In this document: positions 1 to 53,620 of the stretch, piece by piece
How positions within the stretch are numbered: the first letter of the stretch is position 1
Layout: each line of letters begins with the position of its first letter
Assembly: GCA_903874975.1 (NCBI GenBank)
Contig: CAIQUL010000043.1
Location: forward strand, 1 to 53,620
Direction of reading: 5' to 3'
DNA length: 53,620 nt
Source of the DNA: an uncultured Chthoniobacter sp.
GTDB taxonomy: Bacteria; Verrucomicrobiota; Verrucomicrobiia; Chthoniobacterales; Chthoniobacteraceae
Translations under genes and position numbers: made by a program
Notes under the pieces: model-generated
The model's database searches: none
What the model was told of the DNA's origin: nothing
What the model saw: the letters and a program-made list of their open reading frames with translations, nothing else

Positions 1-134
1 GGGAGCTCCCCCGGGTAACCGGGGGAGCTCTTTCCGAGGCGGCAATCCCCGGAAACAATCACGATCGAACATCGAACCCGGAGGCGTCCGCCGCAGAGCG
101 CTCCTCTCCCGTTCAGTGTTCGATCTTTTTTTGC
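1..134 (+). repeat. Direct repeat copy 1: double terminator module
   Basis: These 134 bases recur at 2531-2664 with a single difference (A at 115, G at 2645). The module holds two hairpins: a perfect 12-bp stem at 3-30 followed by TTT, and a long stem (63-77 with 111-125) followed by seven T. The second copy lies directly behind a flagellin stop codon, so copy 1 probably marks the 3' end of another flagellin-type gene just left of the window. That upstream gene is an inference. Confidence 0.85.
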
Positions 135-217
135 TCCGCCTCCCCGATCGCGAGCCGCCGGTTGGCGCGGTCGCAAGGGATTTACACCACCCTCATCACC
201 CGTTACACACGCCGGAA

Positions 218-907
218 ATGATCGCTCGCATCCTCTGCCTCTGTCTCGCTTTCGCGCCCTTCGTTCACGCGGCCTCACCGTCGCTGGTCATCATCGATGC
301 CGGCCATGGCGGGAAGGATAGCGGAGGCACCGGCCACGGCTTAGTCGAAAAAAGCCTGACCCTCGATACCGCCCGGCGGCTGCAAAACAAGCTCACCCAA
401 GCCGGCGTGCGCAACGTCATGCTGCGCACCTCCGATGTGTTCATCGATCTCGATGATCGCGTGGCGATGGCCAATCGCTTTGCCCAGCGCGACGCCGTGC
501 TCGTCTCCATCCACTTCAACGCCGTCAGCAGCGGTGGACCACACGGAACGGAGACGTTTTTCTGGCGTCCCGATGCCACGGCACTGGCCGCGCGGATTCA
601 AAGAAACGTCGCCCGCGCCACGGGCTTCACCGACATCGCGATCAATCGCCGCCGCCTCCGGCTCACCCGCAACCCGAATCTTCCCGCCGTCCTCGTCGAG
701 GGAGCCTTCATGACCAACGCCCGCGATGCGCGTAAACTCGCGGCGCCCGCCACCCGCGAAGCCATCGCCGAAGGCATCACCCGCGGCATCCTGGAAGTCC
801 GACGCCACGGCGAGACTGGCATCCGGCGCGTTCCCGAGATTCGCTCCCCGCTTTCCCGCCCCTCGGACCCGCCGGATGGCGGAAAGCGGATGCGGATCAA
901 CTACTAA
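218..907 (+). CDS. N-acetylmuramoyl-L-alanine amidase (Amidase_3 family), secreted
   Basis: A zinc amidase that would cut the bond between N-acetylmuramic acid and L-alanine of peptidoglycan in the periplasm. Residues 1-19 form a signal peptide ending FVHAA. The catalytic domain follows, with the expected zinc and catalytic residues: H30 in DAGHGG, E44 in LVEKSL, H99 in SIHFNA and E161 in LVEGAF. It is 229 residues long, a bare catalytic domain with no AMIN or LysM domain. The open frame continues to 116, but the signal peptide fixes the start at ATG 218. It stands alone between two copies of a flagellin terminator repeat. Because FlgJ in this cluster has no hydrolase domain, a role in opening the wall for the flagellum is possible but unproven. 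Confidence 0.9.
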   Translation: MIARILCLCLAFAPFVHAASPSLVIIDAGHGGKDSGGTGHGLVEKSLTLDTARRLQNKLTQAGVRNVMLRTSDVFIDLDDRVAMANRFAQRDAVLVSIHFNAVSSGGPHGTETFFWRPDATALAARIQRNVARATGFTDIAINRRRLRLTRNPNLPAVLVEGAFMTNARDARKLAAPATREAIAEGITRGILEVRRHGETGIRRVPEIRSPLSRPSDPPDGGKRMRINY

Positions 908-929
908 ATCCGCGCCCCGACCGATCAGC

Positions 930-1499
930 TCACGGCGCTGCCCCCGCCGGAGCTGAAGCTGGCCCTTTGTAGTGCAGGCTAACGCTGCGAAAGACATTCT
1001 TCGGGTCTTCGGCGGCAAAGTAATAAAGCTCAATGGCGCTACCGGCAGACTCCCAGCGATGGCCGACGAGCGTTTTGACAATCCCACGCTCGGTCTCACG
1101 CTGGCGGGTGATGGGTTGGCCGGGACCGTGGCTTTCCTCGATCCGCCGGCGGACGTTCTGCAAGAAATCTTCATAGGTCGCCGCTGACCAGTCGGCCTTC
1201 GAATATTGGAGTTCGACCGCCACGAGCTTGCCTTCGCGGAGCTGAAAACTCACGCCCTGGAGCGCGATGCCGGGCAGCCCTTCGACTTTCCACACTTCAA
1301 CTCCCCCACTGAGCTTGCCTCGTTCCGCGATGCGCGCATTGGTGCCGAGGAGGGCTTCCTCCAGACGCAGCGCGGGTTCGCCCCATTTGAGGTTAAAGGG
1401 CGGCTCGATCACTTCGCTGGCCCGCGCCGACATTCCGGTGCCCGCGCAGTGCGCGAGCAACCAGAAGGTCGCGAAATAACGGGCTCGGCTAAAATTCAC
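930..1499 (-). CDS. Small secreted protein of unknown function
   Basis: Not recognised as a named family. The GTG start at 1499 gives 189 residues beginning with a good signal peptide (hydrophobic FATFWLLAHCAG, probable cleavage after SARA). The mature part is mixed alpha/beta: a FNLKWGE segment, a stretch that predicts beta strands around LREGKLVAVELQYS, then an amphipathic helix. A longer TTG start at 1517 is possible, but it falls inside a sigma-54-like promoter (1513-1528), which argues for the GTG. It is convergent with the amidase gene and divergent from the flagellin gene. Its place beside flagellin and its promoter suggest a flagellar or envelope role; the function is unknown. Confidence 0.65.
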   Translation of the reverse strand: MNFSRARYFATFWLLAHCAGTGMSARASEVIEPPFNLKWGEPALRLEEALLGTNARIAERGKLSGGVEVWKVEGLPGIALQGVSFQLREGKLVAVELQYSKADWSAATYEDFLQNVRRRIEESHGPGQPITRQRETERGIVKTLVGHRWESAGSAIELYYFAAEDPKNVFRSVSLHYKGPASAPAGAAP

Positions 1500-1512
1500 A
1501 ACCCATCCAGCT

Positions 1513-1528
1513 AGCAAAGCACGGGCCT
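1513..1528 (-). promoter_or_regulatory. Sigma-54-like promoter before the 930-1499 gene
   Basis: The minus strand reads AGGCCCGTGCTTTGCT, with GG-N10-GC spacing and a perfect TTGC at -12. The -24 side differs from TGGCA at two bases. Fourteen bases separate GC from the GTG start at 1499, the same geometry as five other sites in the window. Confidence 0.45.
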
Positions 1529-1575
1529 TTTCCAGAGTGCCGACGGGATTCCATGAAATAACTCCACAATTTTCC

Positions 1576-1602
1576 TAAAGGTCTCCCCCAATCAGCCGAA
1601 TC
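1576..1602 (+). promoter_or_regulatory. Sigma-28 (FliA) promoter of the first flagellin gene
   Basis: TAAAGGTC, 11 bases, then GCCGAATC. This matches the enterobacterial FliA consensus TAAAGTTT-N11-GCCGATAA in the -35 core, the spacing and the GCCGA of the -10 box. The predicted start is near 1609, which leaves a leader of about 106 nt before the flagellin ATG at 1715. A fliA gene is present at 17529-18314. Confidence 0.8.
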
Positions 1603-1608
1603 CCTTCT

Positions 1609-1706
1609 TGTCGCGGCATTTGCCACGACAGGTGAGGTCAAACACCAATCTAAAAATGGCCCGTCGCGACACGGACGTCGTAGTTAGTAATAAATCCAAG
1701 GAAGGA
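1609..1706 (+). promoter_or_regulatory. Flagellin mRNA leader: hairpin and two candidate CsrA-binding sites
   Basis: The predicted transcript begins with a hairpin (1609-1630, stem TGTCG.GGC with loop ATTT and one mismatch). A CsrA-like site ACACGGACGT lies at 1669-1678. A second GGA-rich site, AAGGAAGGA (1698-1706), is itself the Shine-Dalgarno sequence before ATG 1715. Two GGA sites, the second covering the ribosome site, is the known layout of the Bacillus hag leader controlled by CsrA and FliW. Binding here is inferred. Confidence 0.55.
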
Positions 1707-1714
1707 ATAGCAAT

Positions 1715-2512
1715 ATGAGTCTCGTAATCAACACCAATACCGCAGCTTCAACCGCCGCGCGTAACCTCAACCACAGCCACTCGATGCTCCAGAAGAGCCT
1801 CGCCCGCCTCTCCAGCGGTTCGAGGATCACCGCCCCGGCCGATGACGCCGGCGGTCTGGCGGTTTCGATGAAGATGGAAGCCGCCATCCGCCGCACTGAC
1901 GCGGCGAGCAGCAACGTGGCGAACGCCGTCTCGTTTCTCCAGACGCAGGACGGCGCCCTGAAAACCTCCGGAAAAATCCTTGAGCGCATTGCCGAACTCA
2001 AGACCCTGTCCACGGACGTGACCAAAAGCGCCTCCGATATCGCGAACTACGATACCGAGTTCACCGCGCTGAAAGCCGAGCTGACCAACCAGACGACCAG
2101 CAAGTTCAACGGCGTCGATCTCTTCGGGGGCGGCACCCTGACGGTGGAAACGTCGGAAGACGGTGCGCAGACGCTCGACATCACCCAGGCGGACCTGGCC
2201 ACCGGCACGACCACCATCACCGCCGCAGCCAACCTCGCGGCGATCACCACGACCGATGTCACAGACGCGATCACCAACGTGGCGACCTCCCGCGCCCAGA
2301 ACGGCGCTGACTCCAGCCGTCTCGGCTTCTCCGCCGACATCCTGGCCATCAACAAGACCAACCTCGAGGCCGCCAACAGCCGCATCGTCGACGTGGACGT
2401 GGCCGAAGAGTCCACGCGCCTCGCTCGGAATAACATCCTCATGCAGGCCGGTTCGGCGATGTTGGCCCAGGCCAACACGGCCTCGCAAGCCGCTATGCGT
2501 CTCCTCCAATAA
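1715..2512 (+). CDS. fliC: Flagellin, copy 1
   Basis: Filament subunit, 265 residues. The N-terminal D0/D1 helices (MSLVINTNTAAS, then LARLSSGSRI and DDAGGLAVS) and the C-terminal helices (SRIVDVDVAEEST, then ML AQAN and a final LLQ) are intact. The middle is short and Thr/Ala rich (about residues 135-190), so the surface D2/D3 domains are almost absent. It has a strong AAGGAAGG ribosome site. It is a single-gene unit: a FliA promoter upstream and a double terminator directly after the stop. The leader may be under CsrA control. It is clearly different in sequence from the flagellin at 6412-7260. Confidence 0.95.
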   Translation: MSLVINTNTAASTAARNLNHSHSMLQKSLARLSSGSRITAPADDAGGLAVSMKMEAAIRRTDAASSNVANAVSFLQTQDGALKTSGKILERIAELKTLSTDVTKSASDIANYDTEFTALKAELTNQTTSKFNGVDLFGGGTLTVETSEDGAQTLDITQADLATGTTTITAAANLAAITTTDVTDAITNVATSRAQNGADSSRLGFSADILAINKTNLEAANSRIVDVDVAEESTRLARNNILMQAGSAMLAQANTASQAAMRLLQ

Positions 2513-2532
2513 GGCGACGAAACTAAGGTGGG

Positions 2533-2563
2533 GAGCTCCCCCGGGTAACCGGGGGAGCTCTTT
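2533..2563 (+). terminator. Terminator hairpin I after flagellin
   Basis: GAGCTCCCCCGG (2533-2544) pairs perfectly with CCGGGGGAGCTC (2549-2560) around a GTAA loop and is followed by TTT. It is a very stable 12-bp stem. Confidence 0.8.
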
Positions 2564-2592
2564 CCGAGGCGGCAATCCCCGGAAACAATCAC

Positions 2593-2662
2593 GATCGAAC
2601 ATCGAACCCGGAGGCGTCCGCCGCAGAGCGCTCCTCTCCCGTTCGGTGTTCGATCTTTTTTT
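2593..2662 (+). terminator. Terminator hairpin II after flagellin
   Basis: The 15-base arm GATCGAACATCGAAC (2593-2607) pairs with 2641-2655, with only one G-U wobble, and is followed by seven T (2656-2662). The loop of 33 bases is long but GC-rich and can fold itself. In copy 1 the same stem has one C-A mismatch. Confidence 0.75.
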
Positions 2663-2681
2663 GCCCGGCCAGACCCTCCGA

Positions 2682-2697
2682 TGGCAGTCAATCTGCT
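2682..2697 (+). promoter_or_regulatory. Sigma-54-like promoter of the 2712-6403 operon
   Basis: TGGCAGTCAATCTGCT has TGGCA at -24, CTGC at -12 and exact GG-N10-GC spacing. Fifteen bases separate GC from ATG 2712. It would place the degenerate NtrC-type regulator gene downstream under sigma-54 control. Confidence 0.6.
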
Positions 2698-2711
2698 TAG
2701 AAAACCACACG

Positions 2712-3242
2712 ATGCGGACCACTTTCATCACTCTGCTGCCCGCCATTTGCGCCATCCTGTCGCCGACGCACGCGGGCGAACCCACCCGCACCCGCGAGGC
2801 GGCCCCGCCCCGGCTGCATTTCCGTGAATCGGGAACCTATCCCTTTGTCTTCCGCGCCGAGTCCTATTTGGCGACCAATGGTCCGGTGCCGATGCGCTTT
2901 GCCCCCGCTCCTCCCCGCTGCGAGGAACGCAACGCCCCGGCGCTGACCCCGGCAGCCAAAGGAGCGGAGCTTTTCGGCCCGCCGGCCTCGGCGAAAATCA
3001 GCGACGCGTCCCCGGAAGAAGATCCAAACGAATCGGGGAAAGTCACCCACCCCGCAACGAGCAATGCCCCCGCACCTGCACGCGACGAGATCGACTTTGG
3101 CCGCGTGCCAAACGAGGTGCTCGATTTTTTCAAGAACACCGAAGGCCGCCCCATCAAGCGCTCCTACCTCTTTGACCCGATCTTCCAACCCGCGGTCCCA
3201 AATGAACAGCCCAAGAGCAAAGCGACCAACCAGCAGAAGTAA
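2712..3242 (+). CDS. Proline-rich secreted protein, unknown function
   Basis: 176 residues with a signal peptide (about 1-20, ending THAGE) and a mature part rich in Pro, Ala and Glu. One more ordered block lies near the C terminus (DFGRVPNEVLDFFKNTEGRP), followed by YLFDPIFQP. No known family recognised. The open frame runs back to 2163 through the flagellin gene and the terminators; ATG 2712 is chosen because it starts the signal peptide and follows the sigma-54-like site. Its 3' end overlaps the next gene by 41 bases in another frame, so the two are probably translationally coupled. It may be a small periplasmic partner of the TPR protein. Confidence 0.65.
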   Translation: MRTTFITLLPAICAILSPTHAGEPTRTREAAPPRLHFRESGTYPFVFRAESYLATNGPVPMRFAPAPPRCEERNAPALTPAAKGAELFGPPASAKISDASPEEDPNESGKVTHPATSNAPAPARDEIDFGRVPNEVLDFFKNTEGRPIKRSYLFDPIFQPAVPNEQPKSKATNQQK

Positions 3243-4545
3243 CCGCACCGGCCTGCTCCTGCCGGCGCTCCTGTGCGCGCTGCTCGTGGCCCCCGGACTC
3301 CGTGCTGAAAACCATGCCGATCCGCAGCCGGCCGCCAAAACGAAGCCTCATGCTGAGCCCAAAGCTCACGCGGTAGACAAGGAGCACCCCGAACCCTCCG
3401 CAGATGCGGAAACTCTCGGGGAAATCATCGGCTACACCAAACTCGCGACCAAGGCCTTGGATGAGGACAAGTGGCAACTCGCAGAGTATTTCCTCGAGCT
3501 AATCGTCAACCTCCCCGGACCCATCACCGACAAAAAGAAAGCGCTCACGGACATCGGCGCGCTCTACGAGAAAAAGCGGTCGTTTTCCAAGGCGATCGCG
3601 ATCTACGAAAAGATGGCTTCCATTTACCCAGGCGAGTCCGACACGCCGGAACTCCTCTTCAAGGTCGCCCTGCTCTACCGCGAAGCCGGAGCCTACCAGC
3701 GTGCCATCAACCGCTTTTACAGCGTCCTGAACTCCGCCCTTCAGGCGAACGGGAAAGGACTAGGCAGCTCTCGCAACCTCACGCAGCGCGCGCAGACCGA
3801 GATCGCCGATACCTACTTTCTCGAAGGCAACTACGCCCAAGCGGGAAAATTTTACGGCCTGCTCGGGCGCCTCGATCTCGATCCGGCGGAAAAGGCCCGC
3901 GTACTTTTCAAATCGGCCCACTGCCATTTCGTGCTCGGCTACCACGACCGCGCGATCGTCGCCGCGCAGACCTTCCTCTCCGAATTTTCCGAAGATGCCT
4001 CGGCCCCGGAAGCTCGTTACATCCTGGCCAGCGCGCTGCGCTCACAAAAGCGGCCGAAGGAGGCTTTCGACACTGTCCTCACGCTGCTCCGCACGGAACA
4101 GGCACAGAAAAGCAAAGCTCCGGAAAAATGGGTCTTCTGGCAGAAAAAGACCGGCAACGAGTTCGCCAATGCCTTCTATCAGCAGGGTGATTTCACCAGC
4201 GCGCTGACCATCTACCAAACCCTCGCCCAACTCAGCGACGACCCCGACTGGCAATGGCCTGTAGTCTATCAATTGGGGCTCTGCTTTGAGCGGCTGCGCC
4301 TCGTGAACCGCGCGGCGGAGGCCTACAAGTTCATCCTCGACGAATCCAAGAAGCCCGAGCGCGCCGGCAAGCCCCTGCCGGAGAGCTGCACCAGCATCGT
4401 GAAGATGGCCAGTTGGCGCGGGGAGCAACTCGCCTGGCAGCACACCACCGAAACCCAGCTCTCCCACCTCCTCGGCCAGCCGCTCGCGGCCCCGCCGTCC
4501 GCGCCCCCACCCACGAATCCACCCGCGCTAAAAACGCTCCGCTAA
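3202..4545 (+). CDS. Secreted tetratricopeptide-repeat protein
   Basis: 447 residues. A signal peptide (about residues 15-36: LLLPALLCALLVAPGLRAEN) leads into a Lys/His/Pro/Glu-rich linker. An array of TPR-like helix pairs covers about residues 75-420 (for example ALTDIGALYEKKRSFSKAIAIYEKM and FYQQGDFTSALTIYQTLAQL). Such periplasmic or outer-membrane TPR proteins act as assembly scaffolds, comparable in outline to BamD/YbgF-like proteins. The specific partner is unknown. The start ATG 3202 lies inside the previous gene. The gene is followed nine bases later by a FlgN-like protein and then the regulator, so a flagellar assembly role is likely by context. Confidence 0.75.
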   Translation: MNSPRAKRPTSRSNRTGLLLPALLCALLVAPGLRAENHADPQPAAKTKPHAEPKAHAVDKEHPEPSADAETLGEIIGYTKLATKALDEDKWQLAEYFLELIVNLPGPITDKKKALTDIGALYEKKRSFSKAIAIYEKMASIYPGESDTPELLFKVALLYREAGAYQRAINRFYSVLNSALQANGKGLGSSRNLTQRAQTEIADTYFLEGNYAQAGKFYGLLGRLDLDPAEKARVLFKSAHCHFVLGYHDRAIVAAQTFLSEFSEDASAPEARYILASALRSQKRPKEAFDTVLTLLRTEQAQKSKAPEKWVFWQKKTGNEFANAFYQQGDFTSALTIYQTLAQLSDDPDWQWPVVYQLGLCFERLRLVNRAAEAYKFILDESKKPERAGKPLPESCTSIVKMASWRGEQLAWQHTTETQLSHLLGQPLAAPPSAPPPTNPPALKTLR

Positions 4546-4554
4546 CCCATCGCC

Positions 4555-4935
4555 ATGTCCCTGCCCCAAGCCCTCACTCACCACGCCGAAGTCTGCGACG
4601 AAATCCACGAGCTGATGCTCGCCGAGAACCGGATCCTCAAAGCCAGCCGCCGCGGGCTGGAGGACTCGTTCCTCAACCGGAAACGCGCCATGCTCCTTTC
4701 GCTCACCACTTCGCTCGAAAGCGTCCGCGACCATGCCCGACTGCGCGACAGCATCACCCCGGAGCTGCGCGGGGCGATGGAAAAGGTGCAGCAAATCATT
4801 CTCAAAACGCTCCTCCTCGATCGCGAGAACGAGCAACTCCTGCTCAAGACCGCCCTCCATCCAGTGGCCGCGCCCGCCCTCAGGGCGGCTCCCGCGGCGG
4901 CAGCGCAAGTGCAGCGGATCTACCGCCAATTTTAA
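4555..4935 (+). CDS. FlgN/FliT-like helical protein (putative export chaperone)
   Basis: 126 residues, nearly all predicted helix, with the pattern of FlgN-type chaperones: an N-terminal helix with many acidic residues (EVCDEIHELMLAENRILK), a basic turn LNRKRAML, then a second long helix. FlgN and FliT proteins bind late export substrates in the cytoplasm. This gene is nine bases behind the TPR gene. It is one of three such small helical proteins in the window (also 10483-11010 and 39250-39627). Family assignment rests on size, helical pattern and context, not on a strict motif. Confidence 0.5.
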   Translation: MSLPQALTHHAEVCDEIHELMLAENRILKASRRGLEDSFLNRKRAMLLSLTTSLESVRDHARLRDSITPELRGAMEKVQQIILKTLLLDRENEQLLLKTALHPVAAPALRAAPAAAAQVQRIYRQF

Positions 4936-5026
4936 CCGGCGGCGGGAAGAGCATTGCCGCAGCGGGCCGCACCGCTAGCCTGCCGCGCAGCTCGGAAAGG
5001 CAACCCTCTGGGCGACCCATCAGCCC

Positions 5027-6403
<1,377 letters not shown>

Positions 6404-6411
6404 CCGTCCCC

Positions 6412-7260
6412 TTATTGCAGGAGCTTCAGCACCGACTGCGGCATCTGATTGGCCTGGGCCAGCATCGCCGTGCCGCTCTGCACCAGAATTTGATTCCGCG
6501 CGAGGGTCGTACTTTCCTGCGCGACATCCACATCGCGGATACGCGAAATCGCGGACTCAATGTTCTGCCGCTCGATGCTCAAAGTGGTCGCCGCTACTTC
6601 GAGTCGCGCCTGTGATGCACCGAGCGTCGCCCGCTCCGTGGCCACATGCTGAATGGCATCGACCAGCATCTGCGCGCCCGTCGCGGAAGTGACCGAGATA
6701 TCAAACGCGGGAGGGGCTGCCTGCGCCAAAAGCGCGCCCATTGCTCCACCTTGCAAATCCGTATCGCCAATAATCATCTCCTGTCCGACACCTTCACCGA
6801 TCGTCACCGTCAACCCAGCCGGATTCGGCGCGAAAAGCATGATGCCGTTAAACTTGCCGAGCGGATTCGTCAACACGCCGACACCGACCGTGTCTTGCAA
6901 CTGCTTCTGCAACGCTTGGAACTCCTCCTGATACAAGGCCACATCCCCCGCGTTCTTCGTCACGTCCTTCGCCATCATCGAAAGCTCGCTCATCCGCGTC
7001 AGCACCTTGCTCATGCTGCTCATGAAGCCATCCGCCGTCTGGATGTAAGAAACGGCATTTTGCACGTTGATCGAAGCCGCCCCGAGCCGGCGGTTCTGCG
7101 CCTCCATCTTCTCCGCCACCGCCAGGCCGGCGGCGTCGTCGGAAGGACTCACAATTCGGGACCCGGAACTGAGCCGGTTCAAAGACTTGGTAAGCATCTC
7201 CTGACTGCTGCTCAGATTGCGGGCGGCAGAAATGGCGCTGAGGTTCGTGTTAATGGTCAT
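6412..7260 (-). CDS. Flagellin, copy 2
   Basis: 282 residues with conserved D0/D1 ends (MTINTNLSAISAARNL, LNRLSSGSRI, DDAAGLAVAEKM; C-terminal SRIRDVDVAQEST, MLAQANQ, final LLQ). The middle is short and Gly/Ala/Met rich. It is clearly diverged from copy 1. It begins 14 bases behind csrA with no promoter or CsrA-type GGA site in that gap, so it is probably transcribed with fliW-csrA. The stop is eight bases from the stop of the convergent regulator gene, and no terminator was seen between them. It may be a minor or hook-proximal flagellin (inference). Confidence 0.93.
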   Translation of the reverse strand: MTINTNLSAISAARNLSSSQEMLTKSLNRLSSGSRIVSPSDDAAGLAVAEKMEAQNRRLGAASINVQNAVSYIQTADGFMSSMSKVLTRMSELSMMAKDVTKNAGDVALYQEEFQALQKQLQDTVGVGVLTNPLGKFNGIMLFAPNPAGLTVTIGEGVGQEMIIGDTDLQGGAMGALLAQAAPPAFDISVTSATGAQMLVDAIQHVATERATLGASQARLEVAATTLSIERQNIESAISRIRDVDVAQESTTLARNQILVQSGTAMLAQANQMPQSVLKLLQ

Positions 7261-7274
7261 GGTGCTGGTTCAGG

Positions 7275-7505
7275 TTAGTTTTGGGGCGTGGACAGTTTGA
7301 GTTTGGGCAGCAGGTCTCCCGTGTGGCAGACCGCCGAAAGGTTGTTGGCCCGGATCTGCTGATAGATCTCGTTACGATAAATGGTGAGATTCTGGGGAGC
7401 GGCGATACCGATCTTGACGAAGTCGCCATCGATCCGGGCTATGCGAATCTCGATTTCGTCTCCGATCATGATACTTTCGTTGAGCTTCCGACTGAGAATG
7501 AGCAT
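7275..7505 (-). CDS. csrA: Carbon storage regulator CsrA, flagellin translation repressor
   Basis: 76 residues and a typical CsrA fold: [20 protein letters not shown], then the RNA-binding [12 protein letters not shown] segment with the conserved Arg. It binds GGA in mRNA leaders and blocks translation. An upstream in-frame ATG would add 13 residues, but the conserved MLILSRK start at 7505 is right. The C-terminal tail is about 15 residues longer than in E. coli, as is common in CsrA proteins paired with FliW. It sits between fliW (10 bases) and flagellin copy 2 (14 bases). Its likely target is the leader of flagellin copy 1. Confidence 0.95.
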
Positions 7506-7515
7506 TGGGTTTCCG

Positions 7516-7965
7516 TTAAGCCGCTTGGGCAGGCCGCTCGTCAATCAGGGGATACATTGTCGAGTACTTGTCGCTGTTGGCGATGATCACCTGCTTGCCG
7601 ATCAGCGTCCGCCGATTGACCAAGACCGGACCGATGAGATTCGCCGTCACATACTGCGGCTGGGAGGAGTAAACCGTGGCGATGTTATAGACCAATGCGT
7701 CATCGGCATTGTCCAGCCCGAGCGCTTCGGCGTCCTCATCGCTGAGTTCGAGTTCGTAACCTGGAATCAGACCTCGGGGATCAATCGCAATGAAACTCAG
7801 CTCTTCCTCGCCCACCGACTTCATTTGCACGAAGGGCCATCCGCCCTCGACGAAAGTCAGTTCAAAGCGTCGAAGGTTGGCGAGCCCGATCAGGCCGAAA
7901 GGGACTTCAATCTGCATTCTTTCGATGGAAGACTGCGTAACGGGAGCAGTTGTGATGAGTTTCAT
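7516..7965 (-). CDS. fliW: FliW, flagellar assembly factor and CsrA antagonist
   Basis: 149 residues of the FliW beta-barrel family: [14 protein letters not shown] near the N terminus, [19 protein letters not shown] in the middle, and the NLIGPVLVN segment followed by GKQVI. In Bacillus and Campylobacter FliW binds either CsrA or flagellin: free flagellin releases CsrA, which then silences flagellin mRNA. The fliW-csrA-flagellin order fits this loop. A ribosome site AAGGAG lies just before ATG 7965, and a sigma-54-like promoter lies at 7982-7997. Confidence 0.93.
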
Positions 7966-7981
7966 GGCTCCTTCTGTTCAT

Positions 7982-7997
7982 AGCGTAACCCATGCCA
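7982..7997 (-). promoter_or_regulatory. Sigma-54-like promoter of fliW-csrA-flagellin
   Basis: The minus strand reads TGGCATGGGTTACGCT, with a good TGGCA, GG-N10-GC spacing and a weaker -12 element (ACGC for TTGC). Seventeen bases separate GC from ATG 7965. The rest of the 192-bp gap (7966-8157) holds a small hairpin behind flgL (TTCGC-GTTT-GCGAA) without a T run, and nothing else recognisable. Confidence 0.45.
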
Positions 7998-8157
7998 ACC
8001 CTGAGCCCCGTCGCAAAACTTCGCAAAAATGAGTCAATTCCGCCCAGACTCCCGGCAAGACGGGTTGCTCACGACACCCAAAGGCCATCGTCGTCCTTCC
8101 CCACCGTTCGCAAACGCGAAGGCGCCCCTCTCTCAACCGGCATGAAATCCCCCGCCG

Positions 8158-9051
8158 TTAGCGAACGTAGTCGAGCAGCGAAAGATTCAGAATCTGCGAC
8201 CCGCTTTGCAGCGCCGCCTGATACGCCGTCTGCGCCTGCGTGAGCTTGACCACCACTTGAGAGAGATCCGCATCCGTTTCCGCCCCCGTCAGTTTGTCCA
8301 ACTCGGCAAACCGCGCCTCAGTCTGCGCCGCATTCGCTTCGAGGCGCGACTGCTTGGCCCCGATGCTACTGAGCGTGAACAGCAGGTCGTTTTCACTCGT
8401 CTCCAAGCTCGGCCGCACCGCCTGCACCGCACTCGCAGAGCTGCCCTGGAGGGCATCGCGCAAGGACACTAGATTGTTCATGAAATCCGTCAGCTTCTGA
8501 TTCTCCGGTCCACTCGTGAACGGAGAAACATTGGCCCCCTCGGAGATCCGAAACTCCGCTCCCGCCGCCGCACCGGTATAGGTGACGGAGGTGATCTTTC
8601 CCGCAACGTCGCGGGTCGCGGTAAAGGGAGGCACGTCGCTTTTGGTCCCGCCAAACAGGTGCTCGCCGGAATACCGGGTGTTTCCAAATTGCACCGCCTG
8701 CTCGATCATTTGCTCGACCTCGGCCGCATAGGCCCACCCTTGGGTGATCGTCACGCCCGAGCCCAGCACCGCCAGTTCCCCGGCCCGATCCGACAGATTC
8801 TTGAATTGTTCAATCGCCGAGAAACTCGACTGGCTAATGTCATGCGCGCGATTGTTGTTCTTTGCGAACTGCTGAATCTGCTGCTTTTCACCCTGGAGTT
8901 GCAGCACCCGCGTAAACGCCGCCGGGTCGTCGCTCGGATTGGCAATGCGCTGCCCGGTCGCCACTTGATCGCGGAGCTTCAACTGCTTCACACTGAGCTT
9001 CTGCAACTGCGTGACCACTGTGCCGGAAAAGCTGTTATTGGGAACTCTCAT
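8158..9051 (-). CDS. flgL: Flagellar hook-filament junction protein FlgL
   Basis: 297 residues and flagellin-like ends: MRVPNNSFSGTVVTQLQKLS, then QVATGQRIANPSDDPAAFTRVL; C-terminal LSQVVVKLTQAQTAYQAALQSGSQILNLSLLDYV. FlgL forms the second junction ring between hook and filament. It follows flgK by 12 bases, the usual pair. It is slightly short for the family, mainly in the central domain. Confidence 0.95.
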   Translation of the reverse strand: MRVPNNSFSGTVVTQLQKLSVKQLKLRDQVATGQRIANPSDDPAAFTRVLQLQGEKQQIQQFAKNNNRAHDISQSSFSAIEQFKNLSDRAGELAVLGSGVTITQGWAYAAEVEQMIEQAVQFGNTRYSGEHLFGGTKSDVPPFTATRDVAGKITSVTYTGAAAGAEFRISEGANVSPFTSGPENQKLTDFMNNLVSLRDALQGSSASAVQAVRPSLETSENDLLFTLSSIGAKQSRLEANAAQTEARFAELDKLTGAETDADLSQVVVKLTQAQTAYQAALQSGSQILNLSLLDYVR

Positions 9052-9063
9052 GACTTGGGGGAG

Positions 9064-10479
9064 TTATCGGATCAGCTCATTCACCAAGCCATCGAGCAGT
9101 TCATCCATCACGCGGACGACGCGCGCCGAAGCTTGATACGAGCGTTGAAACCGCATCAGGTCCGCCATCTCTTCGTCCATCGAAACACCACTCACGGCGT
9201 CACGCTGATTGGTCAGCATCTTTTGCACGATCTCTTGATCGCCGATCTTCGCATCGAGACCCGCCAGGGACTGCCCCAGCCCGCTGACCATCTGATTGTA
9301 GAAGGCGCTGATCGTGCCGTCGATGAAATCGCCCGATCCGGTCGAGAACTTCTTTCGCGCGACGTCACTGACCGCCAGTGCGATCTCATTGGCTCCCGCA
9401 TCTGCCGTGGCCGTGGTTCTGAGCGTGCTGAAAGACAGCGTGGGATCAAGCGCAAGCAGACCCGTCGCGGGTGCCGCTAGGAAAAAATTCGCTCCTGTCG
9501 GCGAGTAGGCCGCGTTCACTGCCGCAGTGATTTGGTCCGCCGCCACTTTCAGATCGTCTCGGAGTTGCTGGACCGCGCCGTCTCGCGCCGTCAGATGACC
9601 TTTCAAGGAGCCTCCTTGCAGGCCCAGGACAGTGGACGGAGCGCCGCCGCTGATCTGGACGCCGTCAAAGCTCAAGCCTCCCAAGACCGCTGTCTTGTTC
9701 ACCAGCATGACGTCCGTACCGGTCGTATCGCGCGTCACCACCTGGATCTGCCCGGCACTTCCGGGAATCACGCGCGCCTCGAAATCCATGTAACTCGCAA
9801 GCTCCTCCAGCCGCGCCTGCCGCTGATCGCGCAGTTCCAGCGCCGAACCCGGATTGCCCACCTCAAACTGCGCGATCGCACCATTCAGGTCGGCGATCTG
9901 TTTGAGCACCGAGTTCACACTGCCCGCCGCCGTGGCGACCTCCGAAGTCAGGTCGTTCTGGACACCTTCCAACCGCTGATCGGCAAAGTTGAACATGTCC
10001 ACGAGACTCTCCGCCTTGTTGAGCAAGACCTGCTTCGCTCCGCTATCGGTCGGACTGGCCGAGAGATGGTCAAACGCAGTAAAAAATTCACCCATTGCGG
10101 ACGCGATCCCGTTCGCGGACTTACCCGTGTCTCCGACGAAAGCGGAATCTCCCGACCGGTCGATCTGCTCCCCGAGATTGGCCTCCGCCCGATCCAACGC
10201 GGTCTGCTGTGCGTCCAGCGATGACGTGATTGCCGTTTCCCGCGTGACGGTCGCATCGAGAAACTGATCACGAATATGCTTGATACCCAAAGCCTCCACG
10301 CCACTGCCCACCGGCCCGAGTTTACCATCGGCCATGACCCGATCCCCGAGGATGACACGCTGCCGTGCGTACTCCGGGTTGTTGACGTTTGCGAGATTCT
10401 TTCCCGCCACCTGCACGCCGACTTCCTGTGCGGAAAGCGATTTTGCTGCATTCAAAAGTCCACCGATTAGTCCGGCCAT
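9064..10479 (-). CDS. flgK: Flagellar hook-associated protein 1 FlgK
   Basis: 471 residues. The N terminus (LNAAKSLSAQEVGVQVAGKNLANVNNPEYARQRV) and the C terminus (VSMDEEMADLMRFQRSYQASARVVRVMDELLDGLVN) are the classic FlgK/rod-hook helices. It forms the first junction ring on the hook. It lies four bases behind flgN and 12 bases before flgL. A possible sigma-28 promoter sits in the end of flgN (10498-10525). Confidence 0.96.
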   Translation of the reverse strand: MAGLIGGLLNAAKSLSAQEVGVQVAGKNLANVNNPEYARQRVILGDRVMADGKLGPVGSGVEALGIKHIRDQFLDATVTRETAITSSLDAQQTALDRAEANLGEQIDRSGDSAFVGDTGKSANGIASAMGEFFTAFDHLSASPTDSGAKQVLLNKAESLVDMFNFADQRLEGVQNDLTSEVATAAGSVNSVLKQIADLNGAIAQFEVGNPGSALELRDQRQARLEELASYMDFEARVIPGSAGQIQVVTRDTTGTDVMLVNKTAVLGGLSFDGVQISGGAPSTVLGLQGGSLKGHLTARDGAVQQLRDDLKVAADQITAAVNAAYSPTGANFFLAAPATGLLALDPTLSFSTLRTTATADAGANEIALAVSDVARKKFSTGSGDFIDGTISAFYNQMVSGLGQSLAGLDAKIGDQEIVQKMLTNQRDAVSGVSMDEEMADLMRFQRSYQASARVVRVMDELLDGLVNELIR

Positions 10480-10482
10480 AAG

Positions 10483-11010
10483 TCAGCTTTTCTCCAGTAA
10501 TCGGCCGACTCCGGCCGAGGCTTTGATCTTCATCCGGCCCTGCGGCGAATACGTCCGCGTGACCGTGCCTGGGCTCAGCGTGGACACAATCTCCTGGGTC
10601 AGCTCGATGGTCCGAGCGAGCAGCATTTGATTCTGCTGTGCGCGACGGCGGGCGAGCGTAATGAGACGGTTCACCTCGGTAATCAGCGCCTGCACCAGTG
10701 GCCCCATGGGTTCGGCAAAGAGCGGCTTCAGCGCGGTCAAACTGCTGTGCGTGGGCTGCCCGCTCACCGCCGCCAGTTCCGCAACCAAAATCTCCCGATG
10801 CCTGCGCCGATCACGGGTTGTAACAAGTTGCAGACTGATCGTTTCATCCGCCATGGTCACCGCTTCCGGGTCGCGGGCGAGGATCGCGCTCTGTTGCTCA
10901 TCGAAACAATTGAGCAACGCCCCGTATTCCGCAACTTCCTCCCGCAGTGCTACAATGATCTTCCCCTGCCGGTCGGTTCCCGACGCAATCTCAACAATGT
11001 CTGCGGTCAC
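10483..11010 (-). CDS. flgN: FlgN-family export chaperone
   Basis: 175 residues, mostly helical, with a FlgN pattern: ALREEVAEYGALLNCFDEQQSAILARD, then a long second helix and the NRLITLARRRAQQNQMLLART segment, ending in a Tyr/Gly/Arg-rich tail. FlgN binds FlgK and FlgL in the cytoplasm and hands them to the export gate. The position directly before flgK-flgL supports this. It overlaps flgJ by four bases (ATGA-type coupling). Confidence 0.8.
   Translation of the reverse strand: MTADIVEIASGTDRQGKIIVALREEVAEYGALLNCFDEQQSAILARDPEAVTMADETISLQLVTTRDRRRHREILVAELAAVSGQPTHSSLTALKPLFAEPMGPLVQALITEVNRLITLARRRAQQNQMLLARTIELTQEIVSTLSPGTVTRTYSPQGRMKIKASAGVGRLLEKS
10498..10525 (-). promoter_or_regulatory. 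Possible sigma-28 promoter of flgK-flgL
   Basis: The minus strand has CAAA, 16 bases, then GCCGATTA. The -10 box is one base off the consensus. The spacer is one base longer than the usual 15, the same deviation as the site before the FlgM-like gene. It lies inside the coding end of flgN, so chance similarity cannot be excluded. Confidence 0.35.
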
Positions 11011-11291
11011 GGCTTTTTCTCCCCGAGTTGAGCCTGGATGACCGAAGAAACCCCGAGGCCACCGCTCTGGCTGATGCTATTAGCGAGCGAGTCGGTGAGC
11101 AGATAGCCGAAGACTTCCCCCGTGGCCCCCCCCTCGAGAAGCGACCCCATCGATTCGGTCAGAAACTGCCGGACCAAAATACTCTCGAACTGCTGGGCCG
11201 CCTTCTCGAGATCCTGCGGACGCGGTTCCTTCGTCCCGAGTTCGCCAGGAACCGGCCGGACTGTCGAAGCGGCAATGGGTGGAGTGTGCAT
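11007..11291 (-). CDS. flgJ: Rod-binding protein FlgJ, N-terminal domain only
   Basis: 94 residues corresponding to the rod-capping domain of FlgJ (DLEKAAQQFESILVRQFLTESM, then GEVFGYLLTDSLANSIS). The muramidase domain of enterobacterial FlgJ is absent, as in many other phyla, so a separate wall enzyme must open peptidoglycan for the rod. It sits three bases after flgI and overlaps flgN by four bases. Confidence 0.88.
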   Translation of the reverse strand: MHTPPIAASTVRPVPGELGTKEPRPQDLEKAAQQFESILVRQFLTESMGSLLEGGATGEVFGYLLTDSLANSISQSGGLGVSSVIQAQLGEKKP

Positions 11292-11293
11292 AG

Positions 11294-12406
11294 TCAGTTA
11301 AGAATGAGATCGGCCTGGAGCGCGCCGGCTTTCTTCATGCTTTGAAATATGGACATCATCTCGCGCGTCGTGAGCCCCAGTGCGTTCAAGGCCGCTGCCA
11401 CCTGCTGGATCGTCGGGAGTTCATCCACCACCTTGAACCTGCCCTTTTGCTCCGTCGCAGCGGTTTCCGTACTCGGCACTACGGCCGTTTCCCCCCGCCG
11501 GCTAAACGGCGACGGTTGGCTCACCGCGAGGGTGGAGGCGATATTGATCGTGAGCGATCCATGACTTATCGCGACGGTGGAAATGCGGACGTTGGAAGTC
11601 GCGATGATCGTGCCTGTCCGCTCGTTAATGACGACCCGCGCGACATTGTCTGGGACCACTTCAATGGCTCCCAGCGAAGCGATGAAATTCACTTCGTAAC
11701 CCTGATACTTCGGGGGTACGCAGACATTCACGGATGAGGAGTTTTTCGCCAGCGCCGTGCCGGGAAACACATCGTTCACCGCCTCCGCCATACGAGCTGC
11801 CGAGGCGAAATCCGGATTCAGCAGCAGCAACTCGATGCTCTTGTCCCGGACCAGTTGCGCTGCGATTTCCCGCTCCACTACCGCCCCGCCGCTGATCATA
11901 CCGACAGTCGGATGATTCTTCTGCACCGTCGCCCCGCCGACCCCACCTTCGCCGCCAAGAAATCCGCCCACCGCAATCGCGCCTTGCGCCACTGCATAGA
12001 CCGCTTCATCGGCGCCGAGCATCGGTGTCTGCAAAAGGACGCCACCTTGGATCGTCTTGGCATCACCGATTGATGACACCGTGATGTCGATCTTGGTGCC
12101 CGGCTTCGCAAAGGCTGGGATGTCGGCGGTAATCATCACCGCTGCGACGTTGTCGGACTTGATGGTATTCGCAGGCACGTTCACACCAAACCGCTGCAAC
12201 GCATTGGCGATGCTCTGCACCGTGTACGACAACTTGCTGTCTCCCTTGCCGGCCAGGCCCACGACGAGGCCATAGCCCACCAACTGGTTTTCGCGCCCGC
12301 CTTCCACAAGGGTGAGGTCTTTGATCCTCGAGGCAGATCCTATGCTGAGACTACCCAAGAACACTGTTGCGACTAGGAAGACTCGGAAAGAAGGGAAGCG
12401 TATCAT
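11294..12406 (-). CDS. flgI: Flagellar P-ring protein FlgI
   Basis: 370 residues with a signal peptide (1-25, ending GSASR). The family core follows: RIKDLTLVEGGRENQLVGYGLVVGLAGKGD, later KSDNVAAVMITADIPAF and GTKIDITVSSIGDAKTIQGG. It forms the ring around the rod in the peptidoglycan layer. Its start codon overlaps the flgH stop by one base. Presence of P and L rings shows a diderm envelope. Confidence 0.97.
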   Translation of the reverse strand: MIRFPSFRVFLVATVFLGSLSIGSASRIKDLTLVEGGRENQLVGYGLVVGLAGKGDSKLSYTVQSIANALQRFGVNVPANTIKSDNVAAVMITADIPAFAKPGTKIDITVSSIGDAKTIQGGVLLQTPMLGADEAVYAVAQGAIAVGGFLGGEGGVGGATVQKNHPTVGMISGGAVVEREIAAQLVRDKSIELLLLNPDFASAARMAEAVNDVFPGTALAKNSSSVNVCVPPKYQGYEVNFIASLGAIEVVPDNVARVVINERTGTIIATSNVRISTVAISHGSLTINIASTLAVSQPSPFSRRGETAVVPSTETAATEQKGRFKVVDELPTIQQVAAALNALGLTTREMMSIFQSMKKAGALQADLILN

Positions 12407-13089
12407 CAGAATGGGTTAAGCTTGTCGTTAAGTCGGAGTAGCCAGCCCTTCTTTTGCGCCTCAGTCAGCGTACCCTCCGAGACGATCTCCACCCGGGCAT
12501 CCGCAATGTTGCTCGAAGCCACAGTGTTGTCCGGCATGATGTCATACGGCCGGATGATGCCCCGCAGCGACGCAAACTGGCGTTCTTTGGAAAACGCCAC
12601 TTCCCGGAGCCCCTCCACCACGAGGTTGCCGTTGGGCAGGGCGTCGATGATCTGCACGGCGCAGCGGGTCGTGATCGTCTGACTATTGCGGATTTCACCA
12701 CCGCCGGTGAAGTTGTTGGAGCCGTTCGTCGGGAGCGGCGGCGGCTCAGGTACGGTTGCCCCCTTGGGCAAAGCCTCGCGCACTTCCTTGTTGAAGACCT
12801 TGCTGGGGACGTTGCCGAGAAACTGGTTGAACAGATTGCTCGCGATGCCTGTCACGTTCGACTTGGCATCCTTGTCTGTCTTGGTCCGCAGGGTGTTGGA
12901 AACTGACGCACTTTCCTGCACGATGATTGTGACGATGTCTCCGACCCGCTTGGCTCGCTTGTCAGCAAACATGCCGCGCTCGTCGGTGATCCCATCTTTC
13001 CACAACGAACCGGCCCTAACTGGCGCGGCGACGCTGGTGAGCAGGAGAACAGCCAGCGCGTTAGAAGTGAATGTGAACCTTGTTTTCAT
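12406..13089 (-). CDS. flgH: Flagellar L-ring protein FlgH lacking a lipobox
   Basis: 227 residues. The conserved core is clear: GSLWKDG, RVGDIVTIIVQESASVSN, then the C-terminal RGIIRPYDIMPDNTVASSNIADARVEI. It forms the outer-membrane ring of the basal body. FlgH is normally a lipoprotein with a Cys just after the signal peptide. Here the signal peptide ends PVRAGSLW with no Cys, so it would be cut by ordinary signal peptidase and not lipidated. The start overlaps flgA by 29 bases. Confidence 0.95.
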   Translation of the reverse strand: MKTRFTFTSNALAVLLLTSVAAPVRAGSLWKDGITDERGMFADKRAKRVGDIVTIIVQESASVSNTLRTKTDKDAKSNVTGIASNLFNQFLGNVPSKVFNKEVREALPKGATVPEPPPLPTNGSNNFTGGGEIRNSQTITTRCAVQIIDALPNGNLVVEGLREVAFSKERQFASLRGIIRPYDIMPDNTVASSNIADARVEIVSEGTLTEAQKKGWLLRLNDKLNPF

Positions 13090-13858
13090 TTATCACCTCG
13101 CCGTTAATCTCGCGGCGACTTTCCAAATTGCGCAGTCTGATCTGCTTGCCTGTCGTTCCATTCTCGAGAGCAAGTGCCTTCATGCTGATCGCCATCATCC
13201 CGTTCTGCGCCACAACTTCGACGACCTGCCCTTTGCGAATAACCGGGCGTCCCACCACATCCCGGCGCGTCAGCGGTCGCCCCGCTGCGACGCTGGTGAC
13301 GAGATCCAGCGAAGCGGGATCAGTTTCCGCGGAGATGAGCGGATTCCGCTCGCGGAGCACATCGACCTTTTGGACCGACACCAGTGCCGCTGAAAGCGAC
13401 TGTCCCCGGTCGAGACGACTCGTCGCCACCCACACCTCCTGCCACAACTGCGCAGCCAAAGGCACCTGCCAGTCACCAACCAACTCGCGTCCCGAGTTGA
13501 CCTTCACCCGTATGAAAAAAGTGCCGCTGAGTCCACTAGTCGGCAACTCGGTAATGGACACCGTGAAATCGGCGACTGGAAGTTTCACGGGCTGCCATGG
13601 ACGGGTGAGAGACAACTTGAGTTCCCCTCTGATGGCCAGGCGCGCCGAAAGCTCCTTCTCGAGTTCCGCCGTGAATGCGGCGGCACCGAGTGTGGCCGCG
13701 GCATCTCCCAGCACGACGGCCTTGCTGTTCGGGGCAGGGCTTTCTGGGCTCTTCGCGATGGTTGCCGATGGCTTGATGGGTTCGAGCAGTCGGTCGATCT
13801 GCGCACCAGCAGAAGCACAGGCCAAGGTGTAAACCGCGATGGCGAAAAAGTTCTTCAT
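13061..13858 (-). CDS. flgA: P-ring assembly chaperone FlgA
   Basis: 265 residues with a signal peptide (1-19). A variable Ala/Pro/Ser-rich stretch leads to an SAF/ChapFlgA domain in the C-terminal half: VWVATSRLDRGQSLSAALVSVQKVDVL, then SVAAGRPLTRRDVVGRPVIRKGQVV. FlgA helps FlgI assemble in the periplasm. It lies between flgG (4-base overlap) and flgH. Confidence 0.9.
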   Translation of the reverse strand: MKNFFAIAVYTLACASAGAQIDRLLEPIKPSATIAKSPESPAPNSKAVVLGDAAATLGAAAFTAELEKELSARLAIRGELKLSLTRPWQPVKLPVADFTVSITELPTSGLSGTFFIRVKVNSGRELVGDWQVPLAAQLWQEVWVATSRLDRGQSLSAALVSVQKVDVLRERNPLISAETDPASLDLVTSVAAGRPLTRRDVVGRPVIRKGQVVEVVAQNGMMAISMKALALENGTTGKQIRLRNLESRREINGEVINENKVHIHF

Positions 13859-14637
13859 CGTTTAATTTGCGCTATCTGCTCCAGCATGCTGTCGGATGTT
13901 TGAATCGCCTTGGAATTAATCTCATAGGCCCGCTGCGCCTGGATCATGTTCACCATTTCCTCGACGATGTTGACGTTCGAGCTTTCCAGAAAACCCTGCG
14001 TCAGCGTGCCATAACCATCCTCTCCCGGATTCCCCTGCGCCGCTGTGCCGCTCCCGGCGGTTTCCTCGTAAAGATTTCCGCCGAGGCTGCGCAGCCCGCT
14101 GGGATTGGCAAAACGCGCGAGTTGGACCCGGAAGGTCTGGGTCCCGCTTGGTCCTTGCACCGTTACTTCACCACTCGGTGACACCGAGAAGCCGGTTGAA
14201 CCCGGCGGGATCGGTTGAAAGCCACTGAGCACTGGCATCCCGTCGCTGGTCGTGACTCTTCCCTGCCCGTTCACCTTCAAGGCACCGTCCCGTGTGTAGG
14301 CGAAAGTCCCGTCCGCCCGCTGAATTTGCAGGAACCCATCGCCCTCGATCGCCATGTCGTACTTCTCTCCAGTCTGCTTGAGCTGGCCTTGAGAGAAGAC
14401 CTTGGTCGTTGAAGCCACCCGGGTTCCATAACCCGATTCAACGCCGGTCGGGACCACATTGCCCCCGCCCGCCTCCGCTCCGACTTCGCGCGTTTTCTGG
14501 TAAAGCAGATCCTGAAACTCAATTTTGCTCCGCTTAAAGCCGGTGGTGTTGGCGTTCGCGAGATTGTTCGCAATCGTGTTCAGGTTGAGCTGTTGAGCTT
14601 CCATGCCCGTTGCTCCGGAGTATAGGGACTGGATCAT
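13855..14637 (-). CDS. flgG: Distal rod protein FlgG
   Basis: 260 residues, the normal length. MIQSLYSGATGMEAQQLNLN is the FlgG start; NTIANNLANANTTGFKRSKIEFQDLLYQ and the C-terminal ESSNVNIVEEMVNMIQAQRAYEINSKAIQTSDSML are textbook. It builds the distal rod through P and L rings. The gene follows flgF by six bases and overlaps flgA by four. Confidence 0.97.
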   Translation of the reverse strand: MIQSLYSGATGMEAQQLNLNTIANNLANANTTGFKRSKIEFQDLLYQKTREVGAEAGGGNVVPTGVESGYGTRVASTTKVFSQGQLKQTGEKYDMAIEGDGFLQIQRADGTFAYTRDGALKVNGQGRVTTSDGMPVLSGFQPIPPGSTGFSVSPSGEVTVQGPSGTQTFRVQLARFANPSGLRSLGGNLYEETAGSGTAAQGNPGEDGYGTLTQGFLESSNVNIVEEMVNMIQAQRAYEINSKAIQTSDSMLEQIAQIKR

Positions 14638-14643
14638 AGATTT

Positions 14644-15399
14644 TTAAAGAACCGGGGTTCCGAGTGACTCGATCGCTTTCCCCGTGTTTTCGTCGTGGGA
14701 ACGGATCATCTTCTGACTGACTTCGTAGGCTCGCGCCACGGTCACAAGATTGATCATTTCCAGCAGCGGCGAGACGTTGCTACGTTCGAGAAAACCGGAC
14801 AATACGTTCGGCCGTTCCACTGCTTGCGGCTGGACATTTGGGTTTGTCGAAGCGAGCAGGCCTTCGCCGACGCGCTGGAGCGTCTTCGGATTCTCAAACT
14901 CGAAAACGCCGATCTTGCCGATCGGCGTATCACCCTGCATCAGCGTCCCATCGCCATTGATGGCGATTTTGCCTCCGCCCGCTTTCAGAGTGAGCGGGCC
15001 GCCGTCACCCATCACGGTAAACCCCTGCTTGGTCACCAACGTGCGATCGGTGCTCAACTTAAAGCTACCGTCGCGCGTATAACCCAGCTCCCCATTCGGA
15101 CGCTGAATCTGAAAGAATCCGCCGCCTTGAATGGCAAAGTCCAACTCACTTCCCGTCGCACCCAATTCGCCCGGCTTCATGCTGATTTCATTGACCACCC
15201 CAGGCATCACCCCCCGGACCTCCTTGCCCAGGCGTCCTTCATCGCCGATGCGCTCAATTTCACCGAGGACACTCGCAAATGACGTCTCGTCCTTTTTGAA
15301 GCCAGCCACCGACGAAGACGCAATGTTTTGCGAGATAGTTTGCTGCCAGCGCTCCAGTGCGGAAAGAGCTGCGGCACCTTGGTAAACTCCAACGTTCAT
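14644..15399 (-). CDS. flgF: Proximal rod protein FlgF
   Basis: 251 residues from ATG 15399 (MNVGVYQGAAALSALERWQ). The rod/hook-family motifs are present (SQNIASSSVAGFKKDE; FLERSNVSPLLEMINLVTVARAYEVSQKMI). In-frame ATG codons also occur at 15408, 15429 and further up. The 15429 codon overlaps a near-consensus sigma-54 site (15413-15428), so a start at 15399 or 15408 is favoured. It opens the flgFGA-HIJ-N-KL run. Confidence 0.92.
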   Translation of the reverse strand: MNVGVYQGAAALSALERWQQTISQNIASSSVAGFKKDETSFASVLGEIERIGDEGRLGKEVRGVMPGVVNEISMKPGELGATGSELDFAIQGGGFFQIQRPNGELGYTRDGSFKLSTDRTLVTKQGFTVMGDGGPLTLKAGGGKIAINGDGTLMQGDTPIGKIGVFEFENPKTLQRVGEGLLASTNPNVQPQAVERPNVLSGFLERSNVSPLLEMINLVTVARAYEVSQKMIRSHDENTGKAIESLGTPVL

Positions 15400-15412
15400 A
15401 CCTGCCATGCTC

Positions 15413-15428
15413 AGCAGTCCATGTGCCA
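15413..15428 (-). promoter_or_regulatory. Sigma-54 promoter before flgF
   Basis: The minus strand reads TGGCACATGGACTGCT, the best sigma-54 match in the window: complete TGGCAC, CTGC at -12 and GG-N10-GC spacing. Fourteen bases separate GC from ATG 15399. It lies in the 118-bp gap behind the small Cys protein, one of the few gaps in this strand. Confidence 0.65.
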
Positions 15429-15517
15429 TCCGCGCCCTTATCTGGGACCACCCCATTCGTCCGGGTTCCCGCTTCGTCAGTCAGCGGCAACAAATGCTTC
15501 CCGACCGCACGCCGGCG

Positions 15518-15793
15518 TCAGTATTCGCACTCCAACTCGATCCGCTGGCAGCAGGTGCAAGTCACCACGATGCGCCGCACCACTCCACCCTCCTGCACCA
15601 ACTCGATCTGCGGTGCTTCCAGTGGCTCACCGGCGTCCTGACTCTCAATCCGGCGCGCACTTCCACCCGGCGAGAGACTTGCCGCCCGCGCGCTCAAAAG
15701 AGACTGGAACCCAGTCTCCTGCGCCGCTGAGCCTGCGGATGCGGTGCGATCGGAGGTGACACTAGGGCGCCCTGCGAGAAAATCCTGAAGCAT
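15518..15793 (-). CDS. Small protein with C-terminal cysteine cluster, unknown
   Basis: 91 residues. The first half is Ser/Ala-rich and probably disordered. The last third forms predicted beta strands (VVRRIVVTCTCCQRIELECEY) with four Cys, a possible metal site, although the usual two CxxC knuckles are not complete. No named family recognised. It starts 12 bases after motB and so belongs to the motAB transcript. It could be an unnamed small protein typical of flagellar clusters in this group; that is an impression, not a tested match. Confidence 0.6.
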   Translation of the reverse strand: MLQDFLAGRPSVTSDRTASAGSAAQETGFQSLLSARAASLSPGGSARRIESQDAGEPLEAPQIELVQEGGVVRRIVVTCTCCQRIELECEY

Positions 15794-15805
15794 AGTGAGA
15801 ATGAG

Positions 15806-16522
15806 TTAACGGCTGGCGGCGAGACTGATGGTAAGACGATCGTTCGCAACGGCTTGAGCCGCGGAACCCACCGGCTTGGTTGCAGCGTAGCCGGTCACAC
15901 GTTCGATCTTCTCTGGTTTCACGGCATACCTGACCAGCAAGCGCCGCGCCGCGTTCGCCCGGTCGGCGCTCAATTCCCACGGGCCGTAATTGGCATCCTT
16001 CAGCGAATCATCGTCCGAGGTGTGCCCGTCGATGTAAACCTTCAGGTCGTTGCGATCGATGATCCACGCGAGGTTTTGCAGCGTGAGCTGGCCCCACTCG
16101 GTGATCTCCGCCGTGCTTTTTTTGAAAATGGCGTGCTTGGTTTTGTCGTGGAGCGTGATTTTCAAACCATCGGACGTGACCTGCATTTCGACGGCCTTTT
16201 CCTCCATCACATCCCGCGCGTTGATCATCTTGTTTAGATCACTGGCCAGAGAATTGAGAAACGCGAGGTTTGCCGCCGTGGCTTTGGCATACGCGTCATC
16301 CTCTCCCGGCGACCCGCTTGCCTGGGCATCCAAGATTCCACCGCCTGTCATGTCATTCACCGCGCTGAACGGCTGCTTAAAGTATTTGGACGTCGCGATC
16401 ATGATCTTTTTATCCTGCGCGCAAATCCACAGCACCATGAACAGGGCCATCATCGCGGTGACAAAATCCGCGTAGGCTACCTTCCATGCTCCTCCGTGAT
16501 GAGCGTCCTTCTTCTTCTTCAC
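15806..16522 (-). CDS. motB: Flagellar motor stator protein MotB
   Basis: 238 residues. One N-terminal membrane helix carries the proton-binding Asp (D19 in YADFVTAMMALFMVLWI). A linker with a Gly-rich plug region follows, then an OmpA-like peptidoglycan-binding domain (VYIDGHTSDDDS, then ELSADRANAARRLL). It is shorter than E. coli MotB. It couples ion flow to torque with MotA, 12 bases upstream. Confidence 0.95.
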   Translation of the reverse strand: MKKKKDAHHGGAWKVAYADFVTAMMALFMVLWICAQDKKIMIATSKYFKQPFSAVNDMTGGGILDAQASGSPGEDDAYAKATAANLAFLNSLASDLNKMINARDVMEEKAVEMQVTSDGLKITLHDKTKHAIFKKSTAEITEWGQLTLQNLAWIIDRNDLKVYIDGHTSDDDSLKDANYGPWELSADRANAARRLLVRYAVKPEKIERVTGYAATKPVGSAAQAVANDRLTISLAASR

Positions 16523-16534
16523 GGGTGTTTCCTC

Positions 16535-17398
16535 TTACTTACCGGGGCTGAGCGATTTCACCATCTTCTCCATCTCATCGGCATTTGGCTGCACGCAATG
16601 ATCGAGGCTGCGGCGAGCCATTTCGACGGCCATAATCGGAGCCATGCCGTTCGCGAAGCCGGTGACCGCCTTGAGGATGCTGACAAAATATTGGAGTTCC
16701 ACGGTATTGTTGTGTTTCATCCGACTGGTCAGCGGATTGACGAATCCATAAGCACCAAGGATGCCGAGAAAGGTTCCCGTGAGCGCGGCGGCCACCTTTT
16801 CACCGACCGCCTCCGGTCCCTCGGAGATCGCCGCCATCGTATTGATGATGCCGAGCACCGCCGCGATAATCCCGACTCCCGGCAACGAGTCACCGATGAG
16901 CTGGAGCACATGCACCGGGCCTTCGCCCAGTTCTTCCTTCGCGGAAACTTCCTGCTCCAACATCTCGCCGATCTGTTCCGGCTTGATCCGTCCGTCGATC
17001 AGCGGCTTCAGGCCATTGCAGAGAAACTCCTGGCGTCCGTGGTCGTTCAGGAACGAAGGATATTTCTGGAAGATCGCGCTCTTCTTCGGCTCCATCACAT
17101 GATCTTCCAGCGCGATCAGTCCATTCCGACGGGCGAGAAAGAACATTTCATAGAGCAACTTCAGCAGATCCGTGTAATCGCTCTTTTTCACCGATGATCC
17201 CTTGAACGCGCCGATGCTTTTCTTCACCACGGACGTCAGCGTTTCGAGCGGGCTGGCGATCACGAGGATGCCGAGAGCCACACCTCCGATGGTCACAAAC
17301 TCCGAAACGTGCAACAACACTCCCGGATGTCCGCCGGCGATCATAAACCCCCCGAGGGTGGAGCCGATGACGATGATGAAGCCTATGAGTAGAAGCAT
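16535..17398 (-). CDS. motA: Flagellar motor stator protein MotA
   Basis: 287 residues and four membrane segments: LIGFIIVIGSTLGGFMIAGG at the start, VTIGGVALGILVIAS, and the pair GVGIIAAVLGIINTMA with AAALTGTFLGILGAYGFVNPL. The cytoplasmic loop (about 70-160) would contact FliG. It forms the ion channel with MotB. A FliA-type promoter lies 28-54 bases before the start, directly behind the fliA gene. Confidence 0.96.
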   Translation of the reverse strand: MLLLIGFIIVIGSTLGGFMIAGGHPGVLLHVSEFVTIGGVALGILVIASPLETLTSVVKKSIGAFKGSSVKKSDYTDLLKLLYEMFFLARRNGLIALEDHVMEPKKSAIFQKYPSFLNDHGRQEFLCNGLKPLIDGRIKPEQIGEMLEQEVSAKEELGEGPVHVLQLIGDSLPGVGIIAAVLGIINTMAAISEGPEAVGEKVAAALTGTFLGILGAYGFVNPLTSRMKHNNTVELQYFVSILKAVTGFANGMAPIMAVEMARRSLDHCVQPNADEMEKMVKSLSPGK

Positions 17399-17425
17399 GG
17401 AAAATGGCGTTTGATGTTCCCCTTC

Positions 17426-17452
17426 CCTTCGGCTTCTACCGACGTTGCATTA
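17426..17452 (-). promoter_or_regulatory. Sigma-28 promoter of motAB
   Basis: The minus strand shows TAAT, 15 bases, then GCCGAAGG. Spacing and the GCCGA core agree with FliA promoters, and the -35 is weaker. The predicted start near 17419 gives a leader of about 20 nt before motA. It lies in the 130-bp gap between fliA and motA. Confidence 0.6.
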
Positions 17453-17528
17453 GCACAAACTGCTGAAAGTTTTGCGCCTTCTCCGTGGCCCCGCCAGCAA
17501 CCACTTTGCTCTGTCCGTCCGCCGCTTT

Positions 17529-18314
17529 CTACGCTGCCGCCGGGACCGTCTCCTGTCGCCGGATGAACGCCCGAAGGCTGATGACCGCCTGGGTGTGAAT
17601 TTGCGAGATGCGTCCTTCGGTCACCCCGAAAATTGCTGCAATCTCCGACAACCTCATCCCCTCAAAGTAATACAACGCCAGGACCTTCTTCGGAATGTCC
17701 GGCAGCTTCTGCAGTTGCGCGATCATGAGCTGCACCAGTTCCTTTTTTTCCAACTCATCGCGCCCGGATTTTTGCGTGTCGTCGGCGATAATCTCGTGCA
17801 GCGAGACGTCATCGGACTCATCCGAGAACGCCTCCCCGTCCAAGGGGACAAAGCTCGCCGGCTTGATCTCGCCCATCAGGGTCTCGTACTGATCCAGCGT
17901 CAGACCCATTTCGCCGCAGACTTCCGCCTCAGTCGCGGGCCGGCCGAGCCGTTGCTCGATTCCGCTGAGGCTCTCGTTAAAGCGTTTCGCCTTGTCGCGA
18001 ATGGTGCGCGGCGTCCAGTCCATCCGCCGAAGTTCGTCATGCACCGCTCCGCGAATGTGCAGTGTGGCAAACGAGGGGAACGTCACCCCATGGGCGGGAT
18101 CGAACTTCCGTGCCGCCGAAAGCAATCCGTTGAAGCCGACGCTGTAGAGGTCGTCCATGTCGAGTACCGCCGGGAGAAAGACGCGCATCCGATCCACCGT
18201 CGTGCGCACGAGCGGTAGATGACGCTCGATCAGCGTGTCTTCATTGACCCCTGACTGATAGGCGCGCAACGCTTGGGCGGGATGGGACGACGGGGCAGAG
18301 ACGGTGGCAAACAT
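17529..18314 (-). CDS. fliA: Flagellar sigma factor FliA (sigma-28)
   Basis: 261 residues with sigma regions 2 (HLPLVRTTVDRMRVFLPAVLDMDDLYSVGFNGLLSAARKFD), 3 and 4 (LALYYFEGMRLSEIAAIFGVTEGRISQIHTQAVISLRAFI). It directs RNA polymerase to late flagellar promoters such as 1576-1602 and 17426-17452. The frame is open further up, but ATG 18314 follows the 82-residue gene by four bases and gives the usual length. A FlgM-like gene at 40032-40304 may encode its anti-sigma partner. Confidence 0.95.
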   Translation of the reverse strand: MFATVSAPSSHPAQALRAYQSGVNEDTLIERHLPLVRTTVDRMRVFLPAVLDMDDLYSVGFNGLLSAARKFDPAHGVTFPSFATLHIRGAVHDELRRMDWTPRTIRDKAKRFNESLSGIEQRLGRPATEAEVCGEMGLTLDQYETLMGEIKPASFVPLDGEAFSDESDDVSLHEIIADDTQKSGRDELEKKELVQLMIAQLQKLPDIPKKVLALYYFEGMRLSEIAAIFGVTEGRISQIHTQAVISLRAFIRRQETVPAAA

Positions 18315-18318
18315 ACTA

Positions 18319-18567
18319 TTAATTCTCTTTGGATTGGGCCTCGTGCTGGGCCTCGTGCTGGGCCTTGGCTCGGGTCGCCAGCAGGGCAACGTGATCGCGG
18401 ATCGAACCCAGCACGACAAAGTGCAAGCCGCGAAAGATCAGCGCTCCGACGCAGCATCCGATTGAGGCATCGCGCAGGGCATAGGAGAGCGCATTGCCCG
18501 CATGGAGACTGGCCACCAAGGTCAGGACGAGGCCGCAAAGGCCGCCGATCAGCAGAAAGAATTTCAT
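18319..18567 (-). CDS. Small membrane protein between flhF and fliA
   Basis: 82 residues and two predicted membrane helices (FFLLIGGLCGLVLTLVASLHAG and an IGCCVGALIFRGLHFVVLG stretch). A charged cytoplasmic tail carries a duplicated AQHE unit (12-base repeat in DNA near 18345-18370). Not a recognised family. It overlaps flhF by four bases and precedes fliA by four, so it is firmly in the operon. It may be a small membrane partner of FlhF or the export gate (guess). Confidence 0.65.
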   Translation of the reverse strand: MKFFLLIGGLCGLVLTLVASLHAGNALSYALRDASIGCCVGALIFRGLHFVVLGSIRDHVALLATRAKAQHEAQHEAQSKEN

Positions 18568-19637
18568 TGGACTACCGCGGATTTAGCAGCTTGCAGACCA
18601 ACCTCGGGAAACGTCCGCGCAAGCACGGAAGCGAAGACATTTTCCTCCAGATCACCCGCGATGTTCGGACCCGTGCCAAGGAAAAGCGGGGTCAGTTGAT
18701 GATCGAGGAGAAACTCCCACAGCTTGCCCCACTGCGTGAGTTCATCGAGGTGCGTAAAGACGACGTGAGTGCAATCTGCGCGGGCCGCGAAACCAAACGC
18801 CCGTTTGATTAGCTCGGGATCATACGCGGCATTGATCACGATGACCCGACTGGTGACAAACAATGGACCGAGCGCTTCCATCAGCGGCGCCACATCACTC
18901 CCGCCGCTCGGCACGATCCCGGGCACATCGACGAAGAGCGACTCATCCGGCCCGAGCGTGGGAACGTCGGGAATTGAGCGTGCGCACGGCACCCCCAGCG
19001 CCTCGCAAAAGACCGCCAACGCATCGCCAGGGTTGGCCCGTTCAAGATCGAGTTTGAGCACGGCGCTGCGCTTTCCGCGCACAAAGACTTCGCTGGCCAA
19101 CCATTTGCAAAGCGCCGTGGTTTTTCCGACGCCGGGACCACCGATAAAGGCGACACGGCTCCCCAAAGGTCGGCGCTTGATGGCGTCGAAGTCCGCACGC
19201 AAGTTCATGCCTACCCGCAGTAGGGCGCGCTGGCGTGGCATCGCTTCCAGCTCGCTCCAATCCGGCCGGCACTGCAGCCCGGCCAGCATCTGCGTCGAGA
19301 ACCCACCCGCGCGAAGCAACCGGGGCAGCCCACTTAGCAGGCTCTCGGGCTGGAACTCCGCGTTCGGCGCGCTCGGCGCGGCCGAACCAACTGGGTCCGG
19401 CTCCGGAAAAACTCCACTTCCCTCGTCCTCCGCACCCACTTCACTCGCCGGGCCCGCCACCTCCTCAGCCATCTCAGCGATCACCTCCAGCTTCGGTGCT
19501 TGAAGAAACCGCGCCAGTCCCGTCCCCTCGACCTGTCGGACGGAAACTACCTTGGCTTTACCTTCAAAGCGGTCGCGCAAGACCGTGACCGCCTCCTCGG
19601 CGGAGCTAACGATAAAACGAATGCGTTGTTGGTTCAT
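18564..19637 (-). CDS. flhF: FlhF, SRP-type GTPase for flagellar placement (atypical G motifs)
   Basis: 357 residues. An N-terminal FlhF domain (MNQQRIRFIVSSAEEAV) and an acidic Pro-rich linker lead to an NG domain. P-loop GGPGVGKT is at 166-173, G2-like DLERANPG at 197-204 and G4 THLDE at 295-299. The G3 motif, normally DTAG, reads DVPG (237-240), and the Lys of TKLD is His. FlhF recruits early basal-body parts at the pole and usually works with the ATPase FlhG; no flhG lies here. It sits directly after flhA. Confidence 0.88.
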   Translation of the reverse strand: MNQQRIRFIVSSAEEAVTVLRDRFEGKAKVVSVRQVEGTGLARFLQAPKLEVIAEMAEEVAGPASEVGAEDEGSGVFPEPDPVGSAAPSAPNAEFQPESLLSGLPRLLRAGGFSTQMLAGLQCRPDWSELEAMPRQRALLRVGMNLRADFDAIKRRPLGSRVAFIGGPGVGKTTALCKWLASEVFVRGKRSAVLKLDLERANPGDALAVFCEALGVPCARSIPDVPTLGPDESLFVDVPGIVPSGGSDVAPLMEALGPLFVTSRVIVINAAYDPELIKRAFGFAARADCTHVVFTHLDELTQWGKLWEFLLDHQLTPLFLGTGPNIAGDLEENVFASVLARTFPEVGLQAAKSAVVQ

Positions 19638-19639
19638 AG

Positions 19640-21763
19640 TTATGCGGCTTTCTCAACCGGACGGAGCAGGTGCGTCGGCATCCCTATCATTCCAAAATTT
19701 TGGATCTCCGTTTGCGCCGGAAGTTCCTGATAGGACAGCACCACCAGCTTGGAGAGCGACGGCTCGAAGAACCGCCGGAACGCGAGACGCATCTCGGCCG
19801 TAGTCAGAATCACAGGCGTCAGTCCCTGCTCGGTCATTGCCGTCATGGAACGGGAAAGTTCAGCCACCAAGTGCTGCGCCGTCTGCGGGTCCATCACCAA
19901 GTTCACTTCAAACTGCGAGCGCTGGACTTTGCTGACCAGAAGTTGCTCCAGCTTCGGGTCCAAGGTGAGCGCCCGCACCAGGCCCGGCTCGCTCTCGTAA
20001 TCCGCCACAAAATAGACGCCCAGCCGCTTCCGCACTTGCTCGGAAAGGTCGTCCGGGTTTTTCGAAAGCGCGGCAAAGTCGGCGATGCACTCGAGGATGA
20101 CCACGAGGTTCTTAATCGCAACGCCTTCGCGCAGGAGGTTCTGGAGCACCCTTTGGATGATGCCGACGTTAACCAAATCCGGAATCAGTTCGCTGACCAG
20201 CGTCGGGTTCTGTTCCTTCGCGTGATCGACCAGTGTCTGCACGTCCTGCCGGCTCAGGATGAGATGCGCAGAACGTTTGATGACCTCCGAAAGATGCGTG
20301 ATCAAAACCGACCCCGGATCCACCACCGTGTAGCCGTGCATTTCGGCGGCGCGCCTTTCTTCATCGGCGATCCAGGTGGCACTGATGCCAAATACCGGCT
20401 CAACCGTAGGGACGCCTTTCAGCGGCACCGGGCTATTGGTCACATTCATCGCCAGCCAGCGACCTTGGAGGATGCGCCCACGCGCGAGTTCTTTGCCGCG
20501 CAAGAGAAAGCGATACTCGTTCGATTCCAGATCCAGACTGTCGCGAATGGCAATCGGCGGCACGATAATGCCCAATTCGCGGGCAAAGGTCTTCCTTACT
20601 CCGGTGACGCGATCAAGCACATCACCACCGTTTTTTTTCTCTGCGAGATGCAGCAGACCGCCCCCGAGTTCGAGCGAGAAGGTGTCCACTTCCACCAGCT
20701 TCTTAAAGTCGTCCGCGGACTTCACTGCCGGATCTCCCGCCCCTTGCGCTTTCGCGGCTGCCGCCGGGACCGCCTCGGCCAGCGCCTCGGCCTGGCGGGA
20801 TTTGCTCAGGGTCCATGCCACGAATCCCGCCAGCCCTCCGAGGACCAGAAATGGCACCAACGGCATGCCCGGTGCGATGCCAAAAAGCCCGAGCATCACC
20901 GCGGCAATGGCCAACGCCCGCGGATAAAGCGTAAGCTGTTTGCTGATGTGCGCGCCGAGGTTCGCGTCCTCGCTGGCGCGCGTGACGAGGATACCCGCCG
21001 CGACACTCACCACGAGGGCCGGAATCTGCGCCACGAGACCTTCACCGATCGACAGCACCGTATACTTTTGCAGCGCCTCCACGACCGGCATGCCCTTTTG
21101 CACGATACCGATGACAAAGCCGCCAATGATGTTGATGAGGGTGATAAGGATGCCAGCGATGGCATCGCCGCGAACGAATTTGCTGGCACCGTCCATGGCT
21201 CCGTAAAAGTCCGCCTCCTTCTGCACTTTCGCCCGGCGCTTCGTGGCTGTGGCTTCGTCGATCAGCCCCGCATTCATCTCGGCGTCGATACCCATCTGCT
21301 TGCCCGGCATCGCATCGAGGGTAAAACGCGCTGCGACTTCCGCGATGCGACCCGCACCCTTGGTGATGACCATGAAGTTGATCACCACCAAGATAAGGAA
21401 AACGACCGCGCCCACCACGTAGTTGCCGCGAATGACGATGTGTCCGAACGCGTCGATAATGGTCCCGGCGTGTCCGTCCACGAGAATGAGCCGCGTCGAA
21501 GCGACATTCAACGCCAGCCGGTACAGCGTCACGGCCAGCAGCAGCGTGGGAAACCCCGAGAACTCCGCGGGATCTTTCACGTAAATGATGATCAAGAGCA
21601 TCAGCAGCGAGATCCCGATGCTCGCCACGAGCAGCAGATCGAGCAGCAGCGCAGGAATCGGCAGGACCAGCAGGACGATTGTCCCAAAGAGCGCGATGAC
21701 GAAGAACAGGTCGCCCTTTTTGAGCGCCGTCACCAGCCGCTGAAACCAAGAGCCTCCGTTCAT
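19640..21763 (-). CDS. flhA: Flagellar export gate protein FlhA
   Basis: 707 residues, full length. Membrane helices fill the first 330 or so residues, with the FHIPEP-family segment ITKGAGRIAEVAARF and LDAMPGKQM. The C-terminal cytoplasmic domain (about 370-700) follows a linker rich in Ala; it docks chaperone-substrate complexes. The gene overlaps flhB by four bases and flhF follows two bases after its stop. Confidence 0.97.
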   Translation of the reverse strand: MNGGSWFQRLVTALKKGDLFFVIALFGTIVLLVLPIPALLLDLLLVASIGISLLMLLIIIYVKDPAEFSGFPTLLLAVTLYRLALNVASTRLILVDGHAGTIIDAFGHIVIRGNYVVGAVVFLILVVINFMVITKGAGRIAEVAARFTLDAMPGKQMGIDAEMNAGLIDEATATKRRAKVQKEADFYGAMDGASKFVRGDAIAGILITLINIIGGFVIGIVQKGMPVVEALQKYTVLSIGEGLVAQIPALVVSVAAGILVTRASEDANLGAHISKQLTLYPRALAIAAVMLGLFGIAPGMPLVPFLVLGGLAGFVAWTLSKSRQAEALAEAVPAAAAKAQGAGDPAVKSADDFKKLVEVDTFSLELGGGLLHLAEKKNGGDVLDRVTGVRKTFARELGIIVPPIAIRDSLDLESNEYRFLLRGKELARGRILQGRWLAMNVTNSPVPLKGVPTVEPVFGISATWIADEERRAAEMHGYTVVDPGSVLITHLSEVIKRSAHLILSRQDVQTLVDHAKEQNPTLVSELIPDLVNVGIIQRVLQNLLREGVAIKNLVVILECIADFAALSKNPDDLSEQVRKRLGVYFVADYESEPGLVRALTLDPKLEQLLVSKVQRSQFEVNLVMDPQTAQHLVAELSRSMTAMTEQGLTPVILTTAEMRLAFRRFFEPSLSKLVVLSYQELPAQTEIQNFGMIGMPTHLLRPVEKAA

Positions 21764-22851
21764 GCAGCACTCCTCCGCTCTTTGAGCCGATGGAAGTAGT
21801 AACGATGCGTCTTATAGACAAACGCGAGAATGTCCGCAACCGCTTGATAGAGTTCGAGCGGGATGGGTTTTCCGACTTTTCCGACCTTGAAGAGCATCCG
21901 AGCCACGGGTTTGTTTTCCACCATCGGCACGCCATGTTCTGCGGCGAGCGCCTTGATGCGCATGGCAAAGGCGCGCTCGCCTTTGGCCAGCACCATCGGC
22001 GCTTTGTCGCGCCCGCGTTCATACTTCAGGGCGACGGCAAAATGCGTCGGGTTCGTGACGACCACGTCCGCTGTCGGGACCGCGCCGAGCATCTGCTTTT
22101 GCATCAGCCGCCGAGCCATCTGCCTCATGGCCATTTTGACCTTGGGATCACCATCCGCCTGCCTCTGCTCCTCCGTGACTTCGTGCCGCGTCATCATCAA
22201 GTCGGATTTAATCTTCCGCATCTGATACCCGTAGTTGATTGCCGCAATGATCCCGATCGCGAGGATGAACCGGCCCAGCAGCATCGTCGCTGCACTGAGA
22301 ATGAAGTCGCCCAACCGATGGATCTGCACGGGCGTGTAGAAGATCGGGTCGTGCATGATGTTCTTCACCCCACCCCAGACCGTAAATCCCACCACCAGCA
22401 GCTTCAGCAAATCCGAACCCAGCTTGACCCAGCCCTGGGTCGAAAAGATGCGCTGGAATCCCTGGATGGGATCGAGCCGCGAGAGCTTGAAACCCAGTGC
22501 TTTTGGCGAGAGCTGAAAACCACTCTGCAAGCCGCCCGCAAGCAAACCGGCTCCCGCACAGGCCAGTGCCATCGGCAGGACAAACTCCAGGATTGATCGC
22601 GCGGCGATGGCACTCCACTCACCAATCCCCTCGGGCTTGATGGCATACTTACCGAGGTGGCCAAATATGCCGACGCTGATCCCCGCGATTCGCTGGCAAT
22701 ATTCGCGCGAACCAAAGCTCAGGACAAAAAATGCCGCAATGAGGATGAAGACCACCTGCAGGTCGGGTACCCGCGCAAACTGGCCTTCCTCAGTTGCTTG
22801 CTGAAGGCGCTTTTCTGTCGGTTGCTCTGTTTTTACTCCCTGGTCGGACAC
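21760..22851 (-). CDS. flhB: Flagellar export switch protein FlhB
   Basis: 363 residues. An N-terminal charged segment (TEQPTEKRLQQATEEGQ) is followed by four membrane helices and the cytoplasmic domain with the autocleavage motif NPTH (267-270), which controls the change from hook to filament export. It lies between fliR (10 bases) and flhA (4-base overlap). Confidence 0.97.
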   Translation of the reverse strand: MSDQGVKTEQPTEKRLQQATEEGQFARVPDLQVVFILIAAFFVLSFGSREYCQRIAGISVGIFGHLGKYAIKPEGIGEWSAIAARSILEFVLPMALACAGAGLLAGGLQSGFQLSPKALGFKLSRLDPIQGFQRIFSTQGWVKLGSDLLKLLVVGFTVWGGVKNIMHDPIFYTPVQIHRLGDFILSAATMLLGRFILAIGIIAAINYGYQMRKIKSDLMMTRHEVTEEQRQADGDPKVKMAMRQMARRLMQKQMLGAVPTADVVVTNPTHFAVALKYERGRDKAPMVLAKGERAFAMRIKALAAEHGVPMVENKPVARMLFKVGKVGKPIPLELYQAVADILAFVYKTHRYYFHRLKERRSAA

Positions 22852-22861
22852 GGTATCGGGG

Positions 22862-23614
22862 TTACGGAATCAACCGGAGCATCAACTCCGGCGCTTGCCG
22901 CAATTGAGTTAGCACCAGTTGTGCCGTGAGCCCGAGAGTCAGCCCGAGGACCGTCATTCCCGCGACGATGCGGACGCCCGCACTCTCCGAGAACACGTTG
23001 ATCCCCGGCGCTGCCTTGCCAAGGATCGCAAAGGTCATCGTGACGATGAAGTTGATCGCCATGATCGGCGCCGCCATTTGCACGGCGATCAGGAAAATGT
23101 TGCCTGTGCTATGGACGAACAGCTCCCCGATATTGCGCGTCAGCGCGAGCGCGCCCACGGGAGCGATATCGAAGCTGCGCAAAAAGGCCGCGAACATCGC
23201 GTGGTGCGCCCCAGAAATTAGGAACATCAGCGAGCCCATGTAGAAGAACGCCGATCCGATCGGGGTGGAATCAGTCTGCGAGATCGGGTCGATCTGCGAA
23301 CTCATGGTCAACCCGATTTCCGTCGAGATCAGCTGCCCCGCGAACTCCAGCGCGAAGAACACCAGCCGCACTCCTAAACCCATCATCAGTCCGATCAGCA
23401 GCTCATGACCGGCCGAAAAAATGAGGCCGATGATGTCCGCCGGGATCGGCGCGGAGATGCGGGAGAAGCCGCTCACCACGTAAGCGAGAAAGGCAGCGAT
23501 CCCGATCCGAAGCGGGATCGGGATCATCTTCCCGGAGAAAACCGGGGCGAGGAGCAGCAGTCCGCCCGAGCGAACGAACGCCATCAGCCAGATATGAAGC
23601 TGCTCGAACGTCAT
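22862..23614 (-). CDS. fliR: Flagellar export gate protein FliR
   Basis: 250 residues, all membrane helices, with the FliR pattern: FVRSGGLLLLAPVFSGKMIPIPLRIGIAAFLAYVV, then EFAGQLISTEIGLTMSSQIDP. It forms the export pore with FliP and FliQ. It follows fliQ by 18 bases. Confidence 0.95.
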   Translation of the reverse strand: MTFEQLHIWLMAFVRSGGLLLLAPVFSGKMIPIPLRIGIAAFLAYVVSGFSRISAPIPADIIGLIFSAGHELLIGLMMGLGVRLVFFALEFAGQLISTEIGLTMSSQIDPISQTDSTPIGSAFFYMGSLMFLISGAHHAMFAAFLRSFDIAPVGALALTRNIGELFVHSTGNIFLIAVQMAAPIMAINFIVTMTFAILGKAAPGINVFSESAGVRIVAGMTVLGLTLGLTAQLVLTQLRQAPELMLRLIP

Positions 23615-23632
23615 GGGCCGTCCTCCCTGCGG

Positions 23633-23902
23633 TCATCGGACCATCTGCGGGATCCGGAGGATGAACATGATCGTGAACTGCATCAGTTGGCGCAAAATCC
23701 ACGGTGCCGCCACCACGAGCACGAGCGCGATCGCGAGCAACTTCGGCACGAAAGACAAGGTCTGCTCCTGAATGCTCGTGACCGACTGAACCAAACTCAC
23801 GACCAGGCCGACAACCATCGAAACCAGCAGGATAGGGCTGATCACTAGGAGTGAGGTCGTCACCAGTTGACGGAGAATTTCCACGGCTTGCTCGATGTTC
23901 AT
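23633..23902 (-). CDS. fliQ: Flagellar export gate protein FliQ
   Basis: 89 residues and two membrane helices (TSLLVISPILLVSMVVGLVVSLVQS; FVPKLLAIALVLVVAAPWIL), with the family signature TSIQEQTLSFVPKL between them. The start ATG 23902 overlaps the fliP stop by four bases; a longer in-frame start would lie inside fliP and is unlikely. Confidence 0.95.
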   Translation of the reverse strand: MNIEQAVEILRQLVTTSLLVISPILLVSMVVGLVVSLVQSVTSIQEQTLSFVPKLLAIALVLVVAAPWILRQLMQFTIMFILRIPQMVR

Positions 23903-24657
23903 ACGCCAAAGCTTTCCACCAACGACCGCACGACCAGATGCCATCCATCCACGAGCACGAAAAGGAGCAGTTTGAATGGCAGCGAAATCATGACCGGCGG
24001 CATCATCATACCCATCGACATGAGCGTGGAAGCTACGAGGAAGTCGATAATCAGGAACGGAATGAACACCAGGAATCCCATCTGAAACGCCGTGCGCAGT
24101 TCACTAACGACGAAGGCTGGCGCAATCACGTTGATCGGCACTTCTTCAATCCTGGTCGGCCCGCGTCCCGAAAGACCGAGAAAGAAGTCGATCTCCGTGG
24201 CGCGGGTTTGTTTCACCATGAAACTGCGTAACGGCGCGGAGGCCCGGTCCAGCGCCTGATCAGTACTGATCGTCTTGGCCATGTAGGGCTGGAGGGCATC
24301 GTCGTGGATCCGCTTGCCGATCGGAGCCATGATGAAGAATGTCAGGAAGAGCGACATCCCGATGAGAATCTGATTCGAGGGCGCACCCTGCACCCCGATG
24401 GCGCTGCGCACGAAGCCCAGAACGATCACGATCCGCGTGAAACTGGTCATTAGCATCAGGATGGAAGGCGCCAGCGTGAGCAGCGTCATCATCGCGACGA
24501 TCTGAATCGCCGTGGCGACACTCCCCTGCTCCGATCCCCCGAGATTGATGCTCAAAGCCGGCGCAGCCGGCGGAGCCGGTTGCTGCGCGAGTCCGCTGCC
24601 CGAGAACAACAATGACACCAGCACAACGAGCCACCAGCAGTGACAAAAACTACGCAT
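23899..24657 (-). CDS. fliP: Flagellar export gate protein FliP
   Basis: 252 residues with a signal sequence (about 1-24) and the FliP signature LTLAPSILMLMTSFTRIVIVLGFVRSAIG, then PPNQILIG-like APSNQILIGMSLFLTFFIM. It is the core of the export channel. It overlaps fliO by eight bases and fliQ by four. Confidence 0.96.
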   Translation of the reverse strand: MRSFCHCWWLVVLVSLLFSGSGLAQQPAPPAAPALSINLGGSEQGSVATAIQIVAMMTLLTLAPSILMLMTSFTRIVIVLGFVRSAIGVQGAPSNQILIGMSLFLTFFIMAPIGKRIHDDALQPYMAKTISTDQALDRASAPLRSFMVKQTRATEIDFFLGLSGRGPTRIEEVPINVIAPAFVVSELRTAFQMGFLVFIPFLIIDFLVASTLMSMGMMMPPVMISLPFKLLLFVLVDGWHLVVRSLVESFGV

Positions 24658-25126
24658 CGCTACCCTCCGGAGCTAACTTGGGAAACTCCGGCTCCCCACC
24701 CGCGAGTGTACACAAGTAGTCGATGCGTCCCGGACACACCCCGAGCAGCACCTTGCGTTCTTCGTATTGAGCCACCACGAGAAACTGCCGGTTCCCCAGC
24801 ATCCGCGTTTCGCTGATGTTGAGTTTCCGCTCTCCTTTAAACTTGGGCTGAAAGATGGCGACGCCATTCCGCAGAAGAAAAAACCCGCCCCCGATCACTG
24901 CGAGCATCAGACCGAGGTAAAGAGAGATCTGCAGGCTGCTCCCTCCTTCCGATTTGAAAGCCAGCGGAAGCGGATTCGGAACCGGCGGAAGTGTCGCTGG
25001 GACCGGCTTCAGGGGCGGTTCGACCAGCACGCTGGGTGGCACCGCCGATGCCTCCACAGATTCCTGCGCAAGCGCCGAACTGATCGAAAGCGCAGCCGCC
25101 GCCAGAGTCAGGAAGACCGTCTTCAT
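24650..25126 (-). CDS. fliO: Flagellar export protein FliO
   Basis: 158 residues. A signal peptide (1-20, ending SSALAQ) and a Pro-rich periplasmic stretch lead to one membrane helix (SLYLGLMLAVIGGGFFLLRNGV) and a small cytoplasmic domain with RMLGNRQFLVVAQYEERKVLLGV, the FliO pattern. It helps assemble the FliP ring. It overlaps both neighbours (fliN four bases, fliP eight). Confidence 0.88.
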   Translation of the reverse strand: MKTVFLTLAAAALSISSALAQESVEASAVPPSVLVEPPLKPVPATLPPVPNPLPLAFKSEGGSSLQISLYLGLMLAVIGGGFFLLRNGVAIFQPKFKGERKLNISETRMLGNRQFLVVAQYEERKVLLGVCPGRIDYLCTLAGGEPEFPKLAPEGSDA

Positions 25127-25392
25127 GCGGCCGGTTCGCCGATGAGCTGAGTTATTTTGATGCCGAAGCTCTCCTCCACCACCACCACCTCGCCGAGCGC
25201 GATCAGCTTCTCGTTCACATAAAGCCCAACGGGGGCATTGGCCCGCTGATTCAATTGAATGATCGCGCCGGGATTCAGTTCCAGGACGTCACGCATCGCC
25301 AGTTGGCAGGTACCAAGGCGGACGGAGAGCTGGACTTTGACGTCGAGCACCGTGTTGAGGCGATGATTTTCAATGGCATTCACCATGGCCAT
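25123..25392 (-). CDS. fliN: Flagellar switch protein FliN
   Basis: 89 residues, just the SpoA/FliN domain: VLDVKVQLSVRLGTCQLAMRDVLELNPGAIIQL, then VGLYVNEKLIALGEVVVVEESFGIKIT. It forms the lower part of the C-ring and docks FliH. There is no N-terminal extension. It overlaps fliM by one base. Confidence 0.96.
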   Translation of the reverse strand: MAMVNAIENHRLNTVLDVKVQLSVRLGTCQLAMRDVLELNPGAIIQLNQRANAPVGLYVNEKLIALGEVVVVEESFGIKITQLIGEPAA

Positions 25393-26390
25393 CAGTCTTT
25401 CAGGGCACGCTGCCCGAGTTGCACCGCGACGTGGCCGTTTTGCATGCCAACCGTCCCCACAAATTCTTCGGTGTTCGAGAGCCTGATCCGGGTCTGTGAC
25501 ACAAGTTCCCGCGGCAATTGAATGACATCGCCTTCCCTCATCCCGAGCACCTCGGTGAGAGTGATTTCACGCACTTTCCACTCTGCCGTGATCGGCACCT
25601 GGATGCCGGCGTATGGCGCACGCCACTGCACCTGTTTCGGTTGTGGATCATCTCCGCTCTGCCGCGCCAATTGCATCCGCTTGACCGTCGCTTCGATCAT
25701 GGAAAATGGGATGCCGATCTGGAGCCGCTCCGTTAACTCACCGATCGTCACATCCACCTTGGTGGAGACAAAGACGGTCTCCGGCGTCGAGGTCTGGAGG
25801 AACCGTCCACTGGTTTCGTGCCCGATGCACTGCGGTTTCAGGATGGTCTTTTCCCCTTCCAGGACCTGCGTCCACTCACTCACGATGAGTTGCATCGCAT
25901 CTTCCAGCAACGTCTCCTCAATCTCCGTGAGACCGCGGTCAGCGTTGGTCACGCGCCCTTTTCCGCCGAGCAACCGATCCGCCATCGTGAGGCCCAGCGG
26001 CAGACTGATCTCCACGATGCCGACGCCCCGCAACGGCTCAATCTGAAACAACGTAAGGTGGGTCGGATTTCCGAGCGTCTCACAAAACTCCCCGAAAGTA
26101 ACGGTGCCAAATTTCGCGATCTTCAGGCCGCACTCCATGCGGAAGAAGGTGGAGAGCCTCGCCGAAAGATGCTGGACGAAGCGCTGATGGAGCACGCCCA
26201 ATTGCCGCAGGTCAGCATGGCCGAGGAAGCCGGGATTGTGAAAATTGTACCGGATCAGTTTTGCCTGATCGACTTCTTTCAACCGGTTCCCTTCGTGACC
26301 GAAGATCGGCCCGGCGGCGACGGCCGCCGGCTCCAGTGCTGCCTCAGCAGGGGCCTCTGTGCTCTCGCTCGGCTCCAGAGGGTCACTCAT
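25392..26390 (-). CDS. fliM: Flagellar switch protein FliM, no recognisable CheY-binding motif
   Basis: 332 residues. The middle domain (FLGHADLRQLGVLHQRFVQHLSARLS; TLFQIEPLRGVGIVEISLPL; LLGGKG) and the C-terminal SpoA domain are clear. The first 35 residues are Pro/Glu/Ala-rich and lack the usual LSQxEIDALL peptide that binds phospho-CheY. It forms the C-ring wall. It lies between fliL (4-base overlap) and fliN. Confidence 0.94.
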   Translation of the reverse strand: MSDPLEPSESTEAPAEAALEPAAVAAGPIFGHEGNRLKEVDQAKLIRYNFHNPGFLGHADLRQLGVLHQRFVQHLSARLSTFFRMECGLKIAKFGTVTFGEFCETLGNPTHLTLFQIEPLRGVGIVEISLPLGLTMADRLLGGKGRVTNADRGLTEIEETLLEDAMQLIVSEWTQVLEGEKTILKPQCIGHETSGRFLQTSTPETVFVSTKVDVTIGELTERLQIGIPFSMIEATVKRMQLARQSGDDPQPKQVQWRAPYAGIQVPITAEWKVREITLTEVLGMREGDVIQLPRELVSQTRIRLSNTEEFVGTVGMQNGHVAVQLGQRALKD

Positions 26391-27022
26391 TGGACTACGA
26401 ATTCAGAGAAAAATATCTTCGTGACGAGGTCCGACTTCACCGCCTGGTTGATGTTCGCCATCAAATCATTGCGGACCACATTCTTTGCCCCCGGTTGCTC
26501 GAGGTCGGCCAGCGTACGCGAACCGAGAACTGTGCTTGCCACATCGAGGAGCTGCTTCTTGTTCTTTTCGACAACTTCCTTGAGATCAGCGTTGTCGCTG
26601 TAAATGGTAAAGCTGGCTTTGAGGTAGCGCGTCCCCATCGTTCCAGAAAGATTCACGACGACGCTTTCGAAATCATACGTTCCCTGACCACCGGCAACGC
26701 TGCCCTTCCCATGTCCACCTTTGGCCTCCGCCTTGCCGTGCCCGCCCTTCGCCTCAGCCTTGCCGTGTCCACCTTTCGCTTCCGCCTTGCCCTGCCCGTC
26801 ATTGGTTTCACCACCACCGTGTCCATCTTTCCCGGCGGCGGCCTCGGTGTTCTGCTCCTGGACGACCGCGCGGACTTTGGGCAGGATCACGAATTGCGCC
26901 ACCCCATAAGTGATCCCCGGCATGAGCACGAGCATCGCGATGACGGGCGCCCAGACATTCGGCGGCTTGGCCGCCTTGGCTGCTCCGTCCTTCGCTTCCG
27001 GTGCGGGTTCTGGATTAGACAT
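26387..27022 (-). CDS. fliL: Stator-associated protein FliL with a repeated linker
   Basis: 211 residues. A short cytoplasmic tail and one membrane helix (about 23-46) are followed by a periplasmic linker with a nine-residue unit (KAEAKGGHG) repeated three times. The FliL domain follows (TYDFESVVVNLSGTMGTRYLKASFTIY, ending FFSEFVVQ). FliL rings surround the stator and influence torque. The His/Lys/Gly linker is unusual. It follows flgE by 31 bases. Confidence 0.9.
   Translation of the reverse strand: MSNPEPAPEAKDGAAKAAKPPNVWAPVIAMLVLMPGITYGVAQFVILPKVRAVVQEQNTEAAAGKDGHGGGETNDGQGKAEAKGGHGKAEAKGGHGKAEAKGGHGKGSVAGGQGTYDFESVVVNLSGTMGTRYLKASFTIYSDNADLKEVVEKNKKQLLDVASTVLGSRTLADLEQPGAKNVVRNDLMANINQAVKSDLVTKIFFSEFVVQ
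26703..26797 (-). repeat. 27-bp tandem repeat in fliL
   Basis: About three and a half copies of a 27-base unit encoding KAEAKGGHG in the periplasmic linker of FliL. The copies differ at several third positions, so the array is not brand new, but its unit number could vary between strains. Confidence 0.75.
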
Positions 27023-27053
27023 ACAAAAGTTACTCCTTAGTTGCGGTGAACAG

Positions 27054-28040
27054 TTACCGCTTCAGGTTGATCACTTCCTCAAGCATGGAGTCAGCGACCG
27101 TGATGACCCGCGATCCCGCCTGGAAGCTGCGCTGCACGACAATCATGTCTGCGAACTCCTGACTCAGATCGACATTGGATAACTCCAGCGTCCCGACCTC
27201 GATCCGCCCCAGTCCGTTCGTGGCCGGCGAGTTGATGGCTTCGGAAAGAGAAATGCCCTGAACGGGGCCGGCCGCTTCCAATCCGCTGAACAGATTTTTT
27301 CCCTCGCGGGTCAGCGCGTTCGGATCATTGAAATGCTGCAACAAGACGCGCCCGCGAATGAAGGCATCGCCATTCGAGAGTCCGATGATCACGTTACCCA
27401 GTTGGTCAACCGTGAAGGACCGCATCGTTGGTTTGCCGGCCGTGACCTGAGCATCCGTGAAAGCGCCGCCCGTGCTGTTGGTCAGACCGATGCCGATGTT
27501 CACATTGAAATCAATTTGTATATCTCCAACCGCGGCTGGCGTGGTCGCGGTCTTCGTGTAGGTCAGAACGCCGGCGACATCGGTGGCATCATAGGTTGCC
27601 GCACCGTCCGAAAGACCCTGAATGCGGAAGCCATCATTGGTGACAAGAAAGCCCAGATCGTCCAACCGGAAGTCCCCCGAGCGGGAGGCATAATCCACGT
27701 TGTTCACGGTGTCTTTGACACGGAAGAATCCGTTGCCAGAAATTCCGAAGTCAGTATTCGAGCCGGTACTGGTGAGAGTTCCCTGCGAAAAGTTCGACGA
27801 TACTCCGGAGAGTTGCACACCCGTCCCGATCTGGACCGAGGGCACGTTCGACCCGACTCCCGCCGCGACCGCCGGCGCGGCTTGCTGCAAGAGATTGCTG
27901 AAACCATCGGTGTACTCGGACCGCGAGTTCTTGAAGCCCGTGGTATTCACGTTGGCGATGTTGTTTGAAATGACCTGAATGCTTTGCGAGAACGTGTTGA
28001 GCGCGCTCACACCTGCGTTAAGTGTTCCGACGAGTGACAT
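27054..28040 (-). CDS. flgE: Flagellar hook protein FlgE
   Basis: 328 residues. The N terminus (MSLVGTLNAGVSALNTFSQ; NNIANVNTTGFKNSRSEYTDGFSNL) and the C terminus (LSNVDLSQEFADMIVVQRSFQAGSRVITVADSMLEEVINLKR) are diagnostic, with FlgE-type central beta domains between. It is short for a hook protein, so the hook surface domains are reduced. It follows flgD by 48 bases. Confidence 0.95.
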   Translation of the reverse strand: MSLVGTLNAGVSALNTFSQSIQVISNNIANVNTTGFKNSRSEYTDGFSNLLQQAAPAVAAGVGSNVPSVQIGTGVQLSGVSSNFSQGTLTSTGSNTDFGISGNGFFRVKDTVNNVDYASRSGDFRLDDLGFLVTNDGFRIQGLSDGAATYDATDVAGVLTYTKTATTPAAVGDIQIDFNVNIGIGLTNSTGGAFTDAQVTAGKPTMRSFTVDQLGNVIIGLSNGDAFIRGRVLLQHFNDPNALTREGKNLFSGLEAAGPVQGISLSEAINSPATNGLGRIEVGTLELSNVDLSQEFADMIVVQRSFQAGSRVITVADSMLEEVINLKR

Positions 28041-28088
28041 AGGATTGGTTTTCTAGTGCGTGGTGGATCGAGAGAGAAATTGAGCGAC

Positions 28089-28520
28089 TTAGGCAGCCGG
28101 TTGACTAGTGATGCGGGTGACCTTGGCCGGGTCGTAGCTGCCCGTGCCGATCATCAGTCGCGGTGCGCCATCGACGAGCTTGATGGCCGTGACCTCGCCT
28201 GTGACATCGTCGCCGTCGGTGGTCAGCGTCACCACTTTTCCCAAATAGTCCTGGGCCGAGCTGAGGCGCTGGCCGGAACTAAAGGTCTCGAAATTCTTTG
28301 AGAGAGCCCGCATTTCCTGCAGCGAAGTGAAGCTGGCCATCTGCGAGATGAACTGGGTGTCCTCCATCGGCTTCATCGGATCCTGCGTTTGGAGCTGGAC
28401 GGTCAGCAGCTTGAGGAAGTCGTCCACGTCGAGCGTCTGCTTGCCGGTGGGAATGGCGGCGGTCGCGGGATCGAGGAAATCCACCTTGCTGCGCGTGGAA
28501 AGGATGTTGGAGAGGTCCAT
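28089..28520 (-). CDS. flgD: Hook cap / scaffolding protein FlgD
   Basis: 143 residues. The conserved N-terminal half is intact (LDVDDFLKLLTVQLQTQDPMKPMEDTQFISQMASFTSLQEM) and a short beta part (GKVVTLTTDGDDVTGEV) follows. The Ig-like and tudor-like domains of enterobacterial FlgD are reduced. It is needed for hook polymerisation. It sits between fliK (five bases) and flgE. Confidence 0.93.
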   Translation of the reverse strand: MDLSNILSTRSKVDFLDPATAAIPTGKQTLDVDDFLKLLTVQLQTQDPMKPMEDTQFISQMASFTSLQEMRALSKNFETFSSGQRLSSAQDYLGKVVTLTTDGDDVTGEVTAIKLVDGAPRLMIGTGSYDPAKVTRITSQPAA

Positions 28521-28525
28521 AGAGG

Positions 28526-30799
28526 TCAGGCGTAGAGCTGAATCCCAGCGGGTGCGGTGAGGGTGGGGCCGGAAACTGTCGAGCGACGCGGAGCGCCACG
28601 TCCCGGCGTATTCGCTGCGGCAAAGGCTTCGGCCTGCGCCTGGCTGAAAGCACGCTCCCGGCCTTCCCGCTGACGCTGGTTGAGGTCGTTCATGCCGGAT
28701 TGGGAGTTGGGAGATTCGAAAACCGGCGTGGTCACCCGCGTGGTGCGATCGGAATTCCTGTCGGAGAATTGCGCCCAGTTTTGCTCAATGGCCCGCCGAA
28801 GATCCTGCGAATCGGTGAGAAAGACCGGTTTCACTTCGCCGTTTGCAAGGTGCAGGCGCACCGTCAACTCTTGGCCGGCCTCAAGGCGGACCTGCACCTC
28901 CACACGCTCCTGCCCCGTGACCCGCAGACGCTCCGCCGCTTCGACCGTCCGATTCACAATCGTCTCCACATCCGTCCGGGTAATGGCGGTCGGCTCGGAG
29001 GTCGCCGGTGCTGGCGTGGTGAGGGGATTCCCAAAAGTCGGCGCGAGCGCTGTCACTTCGCGCGGCTGCTGCTGAAAGGTAGATTTTTCCTCCTGCCGGG
29101 CGTCCGCTTCGGGCTGATTTTGAAACGGCGAATCGCTCGCCGGATGCGCCCCGATCGTAGGTGTCGCGGGTTCGGCGGCGTTCAAATTTGCCGCTGGCCC
29201 CGGCGTCTTGGGCTCGGGCACGCGGGGTTGGAGAGTGGCTGGCATGACACGCTCTTGCGTAGCAGCCGATGTGCCATCAGTGCTGATGGTTACAGGATTC
29301 TCGGCCGGAGTCATCCCGGCTCGAGCCGGACGCGTGGCCTGCCGGTTCTGGGGCTCAACCACCACGCCGTCCGGATGCAGCGGTCGCGTCGGTGCCTGGG
29401 TGCTGCGCGCTGTGGCTGGAGTGACGGCGGAAGCCGATGCCAGTGCCGCGCCGCGCTCCGAACCGATGATCTCAATTTCCACGCCCTCCGGAATGTCAGC
29501 GACCACAGTCTCCGCCGTCCGCGGGACAGCGCCTCGAAGCGCGGGCAGAGGCCGTTGCTCGTTAAGCGGAATACCGCGAGTGACGGACTCGGCTTCGAGC
29601 GGAGCAGGAAGCGCGGGCGCGGGATGGCTCTCAGCGAATTCACGGGTGAAGTTTTCACCAGCAAGCGGAGCCGATCGTGTGGGTGCGAGGCTGGTCTCGG
29701 GGATTTGCCCACCGAACGGAACCTCAGTCATCCCAACCACCGGAGTCGCGCTGTCTCGACCGACCGCGCTTTGTCCCGCCGATGGGACTGCGGAGCTAAG
29801 GACTTCGGCGCGCACAGGAGCCCGCCGAATCGCTGGAGCGCCCAGCAGCGCAGGATGGCTTGTCGTGGATGCAACAGCCGCCGGTTCCATCGGCAGCGTC
29901 GGCGGCGGCGTTGCGGCGGCGGTATTCAGGATTGGCTCTGCTTGCGGGATTGCCACGACTTCGCGCGGCCCCGCCGCAGGATCCTGGTGCGGAAAAATAG
30001 TCTCGGAAGCGTCGGCTGGTACATCCTCGGAAATCGTCTGCTCAACCACTGCCGCCGCCATCGGGAGTTTTGTCGCTTCGGGTGGAATCGTCCGCGGAAC
30101 CCGGTGCTCAACGACCGCACCCTCCTTCCGGTTCGGTGTCGGCGGTGGTGCACTCACCTGCCCATTTGGACTCGGCGCGGCGGCGGCCACCGGCACTGAA
30201 ACGACCGCCTCCCCCGCTGGAGCGGGCGGCCTTACCTCCTCGGTTCCGGGGAGAGAATTCTCTGCAAAAACAGACGCCGGCAGCCCATCCGGAATCGCCA
30301 CCGGCAAGGGCGGCGGCAGCGAAACCCGGTGCTCAACGACCGCACCCTCCTTCCGGTTCGGCGTCGGCGGTGGTGCACTCACCTGCCCATTTGGACTCGG
30401 CGCGGCGGCGGCCACCGGCACTGAAACGACCGACTCCCCCGCTGGAGTGGGCGGCCTTACCTCCTCGGTTCCGGGGAGAGAATTCTCTGCAAAAACAGAC
30501 GCCGGCAGCCCGTCCGGAATGGCCACCGGCAAGGGCGGCGGCAGCGTCGAAAACATCGCGACCAGCGTGGACACTTCCGCGCCGTTCTCCCCGGCGGGCC
30601 GAACCGGCGTGTCCGCCGGGGCTTCGGTTCCCTGCTCTCCCGCTTCCATCGGTGGATGGTGCGGGGTCGGAGAATTCCGTTCATCGAGTAGATTCTCGAA
30701 TGAGAATCCCGGCGCTGCCTGATTCGGCGCGGCGTCGGCGCGGGCGCGCGGCTGGCCAGCGTCCATGGGTTTTACGGGCAGGAGATTGATGGCATCCAT
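28526..30799 (-). CDS. fliK: Flagellar hook-length control protein FliK
   Basis: 757 residues, very long for FliK. The first 600 residues are Pro/Ala/Thr/Glu-rich and disordered, the ruler part. The C-terminal Flg_hook domain (about 625-715; VQVRLEAGQELTVRLHLANG, then LRRAIEQNWAQ) switches export specificity through FlhB. Residues 86-160 are repeated almost exactly at 161-235. It lies between the MotE-like gene (three bases) and flgD (five bases). Confidence 0.9.
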   Translation of the reverse strand: MDAINLLPVKPMDAGQPRARADAAPNQAAPGFSFENLLDERNSPTPHHPPMEAGEQGTEAPADTPVRPAGENGAEVSTLVAMFSTLPPPLPVAIPDGLPASVFAENSLPGTEEVRPPTPAGESVVSVPVAAAAPSPNGQVSAPPPTPNRKEGAVVEHRVSLPPPLPVAIPDGLPASVFAENSLPGTEEVRPPAPAGEAVVSVPVAAAAPSPNGQVSAPPPTPNRKEGAVVEHRVPRTIPPEATKLPMAAAVVEQTISEDVPADASETIFPHQDPAAGPREVVAIPQAEPILNTAAATPPPTLPMEPAAVASTTSHPALLGAPAIRRAPVRAEVLSSAVPSAGQSAVGRDSATPVVGMTEVPFGGQIPETSLAPTRSAPLAGENFTREFAESHPAPALPAPLEAESVTRGIPLNEQRPLPALRGAVPRTAETVVADIPEGVEIEIIGSERGAALASASAVTPATARSTQAPTRPLHPDGVVVEPQNRQATRPARAGMTPAENPVTISTDGTSAATQERVMPATLQPRVPEPKTPGPAANLNAAEPATPTIGAHPASDSPFQNQPEADARQEEKSTFQQQPREVTALAPTFGNPLTTPAPATSEPTAITRTDVETIVNRTVEAAERLRVTGQERVEVQVRLEAGQELTVRLHLANGEVKPVFLTDSQDLRRAIEQNWAQFSDRNSDRTTRVTTPVFESPNSQSGMNDLNQRQREGRERAFSQAQAEAFAAANTPGRGAPRRSTVSGPTLTAPAGIQLYA
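30098..30546 (-). repeat. 225-bp tandem duplication inside fliK
   Basis: Two abutting copies (30098-30322 and 30323-30546) are nearly identical at DNA level, with only a few base changes. The unit is in frame and adds 75 residues to the FliK ruler region. The near identity of the copies, including third positions, points to a recent event. Confidence 0.92.
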
Positions 30800-30801
30800 A
30801 C

Positions 30802-31410
30802 TTATGAGGTTCCTTTGGGGGCTGTTTTCAGCAGCCGAAGCTTGTCGCTGATGCGAGCGGCGCGCCGCGCCATCGTTTCCTCGCCGGGGCGGTCCCCGGA
30901 TTTCGCCATCTCCCCGAGAATCGGCCCCACGCGATCCACCTTCATCATCGCGAGAATTTTGACTGCCGAGTTCTCGTCCATCTCGCGGAGAATCGCCACG
31001 GCCGCCCCGGGGTTCATCACGCTGTAGGTTTGCGCGAGGGTCTTCAGATTTTTGACTTCCTGCACCTCGATTTCGACCACGCGCTGGTTGATCTCATCGC
31101 GCAGCGCCTTGATCTCAAGACGCTTTTTCTCCAACTCCGCGGCCTCCGCGGCGGTCTGAGTCTGCTGGGCCAGCGCGTTCTTCTGCTCGGTGGCCAGCTT
31201 CTCCCGCTCCACCGCCAGCTCTTTGAAAAGGCTGTCCATCGCCTCGGTCTTAAAGCTCCAGAGGCGCGGTGGGAGTTCGATCTGCGCCTCATGCACGCGC
31301 GCCGGGGGCGCGATTCCCGAGACGGCCGGAACCAGTAGCGCGACCGTGGTGACGATGCTCATGACGCCGCCGAGCAGGGCGAGAACCCAGGGTGAGGCTA
31401 GCATCTTCAT
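30802..31410 (-). CDS. MotE-like protein (MgtE_N-type domain), FliK neighbour
   Basis: 202 residues: an N-terminal membrane helix (ALLGGVMSIVTTVALLVPAV), a long coiled coil (about 55-120, rich in Glu/Lys/Gln) and a C-terminal MgtE N-like domain (LAQTYSVMNPGAAVAILREMDENSAVKILAMMKVDRVGPILGEM). This is the architecture of MotE/YlxF, a periplasmic chaperone of stator proteins in other bacteria. It overlaps fliJ by four bases, the usual fliJ-motE-fliK order. Confidence 0.8.
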   Translation of the reverse strand: MKMLASPWVLALLGGVMSIVTTVALLVPAVSGIAPPARVHEAQIELPPRLWSFKTEAMDSLFKELAVEREKLATEQKNALAQQTQTAAEAAELEKKRLEIKALRDEINQRVVEIEVQEVKNLKTLAQTYSVMNPGAAVAILREMDENSAVKILAMMKVDRVGPILGEMAKSGDRPGEETMARRAARISDKLRLLKTAPKGTS

Positions 31411-31865
31411 ACGCTCACCTCCCGTAGTCCGAGACCGTAGCGCGCCGTGATCATGTCACCGACCGTCGCTTCCTCCGCTTTGGCGGACTCCGCTTTCCAC
31501 GCAGCCTGCTGTTTCTCTTTCAGCCGTGTCAGAGCCTCGCGCCGACGACGGGCGACGAGCATCGCCTCGCGGCGCTCGGTCACCATTTTCTCGATCATGG
31601 CCATCTCCGCCGCGCACCGCTCGCAGCGGCCCTGCTGCTGCTTGAGCGCGTTGAGATAAACCAACTGGTGCTGGCGATTCGACACGCCTTCGCGGGCCGT
31701 GCGCAGCGTTGCGTGATACGCCTCCAGCGTCGCGCGTTCCTGATTGACGGTCGCCTCGGCCCGCGCCCTCGCCTGAAGCACCTGGGCGTAAGCTTCACGG
31801 GCCTGATCTTCCTCGCGTGTGCGGACGGTCAGGACGGACTCGAGGCGGTAGCGGAACAGTTTCAT
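31407..31865 (-). CDS. fliJ: Flagellar export protein FliJ
   Basis: 152 residues, an almost unbroken antiparallel coiled coil starting MKLFRYRLESVLTVRTREEDQAREAYAQ, the FliJ start pattern. FliJ is the stalk of the FliI ATPase and links it to FlhA. It overlaps fliI and the MotE-like gene by four bases each. Confidence 0.9.
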   Translation of the reverse strand: MKLFRYRLESVLTVRTREEDQAREAYAQVLQARARAEATVNQERATLEAYHATLRTAREGVSNRQHQLVYLNALKQQQGRCERCAAEMAMIEKMVTERREAMLVARRRREALTRLKEKQQAAWKAESAKAEEATVGDMITARYGLGLREVSV

Positions 31866-33199
31866 TGCAGGAGTAAGCCAAGCTGGTCGAGTGCCGCGCG
31901 CCGGGGCACGAGTTCCTCCACGGATTGGCGGAGAAAGCCGTTCAGACCGCCTTGTTTGGCAACGGCGAGATCAAGTCGCGGATTGGTCCCTTTCACGTAT
32001 GCGCCGATGCTGATGAGATCCTCGTTCCTGCGATAAAGCGCCAAAAGATCGCGCGCATTTCCCGCCACCTGCTGCTCGCCGGGCGAGGTTACGTCGCGCA
32101 CGAGACGGCTCACACTTTCGAGCACGTCGATGGCGGGAAAATGATTAGCCGTAGCTAGCGCCCGCGTGAGCACGATGTGGCCATCGAGGATGCCGCGAAC
32201 GGCATCGGCGATCGGCTCGTTCATATCGTCGCCATCCACGAGTACCGTGTAAAAGGCGGTGATCGAACCGCGCTCCGCCCCGCCGGTGCGCTCGAGCAGA
32301 CGGGGCAGCAGCGCGAAAACGGACGGCGTATAGCCGCGGCTGCTGGGCGTCTCGCCCACCGCCAGGCCGATCTCCCGCTGCGCCATCGCGAACCGTGTGA
32401 CCGAGTCCATCATGAAAAGCACCTTTTTCCCAGCGTCGCGAAAATGCTCCGCGATGGTGGTCGCGAGCATGGCCGCCCGGAGCCGGACCAGCGCCGATTG
32501 ATCGGACGTGGAGCAGACGACGACCGAACGCTTCAGCCCCTCCACACCGAGATCCTTTTCGATGAATTCGCGCAACTCGCGACCACGCTCACCGATCAGC
32601 GCGATGACGTTCACGTCGCTCTCTGCGCCGCGCGCCATCATCCCGAGCAGCGTCGATTTACCCACGCCGCTGCCCGCGAAAATACCGACGCGCTGACCAA
32701 GCCCCACCGGGGTGAAGGCGTCGATCGCACGCACGCCCGTGGCCATCGGCTCGCTGATGCGCTGCCTGCGGAGGGCGTTCGGCGGAGCGCTGTGCAAGGA
32801 AGGACGCCGCTCGCAGACCAGCGGGCCGAGCCCGTCCATCGGTTGCCCGAGTCCGTCGATCGTGCGGCCGAGCAGGCCGAACCCGACCGGGGCCGAGGCG
32901 GCAAAGGCCGAGGCGAAAACCTCGCTGCCGGCACGGAGATTGTGCGTCTCGCCGAGCGGCATGAGGAGGAGTCGCTGATCGCGAAAGCCGACGACCTCCG
33001 CATGAATCGGCGCATCGCCGCACCGCGCGTGAATCTCACACACCTCACCGAGCGCGAGGTTCGGTCCTTCGGATTCAATGATCAGCCCCGCTACGCGAAC
33101 GACATGACCCACGCGTTGGACCGGACGCTCCGCGCGCAGACGCTCGCGGAACCGGGCGACGAGCTGCCCCGCATCGGAGATCGCTGGGTTCGCGCTCAT
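31862..33199 (-). CDS. fliI: Flagellum-specific ATPase FliI
   Basis: 445 residues, F1-beta-like. P-loop GSGVGKST at 176-183, GERGRELREFIE, Walker B VLFMMDSVTRFAMAQREIGLAVGE, and the substrate-binding motif FALLPRLLERTG. It drives unfolding and loading of export substrates at the gate. It overlaps fliH and fliJ by four bases. Confidence 0.97.
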   Translation of the reverse strand: MSANPAISDAGQLVARFRERLRAERPVQRVGHVVRVAGLIIESEGPNLALGEVCEIHARCGDAPIHAEVVGFRDQRLLLMPLGETHNLRAGSEVFASAFAASAPVGFGLLGRTIDGLGQPMDGLGPLVCERRPSLHSAPPNALRRQRISEPMATGVRAIDAFTPVGLGQRVGIFAGSGVGKSTLLGMMARGAESDVNVIALIGERGRELREFIEKDLGVEGLKRSVVVCSTSDQSALVRLRAAMLATTIAEHFRDAGKKVLFMMDSVTRFAMAQREIGLAVGETPSSRGYTPSVFALLPRLLERTGGAERGSITAFYTVLVDGDDMNEPIADAVRGILDGHIVLTRALATANHFPAIDVLESVSRLVRDVTSPGEQQVAGNARDLLALYRRNEDLISIGAYVKGTNPRLDLAVAKQGGLNGFLRQSVEELVPRRAALDQLGLLLQ

Positions 33200-33774
33200 T
33201 TCAGAAAGCTCTCCACGGTGCGCAACTTCGTCGCGAGGCGGCCATCGACGACGCCGAAACGGCTGCGCACGATGCAGTCGCCGGGTTGCAGTTCCGGGTT
33301 CGCGCGAAACGAAATCGCCGGATGCTTCGTCCGGAAATCCTCCTCATAACCGGCAATCAAACCGAGGTCGTGCTGCGCCAGCTGAATCTCAACCGGCTCA
33401 CCGCTCGGTTCGATCTCGGCGAGCACATCCCGGGTGATGCCCAGCACTAGGTCCCGGTCAAAGTCGGTCTTCGCGAGGATGCGCGCCACCGCCTCCATGG
33501 TGAGTTCGGGAATCATCTCGTGGAGCTGCTTCGCCAGCAGATCATGCTGACTGGCGACCGCCACAAACGTCTGCGTCTGCAAATGCACCATCTCGCTGCG
33601 CTGCTCCAGCATCTGCCGCTCGATCAGCCGCCCGGCTTCCTCCGTGCCGCGCTGGTACGCCTCGCGCTTGGCCGCTTCCATCTGCTCCTCCGTGAAAACG
33701 GTCCGCGGTTTCGCCCCGAGCAAGACGACCCCACGCAGCGGCGCGCCGATCTTGATGATGCTATCCGCTGGCAT
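33196..33774 (-). CDS. fliH: Flagellar assembly protein FliH
   Basis: 192 residues. A helical N-terminal half with Glu/Gln-rich coiled coil (FTEEQMEAAKREAYQRGTEEAGRLIE) is followed by a V/A-ATPase E-subunit-like domain ending IVRSRFGVVDGRLATKLRTVESFL. It regulates FliI. The frame is open to 34098, but ATG 33774 has a strong GGAGGAGG ribosome site and begins the homologous part. It overlaps fliG by 14 bases. Confidence 0.92.
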   Translation of the reverse strand: MPADSIIKIGAPLRGVVLLGAKPRTVFTEEQMEAAKREAYQRGTEEAGRLIERQMLEQRSEMVHLQTQTFVAVASQHDLLAKQLHEMIPELTMEAVARILAKTDFDRDLVLGITRDVLAEIEPSGEPVEIQLAQHDLGLIAGYEEDFRTKHPAISFRANPELQPGDCIVRSRFGVVDGRLATKLRTVESFLK

Positions 33775-34771
33775 TCTCGTCGCCTCCTCCATCAATGGTG
33801 ATTTCTTCGGACTCTTCGAGTTTGCGAACGACTTCGATGATCTTGTTCTGCGCGGCTTCCACTTCCTTCGCTTTGGGCTGGCTGAGCATTTCGATTTCCT
33901 CCGCCAGCCCCTGGGCCGCGCGTTTCGACATCGCCGCCAGCATCGCCGTGGTGATCGCCGGGCGCGCTGTTTTGAGCGCGAGCGGGAGGCAGGAGGCATC
34001 GACTTCGCGCAGGACACGCTGAAGATCGGCGGTCGTGAGTCGGCTGAGGTCGTCGAAGCTGAAAACCATTTTGCGGATGGCCGCCCCGAGCGGTGCATTG
34101 CGCTCTTCGACTTTGATCAGCAGGTTCTTCCGCATTTCCTTGTCGAGAGCGTTGAGAATCTCCGCGCAGGCTTTCACCCCGCCGCTCCGGTTGAGGCCCT
34201 GCTGCATGGCCCGGCGGTCGATGTGCTGGTTCAGGTTTTTCGCCACCTTGTGGATGCTGTCGCGCGAGGTCGCATCCATCGCGCCCAGCCGCTCCACCAC
34301 TTCCTCCCGCACTTCCGGCGTAAGCATCCCCACGATCTCCGCCGCCTTCGCCGTATCCATGCAGGAAAGGACAAACGCGATGGTCTGCGGCTGCTCGGAT
34401 TTCACGAGGTTGAAGACCTGCTGACCGTCCATCTGGCGGATTTCATCGTTCGCCTCGGAGCGCGTCGCCGGTTCGCAGCGGCTGAGAATGGATGACGCCG
34501 TGTAGTCGCCTTTGGCCAGTTCCAGCGCCGCGTGAGTGAAGCCGAGTCCGCCCAAAGTGGACCGTGCGCCTTCTTTCACGACACCGGCGAACTCGTCCAT
34601 GACCTCGCGCTGTACGGCGGTCGGGATGAGCGGCATGCCCATCATTTCGCGGCAGATCGGCTCGAGCTGCACGGTGTCAAAACTCTTCATCACATCCCCA
34701 GCCGCTTCTGGCCCGATGGTGATCAGAAACGCCGCGATCTTTTGGACCTTGTTGAGTTTCGCGTATTCCAT
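33761..34771 (-). CDS. fliG: Flagellar motor switch protein FliG
   Basis: 336 residues with N, middle (SEQPQTIAFVLSCMD, akin to EHPQ) and C-terminal torque domains (NAPLGAAIRKMVFSFDDLSRLTTADLQRVLREVD). It connects FliF to the C-ring and meets MotA. It follows fliF by six bases. Confidence 0.96.
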   Translation of the reverse strand: MEYAKLNKVQKIAAFLITIGPEAAGDVMKSFDTVQLEPICREMMGMPLIPTAVQREVMDEFAGVVKEGARSTLGGLGFTHAALELAKGDYTASSILSRCEPATRSEANDEIRQMDGQQVFNLVKSEQPQTIAFVLSCMDTAKAAEIVGMLTPEVREEVVERLGAMDATSRDSIHKVAKNLNQHIDRRAMQQGLNRSGGVKACAEILNALDKEMRKNLLIKVEERNAPLGAAIRKMVFSFDDLSRLTTADLQRVLREVDASCLPLALKTARPAITTAMLAAMSKRAAQGLAEEIEMLSQPKAKEVEAAQNKIIEVVRKLEESEEITIDGGGDENASG

Positions 34772-34777
34772 GGCCCG

Positions 34778-36307
34778 CTAGTTCTTGCCACCCGTGACCA
34801 TCCACCCGCGCAGCGCGGCTCCGATGTTCTCCGGTTTCTGGCGGATCATTTCGTTGAGCTTTTCCACCGTGATGCCGCCGCCATTGGAGCCTTCGACGCC
34901 CGCAAACTGGCTCTGGTCCAGGATCTCGATCGGAATTTCATCCGGCTTCGTCTTCTTCAGCATGCGCATGAAGACAAAGACCAGGCCGAGCGCGACGATC
35001 ACGGCAAAGCCATGCTTGAGGATGTCCGGGTTGTTCCGCACAAAATCCATCGCCCCGGTCTTCGGCGCGGGTGCGCCGTCGAAGGCGACCTCCTCGAGCG
35101 TGACGATCTTCGCGAGTTCTTTTTCGTCCGCGGCTTTGATGCCGAGGGCGTTCACCACCACCTTGCGAAGCGCATCCAATTCCGCCGGCGTGCGCGGCTG
35201 GGCACGGGCGGCCACAAAGACCGCGGCCGTGATCCGGGCCACGGTCCCGGGCGCGCGGACCGCGTTCATGGTCACCTTATTGATCTCGTAGTTGATCGTT
35301 TTGTTCTTTTGCACCTGCTCACTGTTCTTGCCGGTCCCTTTGGCGGTGGGGTCGTTGCCCGGCGGTGCCGGGGTGTTGGCGCTGGCGCCGGTGGCTCCGT
35401 TTTTCGCGCCGTCCACTTCGTTGGTCACGGTGCTCTCGTCGGTCGTGACTTCGCTCCGGAGCACCTGACCATCCGGGTCATATTTTTCCTCGGTGCGGGT
35501 GGTGCTTTCCGTGTCGAGTTCCGCAGAGACCCGGACCACCGCCGTCCCCGCCCCGAGCACTTTCGAGAGCATCGTCTCCACCTTGCGGGCAAAGTAGTCC
35601 TCCACGCTCTTGCGGAGCTTGATCTGGCTCGAGGCCGTGCCGACTTGCGAGTCTTCATTCAGGCCATCCGTCAGGACGTTTCCACGGTTGTCCACCACCG
35701 CAACATCGTCGGCGCGCAGGCTTTCCACAGCGTTTGCGACGAGAAAGCGGATCGCGTTCACCGACTCCACGGAGATGCTGCCCTCGATGAAAACGGACGC
35801 CGTCGGCTTCGCTTTGAGGTCGGAAAAAAGCAGGCGATTTTCCGGCTGGACGATGAGGACACGGGCCGAGCGCACCCCCTGGAGCTGCGCGATGGTGCGG
35901 GAAAGTTCGCCCTGCAAGGCGCGGACAAAGTTCGTGCGCTGGACGAAATCGCTGATGCCAAAATTCGCGCGATCGAAGACCTCGAAGCCCACACCTTCAC
36001 CCGACGGCACACCTTTGGTGGCGAGCTGAATGCGCAACTTGTGGACCGCGTCGGCGGGCACGTAGATGGACGTTCCGCTAGTCCCCATTTCATAGGCCAC
36101 ACCAGCCGCCTGCACCGCGGAGAGCACCTCGGCGACATCCTTTTCTCCCAGCCGGCCATAGAGGAGCTGCAGGTGCGGGCGGTGTGACCAGAAGACCAGC
36201 GCCGCCATTCCGCCGATCACGCCGACGAGCGCGACGACGATGGACACGCGCTGATTGAGGCCGAGCTGCCGCCAGAGCTGAACGAACTGTGCAAGGAACG
36301 CTTTCAT
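34778..36307 (-). CDS. fliF: MS-ring protein FliF
   Basis: 509 residues. Two membrane helices (VSIVVALVGVIGGMAALVFW near residue 30; GFAVIVALGLVFVFM near 450) flank periplasmic ring-building motifs (GLGEKDVAEVLSAVQ-like segment, RTNFVRALQGELSRTIAQLQGVRSARV). It is slightly shorter than the E. coli protein. The C-terminal FliG-binding tail is present. It follows fliE by 29 bases. Confidence 0.96.
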   Translation of the reverse strand: MKAFLAQFVQLWRQLGLNQRVSIVVALVGVIGGMAALVFWSHRPHLQLLYGRLGEKDVAEVLSAVQAAGVAYEMGTSGTSIYVPADAVHKLRIQLATKGVPSGEGVGFEVFDRANFGISDFVQRTNFVRALQGELSRTIAQLQGVRSARVLIVQPENRLLFSDLKAKPTASVFIEGSISVESVNAIRFLVANAVESLRADDVAVVDNRGNVLTDGLNEDSQVGTASSQIKLRKSVEDYFARKVETMLSKVLGAGTAVVRVSAELDTESTTRTEEKYDPDGQVLRSEVTTDESTVTNEVDGAKNGATGASANTPAPPGNDPTAKGTGKNSEQVQKNKTINYEINKVTMNAVRAPGTVARITAAVFVAARAQPRTPAELDALRKVVVNALGIKAADEKELAKIVTLEEVAFDGAPAPKTGAMDFVRNNPDILKHGFAVIVALGLVFVFMRMLKKTKPDEIPIEILDQSQFAGVEGSNGGGITVEKLNEMIRQKPENIGAALRGWMVTGGKN

Positions 36308-36336
36308 TAAAGTATCTCAACTGGCGAAGCGCCCCG

Positions 36337-36696
36337 TCAGACCTGCATCCGCATGATCTCCTGATAGCTCTCGACGAGTTTGTTGCGCACTTCCACCATC
36401 AGCGAGAAAGCCGTGCTGGCTTCCTGCATGGCGATCATCGCCTGGTGAAGGTTGTTGGTTTCTCCGGTGAGGACTTTGGCCTGCTCAGCCGCAGCGTTGC
36501 GCATTTTGCCGTCCACTTCCGAGACGGCGGTCTCGAGCAGACTGCTGAAGGATGACTGCGCCGCCTGCCCTGGCCCAGCGGCGCCGGTCTGGCCCACAAG
36601 CGCCCCGCTTTGCCCCTCATCCTGTTTCCCGATGCGCGTGAGCTGATCCAGCCGGAGGGGCGCCGGATGAAAGACGGGAAGCGAACCGATTTGCAT
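36337..36696 (-). CDS. fliE: Hook-basal body protein FliE
   Basis: 119 residues. The C-terminal FliE core is clear (FSSLLETAVSEVDGKMRNAAAEQAKVLTGETNNLHQAMIAMQEASTAFSLMVEVRNKLVESYQEIMRMQV). It joins the MS ring to the rod. It lies 12 bases after flgC. Confidence 0.95.
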   Translation of the reverse strand: MQIGSLPVFHPAPLRLDQLTRIGKQDEGQSGALVGQTGAAGPGQAAQSSFSSLLETAVSEVDGKMRNAAAEQAKVLTGETNNLHQAMIAMQEASTAFSLMVEVRNKLVESYQEIMRMQV

Positions 36697-36708
36697 GGCG
36701 GGTTATCG

Positions 36709-37116
36709 TTAGCGACCGATGGCGAGAGCCTTGGCGGCCATTTGCTTGGCGTTGCGCACAACCGCGAGATTCGCCTCGTAGGCGCGCGACGCGCTGAGCA
36801 TGTCCACCATTTCAATGGAGAGATTGACGTTCGGCATGCGCACCACGCCGTCCTTGTCGGCGTGGGGATGCTGTGGGTTGTAAATGGTTTCGCCCTCGCG
36901 GTTATCGTTCGTGATCCCGGACACGCGGACTCCGCCCGAGGTGCCCCGCTCGGAACCAAGCACCGCCTCGAAGCTGACCACTTTGCGCTTGTAAGGATTG
37001 CCATCGACGTCGCGCGTGGTGTGCGCGTTCGCGATATTTTGCGCGACGATGTCCATGCGGATTTTTTCCGCGTTGAGCGCGCTGCCGGTGGATTTGATTC
37101 CAGTGATGAAGTTCAT
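36709..37116 (-). CDS. flgC: Proximal rod protein FlgC
   Basis: 135 residues, the normal length: GSALNAEKIRMDIVAQNIANAHTT near the N terminus and VNLSIEMVDMLSASRAYEANLAVVRNAKQMAAKALAIGR at the C terminus. It follows flgB by five bases. Confidence 0.96.
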   Translation of the reverse strand: MNFITGIKSTGSALNAEKIRMDIVAQNIANAHTTRDVDGNPYKRKVVSFEAVLGSERGTSGGVRVSGITNDNREGETIYNPQHPHADKDGVVRMPNVNLSIEMVDMLSASRAYEANLAVVRNAKQMAAKALAIGR

Positions 37117-37121
37117 GGCGG

Positions 37122-37502
37122 TTAGCTAGTGCGGCCGGAAATGGCCATGCGGAGTCGTCTAATCGAGCCACTGACGAACTCGGTAAGGACGTCGTATTCC
37201 GCGACGTTCTTGCCGAGCGCGAGCAGCTCCTTGTCGATTTCCACATTGTTGCCGTCCTTGCGCTGGCTCGTGGCGTGCGGGTCTTCGATCAATTTCGGCG
37301 TCGGGGCGGCGGCTAGATTCCCGGAGCGGAGGCGCGCGGCAAACTCTGCCGAGAAGCTCTTGGGCAGATCGATCCGCTTGTAACCAGGCGTCTCGACGTT
37401 CGCTAGATTCGTGGCCAGTGCCTCATGACGCAGTGTGGCGGCATCGAGAAGTTTTTTGCTGGCCTGATAGTTCTTACTGGAAAATAGGCTCTCGATCATC
37501 AT
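37122..37502 (-). CDS. flgB: Proximal rod protein FlgB
   Basis: 126 residues: MMIESLFSSKNYQASKKLLDAATLRHEALATNLANVETPGYKRIDL is the FlgB N terminus, and the C-terminal helix is present. Two adjacent ATG codons (37502, 37499) could serve. The longer open frame to 37619 is not used, because a sigma-54-like site sits at 37517-37532. Its start codon overlaps the stop of the unknown 37499-37942 gene. It opens the flgBC-fliEFGHIJ run. Confidence 0.94.
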   Translation of the reverse strand: MMIESLFSSKNYQASKKLLDAATLRHEALATNLANVETPGYKRIDLPKSFSAEFAARLRSGNLAAAPTPKLIEDPHATSQRKDGNNVEIDKELLALGKNVAEYDVLTEFVSGSIRRLRMAISGRTS

Positions 37503-37942
37503 CGAGAGAAGGACATAGCAGGCGTCGTGCCGATAACCGCAGGGCGCGACGCGAGCAGTTGCACGAGTTCTTGCGCGTGACTTTTGGCATCCCCGGAGAG
37601 GGCCAAAGTCCGGGGCCAACCGTTCGGCGTTTGGACCACCAGTTGGCCGTCGGCGCCGAGTTGCAGTGCTGCCGGTTTGGTCGGGTTGCCGGTTTCGACC
37701 AACCCGCGAACCTCCGGGGAATCGAGCAGCGCGGCGCGCAGTTCTGCGATGCGCGCTTCGAGCGGATTCACCGCCTTCCCTACCCCGGACGCGCCAGCCT
37801 TTTTGGCCGGCCCCACCACGCGATCGAGCACTTCCTGAAACTTGACGAGCTCCGTTTCCGCCTTGCGCTCACTCGCGCGGCTCCAGTTGTCGATGAGGTT
37901 GGTGGCGACCGACGCGATGCCGGAAACGAGAAGCGGATACAT
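37499..37942 (-). CDS. Unknown protein upstream of flgB
   Basis: 147 residues, not recognised. The N terminus (MYPLLVSGIASVATNLIDNW) is a short hydrophobic helix. A charged helical part follows (RKAETELVKFQEVLDRVVG), then a small beta-rich C-terminal part (LGADGQLVVQTPNGWPRTLALSGD). The helical EVLDRVVGPAKK stretch and position recall small rod- or export-linked proteins, but no family can be named. Its stop overlaps the flgB start, and its end contains a promoter-like site, so it may be transcribed separately from flgB. Confidence 0.65.
   Translation of the reverse strand: MYPLLVSGIASVATNLIDNWSRASERKAETELVKFQEVLDRVVGPAKKAGASGVGKAVNPLEARIAELRAALLDSPEVRGLVETGNPTKPAALQLGADGQLVVQTPNGWPRTLALSGDAKSHAQELVQLLASRPAVIGTTPAMSFSR
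37517..37532 (-). promoter_or_regulatory. Sigma-54-like promoter before flgB
   Basis: The minus strand reads CGGCACGACGCCTGCT, close to the site before fliD (12 of 16 bases the same). Exact GG-N10-GC spacing. Fifteen bases separate GC from ATG 37502. It lies within the coding end of the preceding gene. Confidence 0.55.
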
Positions 37943-37981
37943 GCCTGCTGCGAAGCAGACGAAGTGCCATCCACCGCCGGC

Positions 37982-39247
37982 TCAGCGATAAACGAGCAAC
38001 CGCTGCGTCACATGCGCGAGCAGGTTGTGGTTGCGGATTTTCGAGAGCGTGGCGTCCGTGAGTTCCTGGCCTTCGGGGATGAGCAGGAGTCCCGCCGGGC
38101 TGTAAATGCCTTTCACGAGATGCATGCCGGGCTCAAGCTCGCCGAGCGTCAGTTCGCGAATCTGCCGCGGGAGAGCCTGCTTCTGGGTCACTTTAAAAAA
38201 GAGCCGCACCGCATCGGGATCAAAGGCAAAACCGGACTGCTGAACGATGAACTCGCTGGCCTGCGTCTTCGGCAGCCCCGTTTCGACAAAAGCCACAGCC
38301 ACTGCGAGGCAGCGCGCCGTCCACGGAATCGTCTGTCCCGCGAGGTGGTCGGGGTATCCTTTTCCATCGAAGCGCTCGTGATGCGCGCGGATCGTCGCGC
38401 CGACCGCGGTGAGACGATCGACAAACGAGGCCAACGTCTGACCGTAAGCCGGATGCTGATGAATCATCGCCCAATCCGCTTCGGTACATTCCCCCGGATG
38501 ATTGAAGAGCTTGTGCAAAATTTCGCGCTTCACACCGACGAGGCCGATGTCGTGCAGCCATGCGCTCGTCATCAGCACATGCTTTTCCTCCATGGTCAGA
38601 TCGTCGGACTCGGTCATCTTCCGGCAGATCTCGACCACGGCTTTGGTGCGCGTCCCGAGCAACGGATAGAAGGTGTTGATGATGCGATGGCACAGCCCGA
38701 GGGAGTGCTCGAAATTTTCCGTGAGGGCGTCGTGCGTCTCATCGAGCTGTTCCTTTTGGAGGGTCAACTGCGCGACGTTCCTGCGCAGCACGCGATTCGC
38801 CGCCTCCAGCTCTACATTCAACGCAAGGGTCTCCGCGCGCAGGCGGTCGTTTTCGCAAAGAATGCGATGGCGCTGCACGGCGTTGTCCACCGTCGCCAGC
38901 ATCTCCACGCGCGTCCACGGCTTTGCGAGAAAACGGAAGATTTCGCCGTGGTTGATGGCCCCGACCAAAGTATCGAGCGCAAAGACTCCGGTGACCAAGA
39001 CGCGGGAGGTATTCGGCTGGATTTCGCGAACCTGGCTGAGCAACTCGAGCCCGGTCATCTGCGGCATGACCTGATCGGAAATCACCACCGCAAACTGCCG
39101 CTCCCGCACTGCCGCGAGCGCCGCTGCGGGATGGAGGCAGGTCGTCACTGCGAAGCCTTCGCACACCAGTTGCGCGCCCAGTGTTTCGAGGACGGCGGGG
39201 TCGTCATCCACGAGCAAAATGGCGCTTTCGGAGTTGGGAGTATTCAT
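37982..39247 (-). CDS. Receiver / HD-GYP domain protein with an incomplete active site
   Basis: 421 residues. The receiver domain (1-120) has acidic residues D14-D16, phospho-acceptor D58 and the Lys of FLAKP. A coiled coil (135-180) leads to an HD-GYP domain (185-345) with HD 232-233, HH 289-290 and GYP in GKGYP. Compared with active c-di-GMP phosphodiesterases, the first His is Arg (R200), the Lys of HDIGK is Leu (L236) and the late metal-ligand Asp is Val (V318). A C-terminal beta domain (about 370-421) resembles a post-HD-GYP extension. The long frame to 39481 is a run-on into the next gene; ATG 39247 starts the receiver. Catalysis is uncertain; it may act as a c-di-GMP or phosphorylation sensor in flagellar control. 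Confidence 0.85.
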   Translation of the reverse strand: MNTPNSESAILLVDDDPAVLETLGAQLVCEGFAVTTCLHPAAALAAVRERQFAVVISDQVMPQMTGLELLSQVREIQPNTSRVLVTGVFALDTLVGAINHGEIFRFLAKPWTRVEMLATVDNAVQRHRILCENDRLRAETLALNVELEAANRVLRRNVAQLTLQKEQLDETHDALTENFEHSLGLCHRIINTFYPLLGTRTKAVVEICRKMTESDDLTMEEKHVLMTSAWLHDIGLVGVKREILHKLFNHPGECTEADWAMIHQHPAYGQTLASFVDRLTAVGATIRAHHERFDGKGYPDHLAGQTIPWTARCLAVAVAFVETGLPKTQASEFIVQQSGFAFDPDAVRLFFKVTQKQALPRQIRELTLGELEPGMHLVKGIYSPAGLLLIPEGQELTDATLSKIRNHNLLAHVTQRLLVYR

Positions 39248-39249
39248 GA

Positions 39250-39627
39250 TTAGCCGTGGACGCAAAAACTCTGCTGCCGGGTGGGCTCCGGTCCGTAGAG
39301 GGTGCTCAGACTGCGCAGTCGCTGGCGCGCCAACTCGAGGTTCTGCCGTTCGCGCCGCGCCGCGCCGAGCATCGTCGCCACGGCTTCGGCGTTGGCCGTT
39401 TCCGTCGTGGTCAGCCGCTCGATCCGGCAGGAAAGTGCGGGCGTCCGTCGGCTCAGACCCGCACCCGCGGCCAGGACGCACAGTTCGTCGAGGAGGGCTG
39501 GCTTCCGGGAGTGAATGTCCTCCACCGCATCGAAATCGCGCGCGCGGATGGCCACTGATTCATCGTCCGTGAGCCGCTCGTAAGCCGCCAAGCCCCGCCA
39601 AAACCGCTGTTCCATCGTCTTGCTCAC
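39250..39627 (-). CDS. FliT-like small helical protein behind fliS
   Basis: 125 residues, helical, with a FlgN/FliT-type pattern (RLTDDESVAIRARDFDAVEDIHSRKPALLDEL, then a second helix NLELARQRLRSLSTLYG). By position (fliD...fliS-fliT order) it is probably the FliD chaperone or export regulator FliT. It overlaps fliS by four bases and precedes the HD-GYP gene by two. The call rests on context and size. Confidence 0.55.
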   Translation of the reverse strand: MSKTMEQRFWRGLAAYERLTDDESVAIRARDFDAVEDIHSRKPALLDELCVLAAGAGLSRRTPALSCRIERLTTTETANAEAVATMLGAARRERQNLELARQRLRSLSTLYGPEPTRQQSFCVHG

Positions 39628-40025
39628 GCCGCGAGTGTGGCGGACTGCTCGAGCATCTGCGCCCAGGCACCGCGGATTTCACTAAGCAACCGTTCCACGA
39701 CACCGATCGGCGCAAGCTCCTTCGTGATATTCGCGGTCTGGAGCTGCTCGATCATGAAATCGTAGAGGGCAAACATCGTCTTCGGAAACTCTCCATCCAC
39801 CTTCAGATCGAGACTGCACTGCAACTCGCGGAGAATCTTCTGCGCTTTGACGAGGTTGTTGTGAATTTGCTCGTTGCGGACGGCGATACTTTCCACCTGA
39901 AACCCATGCGTCGCCGTGGCGAGAAAGCGGAGCGCACCATCGAATAGCATCAGCACCAACTGTCCCGGGGAGGCCGTGGTGATGGCCACCGACTTGTAGG
40001 AACTCGCCAGTTGGGAGGGCCTCAT
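39624..40025 (-). CDS. fliS: Flagellin export chaperone FliS
   Basis: 133 residues. Starts MRPSQLASSYKSVAITTASPGQLVLMLFDGALRFLATA, the FliS signature, followed by IHNNLVKAQKILRELQCSLDL and LYDFMIEQLQTANI. It binds flagellin in the cytoplasm and prevents early polymerisation. It follows the FlgM-like gene by six bases. Confidence 0.95.
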   Translation of the reverse strand: MRPSQLASSYKSVAITTASPGQLVLMLFDGALRFLATATHGFQVESIAVRNEQIHNNLVKAQKILRELQCSLDLKVDGEFPKTMFALYDFMIEQLQTANITKELAPIGVVERLLSEIRGAWAQMLEQSATLAA

Positions 40026-40031
40026 GCGGAG

Positions 40032-40304
40032 CTACTTGGTCCGGCTGGCGTCGTTCACAAAGATCTCGGCAAGTTTGGCGAGAAGATCGGCCGGGGGATA
40101 ATTGGGATCGGCCGCGAGCGCCTTGCCCCGAGCGACTTCCTCCGCCCTCACGGCAGGCTCATTGCGGAGCGCCTCCAGATGACGCTCGTGCTTCGTACTC
40201 TGCGTCGCCGTTTCCGGCGGTTCCTCAGGCGTGGGCTTGGCGAGCGGCGTCTTCGGCTTGGCCGGAGTCGGAACGGATTCGGTTTTGAGAGGCTGGATGT
40301 TCAT
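40032..40304 (-). CDS. FlgM-like protein (putative anti-sigma-28 factor)
   Basis: 90 residues. The N-terminal half is Pro/Thr/Lys-rich and disordered. The C-terminal half (LEALRNEPAVRAEEVARGKALAADPNYPPADLLAKLAEIFV) has the layout of FlgM: a short helix with VR..EV, a GK.L..DP.Y turn, then a helix. FlgM binds FliA and is exported when the hook is done. The call is tentative. It sits between the lipoprotein gene and fliS, and a FliA-type promoter candidate overlaps the upstream gap. Confidence 0.5.
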   Translation of the reverse strand: MNIQPLKTESVPTPAKPKTPLAKPTPEEPPETATQSTKHERHLEALRNEPAVRAEEVARGKALAADPNYPPADLLAKLAEIFVNDASRTK

Positions 40305-40316
40305 CGCTTTAAGGGC

Positions 40317-40344
40317 TTATCGGTTGGGACTGGCGAAAGCTTTA
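40317..40344 (-). promoter_or_regulatory. Possible sigma-28 promoter of the FlgM-like gene and fliS
   Basis: The minus strand reads TAAAGCTT, 12 bases, then ACCGATAA. Both boxes are one or two bases off the FliA consensus; the spacer is one base longer than usual. The final TAA is also the stop codon of the lipoprotein gene. A sigma-28 promoter before flgM-type genes is common. Confidence 0.5.
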
Positions 40345-41021
40345 GCGGAAAACATGCCGCGCTCCGCTTCCTGTCGCAAAGTTGCATAAGTTTGGCTCGC
40401 CACATACTTCGCAAAACGGCTCGGACTGAGGAGAATCGTGCCGCCGTCGCTCCTCAGCGGCTGTTGTTCGTTGGTGTAGCGGAGCTGGAATTGTTTTGCC
40501 GATTCGGCGACGGCCGCATTGCCGGTGTCGTAGACGTAGTCGAAAGCCCAGCGCACTTCCCCGCTGCTCACGTCCACGAGTTTCGCCCGCACGGCCATGG
40601 AGAGGGGCCGGTACGGCGAGAAATGCGTGAGGTCCGTGAACATCACGCCATCAACCGCGAACTGGCTGCGCATGCTGGAGAGCGTCTTCGACGGGAGCGC
40701 GTCGATCGAGGCCAACTGCCGCTCGCCGAATGCCTCCTCCATCTGCCCGCGGCTCACCGGCACCACTTCGAAAAGCGCCATCTTCGTCAACTCCGCACTG
40801 AACACGGCATCGAGTTCCCGCAGATAGTCGCCCGGCAGCTTCTCGCTCCAGAGCGGCAGCAACGCGATGCGACGCATCGGCTTTCCGGCAGTCTGCGACG
40901 CGGTGTAGTTTTGTGGCGGAGGCGGAGGCGGTGCGAGGGCGTACTCGGTCGTGAAGCAGCCGCTGAGCACCATCGAAAGCCCCGCCGCCGCCAGCGCGAC
41001 GAGGCGGTGTGCGGCGATCAT
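40317..41021 (-). CDS. Outer-membrane lipoprotein of the FlgO/CsgG-like type
   Basis: 234 residues. Lipobox LSGC near residue 22 follows a hydrophobic signal, then a Pro-rich stretch. The domain (RRIALLPLWSEKLPGDYLRELDAVFSAELTKM, later SRGQMEEAFGERQLASID) resembles FlgO/LpoB/CsgG-type nucleotide-binding-like folds. FlgO and similar lipoproteins sit at the outer membrane around the flagellar rings. It overlaps fliD by four bases. It could substitute for the missing lipid anchor of FlgH, but that is speculation. Confidence 0.65.
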   Translation of the reverse strand: MIAAHRLVALAAAGLSMVLSGCFTTEYALAPPPPPPQNYTASQTAGKPMRRIALLPLWSEKLPGDYLRELDAVFSAELTKMALFEVVPVSRGQMEEAFGERQLASIDALPSKTLSSMRSQFAVDGVMFTDLTHFSPYRPLSMAVRAKLVDVSSGEVRWAFDYVYDTGNAAVAESAKQFQLRYTNEQQPLRSDGGTILLSPSRFAKYVASQTYATLRQEAERGMFSAKAFASPNR

Positions 41022-42751
41022 TTGCCGGACCCCGAACCGAACGCGTTGTTCAGCGACGCGAGCTGATTCTGGATATTCGACTGCGCCTCTTCCATCCGGA
41101 TGAAACTCGACTCCAGCAATTGCCGCTGCTGCGTGAGCCGGCGGTCCATCGTCGCGATCTGTTCATCAATGTCCTTGGACTGCTTCGCCAGGGAGGTCGT
41201 CTGCGTCGTCAGGGATCCCGTCGAACCGGTGATCTGCTTGACGTAGGTATCGAGCCGTTTCACCAAACCATCCGTCGAATCGCCAAACAGCGAACGCACC
41301 GCATCTCCGTTGTCGCGCAGGCCGACATCCAGCTTGGTCGCATCCTTGATCTCCAGTTCGTTCGTACCCGTCTTGAAATCGATGCCGAGCCCTTCCAGCC
41401 GCTGCACCGCGCCAGTGAGACCGGGGACGGCGGCAAAGACTTTGTTGCGGAGCGCCTTGGCGATGTCGGAAAGCTCGCGATTGCCGGAAAGGGTGGACGC
41501 CGTGACCCGGCCATCGGCCGCCGTGGTGGTTCGGGTCTGCGTCTCGATGAGGGACTGCACGGCGTTGTACTTTGCAATGAAATCCTCGACTTTCGATTTA
41601 GCGCCCGAGGAATCGCCCGCGACCGTGACGCTCTCGGTCGTCTCCGACGTGGCGGTCACGGACAACCCGGCAATGCCGTGGCTGGAGTCATCAAAGGTAT
41701 TGCTCGCGCTCGTCAGGACCGGGCCTCCATCGATCGCAAATTGCGCATTTTTTCCCCGCGAAAGCGTCGCTCCTCCGCCGAGACCGAGCGATTCCAGCAA
41801 TCCGCCCGGACTCTCGCTGATCGCCACGCCCACGTCGCCAGTCGTCTTGTTCGTGAGGGAAAAGCGGTCGTTGACCCGGTCGAAACTCGCCGTCACTCCT
41901 GCATTCGAGGCATTGATGCGCGCCACGATGTTCTGCACGCTGTCGTTGTTCACGTTGTAGTCGATCGACACCCCATTGATCGAAAAACTGCCATTTCCGG
42001 AGCCGTCCACCGCCGTCACCGGCGACCGCAGGTTCGCGTTCGAGATCGCCGCGCTCACACTGACCACGCCGAGCGCCGTCGGCGCCAGCACGCTGCCAGA
42101 CCCGTTGTTGTAAAGCTGCAGCGCGCTCAGGAAATTGCTCGAATCGTTGGCGCTGCCGAGAACGATTTCACTCGCACTATTGAGCGCCACTTTATCCGAC
42201 ACTGGATCATAGCTCGCGGTGACCGTCCCTCCGGTCTGCGTCGAGATTTCGTCAAAAACATCCTGGAGCGAGTCGGTCGAAGCGACCGTAATCCGCGCGC
42301 CATTGACCGTGAATTCGCCCGCGCGAATCGAACTGGCGATGGGCAGCGTGGCGATCGAGACACCGCTCACATCCGTCGTCGGGCTCAGGCTCCGCCCGAC
42401 ATCCGCCGCTCCGGTGCGCTGCGCTTTGGTCGCCAGTTGGGTGACCTGGACCTGGTAAGTCCCCGTCGGGGCGCCCACGGATGCACTGGACGTCCACGTG
42501 GAGTTGGCATTGGCGATTTTCGCGCTGCGCACGCCGAAGGCATCGGTCGTCTCACCGCTCAGCGCCTTGATGGAGGTCTGCAGCGCAGTGAGGTTGTCCT
42601 TCAGGGACCCCAACGAGGCGGTTTTCCTTTCACCCGCCGCTTTTTCGGCACGCAGTCGGTTCTGAGGGATGCGCTCTGCTTCCATCAGCTTGTCAACGAG
42701 GCTCCGCCAATCAAGGCCGGAGGCCAAACCTGCTAATTGTAGTCCTGCCAT
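41018..42751 (-). CDS. fliD: Filament cap protein FliD
   Basis: 577 residues. The N-terminal region (LQLAGLASGLDWRSLVDKLMEAERIP) and the C-terminal part (GLVKRLDTYVKQITGSTGSLTTQTTSLAKQSKDIDEQIATMDRRL) define FliD; flagellin-hook IN-like segments lie between. It forms the cap that guides flagellin folding. It is the first gene of the long minus-strand cluster. ATG 42751 has a G-rich ribosome site and a sigma-54-like promoter just upstream. Confidence 0.95.
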   Translation of the reverse strand: MAGLQLAGLASGLDWRSLVDKLMEAERIPQNRLRAEKAAGERKTASLGSLKDNLTALQTSIKALSGETTDAFGVRSAKIANANSTWTSSASVGAPTGTYQVQVTQLATKAQRTGAADVGRSLSPTTDVSGVSIATLPIASSIRAGEFTVNGARITVASTDSLQDVFDEISTQTGGTVTASYDPVSDKVALNSASEIVLGSANDSSNFLSALQLYNNGSGSVLAPTALGVVSVSAAISNANLRSPVTAVDGSGNGSFSINGVSIDYNVNNDSVQNIVARINASNAGVTASFDRVNDRFSLTNKTTGDVGVAISESPGGLLESLGLGGGATLSRGKNAQFAIDGGPVLTSASNTFDDSSHGIAGLSVTATSETTESVTVAGDSSGAKSKVEDFIAKYNAVQSLIETQTRTTTAADGRVTASTLSGNRELSDIAKALRNKVFAAVPGLTGAVQRLEGLGIDFKTGTNELEIKDATKLDVGLRDNGDAVRSLFGDSTDGLVKRLDTYVKQITGSTGSLTTQTTSLAKQSKDIDEQIATMDRRLTQQRQLLESSFIRMEEAQSNIQNQLASLNNAFGSGSGK

Positions 42752-42769
42752 AATAACCCCCCCTCGGGT

Positions 42770-42785
42770 AGCAGGGTCCGTGCCG
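42770..42785 (-). promoter_or_regulatory. Sigma-54-like promoter before fliD
   Basis: The minus strand reads CGGCACGGACCCTGCT, with GGCACG and CTGC in exact spacing; it differs from consensus only at the outer T positions. Nineteen bases separate GC from ATG 42751. GCAGGG at 42771-42776 also pairs with CCCTGC at 42796-42801, a weak hairpin behind the SGNH gene without a T run. Confidence 0.55.
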
Positions 42786-42801
42786 CCAGTTTCCGCCCTG
42801 C

Positions 42802-43611
42802 TTACTTTCCAGTTCCCTGCTTCTGAATCTCAGGCCACGCCTGCAAAAACGCCTCGGCCATGATCGTGTGTCCGACTCCGTTCGGATGAATCGGGTCGCC
42901 GCCATGCGTCTCCTGGGCCCTCGCCAGCATCGGTGTGCGCAGGTCCACGACCCACAGATCCTTGCGGCCTTTGAGCGTCAGCAGCCACTTGCTGTAGCGG
43001 GCCAGCACTTCGTCGTAGTAGGCATACGGCGTCTTGTAGCCAAACTTGTTCGGGTCCTTGTCCGCCACAGCCTCAGCTTCGGCGTCTGCCTTTTTTACGA
43101 TCTCCGCTTTCGCCGCCGCGTCGGCTCCGTCGGGAAACGGACCGGTGCGGGCATAAGGCGGGGGCGTGAGCAGAATCACGCGTGCGCCGGTGGCCTGCAC
43201 CTTGGTGATGAAAGCCTCCATGCCCGACTGATACGCTGCGAACCGCTTCTCGCTGAAGGGATGATAGATGCCGTCATTGATGCCGTAGCACGCGACCACC
43301 CAATTCGGCTTGGTGTCCGCCAGTTCCTTGTCGAGCCGGGCGAGCACGCAGGGCCGGCGTCCGGGATGGTAGGCCTCGCTGAGGTCCGAGGCGGTTTCGC
43401 TATTGCGCCCGCGGTTGACGAGCTTCGGCGGGGTCGCCGGGCTTTGTTTCGTCAGTTCCGCGCCGATCTGCCGCACGTAGCCACCTGCGGCGGTGATGCT
43501 GTCGCCGAGAAAGAGGATGGTCGGCGGGGCGGGCGCGGCTTTCTGCTCGTCCGCGCGGATGGGGGTGAGCAGGCCGAGACCGAGGACCGAGGTAACGACG
43601 GCAAGTTTCAC
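42802..43611 (-). CDS. Secreted SGNH/GDSL-family hydrolase
   Basis: 269 residues with a signal peptide (1-20). SGNH blocks are visible: GDSIT (block I, catalytic Ser), Gly/Asn in NRGRNSE, GIND (block III) and DPIHPNGVGH (block V, Asp-His). Such enzymes remove acyl groups, commonly from polysaccharides. It lies before fliD on the same strand but belongs functionally to the sugar-related genes to its right. It follows the NHL gene by 33 bases. Confidence 0.9.
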   Translation of the reverse strand: MKLAVVTSVLGLGLLTPIRADEQKAAPAPPTILFLGDSITAAGGYVRQIGAELTKQSPATPPKLVNRGRNSETASDLSEAYHPGRRPCVLARLDKELADTKPNWVVACYGINDGIYHPFSEKRFAAYQSGMEAFITKVQATGARVILLTPPPYARTGPFPDGADAAAKAEIVKKADAEAEAVADKDPNKFGYKTPYAYYDEVLARYSKWLLTLKGRKDLWVVDLRTPMLARAQETHGGDPIHPNGVGHTIMAEAFLQAWPEIQKQGTGK

Positions 43612-43644
43612 GGAGTTCAGGGATGATGAGTGGAGGGATGGCCG

Positions 43645-44736
43645 TTAGCTGACCTGCCGAAGTTTCGTGATGCGTCCCGAATCCACCCACTCGGCGACGA
43701 AAATGTTTCCCGCCGCGTCGAAGCACGCGTCGTGCGGATGGAGGAACTTGCCGGCCACCCAGCCCTCGCCTTTCGCTTCGCGCCGCAACTTCATCCCGCC
43801 TTTGAGCACCGCGGCGCGCCATTCGGGATCTTCCCCGAGATGGGTGATGACCTTGTCGTCCTTGTCGAGCAGCGTAATGCGCGCGCTGAGATCCGGAACG
43901 AGCATGACATCGCCGCGGATATCGGCGTTTGCCGGCAGGATGAACCCATCGAGCGTCTTGAGGTGCTGCCCGTCGAGCGTGAACCATTGCAGCCGCTTGT
44001 TCGCCCGGTCGGTCACCACGACGGAGGGTTCGCGGCCCGGCCGGTTGTCGATCCAGAGACCGTGCGGAGTATTGAACTCACCCGCCCCCTTGCCGCGCTT
44101 TCCGAACATCGAAAGCCACTTGCCGTCTTTGTCGTAGCGATGAATGCGGAACGAGCCATAGCCGTCGGCCAGAAAGAATCCGCCATCCGGCAGGAACGCA
44201 TAGTTCGTCGGCATGAAGGCATCGGCTCCCCAGCGCTTCGCGGGCTTGGTGTCCTCGTCCGCGCGGTAAATGCCGGATTCCATCGGCGCGCGCTTCTCCC
44301 ACACCAGCTCGCCGGTCAGCGTGAGCTTGGCGAAGTTCTTCAACTGCTGGTAGCCGGTCACGTAGAGGAACTGGTCTTTCCCCTCCGTGCGTACCTCCAA
44401 TCCGTGTCCGCCGCCTTGAAACTGATTGCCAAATGCGCGCACGAACTTGCCCGCGGCATCGAAGACGAAAATGGACGGGTGATCCTTCAGATTCTCGCGC
44501 CCCTCGTGGATGACGTAGAGCAGCCCTTCGCGATCGACAGCCACATTGTGGGTCGTCTGCCATGTGTACTGGTCCGGCAGTTGCGCCCAGTTGTGCAGCA
44601 CTTCGTAGCGGTGCTCGCCTTCGCCGATGACGAGTTGGGTGTCGGACTTCTGCGCCGTCATCACCCGTGGCGCGAGCAGCGCGGCGGCGGTGGTGGCGAG
44701 GAAACGACGGCGGGTGGTGGCTGAGGGAGTTGTCAT
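43645..44736 (-). CDS. Exported NHL-repeat beta-propeller protein
   Basis: 363 residues. A Tat-type signal (TTRRRFLATTAAALLAPRV) gives the start at 44736 rather than 44769. The body is a six-bladed propeller with NHL repeats (VAVDREGLLYVIHEGREN; NTPHGLWIDNR; LHPHDACFDAAGNIFVAEW), similar in layout to peptidyl-hydroxyglycine lyase-like proteins of PVC bacteria. The true substrate is unknown. It is probably co-transcribed with the SGNH hydrolase gene. Confidence 0.8.
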   Translation of the reverse strand: MTTPSATTRRRFLATTAAALLAPRVMTAQKSDTQLVIGEGEHRYEVLHNWAQLPDQYTWQTTHNVAVDREGLLYVIHEGRENLKDHPSIFVFDAAGKFVRAFGNQFQGGGHGLEVRTEGKDQFLYVTGYQQLKNFAKLTLTGELVWEKRAPMESGIYRADEDTKPAKRWGADAFMPTNYAFLPDGGFFLADGYGSFRIHRYDKDGKWLSMFGKRGKGAGEFNTPHGLWIDNRPGREPSVVVTDRANKRLQWFTLDGQHLKTLDGFILPANADIRGDVMLVPDLSARITLLDKDDKVITHLGEDPEWRAAVLKGGMKLRREAKGEGWVAGKFLHPHDACFDAAGNIFVAEWVDSGRITKLRQVS

Positions 44737-44837
44737 GATTTGTTGGGGTTGAGTGCGGACGTTATCCACGCTGTCTCCCTCGCCAAAGGCAAGCCGGGTC
44801 TTCGCCCCCCAGCCCCGCCGCTACGCCGGCGCGGGAG

Positions 44838-46427
44838 CTATTCCCACTCGATCGTCGCCGGCGGTTTGCTGCTGATGTCGTAGCAGACGCGGTTGACGCC
44901 TTTGACTTCGTTGATGATGCGCGTGGAAATCTTCGCGAGCAGTTCGTAGGGCAGGCGCACCCAGTCGGCGGTCATGCCGTCCTGGCTCTCGACGATGCGC
45001 AGGGCAATGGTGTTTTCGTAGGTGCGTTCGTCGCCCATCACGCCCACGCTTTTCACGGGAAGCAGGACGGCGAAACTCTGCCAGACACGGTAATACCAGT
45101 CGCTGGCTTTCATCTCGGAGACGACGATGGCATCGGCTTCGCGCAGGATGCGGAGGCGCTCGGGAGTGATGGCTCCGAGGATGCGGACGGCGAGGCCGGG
45201 GCCGGGGAAGGGCTGGCGCAGGGTGACTTCTTTCGGCAGGCCGAGCTGGGCGCCGACTTCGCGGACTTCGTCTTTGAACAGCTCGCGCAGTGGCTCGACG
45301 AGCTTGAGCTTCATGTTCTTCGGCAGGCCCCCGACGTTGTGGTGGCTCTTGATCAAGGCGGCGGGGTTGCCGGCGATGGCGACGCTCTCGATCACGTCGG
45401 GATAGAGGGTGCCTTGGGCGAGAAATTTGAAGCGGGTTTTGGTTCCGGCTTTGGTCAGCGATTTCACGGCGTCGTCGAAGACGCGGACGAATTCATTGCC
45501 GATGATCTTCCGTTTCCGCTCGGGGGAAGTGACCCCTTTTAACCGGCTAAGGAAGCGGGCGGAGGCGCGGACCGTCTTGAGACGGATGTGAAAATTGTCG
45601 CCGAAAAGGCGTTGGACGGCTTCGGCTTCGTTGGCGCGGAGGAGGCCATTGTCCACGAAGACGCAGGTGAGCTGATCGCCGATGGCTTTGTGCAAAAGGG
45701 CGGCGGCGACGCTGCTGTCCACGCCGCCGCTGAGTCCGAGAAGGACGTGATCTTTGCCCACCCGCTCGCGGATCTGCGCGCAGATTTGCTCGATGAATGA
45801 ACCCATCGTCCAATCCATTTTGCAGCCGCAAATCTCGTAGAGAAAATTGGCGATGAGTTCCTTGCCGCGCGGGGTGTGGACGACTTCGGGGTGAAACTGG
45901 AGGCCGTAGAATTTCTTCTTCGGATGCTCGATGGCGGCGAAGGGGGAGTTGTCCGTGGTGGCGACGGTGCGGAAGCCGCGCGGGAGTTTGGTGAGTTTGT
46001 CCCCGTGGCTGTTCCAGATGTCGATGGCGGCGGGCAGACCGCGGAAGAGTGGGCACGCCCGCTCCTGCACCGCGAGCAGGCCGCTGCCGTACTCGCGCCG
46101 GGCGCTGTGCTCGACTTTGCCGCCGAGATGGTGGCCCATGAGTTGCATGCCGTAGCAGATGCCGAGGATCGGCAGGCCGAGATCGAAGAGGGCGGGATCA
46201 GGCTGTGGCGCGTCCTTTCCATAAACGCTGGCGGGGCCGCCGCTGAGGATGATGCCCCGCGGCTGGAGGGCGGCGATTTCTTTGGCCGGCAAATCGCAGC
46301 GCACGATCTGCGAATAGACCTGACACTCGCGCACCCGCCGCGCGATGACCTGCGTGTACTGCGAACCGAAATCGAGGATGACGATGCGCGAAACCGCACC
46401 GGGGGCCGGGGAGCTAGTTGCCGACAC
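44838..46427 (-). CDS. guaA: GMP synthase (glutamine-hydrolysing)
   Basis: 529 residues from GTG 46427. The glutamine amidotransferase domain (1-205) shows GICYGMQLM (Cys nucleophile) and LQFHPEV. The ATP pyrophosphatase domain shows [14 protein letters not shown], and the dimerisation domain ends in the family tail ATIEWE. It converts XMP to GMP. No ATG lies near; an ATG at 46556 would add 43 residues unlike the family and run through the small lipoprotein gene. The GTG gives about the usual length and overlaps that gene by 14 bases. Confidence 0.93.
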
Positions 46428-46614
46428 GGGTGTTCTCGCGGATGAGGGGATCTTCGGAGCGGTCGGGCTGGGAAAGCGAACCCTGGCCGGTGACGCCACG
46501 CTGAAATTTCTCGGCGGGATTCGGCTTGGTGCGGTCGGGCGCGACATCGGTTTCACAACCGCTCAGGAGGACGCCCGCACCGGCGAGCACAAACGAGGCA
46601 AGGATGGCTTTCAT
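46414..46614 (-). CDS. Small lipoprotein, unknown
   Basis: 66 residues: a signal peptide with lipobox (VLLSGCE, Cys at about 20) and a short charged tail with [15 protein letters not shown] and [12 protein letters not shown]. No family named. Its 3' end overlaps the start of guaA in another frame, so the pair may be translated together. Confidence 0.6.
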
Positions 46615-46712
46615 GCGCGATATAAGTAGCGCGGCGCATTTTCATGGGAAGGTAAAAATGCCGCGCGGGGACGATTGCGCGACGTGCGCGCCTGCGGCAT
46701 AAAAATGGCCCG

Positions 46713-47300
46713 ATGATTCCCGCGGAACCGCTTCTTCACGCGTATCGCAGCGCAGTCTTTCCCATGGCCGAACCCGACGGCCAGGTCTCGTGGTATTCGC
46801 CGGACCCGCGTGCGATCATCCCGGTGGACGACGGCTTTCACTTGCCGCACGGGCTGCGCCGGGTTTTGCAAAAAGGCCGCTTCGAGATCCGGGTGAACGC
46901 GGGCTTCGAGGCCGTGATGCGCGCCTGCGCGGAACGCGACGAGACGTGGATCAATGAGGAGATCATCGCCAGCTACGTGAACCTCCACCGACTCGGCCAC
47001 GCCCACTCCGTGGAGGCGTGGCTTGACGGGCGGCTCGCCGGCGGGCTCTACGGCGTGACCCTAGGCGGCGCGTTCTTTGGCGAGTCCATGTTTCACACGG
47101 TCACGGATGCCTCAAAGGTGGCGCTGCACGCGCTGGTCATGCGGCTGCGCGCCCGTGGCTTCACGCTGCTCGACACGCAATGGATCACGCCGCACCTCGC
47201 CACTTTCGGCGCCCGCGAAATCTCCCGCCGCGAATACACCCGCCGCCTCCGCGCCTGCGTGGACGCGCCGTGTGAGTTTCTGGACGCACCGCCGGAGTGA
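46713..47300 (+). CDS. aat: Leucyl/phenylalanyl-tRNA-protein transferase
   Basis: 195 residues. Family motifs: YRSAVFPMAEPDGQVSWYSPDPRAIIP, ETWINEEIIASYVNLHRLGHAHSVEAW, GGLYGVTLGGAFFGESMFH, LLDTQWITPHLATFGA. It moves Leu or Phe from tRNA to N-terminal Lys/Arg of proteins for the N-end rule. It is slightly short, as the N-terminal variable part is reduced. It is the only plus-strand gene in the right third, divergent from the small lipoprotein gene. Confidence 0.94.
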   Translation: MIPAEPLLHAYRSAVFPMAEPDGQVSWYSPDPRAIIPVDDGFHLPHGLRRVLQKGRFEIRVNAGFEAVMRACAERDETWINEEIIASYVNLHRLGHAHSVEAWLDGRLAGGLYGVTLGGAFFGESMFHTVTDASKVALHALVMRLRARGFTLLDTQWITPHLATFGAREISRREYTRRLRACVDAPCEFLDAPPE

Positions 47301-47438
47301 CGACCACCGTCGAGCCCGCCCCGAAAATCAGCGAAATGAGTATCTGGCTCACCGCACCAGATTTCCGGGATCGCCCGCCGCTCACGCTGCCGAAGGAACC
47401 GCCGCCGACGAGAGTGCCGCCACTTCTGCCTTTGCTTT

Positions 47439-47864
47439 TCACACCCACTCCGCACCCAGCAGCTCCGCCTGCGCGTGCACCGTCTTCACGGCTTCTTCCT
47501 GCAAATCCGGCGGGTAGCCGGGTTTGTTCAGGATGCGTTTCACCATCACTTTGACCCGGGCGCGGGCGCTTGCGCGGAGGGTCCAATCGATGGTGACGCT
47601 CTGGGAAAGTTCGAATGCAGAAGTGCGAATTTCGAGCCAGAAGCCGGTTTCGTCCGCTTCCCCCTCGACGGTTCCGGGTTTCGAGATGAAGTCGGCCTTC
47701 GATTTTCCACGACACGCTGAACGGTAGTTGGCCGCGACCGAACTCGACGAGCGGATGACTTGCCCTATGGCGTGCCGTGTTTCCAAGACTTGCGGAAAAT
47801 CAGCGCACAACCCGATGCCATCGAGCGCGAATTTCTTGGTTCGTTTCTTCAGTGCTTCACTCAT
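47439..47864 (-). pseudogene. Fusion scar: four-helix-bundle (S23/IVP) gene joined to hsdR 3' end
   Basis: 141 residues made of two unrelated pieces in one frame. Residues 1 to about 79 are the N-terminal part of a four-helix-bundle/S23 protein (VIRSSSSVAANYRSACRGKSKADFI, then EADETGFWLEI). From about 90 on it is the C-terminal end of a type I restriction HsdR subunit (TIDWTLRASARARVKVMVKRIL, then GYPPDLQEEAVKTV and QAELL). The joint leaves both domains incomplete, so it is most likely a deletion remnant of a restriction-modification locus. No hsdM or hsdS lies in the window. Confidence 0.75.
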
Positions 47865-48118
47865 GGCTTTTCAATTCCACATGCGCGCTTCGGCATTCGA
47901 CATTCGGCGTTTCCGTGCGGGGCGCGGACGTGCTCTGGGCCGCTTGCCACCGGGTGGCGGAGGGTCCGCTCACGCGGGAGCGCTGCGGTCCGTGGCGCGT
48001 GGGCGTGCGGCCCCTCGCGCGGAGGGTGGATGAACGCCTCGCCGAGCCCCTCGGTGCGACGGTCCCGCGATCATGAAAAACCTTCACCGACTGTTCCGGC
48101 GGGAAAAGCGCAGGTTGC
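47865..48118. other. Intergenic stretch behind gpmI
   Basis: 254 bp between the fusion scar and gpmI. It has the motif CATTCGACATTCGGCG (47895-47910), akin to short TCGA-type repeats often seen by four-helix-bundle genes, and GC-rich low-information sequence. I see no credible gene or clear terminator. It may be further debris of the lost restriction locus. Confidence 0.4.
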
Positions 48119-49651
48119 TCAGTGCAACAGATTCCGCCCCGTCATCTCCCCCGGCTGCGCCACGCCGAGCAGCCCGAGCAAAGTCGGTGCGACATCCGCG
48201 AGGATGCCGCTCCCGATCTTCGCGCCCGGTTGCGGCGAAACGTGGAGGATCTGCACGAGATTCGTGGTGTGTGCGGTGTTCGGTGAACCGTCCGCGTTGC
48301 GCATCTGCTCGCAGTTGCCGTGGTCGGCGGTGATCAGCAGTTGCCCGCCGAGCGCGAGCGTCCGTTCCACCACCTGCCGCACGCAGTCGTCGATCGTCTC
48401 CACCGCTTTGATCCCCGCCTCGACTACGCCGGTGTGCCCGACCATGTCCGGGTTCGCGAAGTTCAAAATCACCAGGTCGTAATCCGGCAGCGCCGCCATC
48501 ACCCGCGCCGTCACCTCGGGCGCGCTCATCTCGGGTTTGTAGTCGTAAGTCGGCACGTCCTTCGGCGACGGCACGATGATGCGGTCCTCGCCCGCGAACG
48601 CCTCCTCCACCCCGCCGTTAAAAAAGAACGTCACGTGCGGATACTTCTCCGTCTCCGCGATGCGGAGCTGCCGCCGCCCTGTCGCGCTCACCACCTCGCC
48701 GAGCATGTTTTTCAGCGACTGGGGCCCGAAGACCACCGGGCACCCATAGGTCTCGTCATACTCCGTGAGCGTCACGTAATGCACCGCCGGCACCGCCTCG
48801 CGCTCGAAATCCGCGAAATCCTTTTCCAAAAACGCCCGGGAAAGCTGCCGCGCCCGGTCCGCCCGGAAATTGAACCACAGCACCACATCGCCGTCCCTCA
48901 CCCGCTGCTCATTCGCGTGGGAGAAAATGATCGGCTGGAGAAACTCATCGCCCCGCCGTTCCTGCGTGTAGGCCGCGCGCACCGCCGCACTCGGCGTTTC
49001 GTGCGAAACCGGCCCGCGCCCCAGCACGATCGCGTCCCACGCCAGCTTGTTCCGCTCCCAGCGCTGGTCGCGATCCATGGCAAAGTAGCGCCCGATGACC
49101 GTGGCGATCCGCGCCCCGCTCGGCTGCAACCCCACCTGCACCCGCGCCAGGAAATCCGCGCCACCCGTCGGCGACGTATCCCGCCCGTCGGTGATCGCAT
49201 GCACCATGATGTCTCCCACGCCCGCGCCTTTCGCCGCCGCCGCCAGCGCGATCAGATGCTCCTGATGCGCATGCACCCCGCCATCGCTCACCAGCCCCAG
49301 CAGGTGCAACCGGCTCCCCCGCGCCTGCGCAAACGCCGCCTGCAACACCGGGTTGGTCGCCAGTTCCCCGTCCACGATCGCCTTATTGATCCGCGTCAGA
49401 TCCTGATACACCACCCGCCCCGCGCCGAGATTCATGTGGCCCACCTCGGAATTCCCCATCTGCCCCTCCGGCAAGCCCACATCCATCCCGCTCGCACTCA
49501 GCGTCCCCTGCGGGTAGGTGGCGTAGAGGTGGTCGTGGAAAGGCGTGCGCGCCAGCAGCGTCGCATCGCCATTTTCCACCGCACGCGCGCGCCCGCCGGG
49601 ATTGATTCCCCAGCCATCGCGAATGATCAGCACCACAGGTTGTTTCGGCAT
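48119..49651 (-). CDS. gpmI: 2,3-bisphosphoglycerate-independent phosphoglycerate mutase
   Basis: 510 residues, normal size. Metal and catalytic motifs: IIRDGWG (D12), GNSEVGHMNLGAGRVV (S68 phospho-acceptor), ITDGRDTSP, and the late metal sites FANPDMVGHTG and LLITADHGNCE. It interconverts 3- and 2-phosphoglycerate in glycolysis. ATG 49651 is chosen; seven further in-frame residues upstream are not conserved. It stands alone. Confidence 0.95.
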   Translation of the reverse strand: MPKQPVVLIIRDGWGINPGGRARAVENGDATLLARTPFHDHLYATYPQGTLSASGMDVGLPEGQMGNSEVGHMNLGAGRVVYQDLTRINKAIVDGELATNPVLQAAFAQARGSRLHLLGLVSDGGVHAHQEHLIALAAAAKGAGVGDIMVHAITDGRDTSPTGGADFLARVQVGLQPSGARIATVIGRYFAMDRDQRWERNKLAWDAIVLGRGPVSHETPSAAVRAAYTQERRGDEFLQPIIFSHANEQRVRDGDVVLWFNFRADRARQLSRAFLEKDFADFEREAVPAVHYVTLTEYDETYGCPVVFGPQSLKNMLGEVVSATGRRQLRIAETEKYPHVTFFFNGGVEEAFAGEDRIIVPSPKDVPTYDYKPEMSAPEVTARVMAALPDYDLVILNFANPDMVGHTGVVEAGIKAVETIDDCVRQVVERTLALGGQLLITADHGNCEQMRNADGSPNTAHTTNLVQILHVSPQPGAKIGSGILADVAPTLLGLLGVAQPGEMTGRNLLH

Positions 49652-49970
49652 AAGCCGCGCGGTTTCGCACAATCCCGCCGCCGAGTCAAAACCTCACCGT
49701 CCCCGGCTCGCGCCCCTCACGCTCTGCGCCGCGCGGTCGCGGCGCGCGAACTCATTTGCCCCGCCGCACCTCCAGGCCGGCGAGGGATCCTTTCCGAAAC
49801 GCCCGATCAGCTCGCGCACGAGTTCGAGCAACGCCCGTCCGGTCCCGGCAAAAACGTCGCCGATCGCCCGCTATTGCCGCAGAATGCCGCAGGTCTGCCA
49901 GCCGTGAAGGGGCTGGAGACTATGGCTCGAATTCGTCAGCAGCAGAGAGAACCGTGGGCAATGCTCAGGT
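49652..49970. other. 319-bp gap without a recognised gene
   Basis: Between gpmI and the TIM-barrel gene. Open frames on both strands exist only because of high GC; none shows a known motif or a ribosome site. It presumably holds the gpmI promoter and the end of the TIM-barrel transcript, but no clear promoter or hairpin terminator was found. Confidence 0.4.
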
Positions 49971-50837
49971 TCATGATGGCGATTCGGGCGTTGGCGATTC
50001 GCTCAAAACGCGCTGCCAGACTTTTTCAAACTCCCGCTTTGCGACCAGACAATCCTCCCACGGTGCTGGCCACGTGCTGATGCCGTAGCCCGAAGCGACC
50101 GGGCCGAGTTCCGGCACGACCCACAGCTCATTGTGCGGGCGCGGCCCGGCGAGCCAGCAGCGGAAAAGGTCGCCGACGAAGACGAGGTTGTCCTCGAACT
50201 CGCGGGTCAGGTTTCCGCGCCCGTCCGTGACCGGCACCTGGCAGTGGTGGCCGTTGAAGGGCCGGAGATGCGTGAGGTTGCCCTTTTGCAAAAGCTCCGG
50301 TCGCGTCAGCAGACGCTGCGAAAAATCCTCGGGCCGCAGATGTTTCACGACCGCGATGTGGGAGTAGTCGAGATTCATGCGCAGCAGCTGGCCGGTGGCC
50401 GCGCGATAGCCGTCGGCGATGGCGTAGGCTTTCTCGGGCGTTTCGGTGCAAGTGTCGCGGTGGACTTCCAGATGCACGTTTGCCTGCTGCCGCTCGGCTT
50501 CCTCCATGAGCCGGATCGTGAGCTGGATCGCGTCTTCCACCGGCGTGTCGTGATCGGCAAGTTGGACGTTGATCGTTTCCGCGCCGGCCTCCAACTGCGT
50601 GCGGATCGCCAGGGCAAATTCCTCCGCGTTGCCTCCATCGAAGTGGCCCGAAAAGCGCAGGTCGTAGGTCTTCAACAATCGCGCAATCTCCGGCGAGCCG
50701 CGCCAGTTCACGCCGTCGAATCCCGCTTCCTTGATGGCTTGGAATTTTCTCTCCAGCGACCACTCCGCCTCCGCGGACGGGTGGCCGACGAGCGTCCACA
50801 GGTTCGCGATGAAAACGATCTTCGGCGTGGCAGGCAT
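49971..50837 (-). CDS. Sugar phosphate isomerase/epimerase-type TIM barrel
   Basis: 288 residues of the AP-endonuclease-2-like (xylose isomerase-like) fold: FQAIKEAGFDGVNWRG, HFDGGNAEEF, VHLEVHRDTCTETPE (metal Glu) and NLDYSHIAVV (metal Asp and His). Likely a sugar or inositol isomerase/epimerase; substrate unknown. The phytanoyl-CoA-dioxygenase-family gene starts 914 bases upstream and ends 69 bases before this start, so one transcript with it is likely. Confidence 0.8.
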   Translation of the reverse strand: MPATPKIVFIANLWTLVGHPSAEAEWSLERKFQAIKEAGFDGVNWRGSPEIARLLKTYDLRFSGHFDGGNAEEFALAIRTQLEAGAETINVQLADHDTPVEDAIQLTIRLMEEAERQQANVHLEVHRDTCTETPEKAYAIADGYRAATGQLLRMNLDYSHIAVVKHLRPEDFSQRLLTRPELLQKGNLTHLRPFNGHHCQVPVTDGRGNLTREFEDNLVFVGDLFRCWLAGPRPHNELWVVPELGPVASGYGISTWPAPWEDCLVAKREFEKVWQRVLSESPTPESPS

Positions 50838-50906
50838 GGGGAGTAGCGGAGGTAGTTTGGATCGCGCCCGGTCCCGGCCGGCAGCGCGTGAGCCAGCGGC
50901 GCTGCG

Positions 50907-51761
50907 TTAGTTGGCGGCGGCCTTCTCCTTCAGCACCCGCGCGCTCGCGTCCTTTTTTTCGTCCAGCCAGGCCACATTCGACGAGTCGTCCGCGAACCGC
51001 TTGATTCCGACCTGTTTGATCATCTCGTCCGCGACTTTCACCAGCGGCGTGTAGCGCGGATGATGCGCCTCCTTGTAGGGATCGTTCTTCTTGTAGTTGT
51101 AGCAGCAGATCATCGACCAGCGCGGGTGCTCGGAATTGTTGCGGTCCGAGGCGTGCAAAAGATTGCCATGAAAGAAAATCACGTCGCCCGGCTCCATCGT
51201 GCAGTGGACGAGTTCGAAGCGCTTCTTCGCTTCCTCGACCCTCTCCAGATTCGCCCCCGCCTGATCGCCCGTGAGCACGTGATCCACCCGGCCCAGCTGG
51301 TGCGAGCCGCGGAGCACTTGCAGGCAGCCATTTTCCAAAGTCGCGCGATCCACCGCGATGGACGCGCTGCACAAGTCCGGGAACATCACGCCGTTTTGAT
51401 ACCAGTAGCCATAATCCTGATGCCACGCCCACGCGCCGCCGACCTTGGCGTCCTTCATAATCATCTTCGAGTGGTAGTGATACGCCTCGTCCTCCAGCAA
51501 CTGCTCCACGGAATCCACCAGCTTGTGACAGCGCGCGAACATCCCGTAGATGCCATCGCCCGGATGATTCCACAGCGAGAGCCGCACCATCGCGCCCGAG
51601 CCGTCGTCCTTGCCAAAGGCGTGATCATCGAGCGCCTTGTCGGTCTTGCACGCCTCGCGCAGGAGCTTGATTTCCTCCGGGTCGAAGAGCCCTTTGACGA
51701 TGACAAAGCCATCGCGGTGGTAAGCGGCGATTTGTTCAGGGGTGAGTTTTCCGGTGTTCAT
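50907..51761 (-). CDS. Phytanoyl-CoA dioxygenase (PhyH) family protein
   Basis: 284 residues. An Fe(II)/2-oxoglutarate oxygenase with the facial triad H114-D116 (WHQDYGYW) and a downstream His (FFHGNLLHASDRN, H203 or nearby), then RWSM with the co-substrate Arg. In PVC bacteria this family often sits with sugar-catabolic genes; the substrate here is unknown. It starts at ATG 51761. Confidence 0.85.
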   Translation of the reverse strand: MNTGKLTPEQIAAYHRDGFVIVKGLFDPEEIKLLREACKTDKALDDHAFGKDDGSGAMVRLSLWNHPGDGIYGMFARCHKLVDSVEQLLEDEAYHYHSKMIMKDAKVGGAWAWHQDYGYWYQNGVMFPDLCSASIAVDRATLENGCLQVLRGSHQLGRVDHVLTGDQAGANLERVEEAKKRFELVHCTMEPGDVIFFHGNLLHASDRNNSEHPRWSMICCYNYKKNDPYKEAHHPRYTPLVKVADEMIKQVGIKRFADDSSNVAWLDEKKDASARVLKEKAAAN

Positions 51762-52045
51762 AAAGGTGGAGGATCGGGAGTGATTGGAAACGTTGTTGGC
51801 AGGCGGTTGGAATGACCGGCAGACGCGAAAATTACTGGCAGGCCGGACGGCGCGTCAATGCGCGGTTTCTGCGCGCCCGCGACGCTGCTCCTGTTGAAAA
51901 ACTACTCTCGCCCGCCGCCCTTCTTCCCCCTGCGTTTCCCACGAGGGAGAAGCAGATGCGGACTTCGAATGCGCAAGGCATTTCAGCAGCCTCCCATCCC
52001 GTGCTGCCGGCGACAATGAACCGGGTGATTGAAATGCGGTGACGC
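51762..52045. other. 284-bp gap before the PhyH-family gene
   Basis: Upstream region of the PhyH-family gene and downstream of the PVC cytochrome gene. I see no gene, no sigma-54 or sigma-28 site and no strong terminator. Confidence 0.4.
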
Positions 52046-53620
52046 CTATTTCAGCGCCTTCAACTCCTCGTGCGTCCACGGTGTCTGGCGGTCGGCGATT
52101 TCCTTTCTCACCTTCCCAACGGTGGCGGCGGCGGCGGGCTTCTTCCAGCCGTGCCAGCGTTCGCCGATGTAGCTGAGGACTTGGGCGATTTGTTCGTCGG
52201 TGTGGGATTTCTCGACGGACGGCATGAGACCCTCGCCGTAGCTCACGCCCTCGATCGGGCCGATTTGGCCTTTGAGCAGCACGCGGGCGAGGACAGGGAC
52301 ATTGCCGCCACTCGCGAACCACGCGGATTTCGTGAGCTGCGGGGCGAGGAGTTTTTCGTCGATGCGCACGCCGTTGCCGTCGGGTCCGTGGCACGCGATG
52401 CAGAGGGTTTCATAGACGAGCCGGCCGCTCTTCGCGCTGTCGCCGAGCTGGCCGAGATTCTGGTCGCCGCGGTCGCGCTCGATGAGCTTGGCGACGATGG
52501 GGAGAGGGCGGGTGATGTCGAGAAATGCAGGCGGCATCTGCGCGGCACCGGTCTGCGCGGCGGCGCGAAAGGCGAGGAAGACTTGTGCGGCGACTTGCGC
52601 GTCGGTGTCGGCGGCCATGACGGCGAGCGCGGTGGAAAATGCGGGGTCGCGCTGGGCGAGGCGCGGCTCGGCGAGTTGGACGGCGGCGCGGCGGACTCGT
52701 GGGTGCGGGTGTTTCAGCGCGGCGAGGAGGGTGTCTTTGTCCAAAGCGCCGAGACCTTCGAGGCACCAGAGCGCGTGGATGCGGGCGTCCGGCGATTCGT
52801 GGCCGGCGGCCAATTTCGCGAGCGCGGGGACGGCGGACTTGTCGCCGCGCGAGACGATGAGCGCCTGCGCGGTGTCGCGCCACCAGCCGCTCGGGTTGGC
52901 GAGGTGGGCGACGAGTTGCACGGGCGTTTCGTCGAGCATCCGCGGGGCGGCGGCGGGCGGCGCGGCGTCGGGCAGCAGACGGTAGATGCGGCCGTGGCGG
53001 AAGACTTTCAGCATGCCCCACTTCTTCACGCGGTGGTAACGCTCCACCCAGGTTTCGAGTTTGTTCTTGCGGTAATCCTCGACGTAGCGCGCGCGCAGTT
53101 CGGGTGTCACGGCTGTGGGAAACCACTCCTTTTCCTGGATGATGCCGCGATACATGTCGGCGATATAGATGCCGCCGTCGGGGCCGTTTTCCGTCCACAC
53201 CGGGCGGAAATACGCGTCGGTCGAGCGGACAAATTCGGAATCGGGAAACGCATTGTGCGCGATGCCCACGCCGTCCTTCCACGCGAAGCGGCTCAGGCGG
53301 ATGAAACGCCCGACCGGCTCGCATGTCGCCGCGTGGCCGTGCCATTGCGCGAATGCTGCCGAGCGCACGATCGTCTGCCCGCACGTCGCGGAAAATCGGA
53401 TGAGCTGGGCCTGCCTTTTCACGTCGTAGCCGCCGTCGCTGTAATCCCACACCGGGCAGATGCCCCACGTGCGATTGAAGCCATCCGCGTGCTCCTTCAT
53501 TGGCAAAATGGGATAGCCCGCCGGGAGCTGGAACGAGTGCGCCGGGTTCGCGCCGCCGCCCCAACTGCTCACCAGCCGTCCGTCGTCATCGCGCGCGAGG
53601 CCCCACTGGCTGATGCGCCC
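52046..53620 (-). CDS. PVC-type large dehydrogenase with C-terminal cytochrome c domain, partial
   Basis: At least 525 residues; the reading frame runs off the right edge, so the true start is outside. The visible part ends a propeller dehydrogenase-like region (ENGPDGGIYIADMYRGIIQEKEW), then HEAT-like repeats (about 220-350, ALKHPHPRVRRAAVQLAEP), then a cytochrome c domain with CIACHGPDGNG (CxxCH) and a distal GLMPSV Met. This architecture is typical of Planctomycetes and Verrucomicrobia secreted dehydrogenases that oxidise sugars. An internal GTG at 53572 is not the start. Confidence 0.85.
   Translation of the reverse strand, partial: GRISQWGLARDDDGRLVSSWGGGANPAHSFQLPAGYPILPMKEHADGFNRTWGICPVWDYSDGGYDVKRQAQLIRFSATCGQTIVRSAAFAQWHGHAATCEPVGRFIRLSRFAWKDGVGIAHNAFPDSEFVRSTDAYFRPVWTENGPDGGIYIADMYRGIIQEKEWFPTAVTPELRARYVEDYRKNKLETWVERYHRVKKWGMLKVFRHGRIYRLLPDAAPPAAAPRMLDETPVQLVAHLANPSGWWRDTAQALIVSRGDKSAVPALAKLAAGHESPDARIHALWCLEGLGALDKDTLLAALKHPHPRVRRAAVQLAEPRLAQRDPAFSTALAVMAADTDAQVAAQVFLAFRAAAQTGAAQMPPAFLDITRPLPIVAKLIERDRGDQNLGQLGDSAKSGRLVYETLCIACHGPDGNGVRIDEKLLAPQLTKSAWFASGGNVPVLARVLLKGQIGPIEGVSYGEGLMPSVEKSHTDEQIAQVLSYIGERWHGWKKPAAAATVGKVRKEIADRQTPWTHEELKALK

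Follow-up and report, generated by a model that had tools for sequence, protein, structure and literature searches.

A short open reading frame joining S23 and hsdR segments as a probable deletion scar of a type I restriction-modification locus in an uncultured Chthoniobacter

The S23 family has been known for decades from rRNA intervening sequences (IVS), no function has been assigned to it, and we know of no activity, nuclease and transposase included, for its members. Repeats of the REP/BIME and MITE-like kinds, a second point of reference, are short, imperfectly palindromic and scattered, and occur as non-autonomous elements beside an autonomous one. A search of the open-licence literature returned no account of S23 genes with inverted repeats outside rRNA, nor of an hsdR scar of the kind discussed here. 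In Coxiella burnetii, according to the passages on this element in PMC4990558, the 23S rRNA IVS holds an S23 ORF between inverted repeats with a 28 bp terminal stem; the same passages describe 23S rRNA IVS as about 430 nt long, patchy in their presence, excised by RNase III and, as some propose, mobile or remnants of transposition.

The S23 family of the clade studied here resembles these IVS in that many of its ORFs lie between terminal inverted repeats, but differs in that the intact S23 units sit in hsdM or between protein-coding genes rather than in rRNA, in that their arms are built of near-repeated short units peculiar to each copy, and in that S23-less versions exist. The coexistence of S23-less with S23-bearing copies recalls REP/BIME and MITE-like repeats, although the partner gene here is S23 and the unit sequence is not conserved between copies. 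The copy analyzed below, from a window of 53,620 nt (the whole stretch of DNA that was analyzed) of an uncultured Chthoniobacter sp., departs further from IVS, having neither the last third of S23 nor the S23 fold.

A reading frame of three segments between gpmI and aat

The minus-strand ORF at 47439-47864 starts with ATG and comprises 141 codons (141 aa). A sequence-only reading had seen in this one frame the start of an S23/IVP-type protein and the end of a type I restriction subunit, and searches of the whole ORF bear it out, with matches above family cut-offs to PF05635 (23S_rRNA_IVP; residues 7-80, E=1.8e-8, 35.0 bits, cut-off 33.8) and PF11867 (T1RH-like_C; residues 86-136, E=7.4e-17, 62.1 bits, cut-off 26.8) in Pfam and to TIGR02436 (residues 6-81, E=8.1e-14, 51.8 bits, cut-off 24) in NCBIfam. 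The PF11867 match spans 51 of the 329 profile positions (276-326), the end of the HsdR C-terminal domain, and agrees with the earlier estimate of about 50 HsdR residues. That reading had also called for separate searches of the two halves; in these, the S23 half retains both its Pfam and NCBIfam matches and the hsdR tail retains its Pfam match, with no NCBIfam match for the tail alone. Compared with the full-length HsdR encoded on contig C136 of the same genome, the tail shows 81% identity over 57 aa and, at the DNA level, 89% over 164 nt. The objection raised by the same reading, that the C-terminal half might have no HsdR similarity, is answered by the strength of the PF11867 match (E=7.4e-17).

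Segment boundaries were set by a blastn comparison of the region with every locus retrieved by that stage (Table 1). S23 homology stops at 47629, with L065 (93% over 236 nt) and L061 (91% over 237 nt), and ungapped homology to L063 runs from about 47904, within the left arm, through the S23 part (86% over 276 nt). From the other direction, a single ungapped block covering right arm and hsdR tail matches L071 (89% over 190 nt) and L074 (87% over 188 nt), starting at 47628-47630, and plain hsdR homology (C136 and others) begins only at 47602, with an overlap of ~2 nt at the arm/tail boundary. The S23/right-arm junction thus falls at about 47629-47631, and the ten linker residues IRTSAFELSQ belong to neither S23 nor HsdR. 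The sequence-only reading, correct about the two halves, had overlooked this third segment of 30 nt, as well as the identity of the linker as an arm of a palindromic repeat and the residence of the S23 subfamily mostly inside hsdM. Because the S23 breakpoint lies inside S23 coding sequence (codon 79 or so) rather than in an arm, with 2-3 nt of shared bases, simple arm-with-arm recombination does not explain the joint, and homologous recombination between arms was rejected as its sole cause.

The flanking genes gpmI and aat, and guaA upstream of aat, are intact (NCBIfam), and this location places the ORF outside rRNA. hsdM, hsdS and further hsdR sequence were sought in the ORF flanks and none is left, so the former operon at this site is something we infer. 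Among 15 relatives that have an aat locus, none had gpmI beside it within the 1.5 kb flanks, so that no empty site can be demonstrated for this locus. Neither a sigma-70-like promoter in 47380-48130 nor an Rfam match in 47200-48200 was found. The stretch between the left arm and gpmI (47915-48118) is GC-rich and has no match elsewhere in the genome.

Since the contig comes from a short-read metagenome assembly of 348 contigs that holds other S23 genes and hsdR tails, an S23 locus could conceivably have been joined to an hsdR tail at a repeat during assembly. The junction, however, is in mid-contig between two intact genes; the right arm occurs once in the assembly even with up to 3 mismatches allowed, and hence offers no repeat to misjoin; and the arm-tail half of the joint is present independently in L071 and L074. 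An artefact of this kind is scarcely credible.

Table 1. Positions of the segments of the chimeric ORF, its neighbors and related features (own genome, G000; same-family genome, G024)
Feature	Position	Strand	Basis or remark
Left arm of palindromic repeat, 5' of S23 start, GGAAACGCCGAATGTCGAATGCCGAAGCGCGCAT	47881..47914	-	Read from sequence; left edge by eye
S23 (four helix bundle) gene, 5' two thirds, codons 1-78	47631..47864	-	PF05635, TIGR02436
Right arm ATTCGCACTTCTGCATTCGAACTTTCCCAG, translated IRTSAFELSQ	47601..47630	-	Near-identical elements in hsdR of other loci
hsdR 3' end, last about 53 codons + stop	47439..47602	-	PF11867; 89% nt to C136 hsdR
gpmI (2,3-bisphosphoglycerate-independent phosphoglycerate mutase), right neighbor, intact	48119..49672	-	TIGR01307, 653 bits
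aat (leucyl/phenylalanyl-tRNA--protein transferase), left neighbor, intact	46713..47300	+	TIGR00667, 207 bits
HsdM_N/HsdR-tail scar, first copy (L003/L010)	G000:C245:82323-82484		Contig end
HsdM_N/HsdR-tail scar, second copy (L005/L011)	G000:C248:48-188		Contig end
hsdM fragment	G024:C62 3342-3647		
S23 gene	G024:C62 3673-4017		
Second hsdM fragment	G024:C62 4074-4298		
hsdR fragment, ahead of the arms	G024:C62 9579-9992		
hsdR tail	G024:C62 10857-11090		Itself interrupted by foreign sequence

Palindromic S23 units and arms in restriction genes

Arm complementarity was assessed by aligning the 160 bp upstream of each S23 gene with the reverse complement of the 160 bp downstream, in the 42 of 45 distinct S23 copies that had both flanks. 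Scores of at least 14 were reached by 23 of the 42 copies, compared with 15 of 327 pairings of flanks from different S23 copies and 2 of 81 non-S23 ORFs of the same loci (Fisher p below 1e-10 against either control), and arms therefore pair better within a copy than between copies. By reading, the arm units within the own genome also vary by copy, being of AATGCTAA type at C147:13002, ATGACCA type at C11, GGATGAA type at C208, CGAAATC type at C147:7040 and CGAATG type in the chimeric copy. The latter scores 8.5 in the 160-bp test because its downstream flank begins past the hsdR stop. Local alignment of the reverse complement of its right arm against 47861-47960 gives a score of 12.5, which 0.28% of 5000 random 100-bp pieces of the window attain; its arms are only weakly complementary. 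Its RNA fold is no better than that of shuffled sequences (z -0.48), whereas a long terminal stem forms in the fold of the intact copy L004 (z -2.52).

L004 (G000:C147:13002-13328) lies between trpE and trpG, named from NCBIfam fragments, in a gene-to-gene gap of 437 bp. Comparison of the corresponding gap loci (L201-L221) finds trpE beside trpG in 18 of 20 other genomes with trpG, the gap being 45 bp or less in 14 of the 18 (15 bp in G001 and 16 bp in G003, of the same genus) and 98-178 bp in four, with S23 in none of the 18. Of the longer gaps, those of G004 (same genus) and G007 contain, at this spot, palindromes similar in style that have no S23, and the remaining two look palindromic by eye. 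The C147 copy of the family can in this way be set against both occupied and empty sites in close relatives, a pattern that would be expected of insertion by an element with an S23 form and a short form. No transposase gene was seen alongside the palindromic repeats.

The S23 genes closest to the chimeric copy (L061-L070; 83-94% protein identity over 77-78 compared residues) mostly sit within hsdM. By Pfam and tblastn, hsdM lies on both sides of S23 in seven of these ten loci (L061, L063, L064, L065, L066, L067 and L070) and on one side in L062, which meets a contig end on the other; L068 and L069 have no credible hsdM beside S23 in the same searches. Across all 45 copies, eight have hsdM on both sides and 32 lack any match to hsdM, hsdS or hsdR in the nearest 900 bp, so that the hsd association is a trait of one S23 lineage and not of the whole family. 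The unit has common hsdM sequence on its right in L067 and L070 but unlike sequence on its left, with more of hsdM gone in L070, which indicates that the elements grow deletions at their edges. In L062, a BsuBI/PstI-type restriction endonuclease gene (L062:2340-3386; PF06616, PF17728) adjoins the S23-interrupted hsdM.

A decayed locus on contig C62 of G024 (L195), a genome of the same family, holds the parts of such an arrangement in order and on one strand over 7.7 kb (Table 1). Were everything between S23 codon about 80 and the arm that precedes the hsdR tail to be deleted, a distance of about 6.9 kb in G024, the arrangement of the chimeric ORF would result. The G024 arm and hsdR tail are not in one frame, which makes this locus a model rather than an ancestor. 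Repeats of another kind, with HMPAQGNALG/QPFQGL-type translation, occur in the decaying hsdR of G024 (L195:10200-11500) and in L073, L097 and L102.

The right arm itself recurs within hsdR at five loci, with 0-2 differences over 27-29 nt: 27/28 for both copies in L071, 28/29 in L073, 27/29 in L074 and 27/27 in L103 and L082. In L071 and L074 the arm abuts VTIDWTLRES almost exactly as in the chimeric ORF and in the same frame, and in L073 it lies in frame seven codons further upstream of the hsdR tail. By reading, the arm in L071 and L074 is one side of an imperfect palindrome that replaces pieces of hsdR, with short, nearly repeated units of CGAATG type on one side and CATTCG type on the other.

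The hsdR tails that resemble the one studied here are often debris. They were fetched with the tail of the chimeric ORF as query, a biased sample in which 80 of 311 confirmed stretches were kept; 68 of the 70 loci L071-L140 gave a tail, 18 of these cut by contig ends, and among the matches listed 25 of the 50 uncut tails lie in frames below 900 aa. By local alignment score, an arm lies within 1200 bp of the tail in 6 of 16 frames shorter than 300 aa, against none of 9 frames of 300-899 aa, none of 25 of at least 900 aa and none of 18 cut by contig ends, with 0 of 68 in the reversed-sequence control. The difference between 6/16 and 0/25 (Fisher p=0.0018) is to be read with the arm query having been taken from counted loci (L071, L073, L074), so that the six positives are not independent of it, and with the score having been designed once the result of an earlier, too strict regular expression for arm motifs near tails had been seen (1 of 25 broken and 0 of 25 full frames).

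These distributions also bear on a different route to the same joint, in which an S23 gene with both arms would have inserted in hsdR before SVTIDW, a short internal deletion would have taken the last third of S23, the rest of hsdR would have been lost separately, and the right arm would be S23's own. Such a route needs only a small deletion for the joint and accounts for partly complementary arms on both sides of the S23 remnant. However, the chimeric copy is alone among the 45 in having hsdR sequence within 900 bp of S23, as against the eight flanked by hsdM on both sides; the elements most similar to its right arm are hsdR ones that lack S23; and in G024 S23 occupies hsdM while hsdR has an element of its own. 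We consider insertion of S23 directly into hsdR unlikely.

Elsewhere in the same genome, one full-length hsdR remains, on C136, as a 1052 aa ORF with HSDR_N, SWI2_SNF2, T1R_D3-like and PF11867 domains, and its hsdS is cut by the contig start. A second restriction scar lies at the end of C245, where an HsdR tail is fused to an HsdM_N fragment (hsdM part, tblastn E=1e-17) through a different short repeat, GAGCGGAGCGAACCGAGTGGAACG; the start of C248 is a 95% identical copy of that end. Two ORFs of 141 aa (L009:1849-2274) and 350 aa (800-1852) lie between hsdS and hsdR on C136. An hsdM fragment at another contig end (G000:C121:23639-23734, L199), 84% identical to L061 over 32 aa, may be a further restriction remnant, or else the truncated beginning of the C136 operon.

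Conservation, substitutions and predicted fold of the chimeric ORF

The sequence-only reading had offered, as an alternative to a deletion, a rare fused small protein, and had noted that conservation of the fusion in several species would speak against a deletion. In its fullest form this alternative has the HsdR tail replacing helix 4 of S23 and taking a new role, such as binding to a restriction complex. It can draw on 141 codons held in frame with an ATG, on the helical character of the HsdR tail and on both halves scoring above family cut-offs, and the lack of a premature stop counts against reading the ORF as a pseudogene. However, a match spanning the junction of the 59-aa junction peptide was found in the own genome only, of 387 genomes of the phylum searched, as was an end-to-end match of the full chimera among 147 relatives; the fusion is thus absent from the 386 other phylum genomes and the 146 other relatives. 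Two candidate second fusions were discarded: L071 (matching residues 19-141, 52%), whose translation revealed a broken hsdR that contains two short elements but lacks S23, and L040 (matching 27-141), whose match comes solely from a full hsdR frame extending upstream of its tail. The same combination of arm and tail occurs elsewhere as debris.

Substitutions in the ORF are relaxed. Counting as private any base that differs from at least 80% of the others and from all of them, the S23 half has 5 nonsynonymous (N) and 1 synonymous (S) changes against 17N:22S in 10 other S23 genes, and the tail 5N:0S against 8N:20S in 13 other hsdR tails, some of which come from genes that are not full-length. Pooled, 10N:1S against 25:42 gives Fisher p=0.0018, an excess that rests mostly on 11 changes; these include replacement by Pro of a Leu in helix 3 and of a His in the tail. 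Measured against the nearest S23 gene, L065 (dS 0.12), the ORF has a pairwise dN/dS of 0.53, compared with 0.03 to 0.19 in 45 pairs of intact S23 genes, some of them saturated. Against most other S23 genes the ORF still gives low values (0.08-0.17) because most of that divergence predates the fusion.

AlphaFold returned no confident fold for the chimera (pLDDT 56.8, pTM 0.30), from a shallow alignment of 20 sequences, half of its rows being hsdR tails; the intact S23 protein L061, with the same 20 sequences, folds well (pLDDT 91.8, pTM 0.84). L061 matches the solved TIGR02436/PF05635 member 2RLD (Bacteroides thetaiotaomicron BT_0352) by sequence (E=6.9e-10), and 2RLD is also the best fold match of its model (TM 0.71-0.73 by query length, three best chains); Avd of diversity-generating retroelements is a weak fold match. 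The ORF, in contrast to members of the 2RLD family, has a match that ends at residue 80-81 of about 120 and yields no confident model. It covers the TIGR02436 profile only to position 76 of 109 and falls short of a complete four-helix bundle of about 110-125 residues; this coverage and the pTM of 0.30 against 0.84 identify it as an S23 remnant rather than a working S23. Nor is it an HsdR, a protein of ~1000 aa with nuclease, helicase and C-terminal domains, since it has no helicase, no nuclease and not the rest of the C-terminal domain. A functional fusion protein is, on these grounds, very unlikely.

A probable deletion history and its significance

Most probably the ORF is a pseudogene, formed where the deletion of most of a type I restriction-modification locus brought two ends together. 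The sequence-only reading had proposed such a deletion, which gains support from the recurrence of the arm-tail joint, the S23 relatives in hsdM and the ordered G024 locus; neither a conserved fusion nor a lack of HsdR similarity was found, and its alternative of a rare fused small protein is not supported.

In the history that we propose, a type I operon (hsdM, hsdS, hsdR) would once have stood between gpmI and aat. An S23 gene with palindromic arms would have entered hsdM, and a short palindromic element without S23 would have entered hsdR just before the SVTIDW codons. A single deletion, with one breakpoint at S23 codon about 80 and the other where the right arm of the element in hsdR has its inner end, could then have taken out the last part of S23, the remainder of hsdM, hsdS and the bulk of hsdR, the hsdM sequence upstream of S23 presumably being lost in a separate step. 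Because the element in hsdR was already in frame with the tail, the joint had to hit only one of three frames to leave an open ORF, which would now drift without selection on its protein. Most likely, then, the ORF does not work as a protein and records the element-assisted loss of a type I locus.

The scar itself is ordinary decay, and S23 ORFs between inverted repeats are already known from 23S rRNA. What appears new is such a repeat family outside rRNA, characterized here only as far as the scar required, and because repeats of the family to which the linker points turn up in broken restriction genes across this bacterial group, the ORF offers a dated, readable case of the loss of a defense locus. 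More broadly, and at somewhat less than even odds in our judgment, S23 genes in Verrucomicrobiota may be passengers or drivers of palindromic mobile elements outside rRNA, with copy-specific arms of unit repeats and with S23-bearing and short S23-less forms, which would enter intergenic gaps such as that between trpE and trpG as well as protein genes, one lineage doing so in type I restriction genes that erode into scars; the rRNA intervening sequences would then be a special case. If this wider pattern holds, annotation pipelines should class short S23 fusions as scars rather than genes, and the S23 family would be tied to a mobile palindromic element, a connection testable in culturable relatives.
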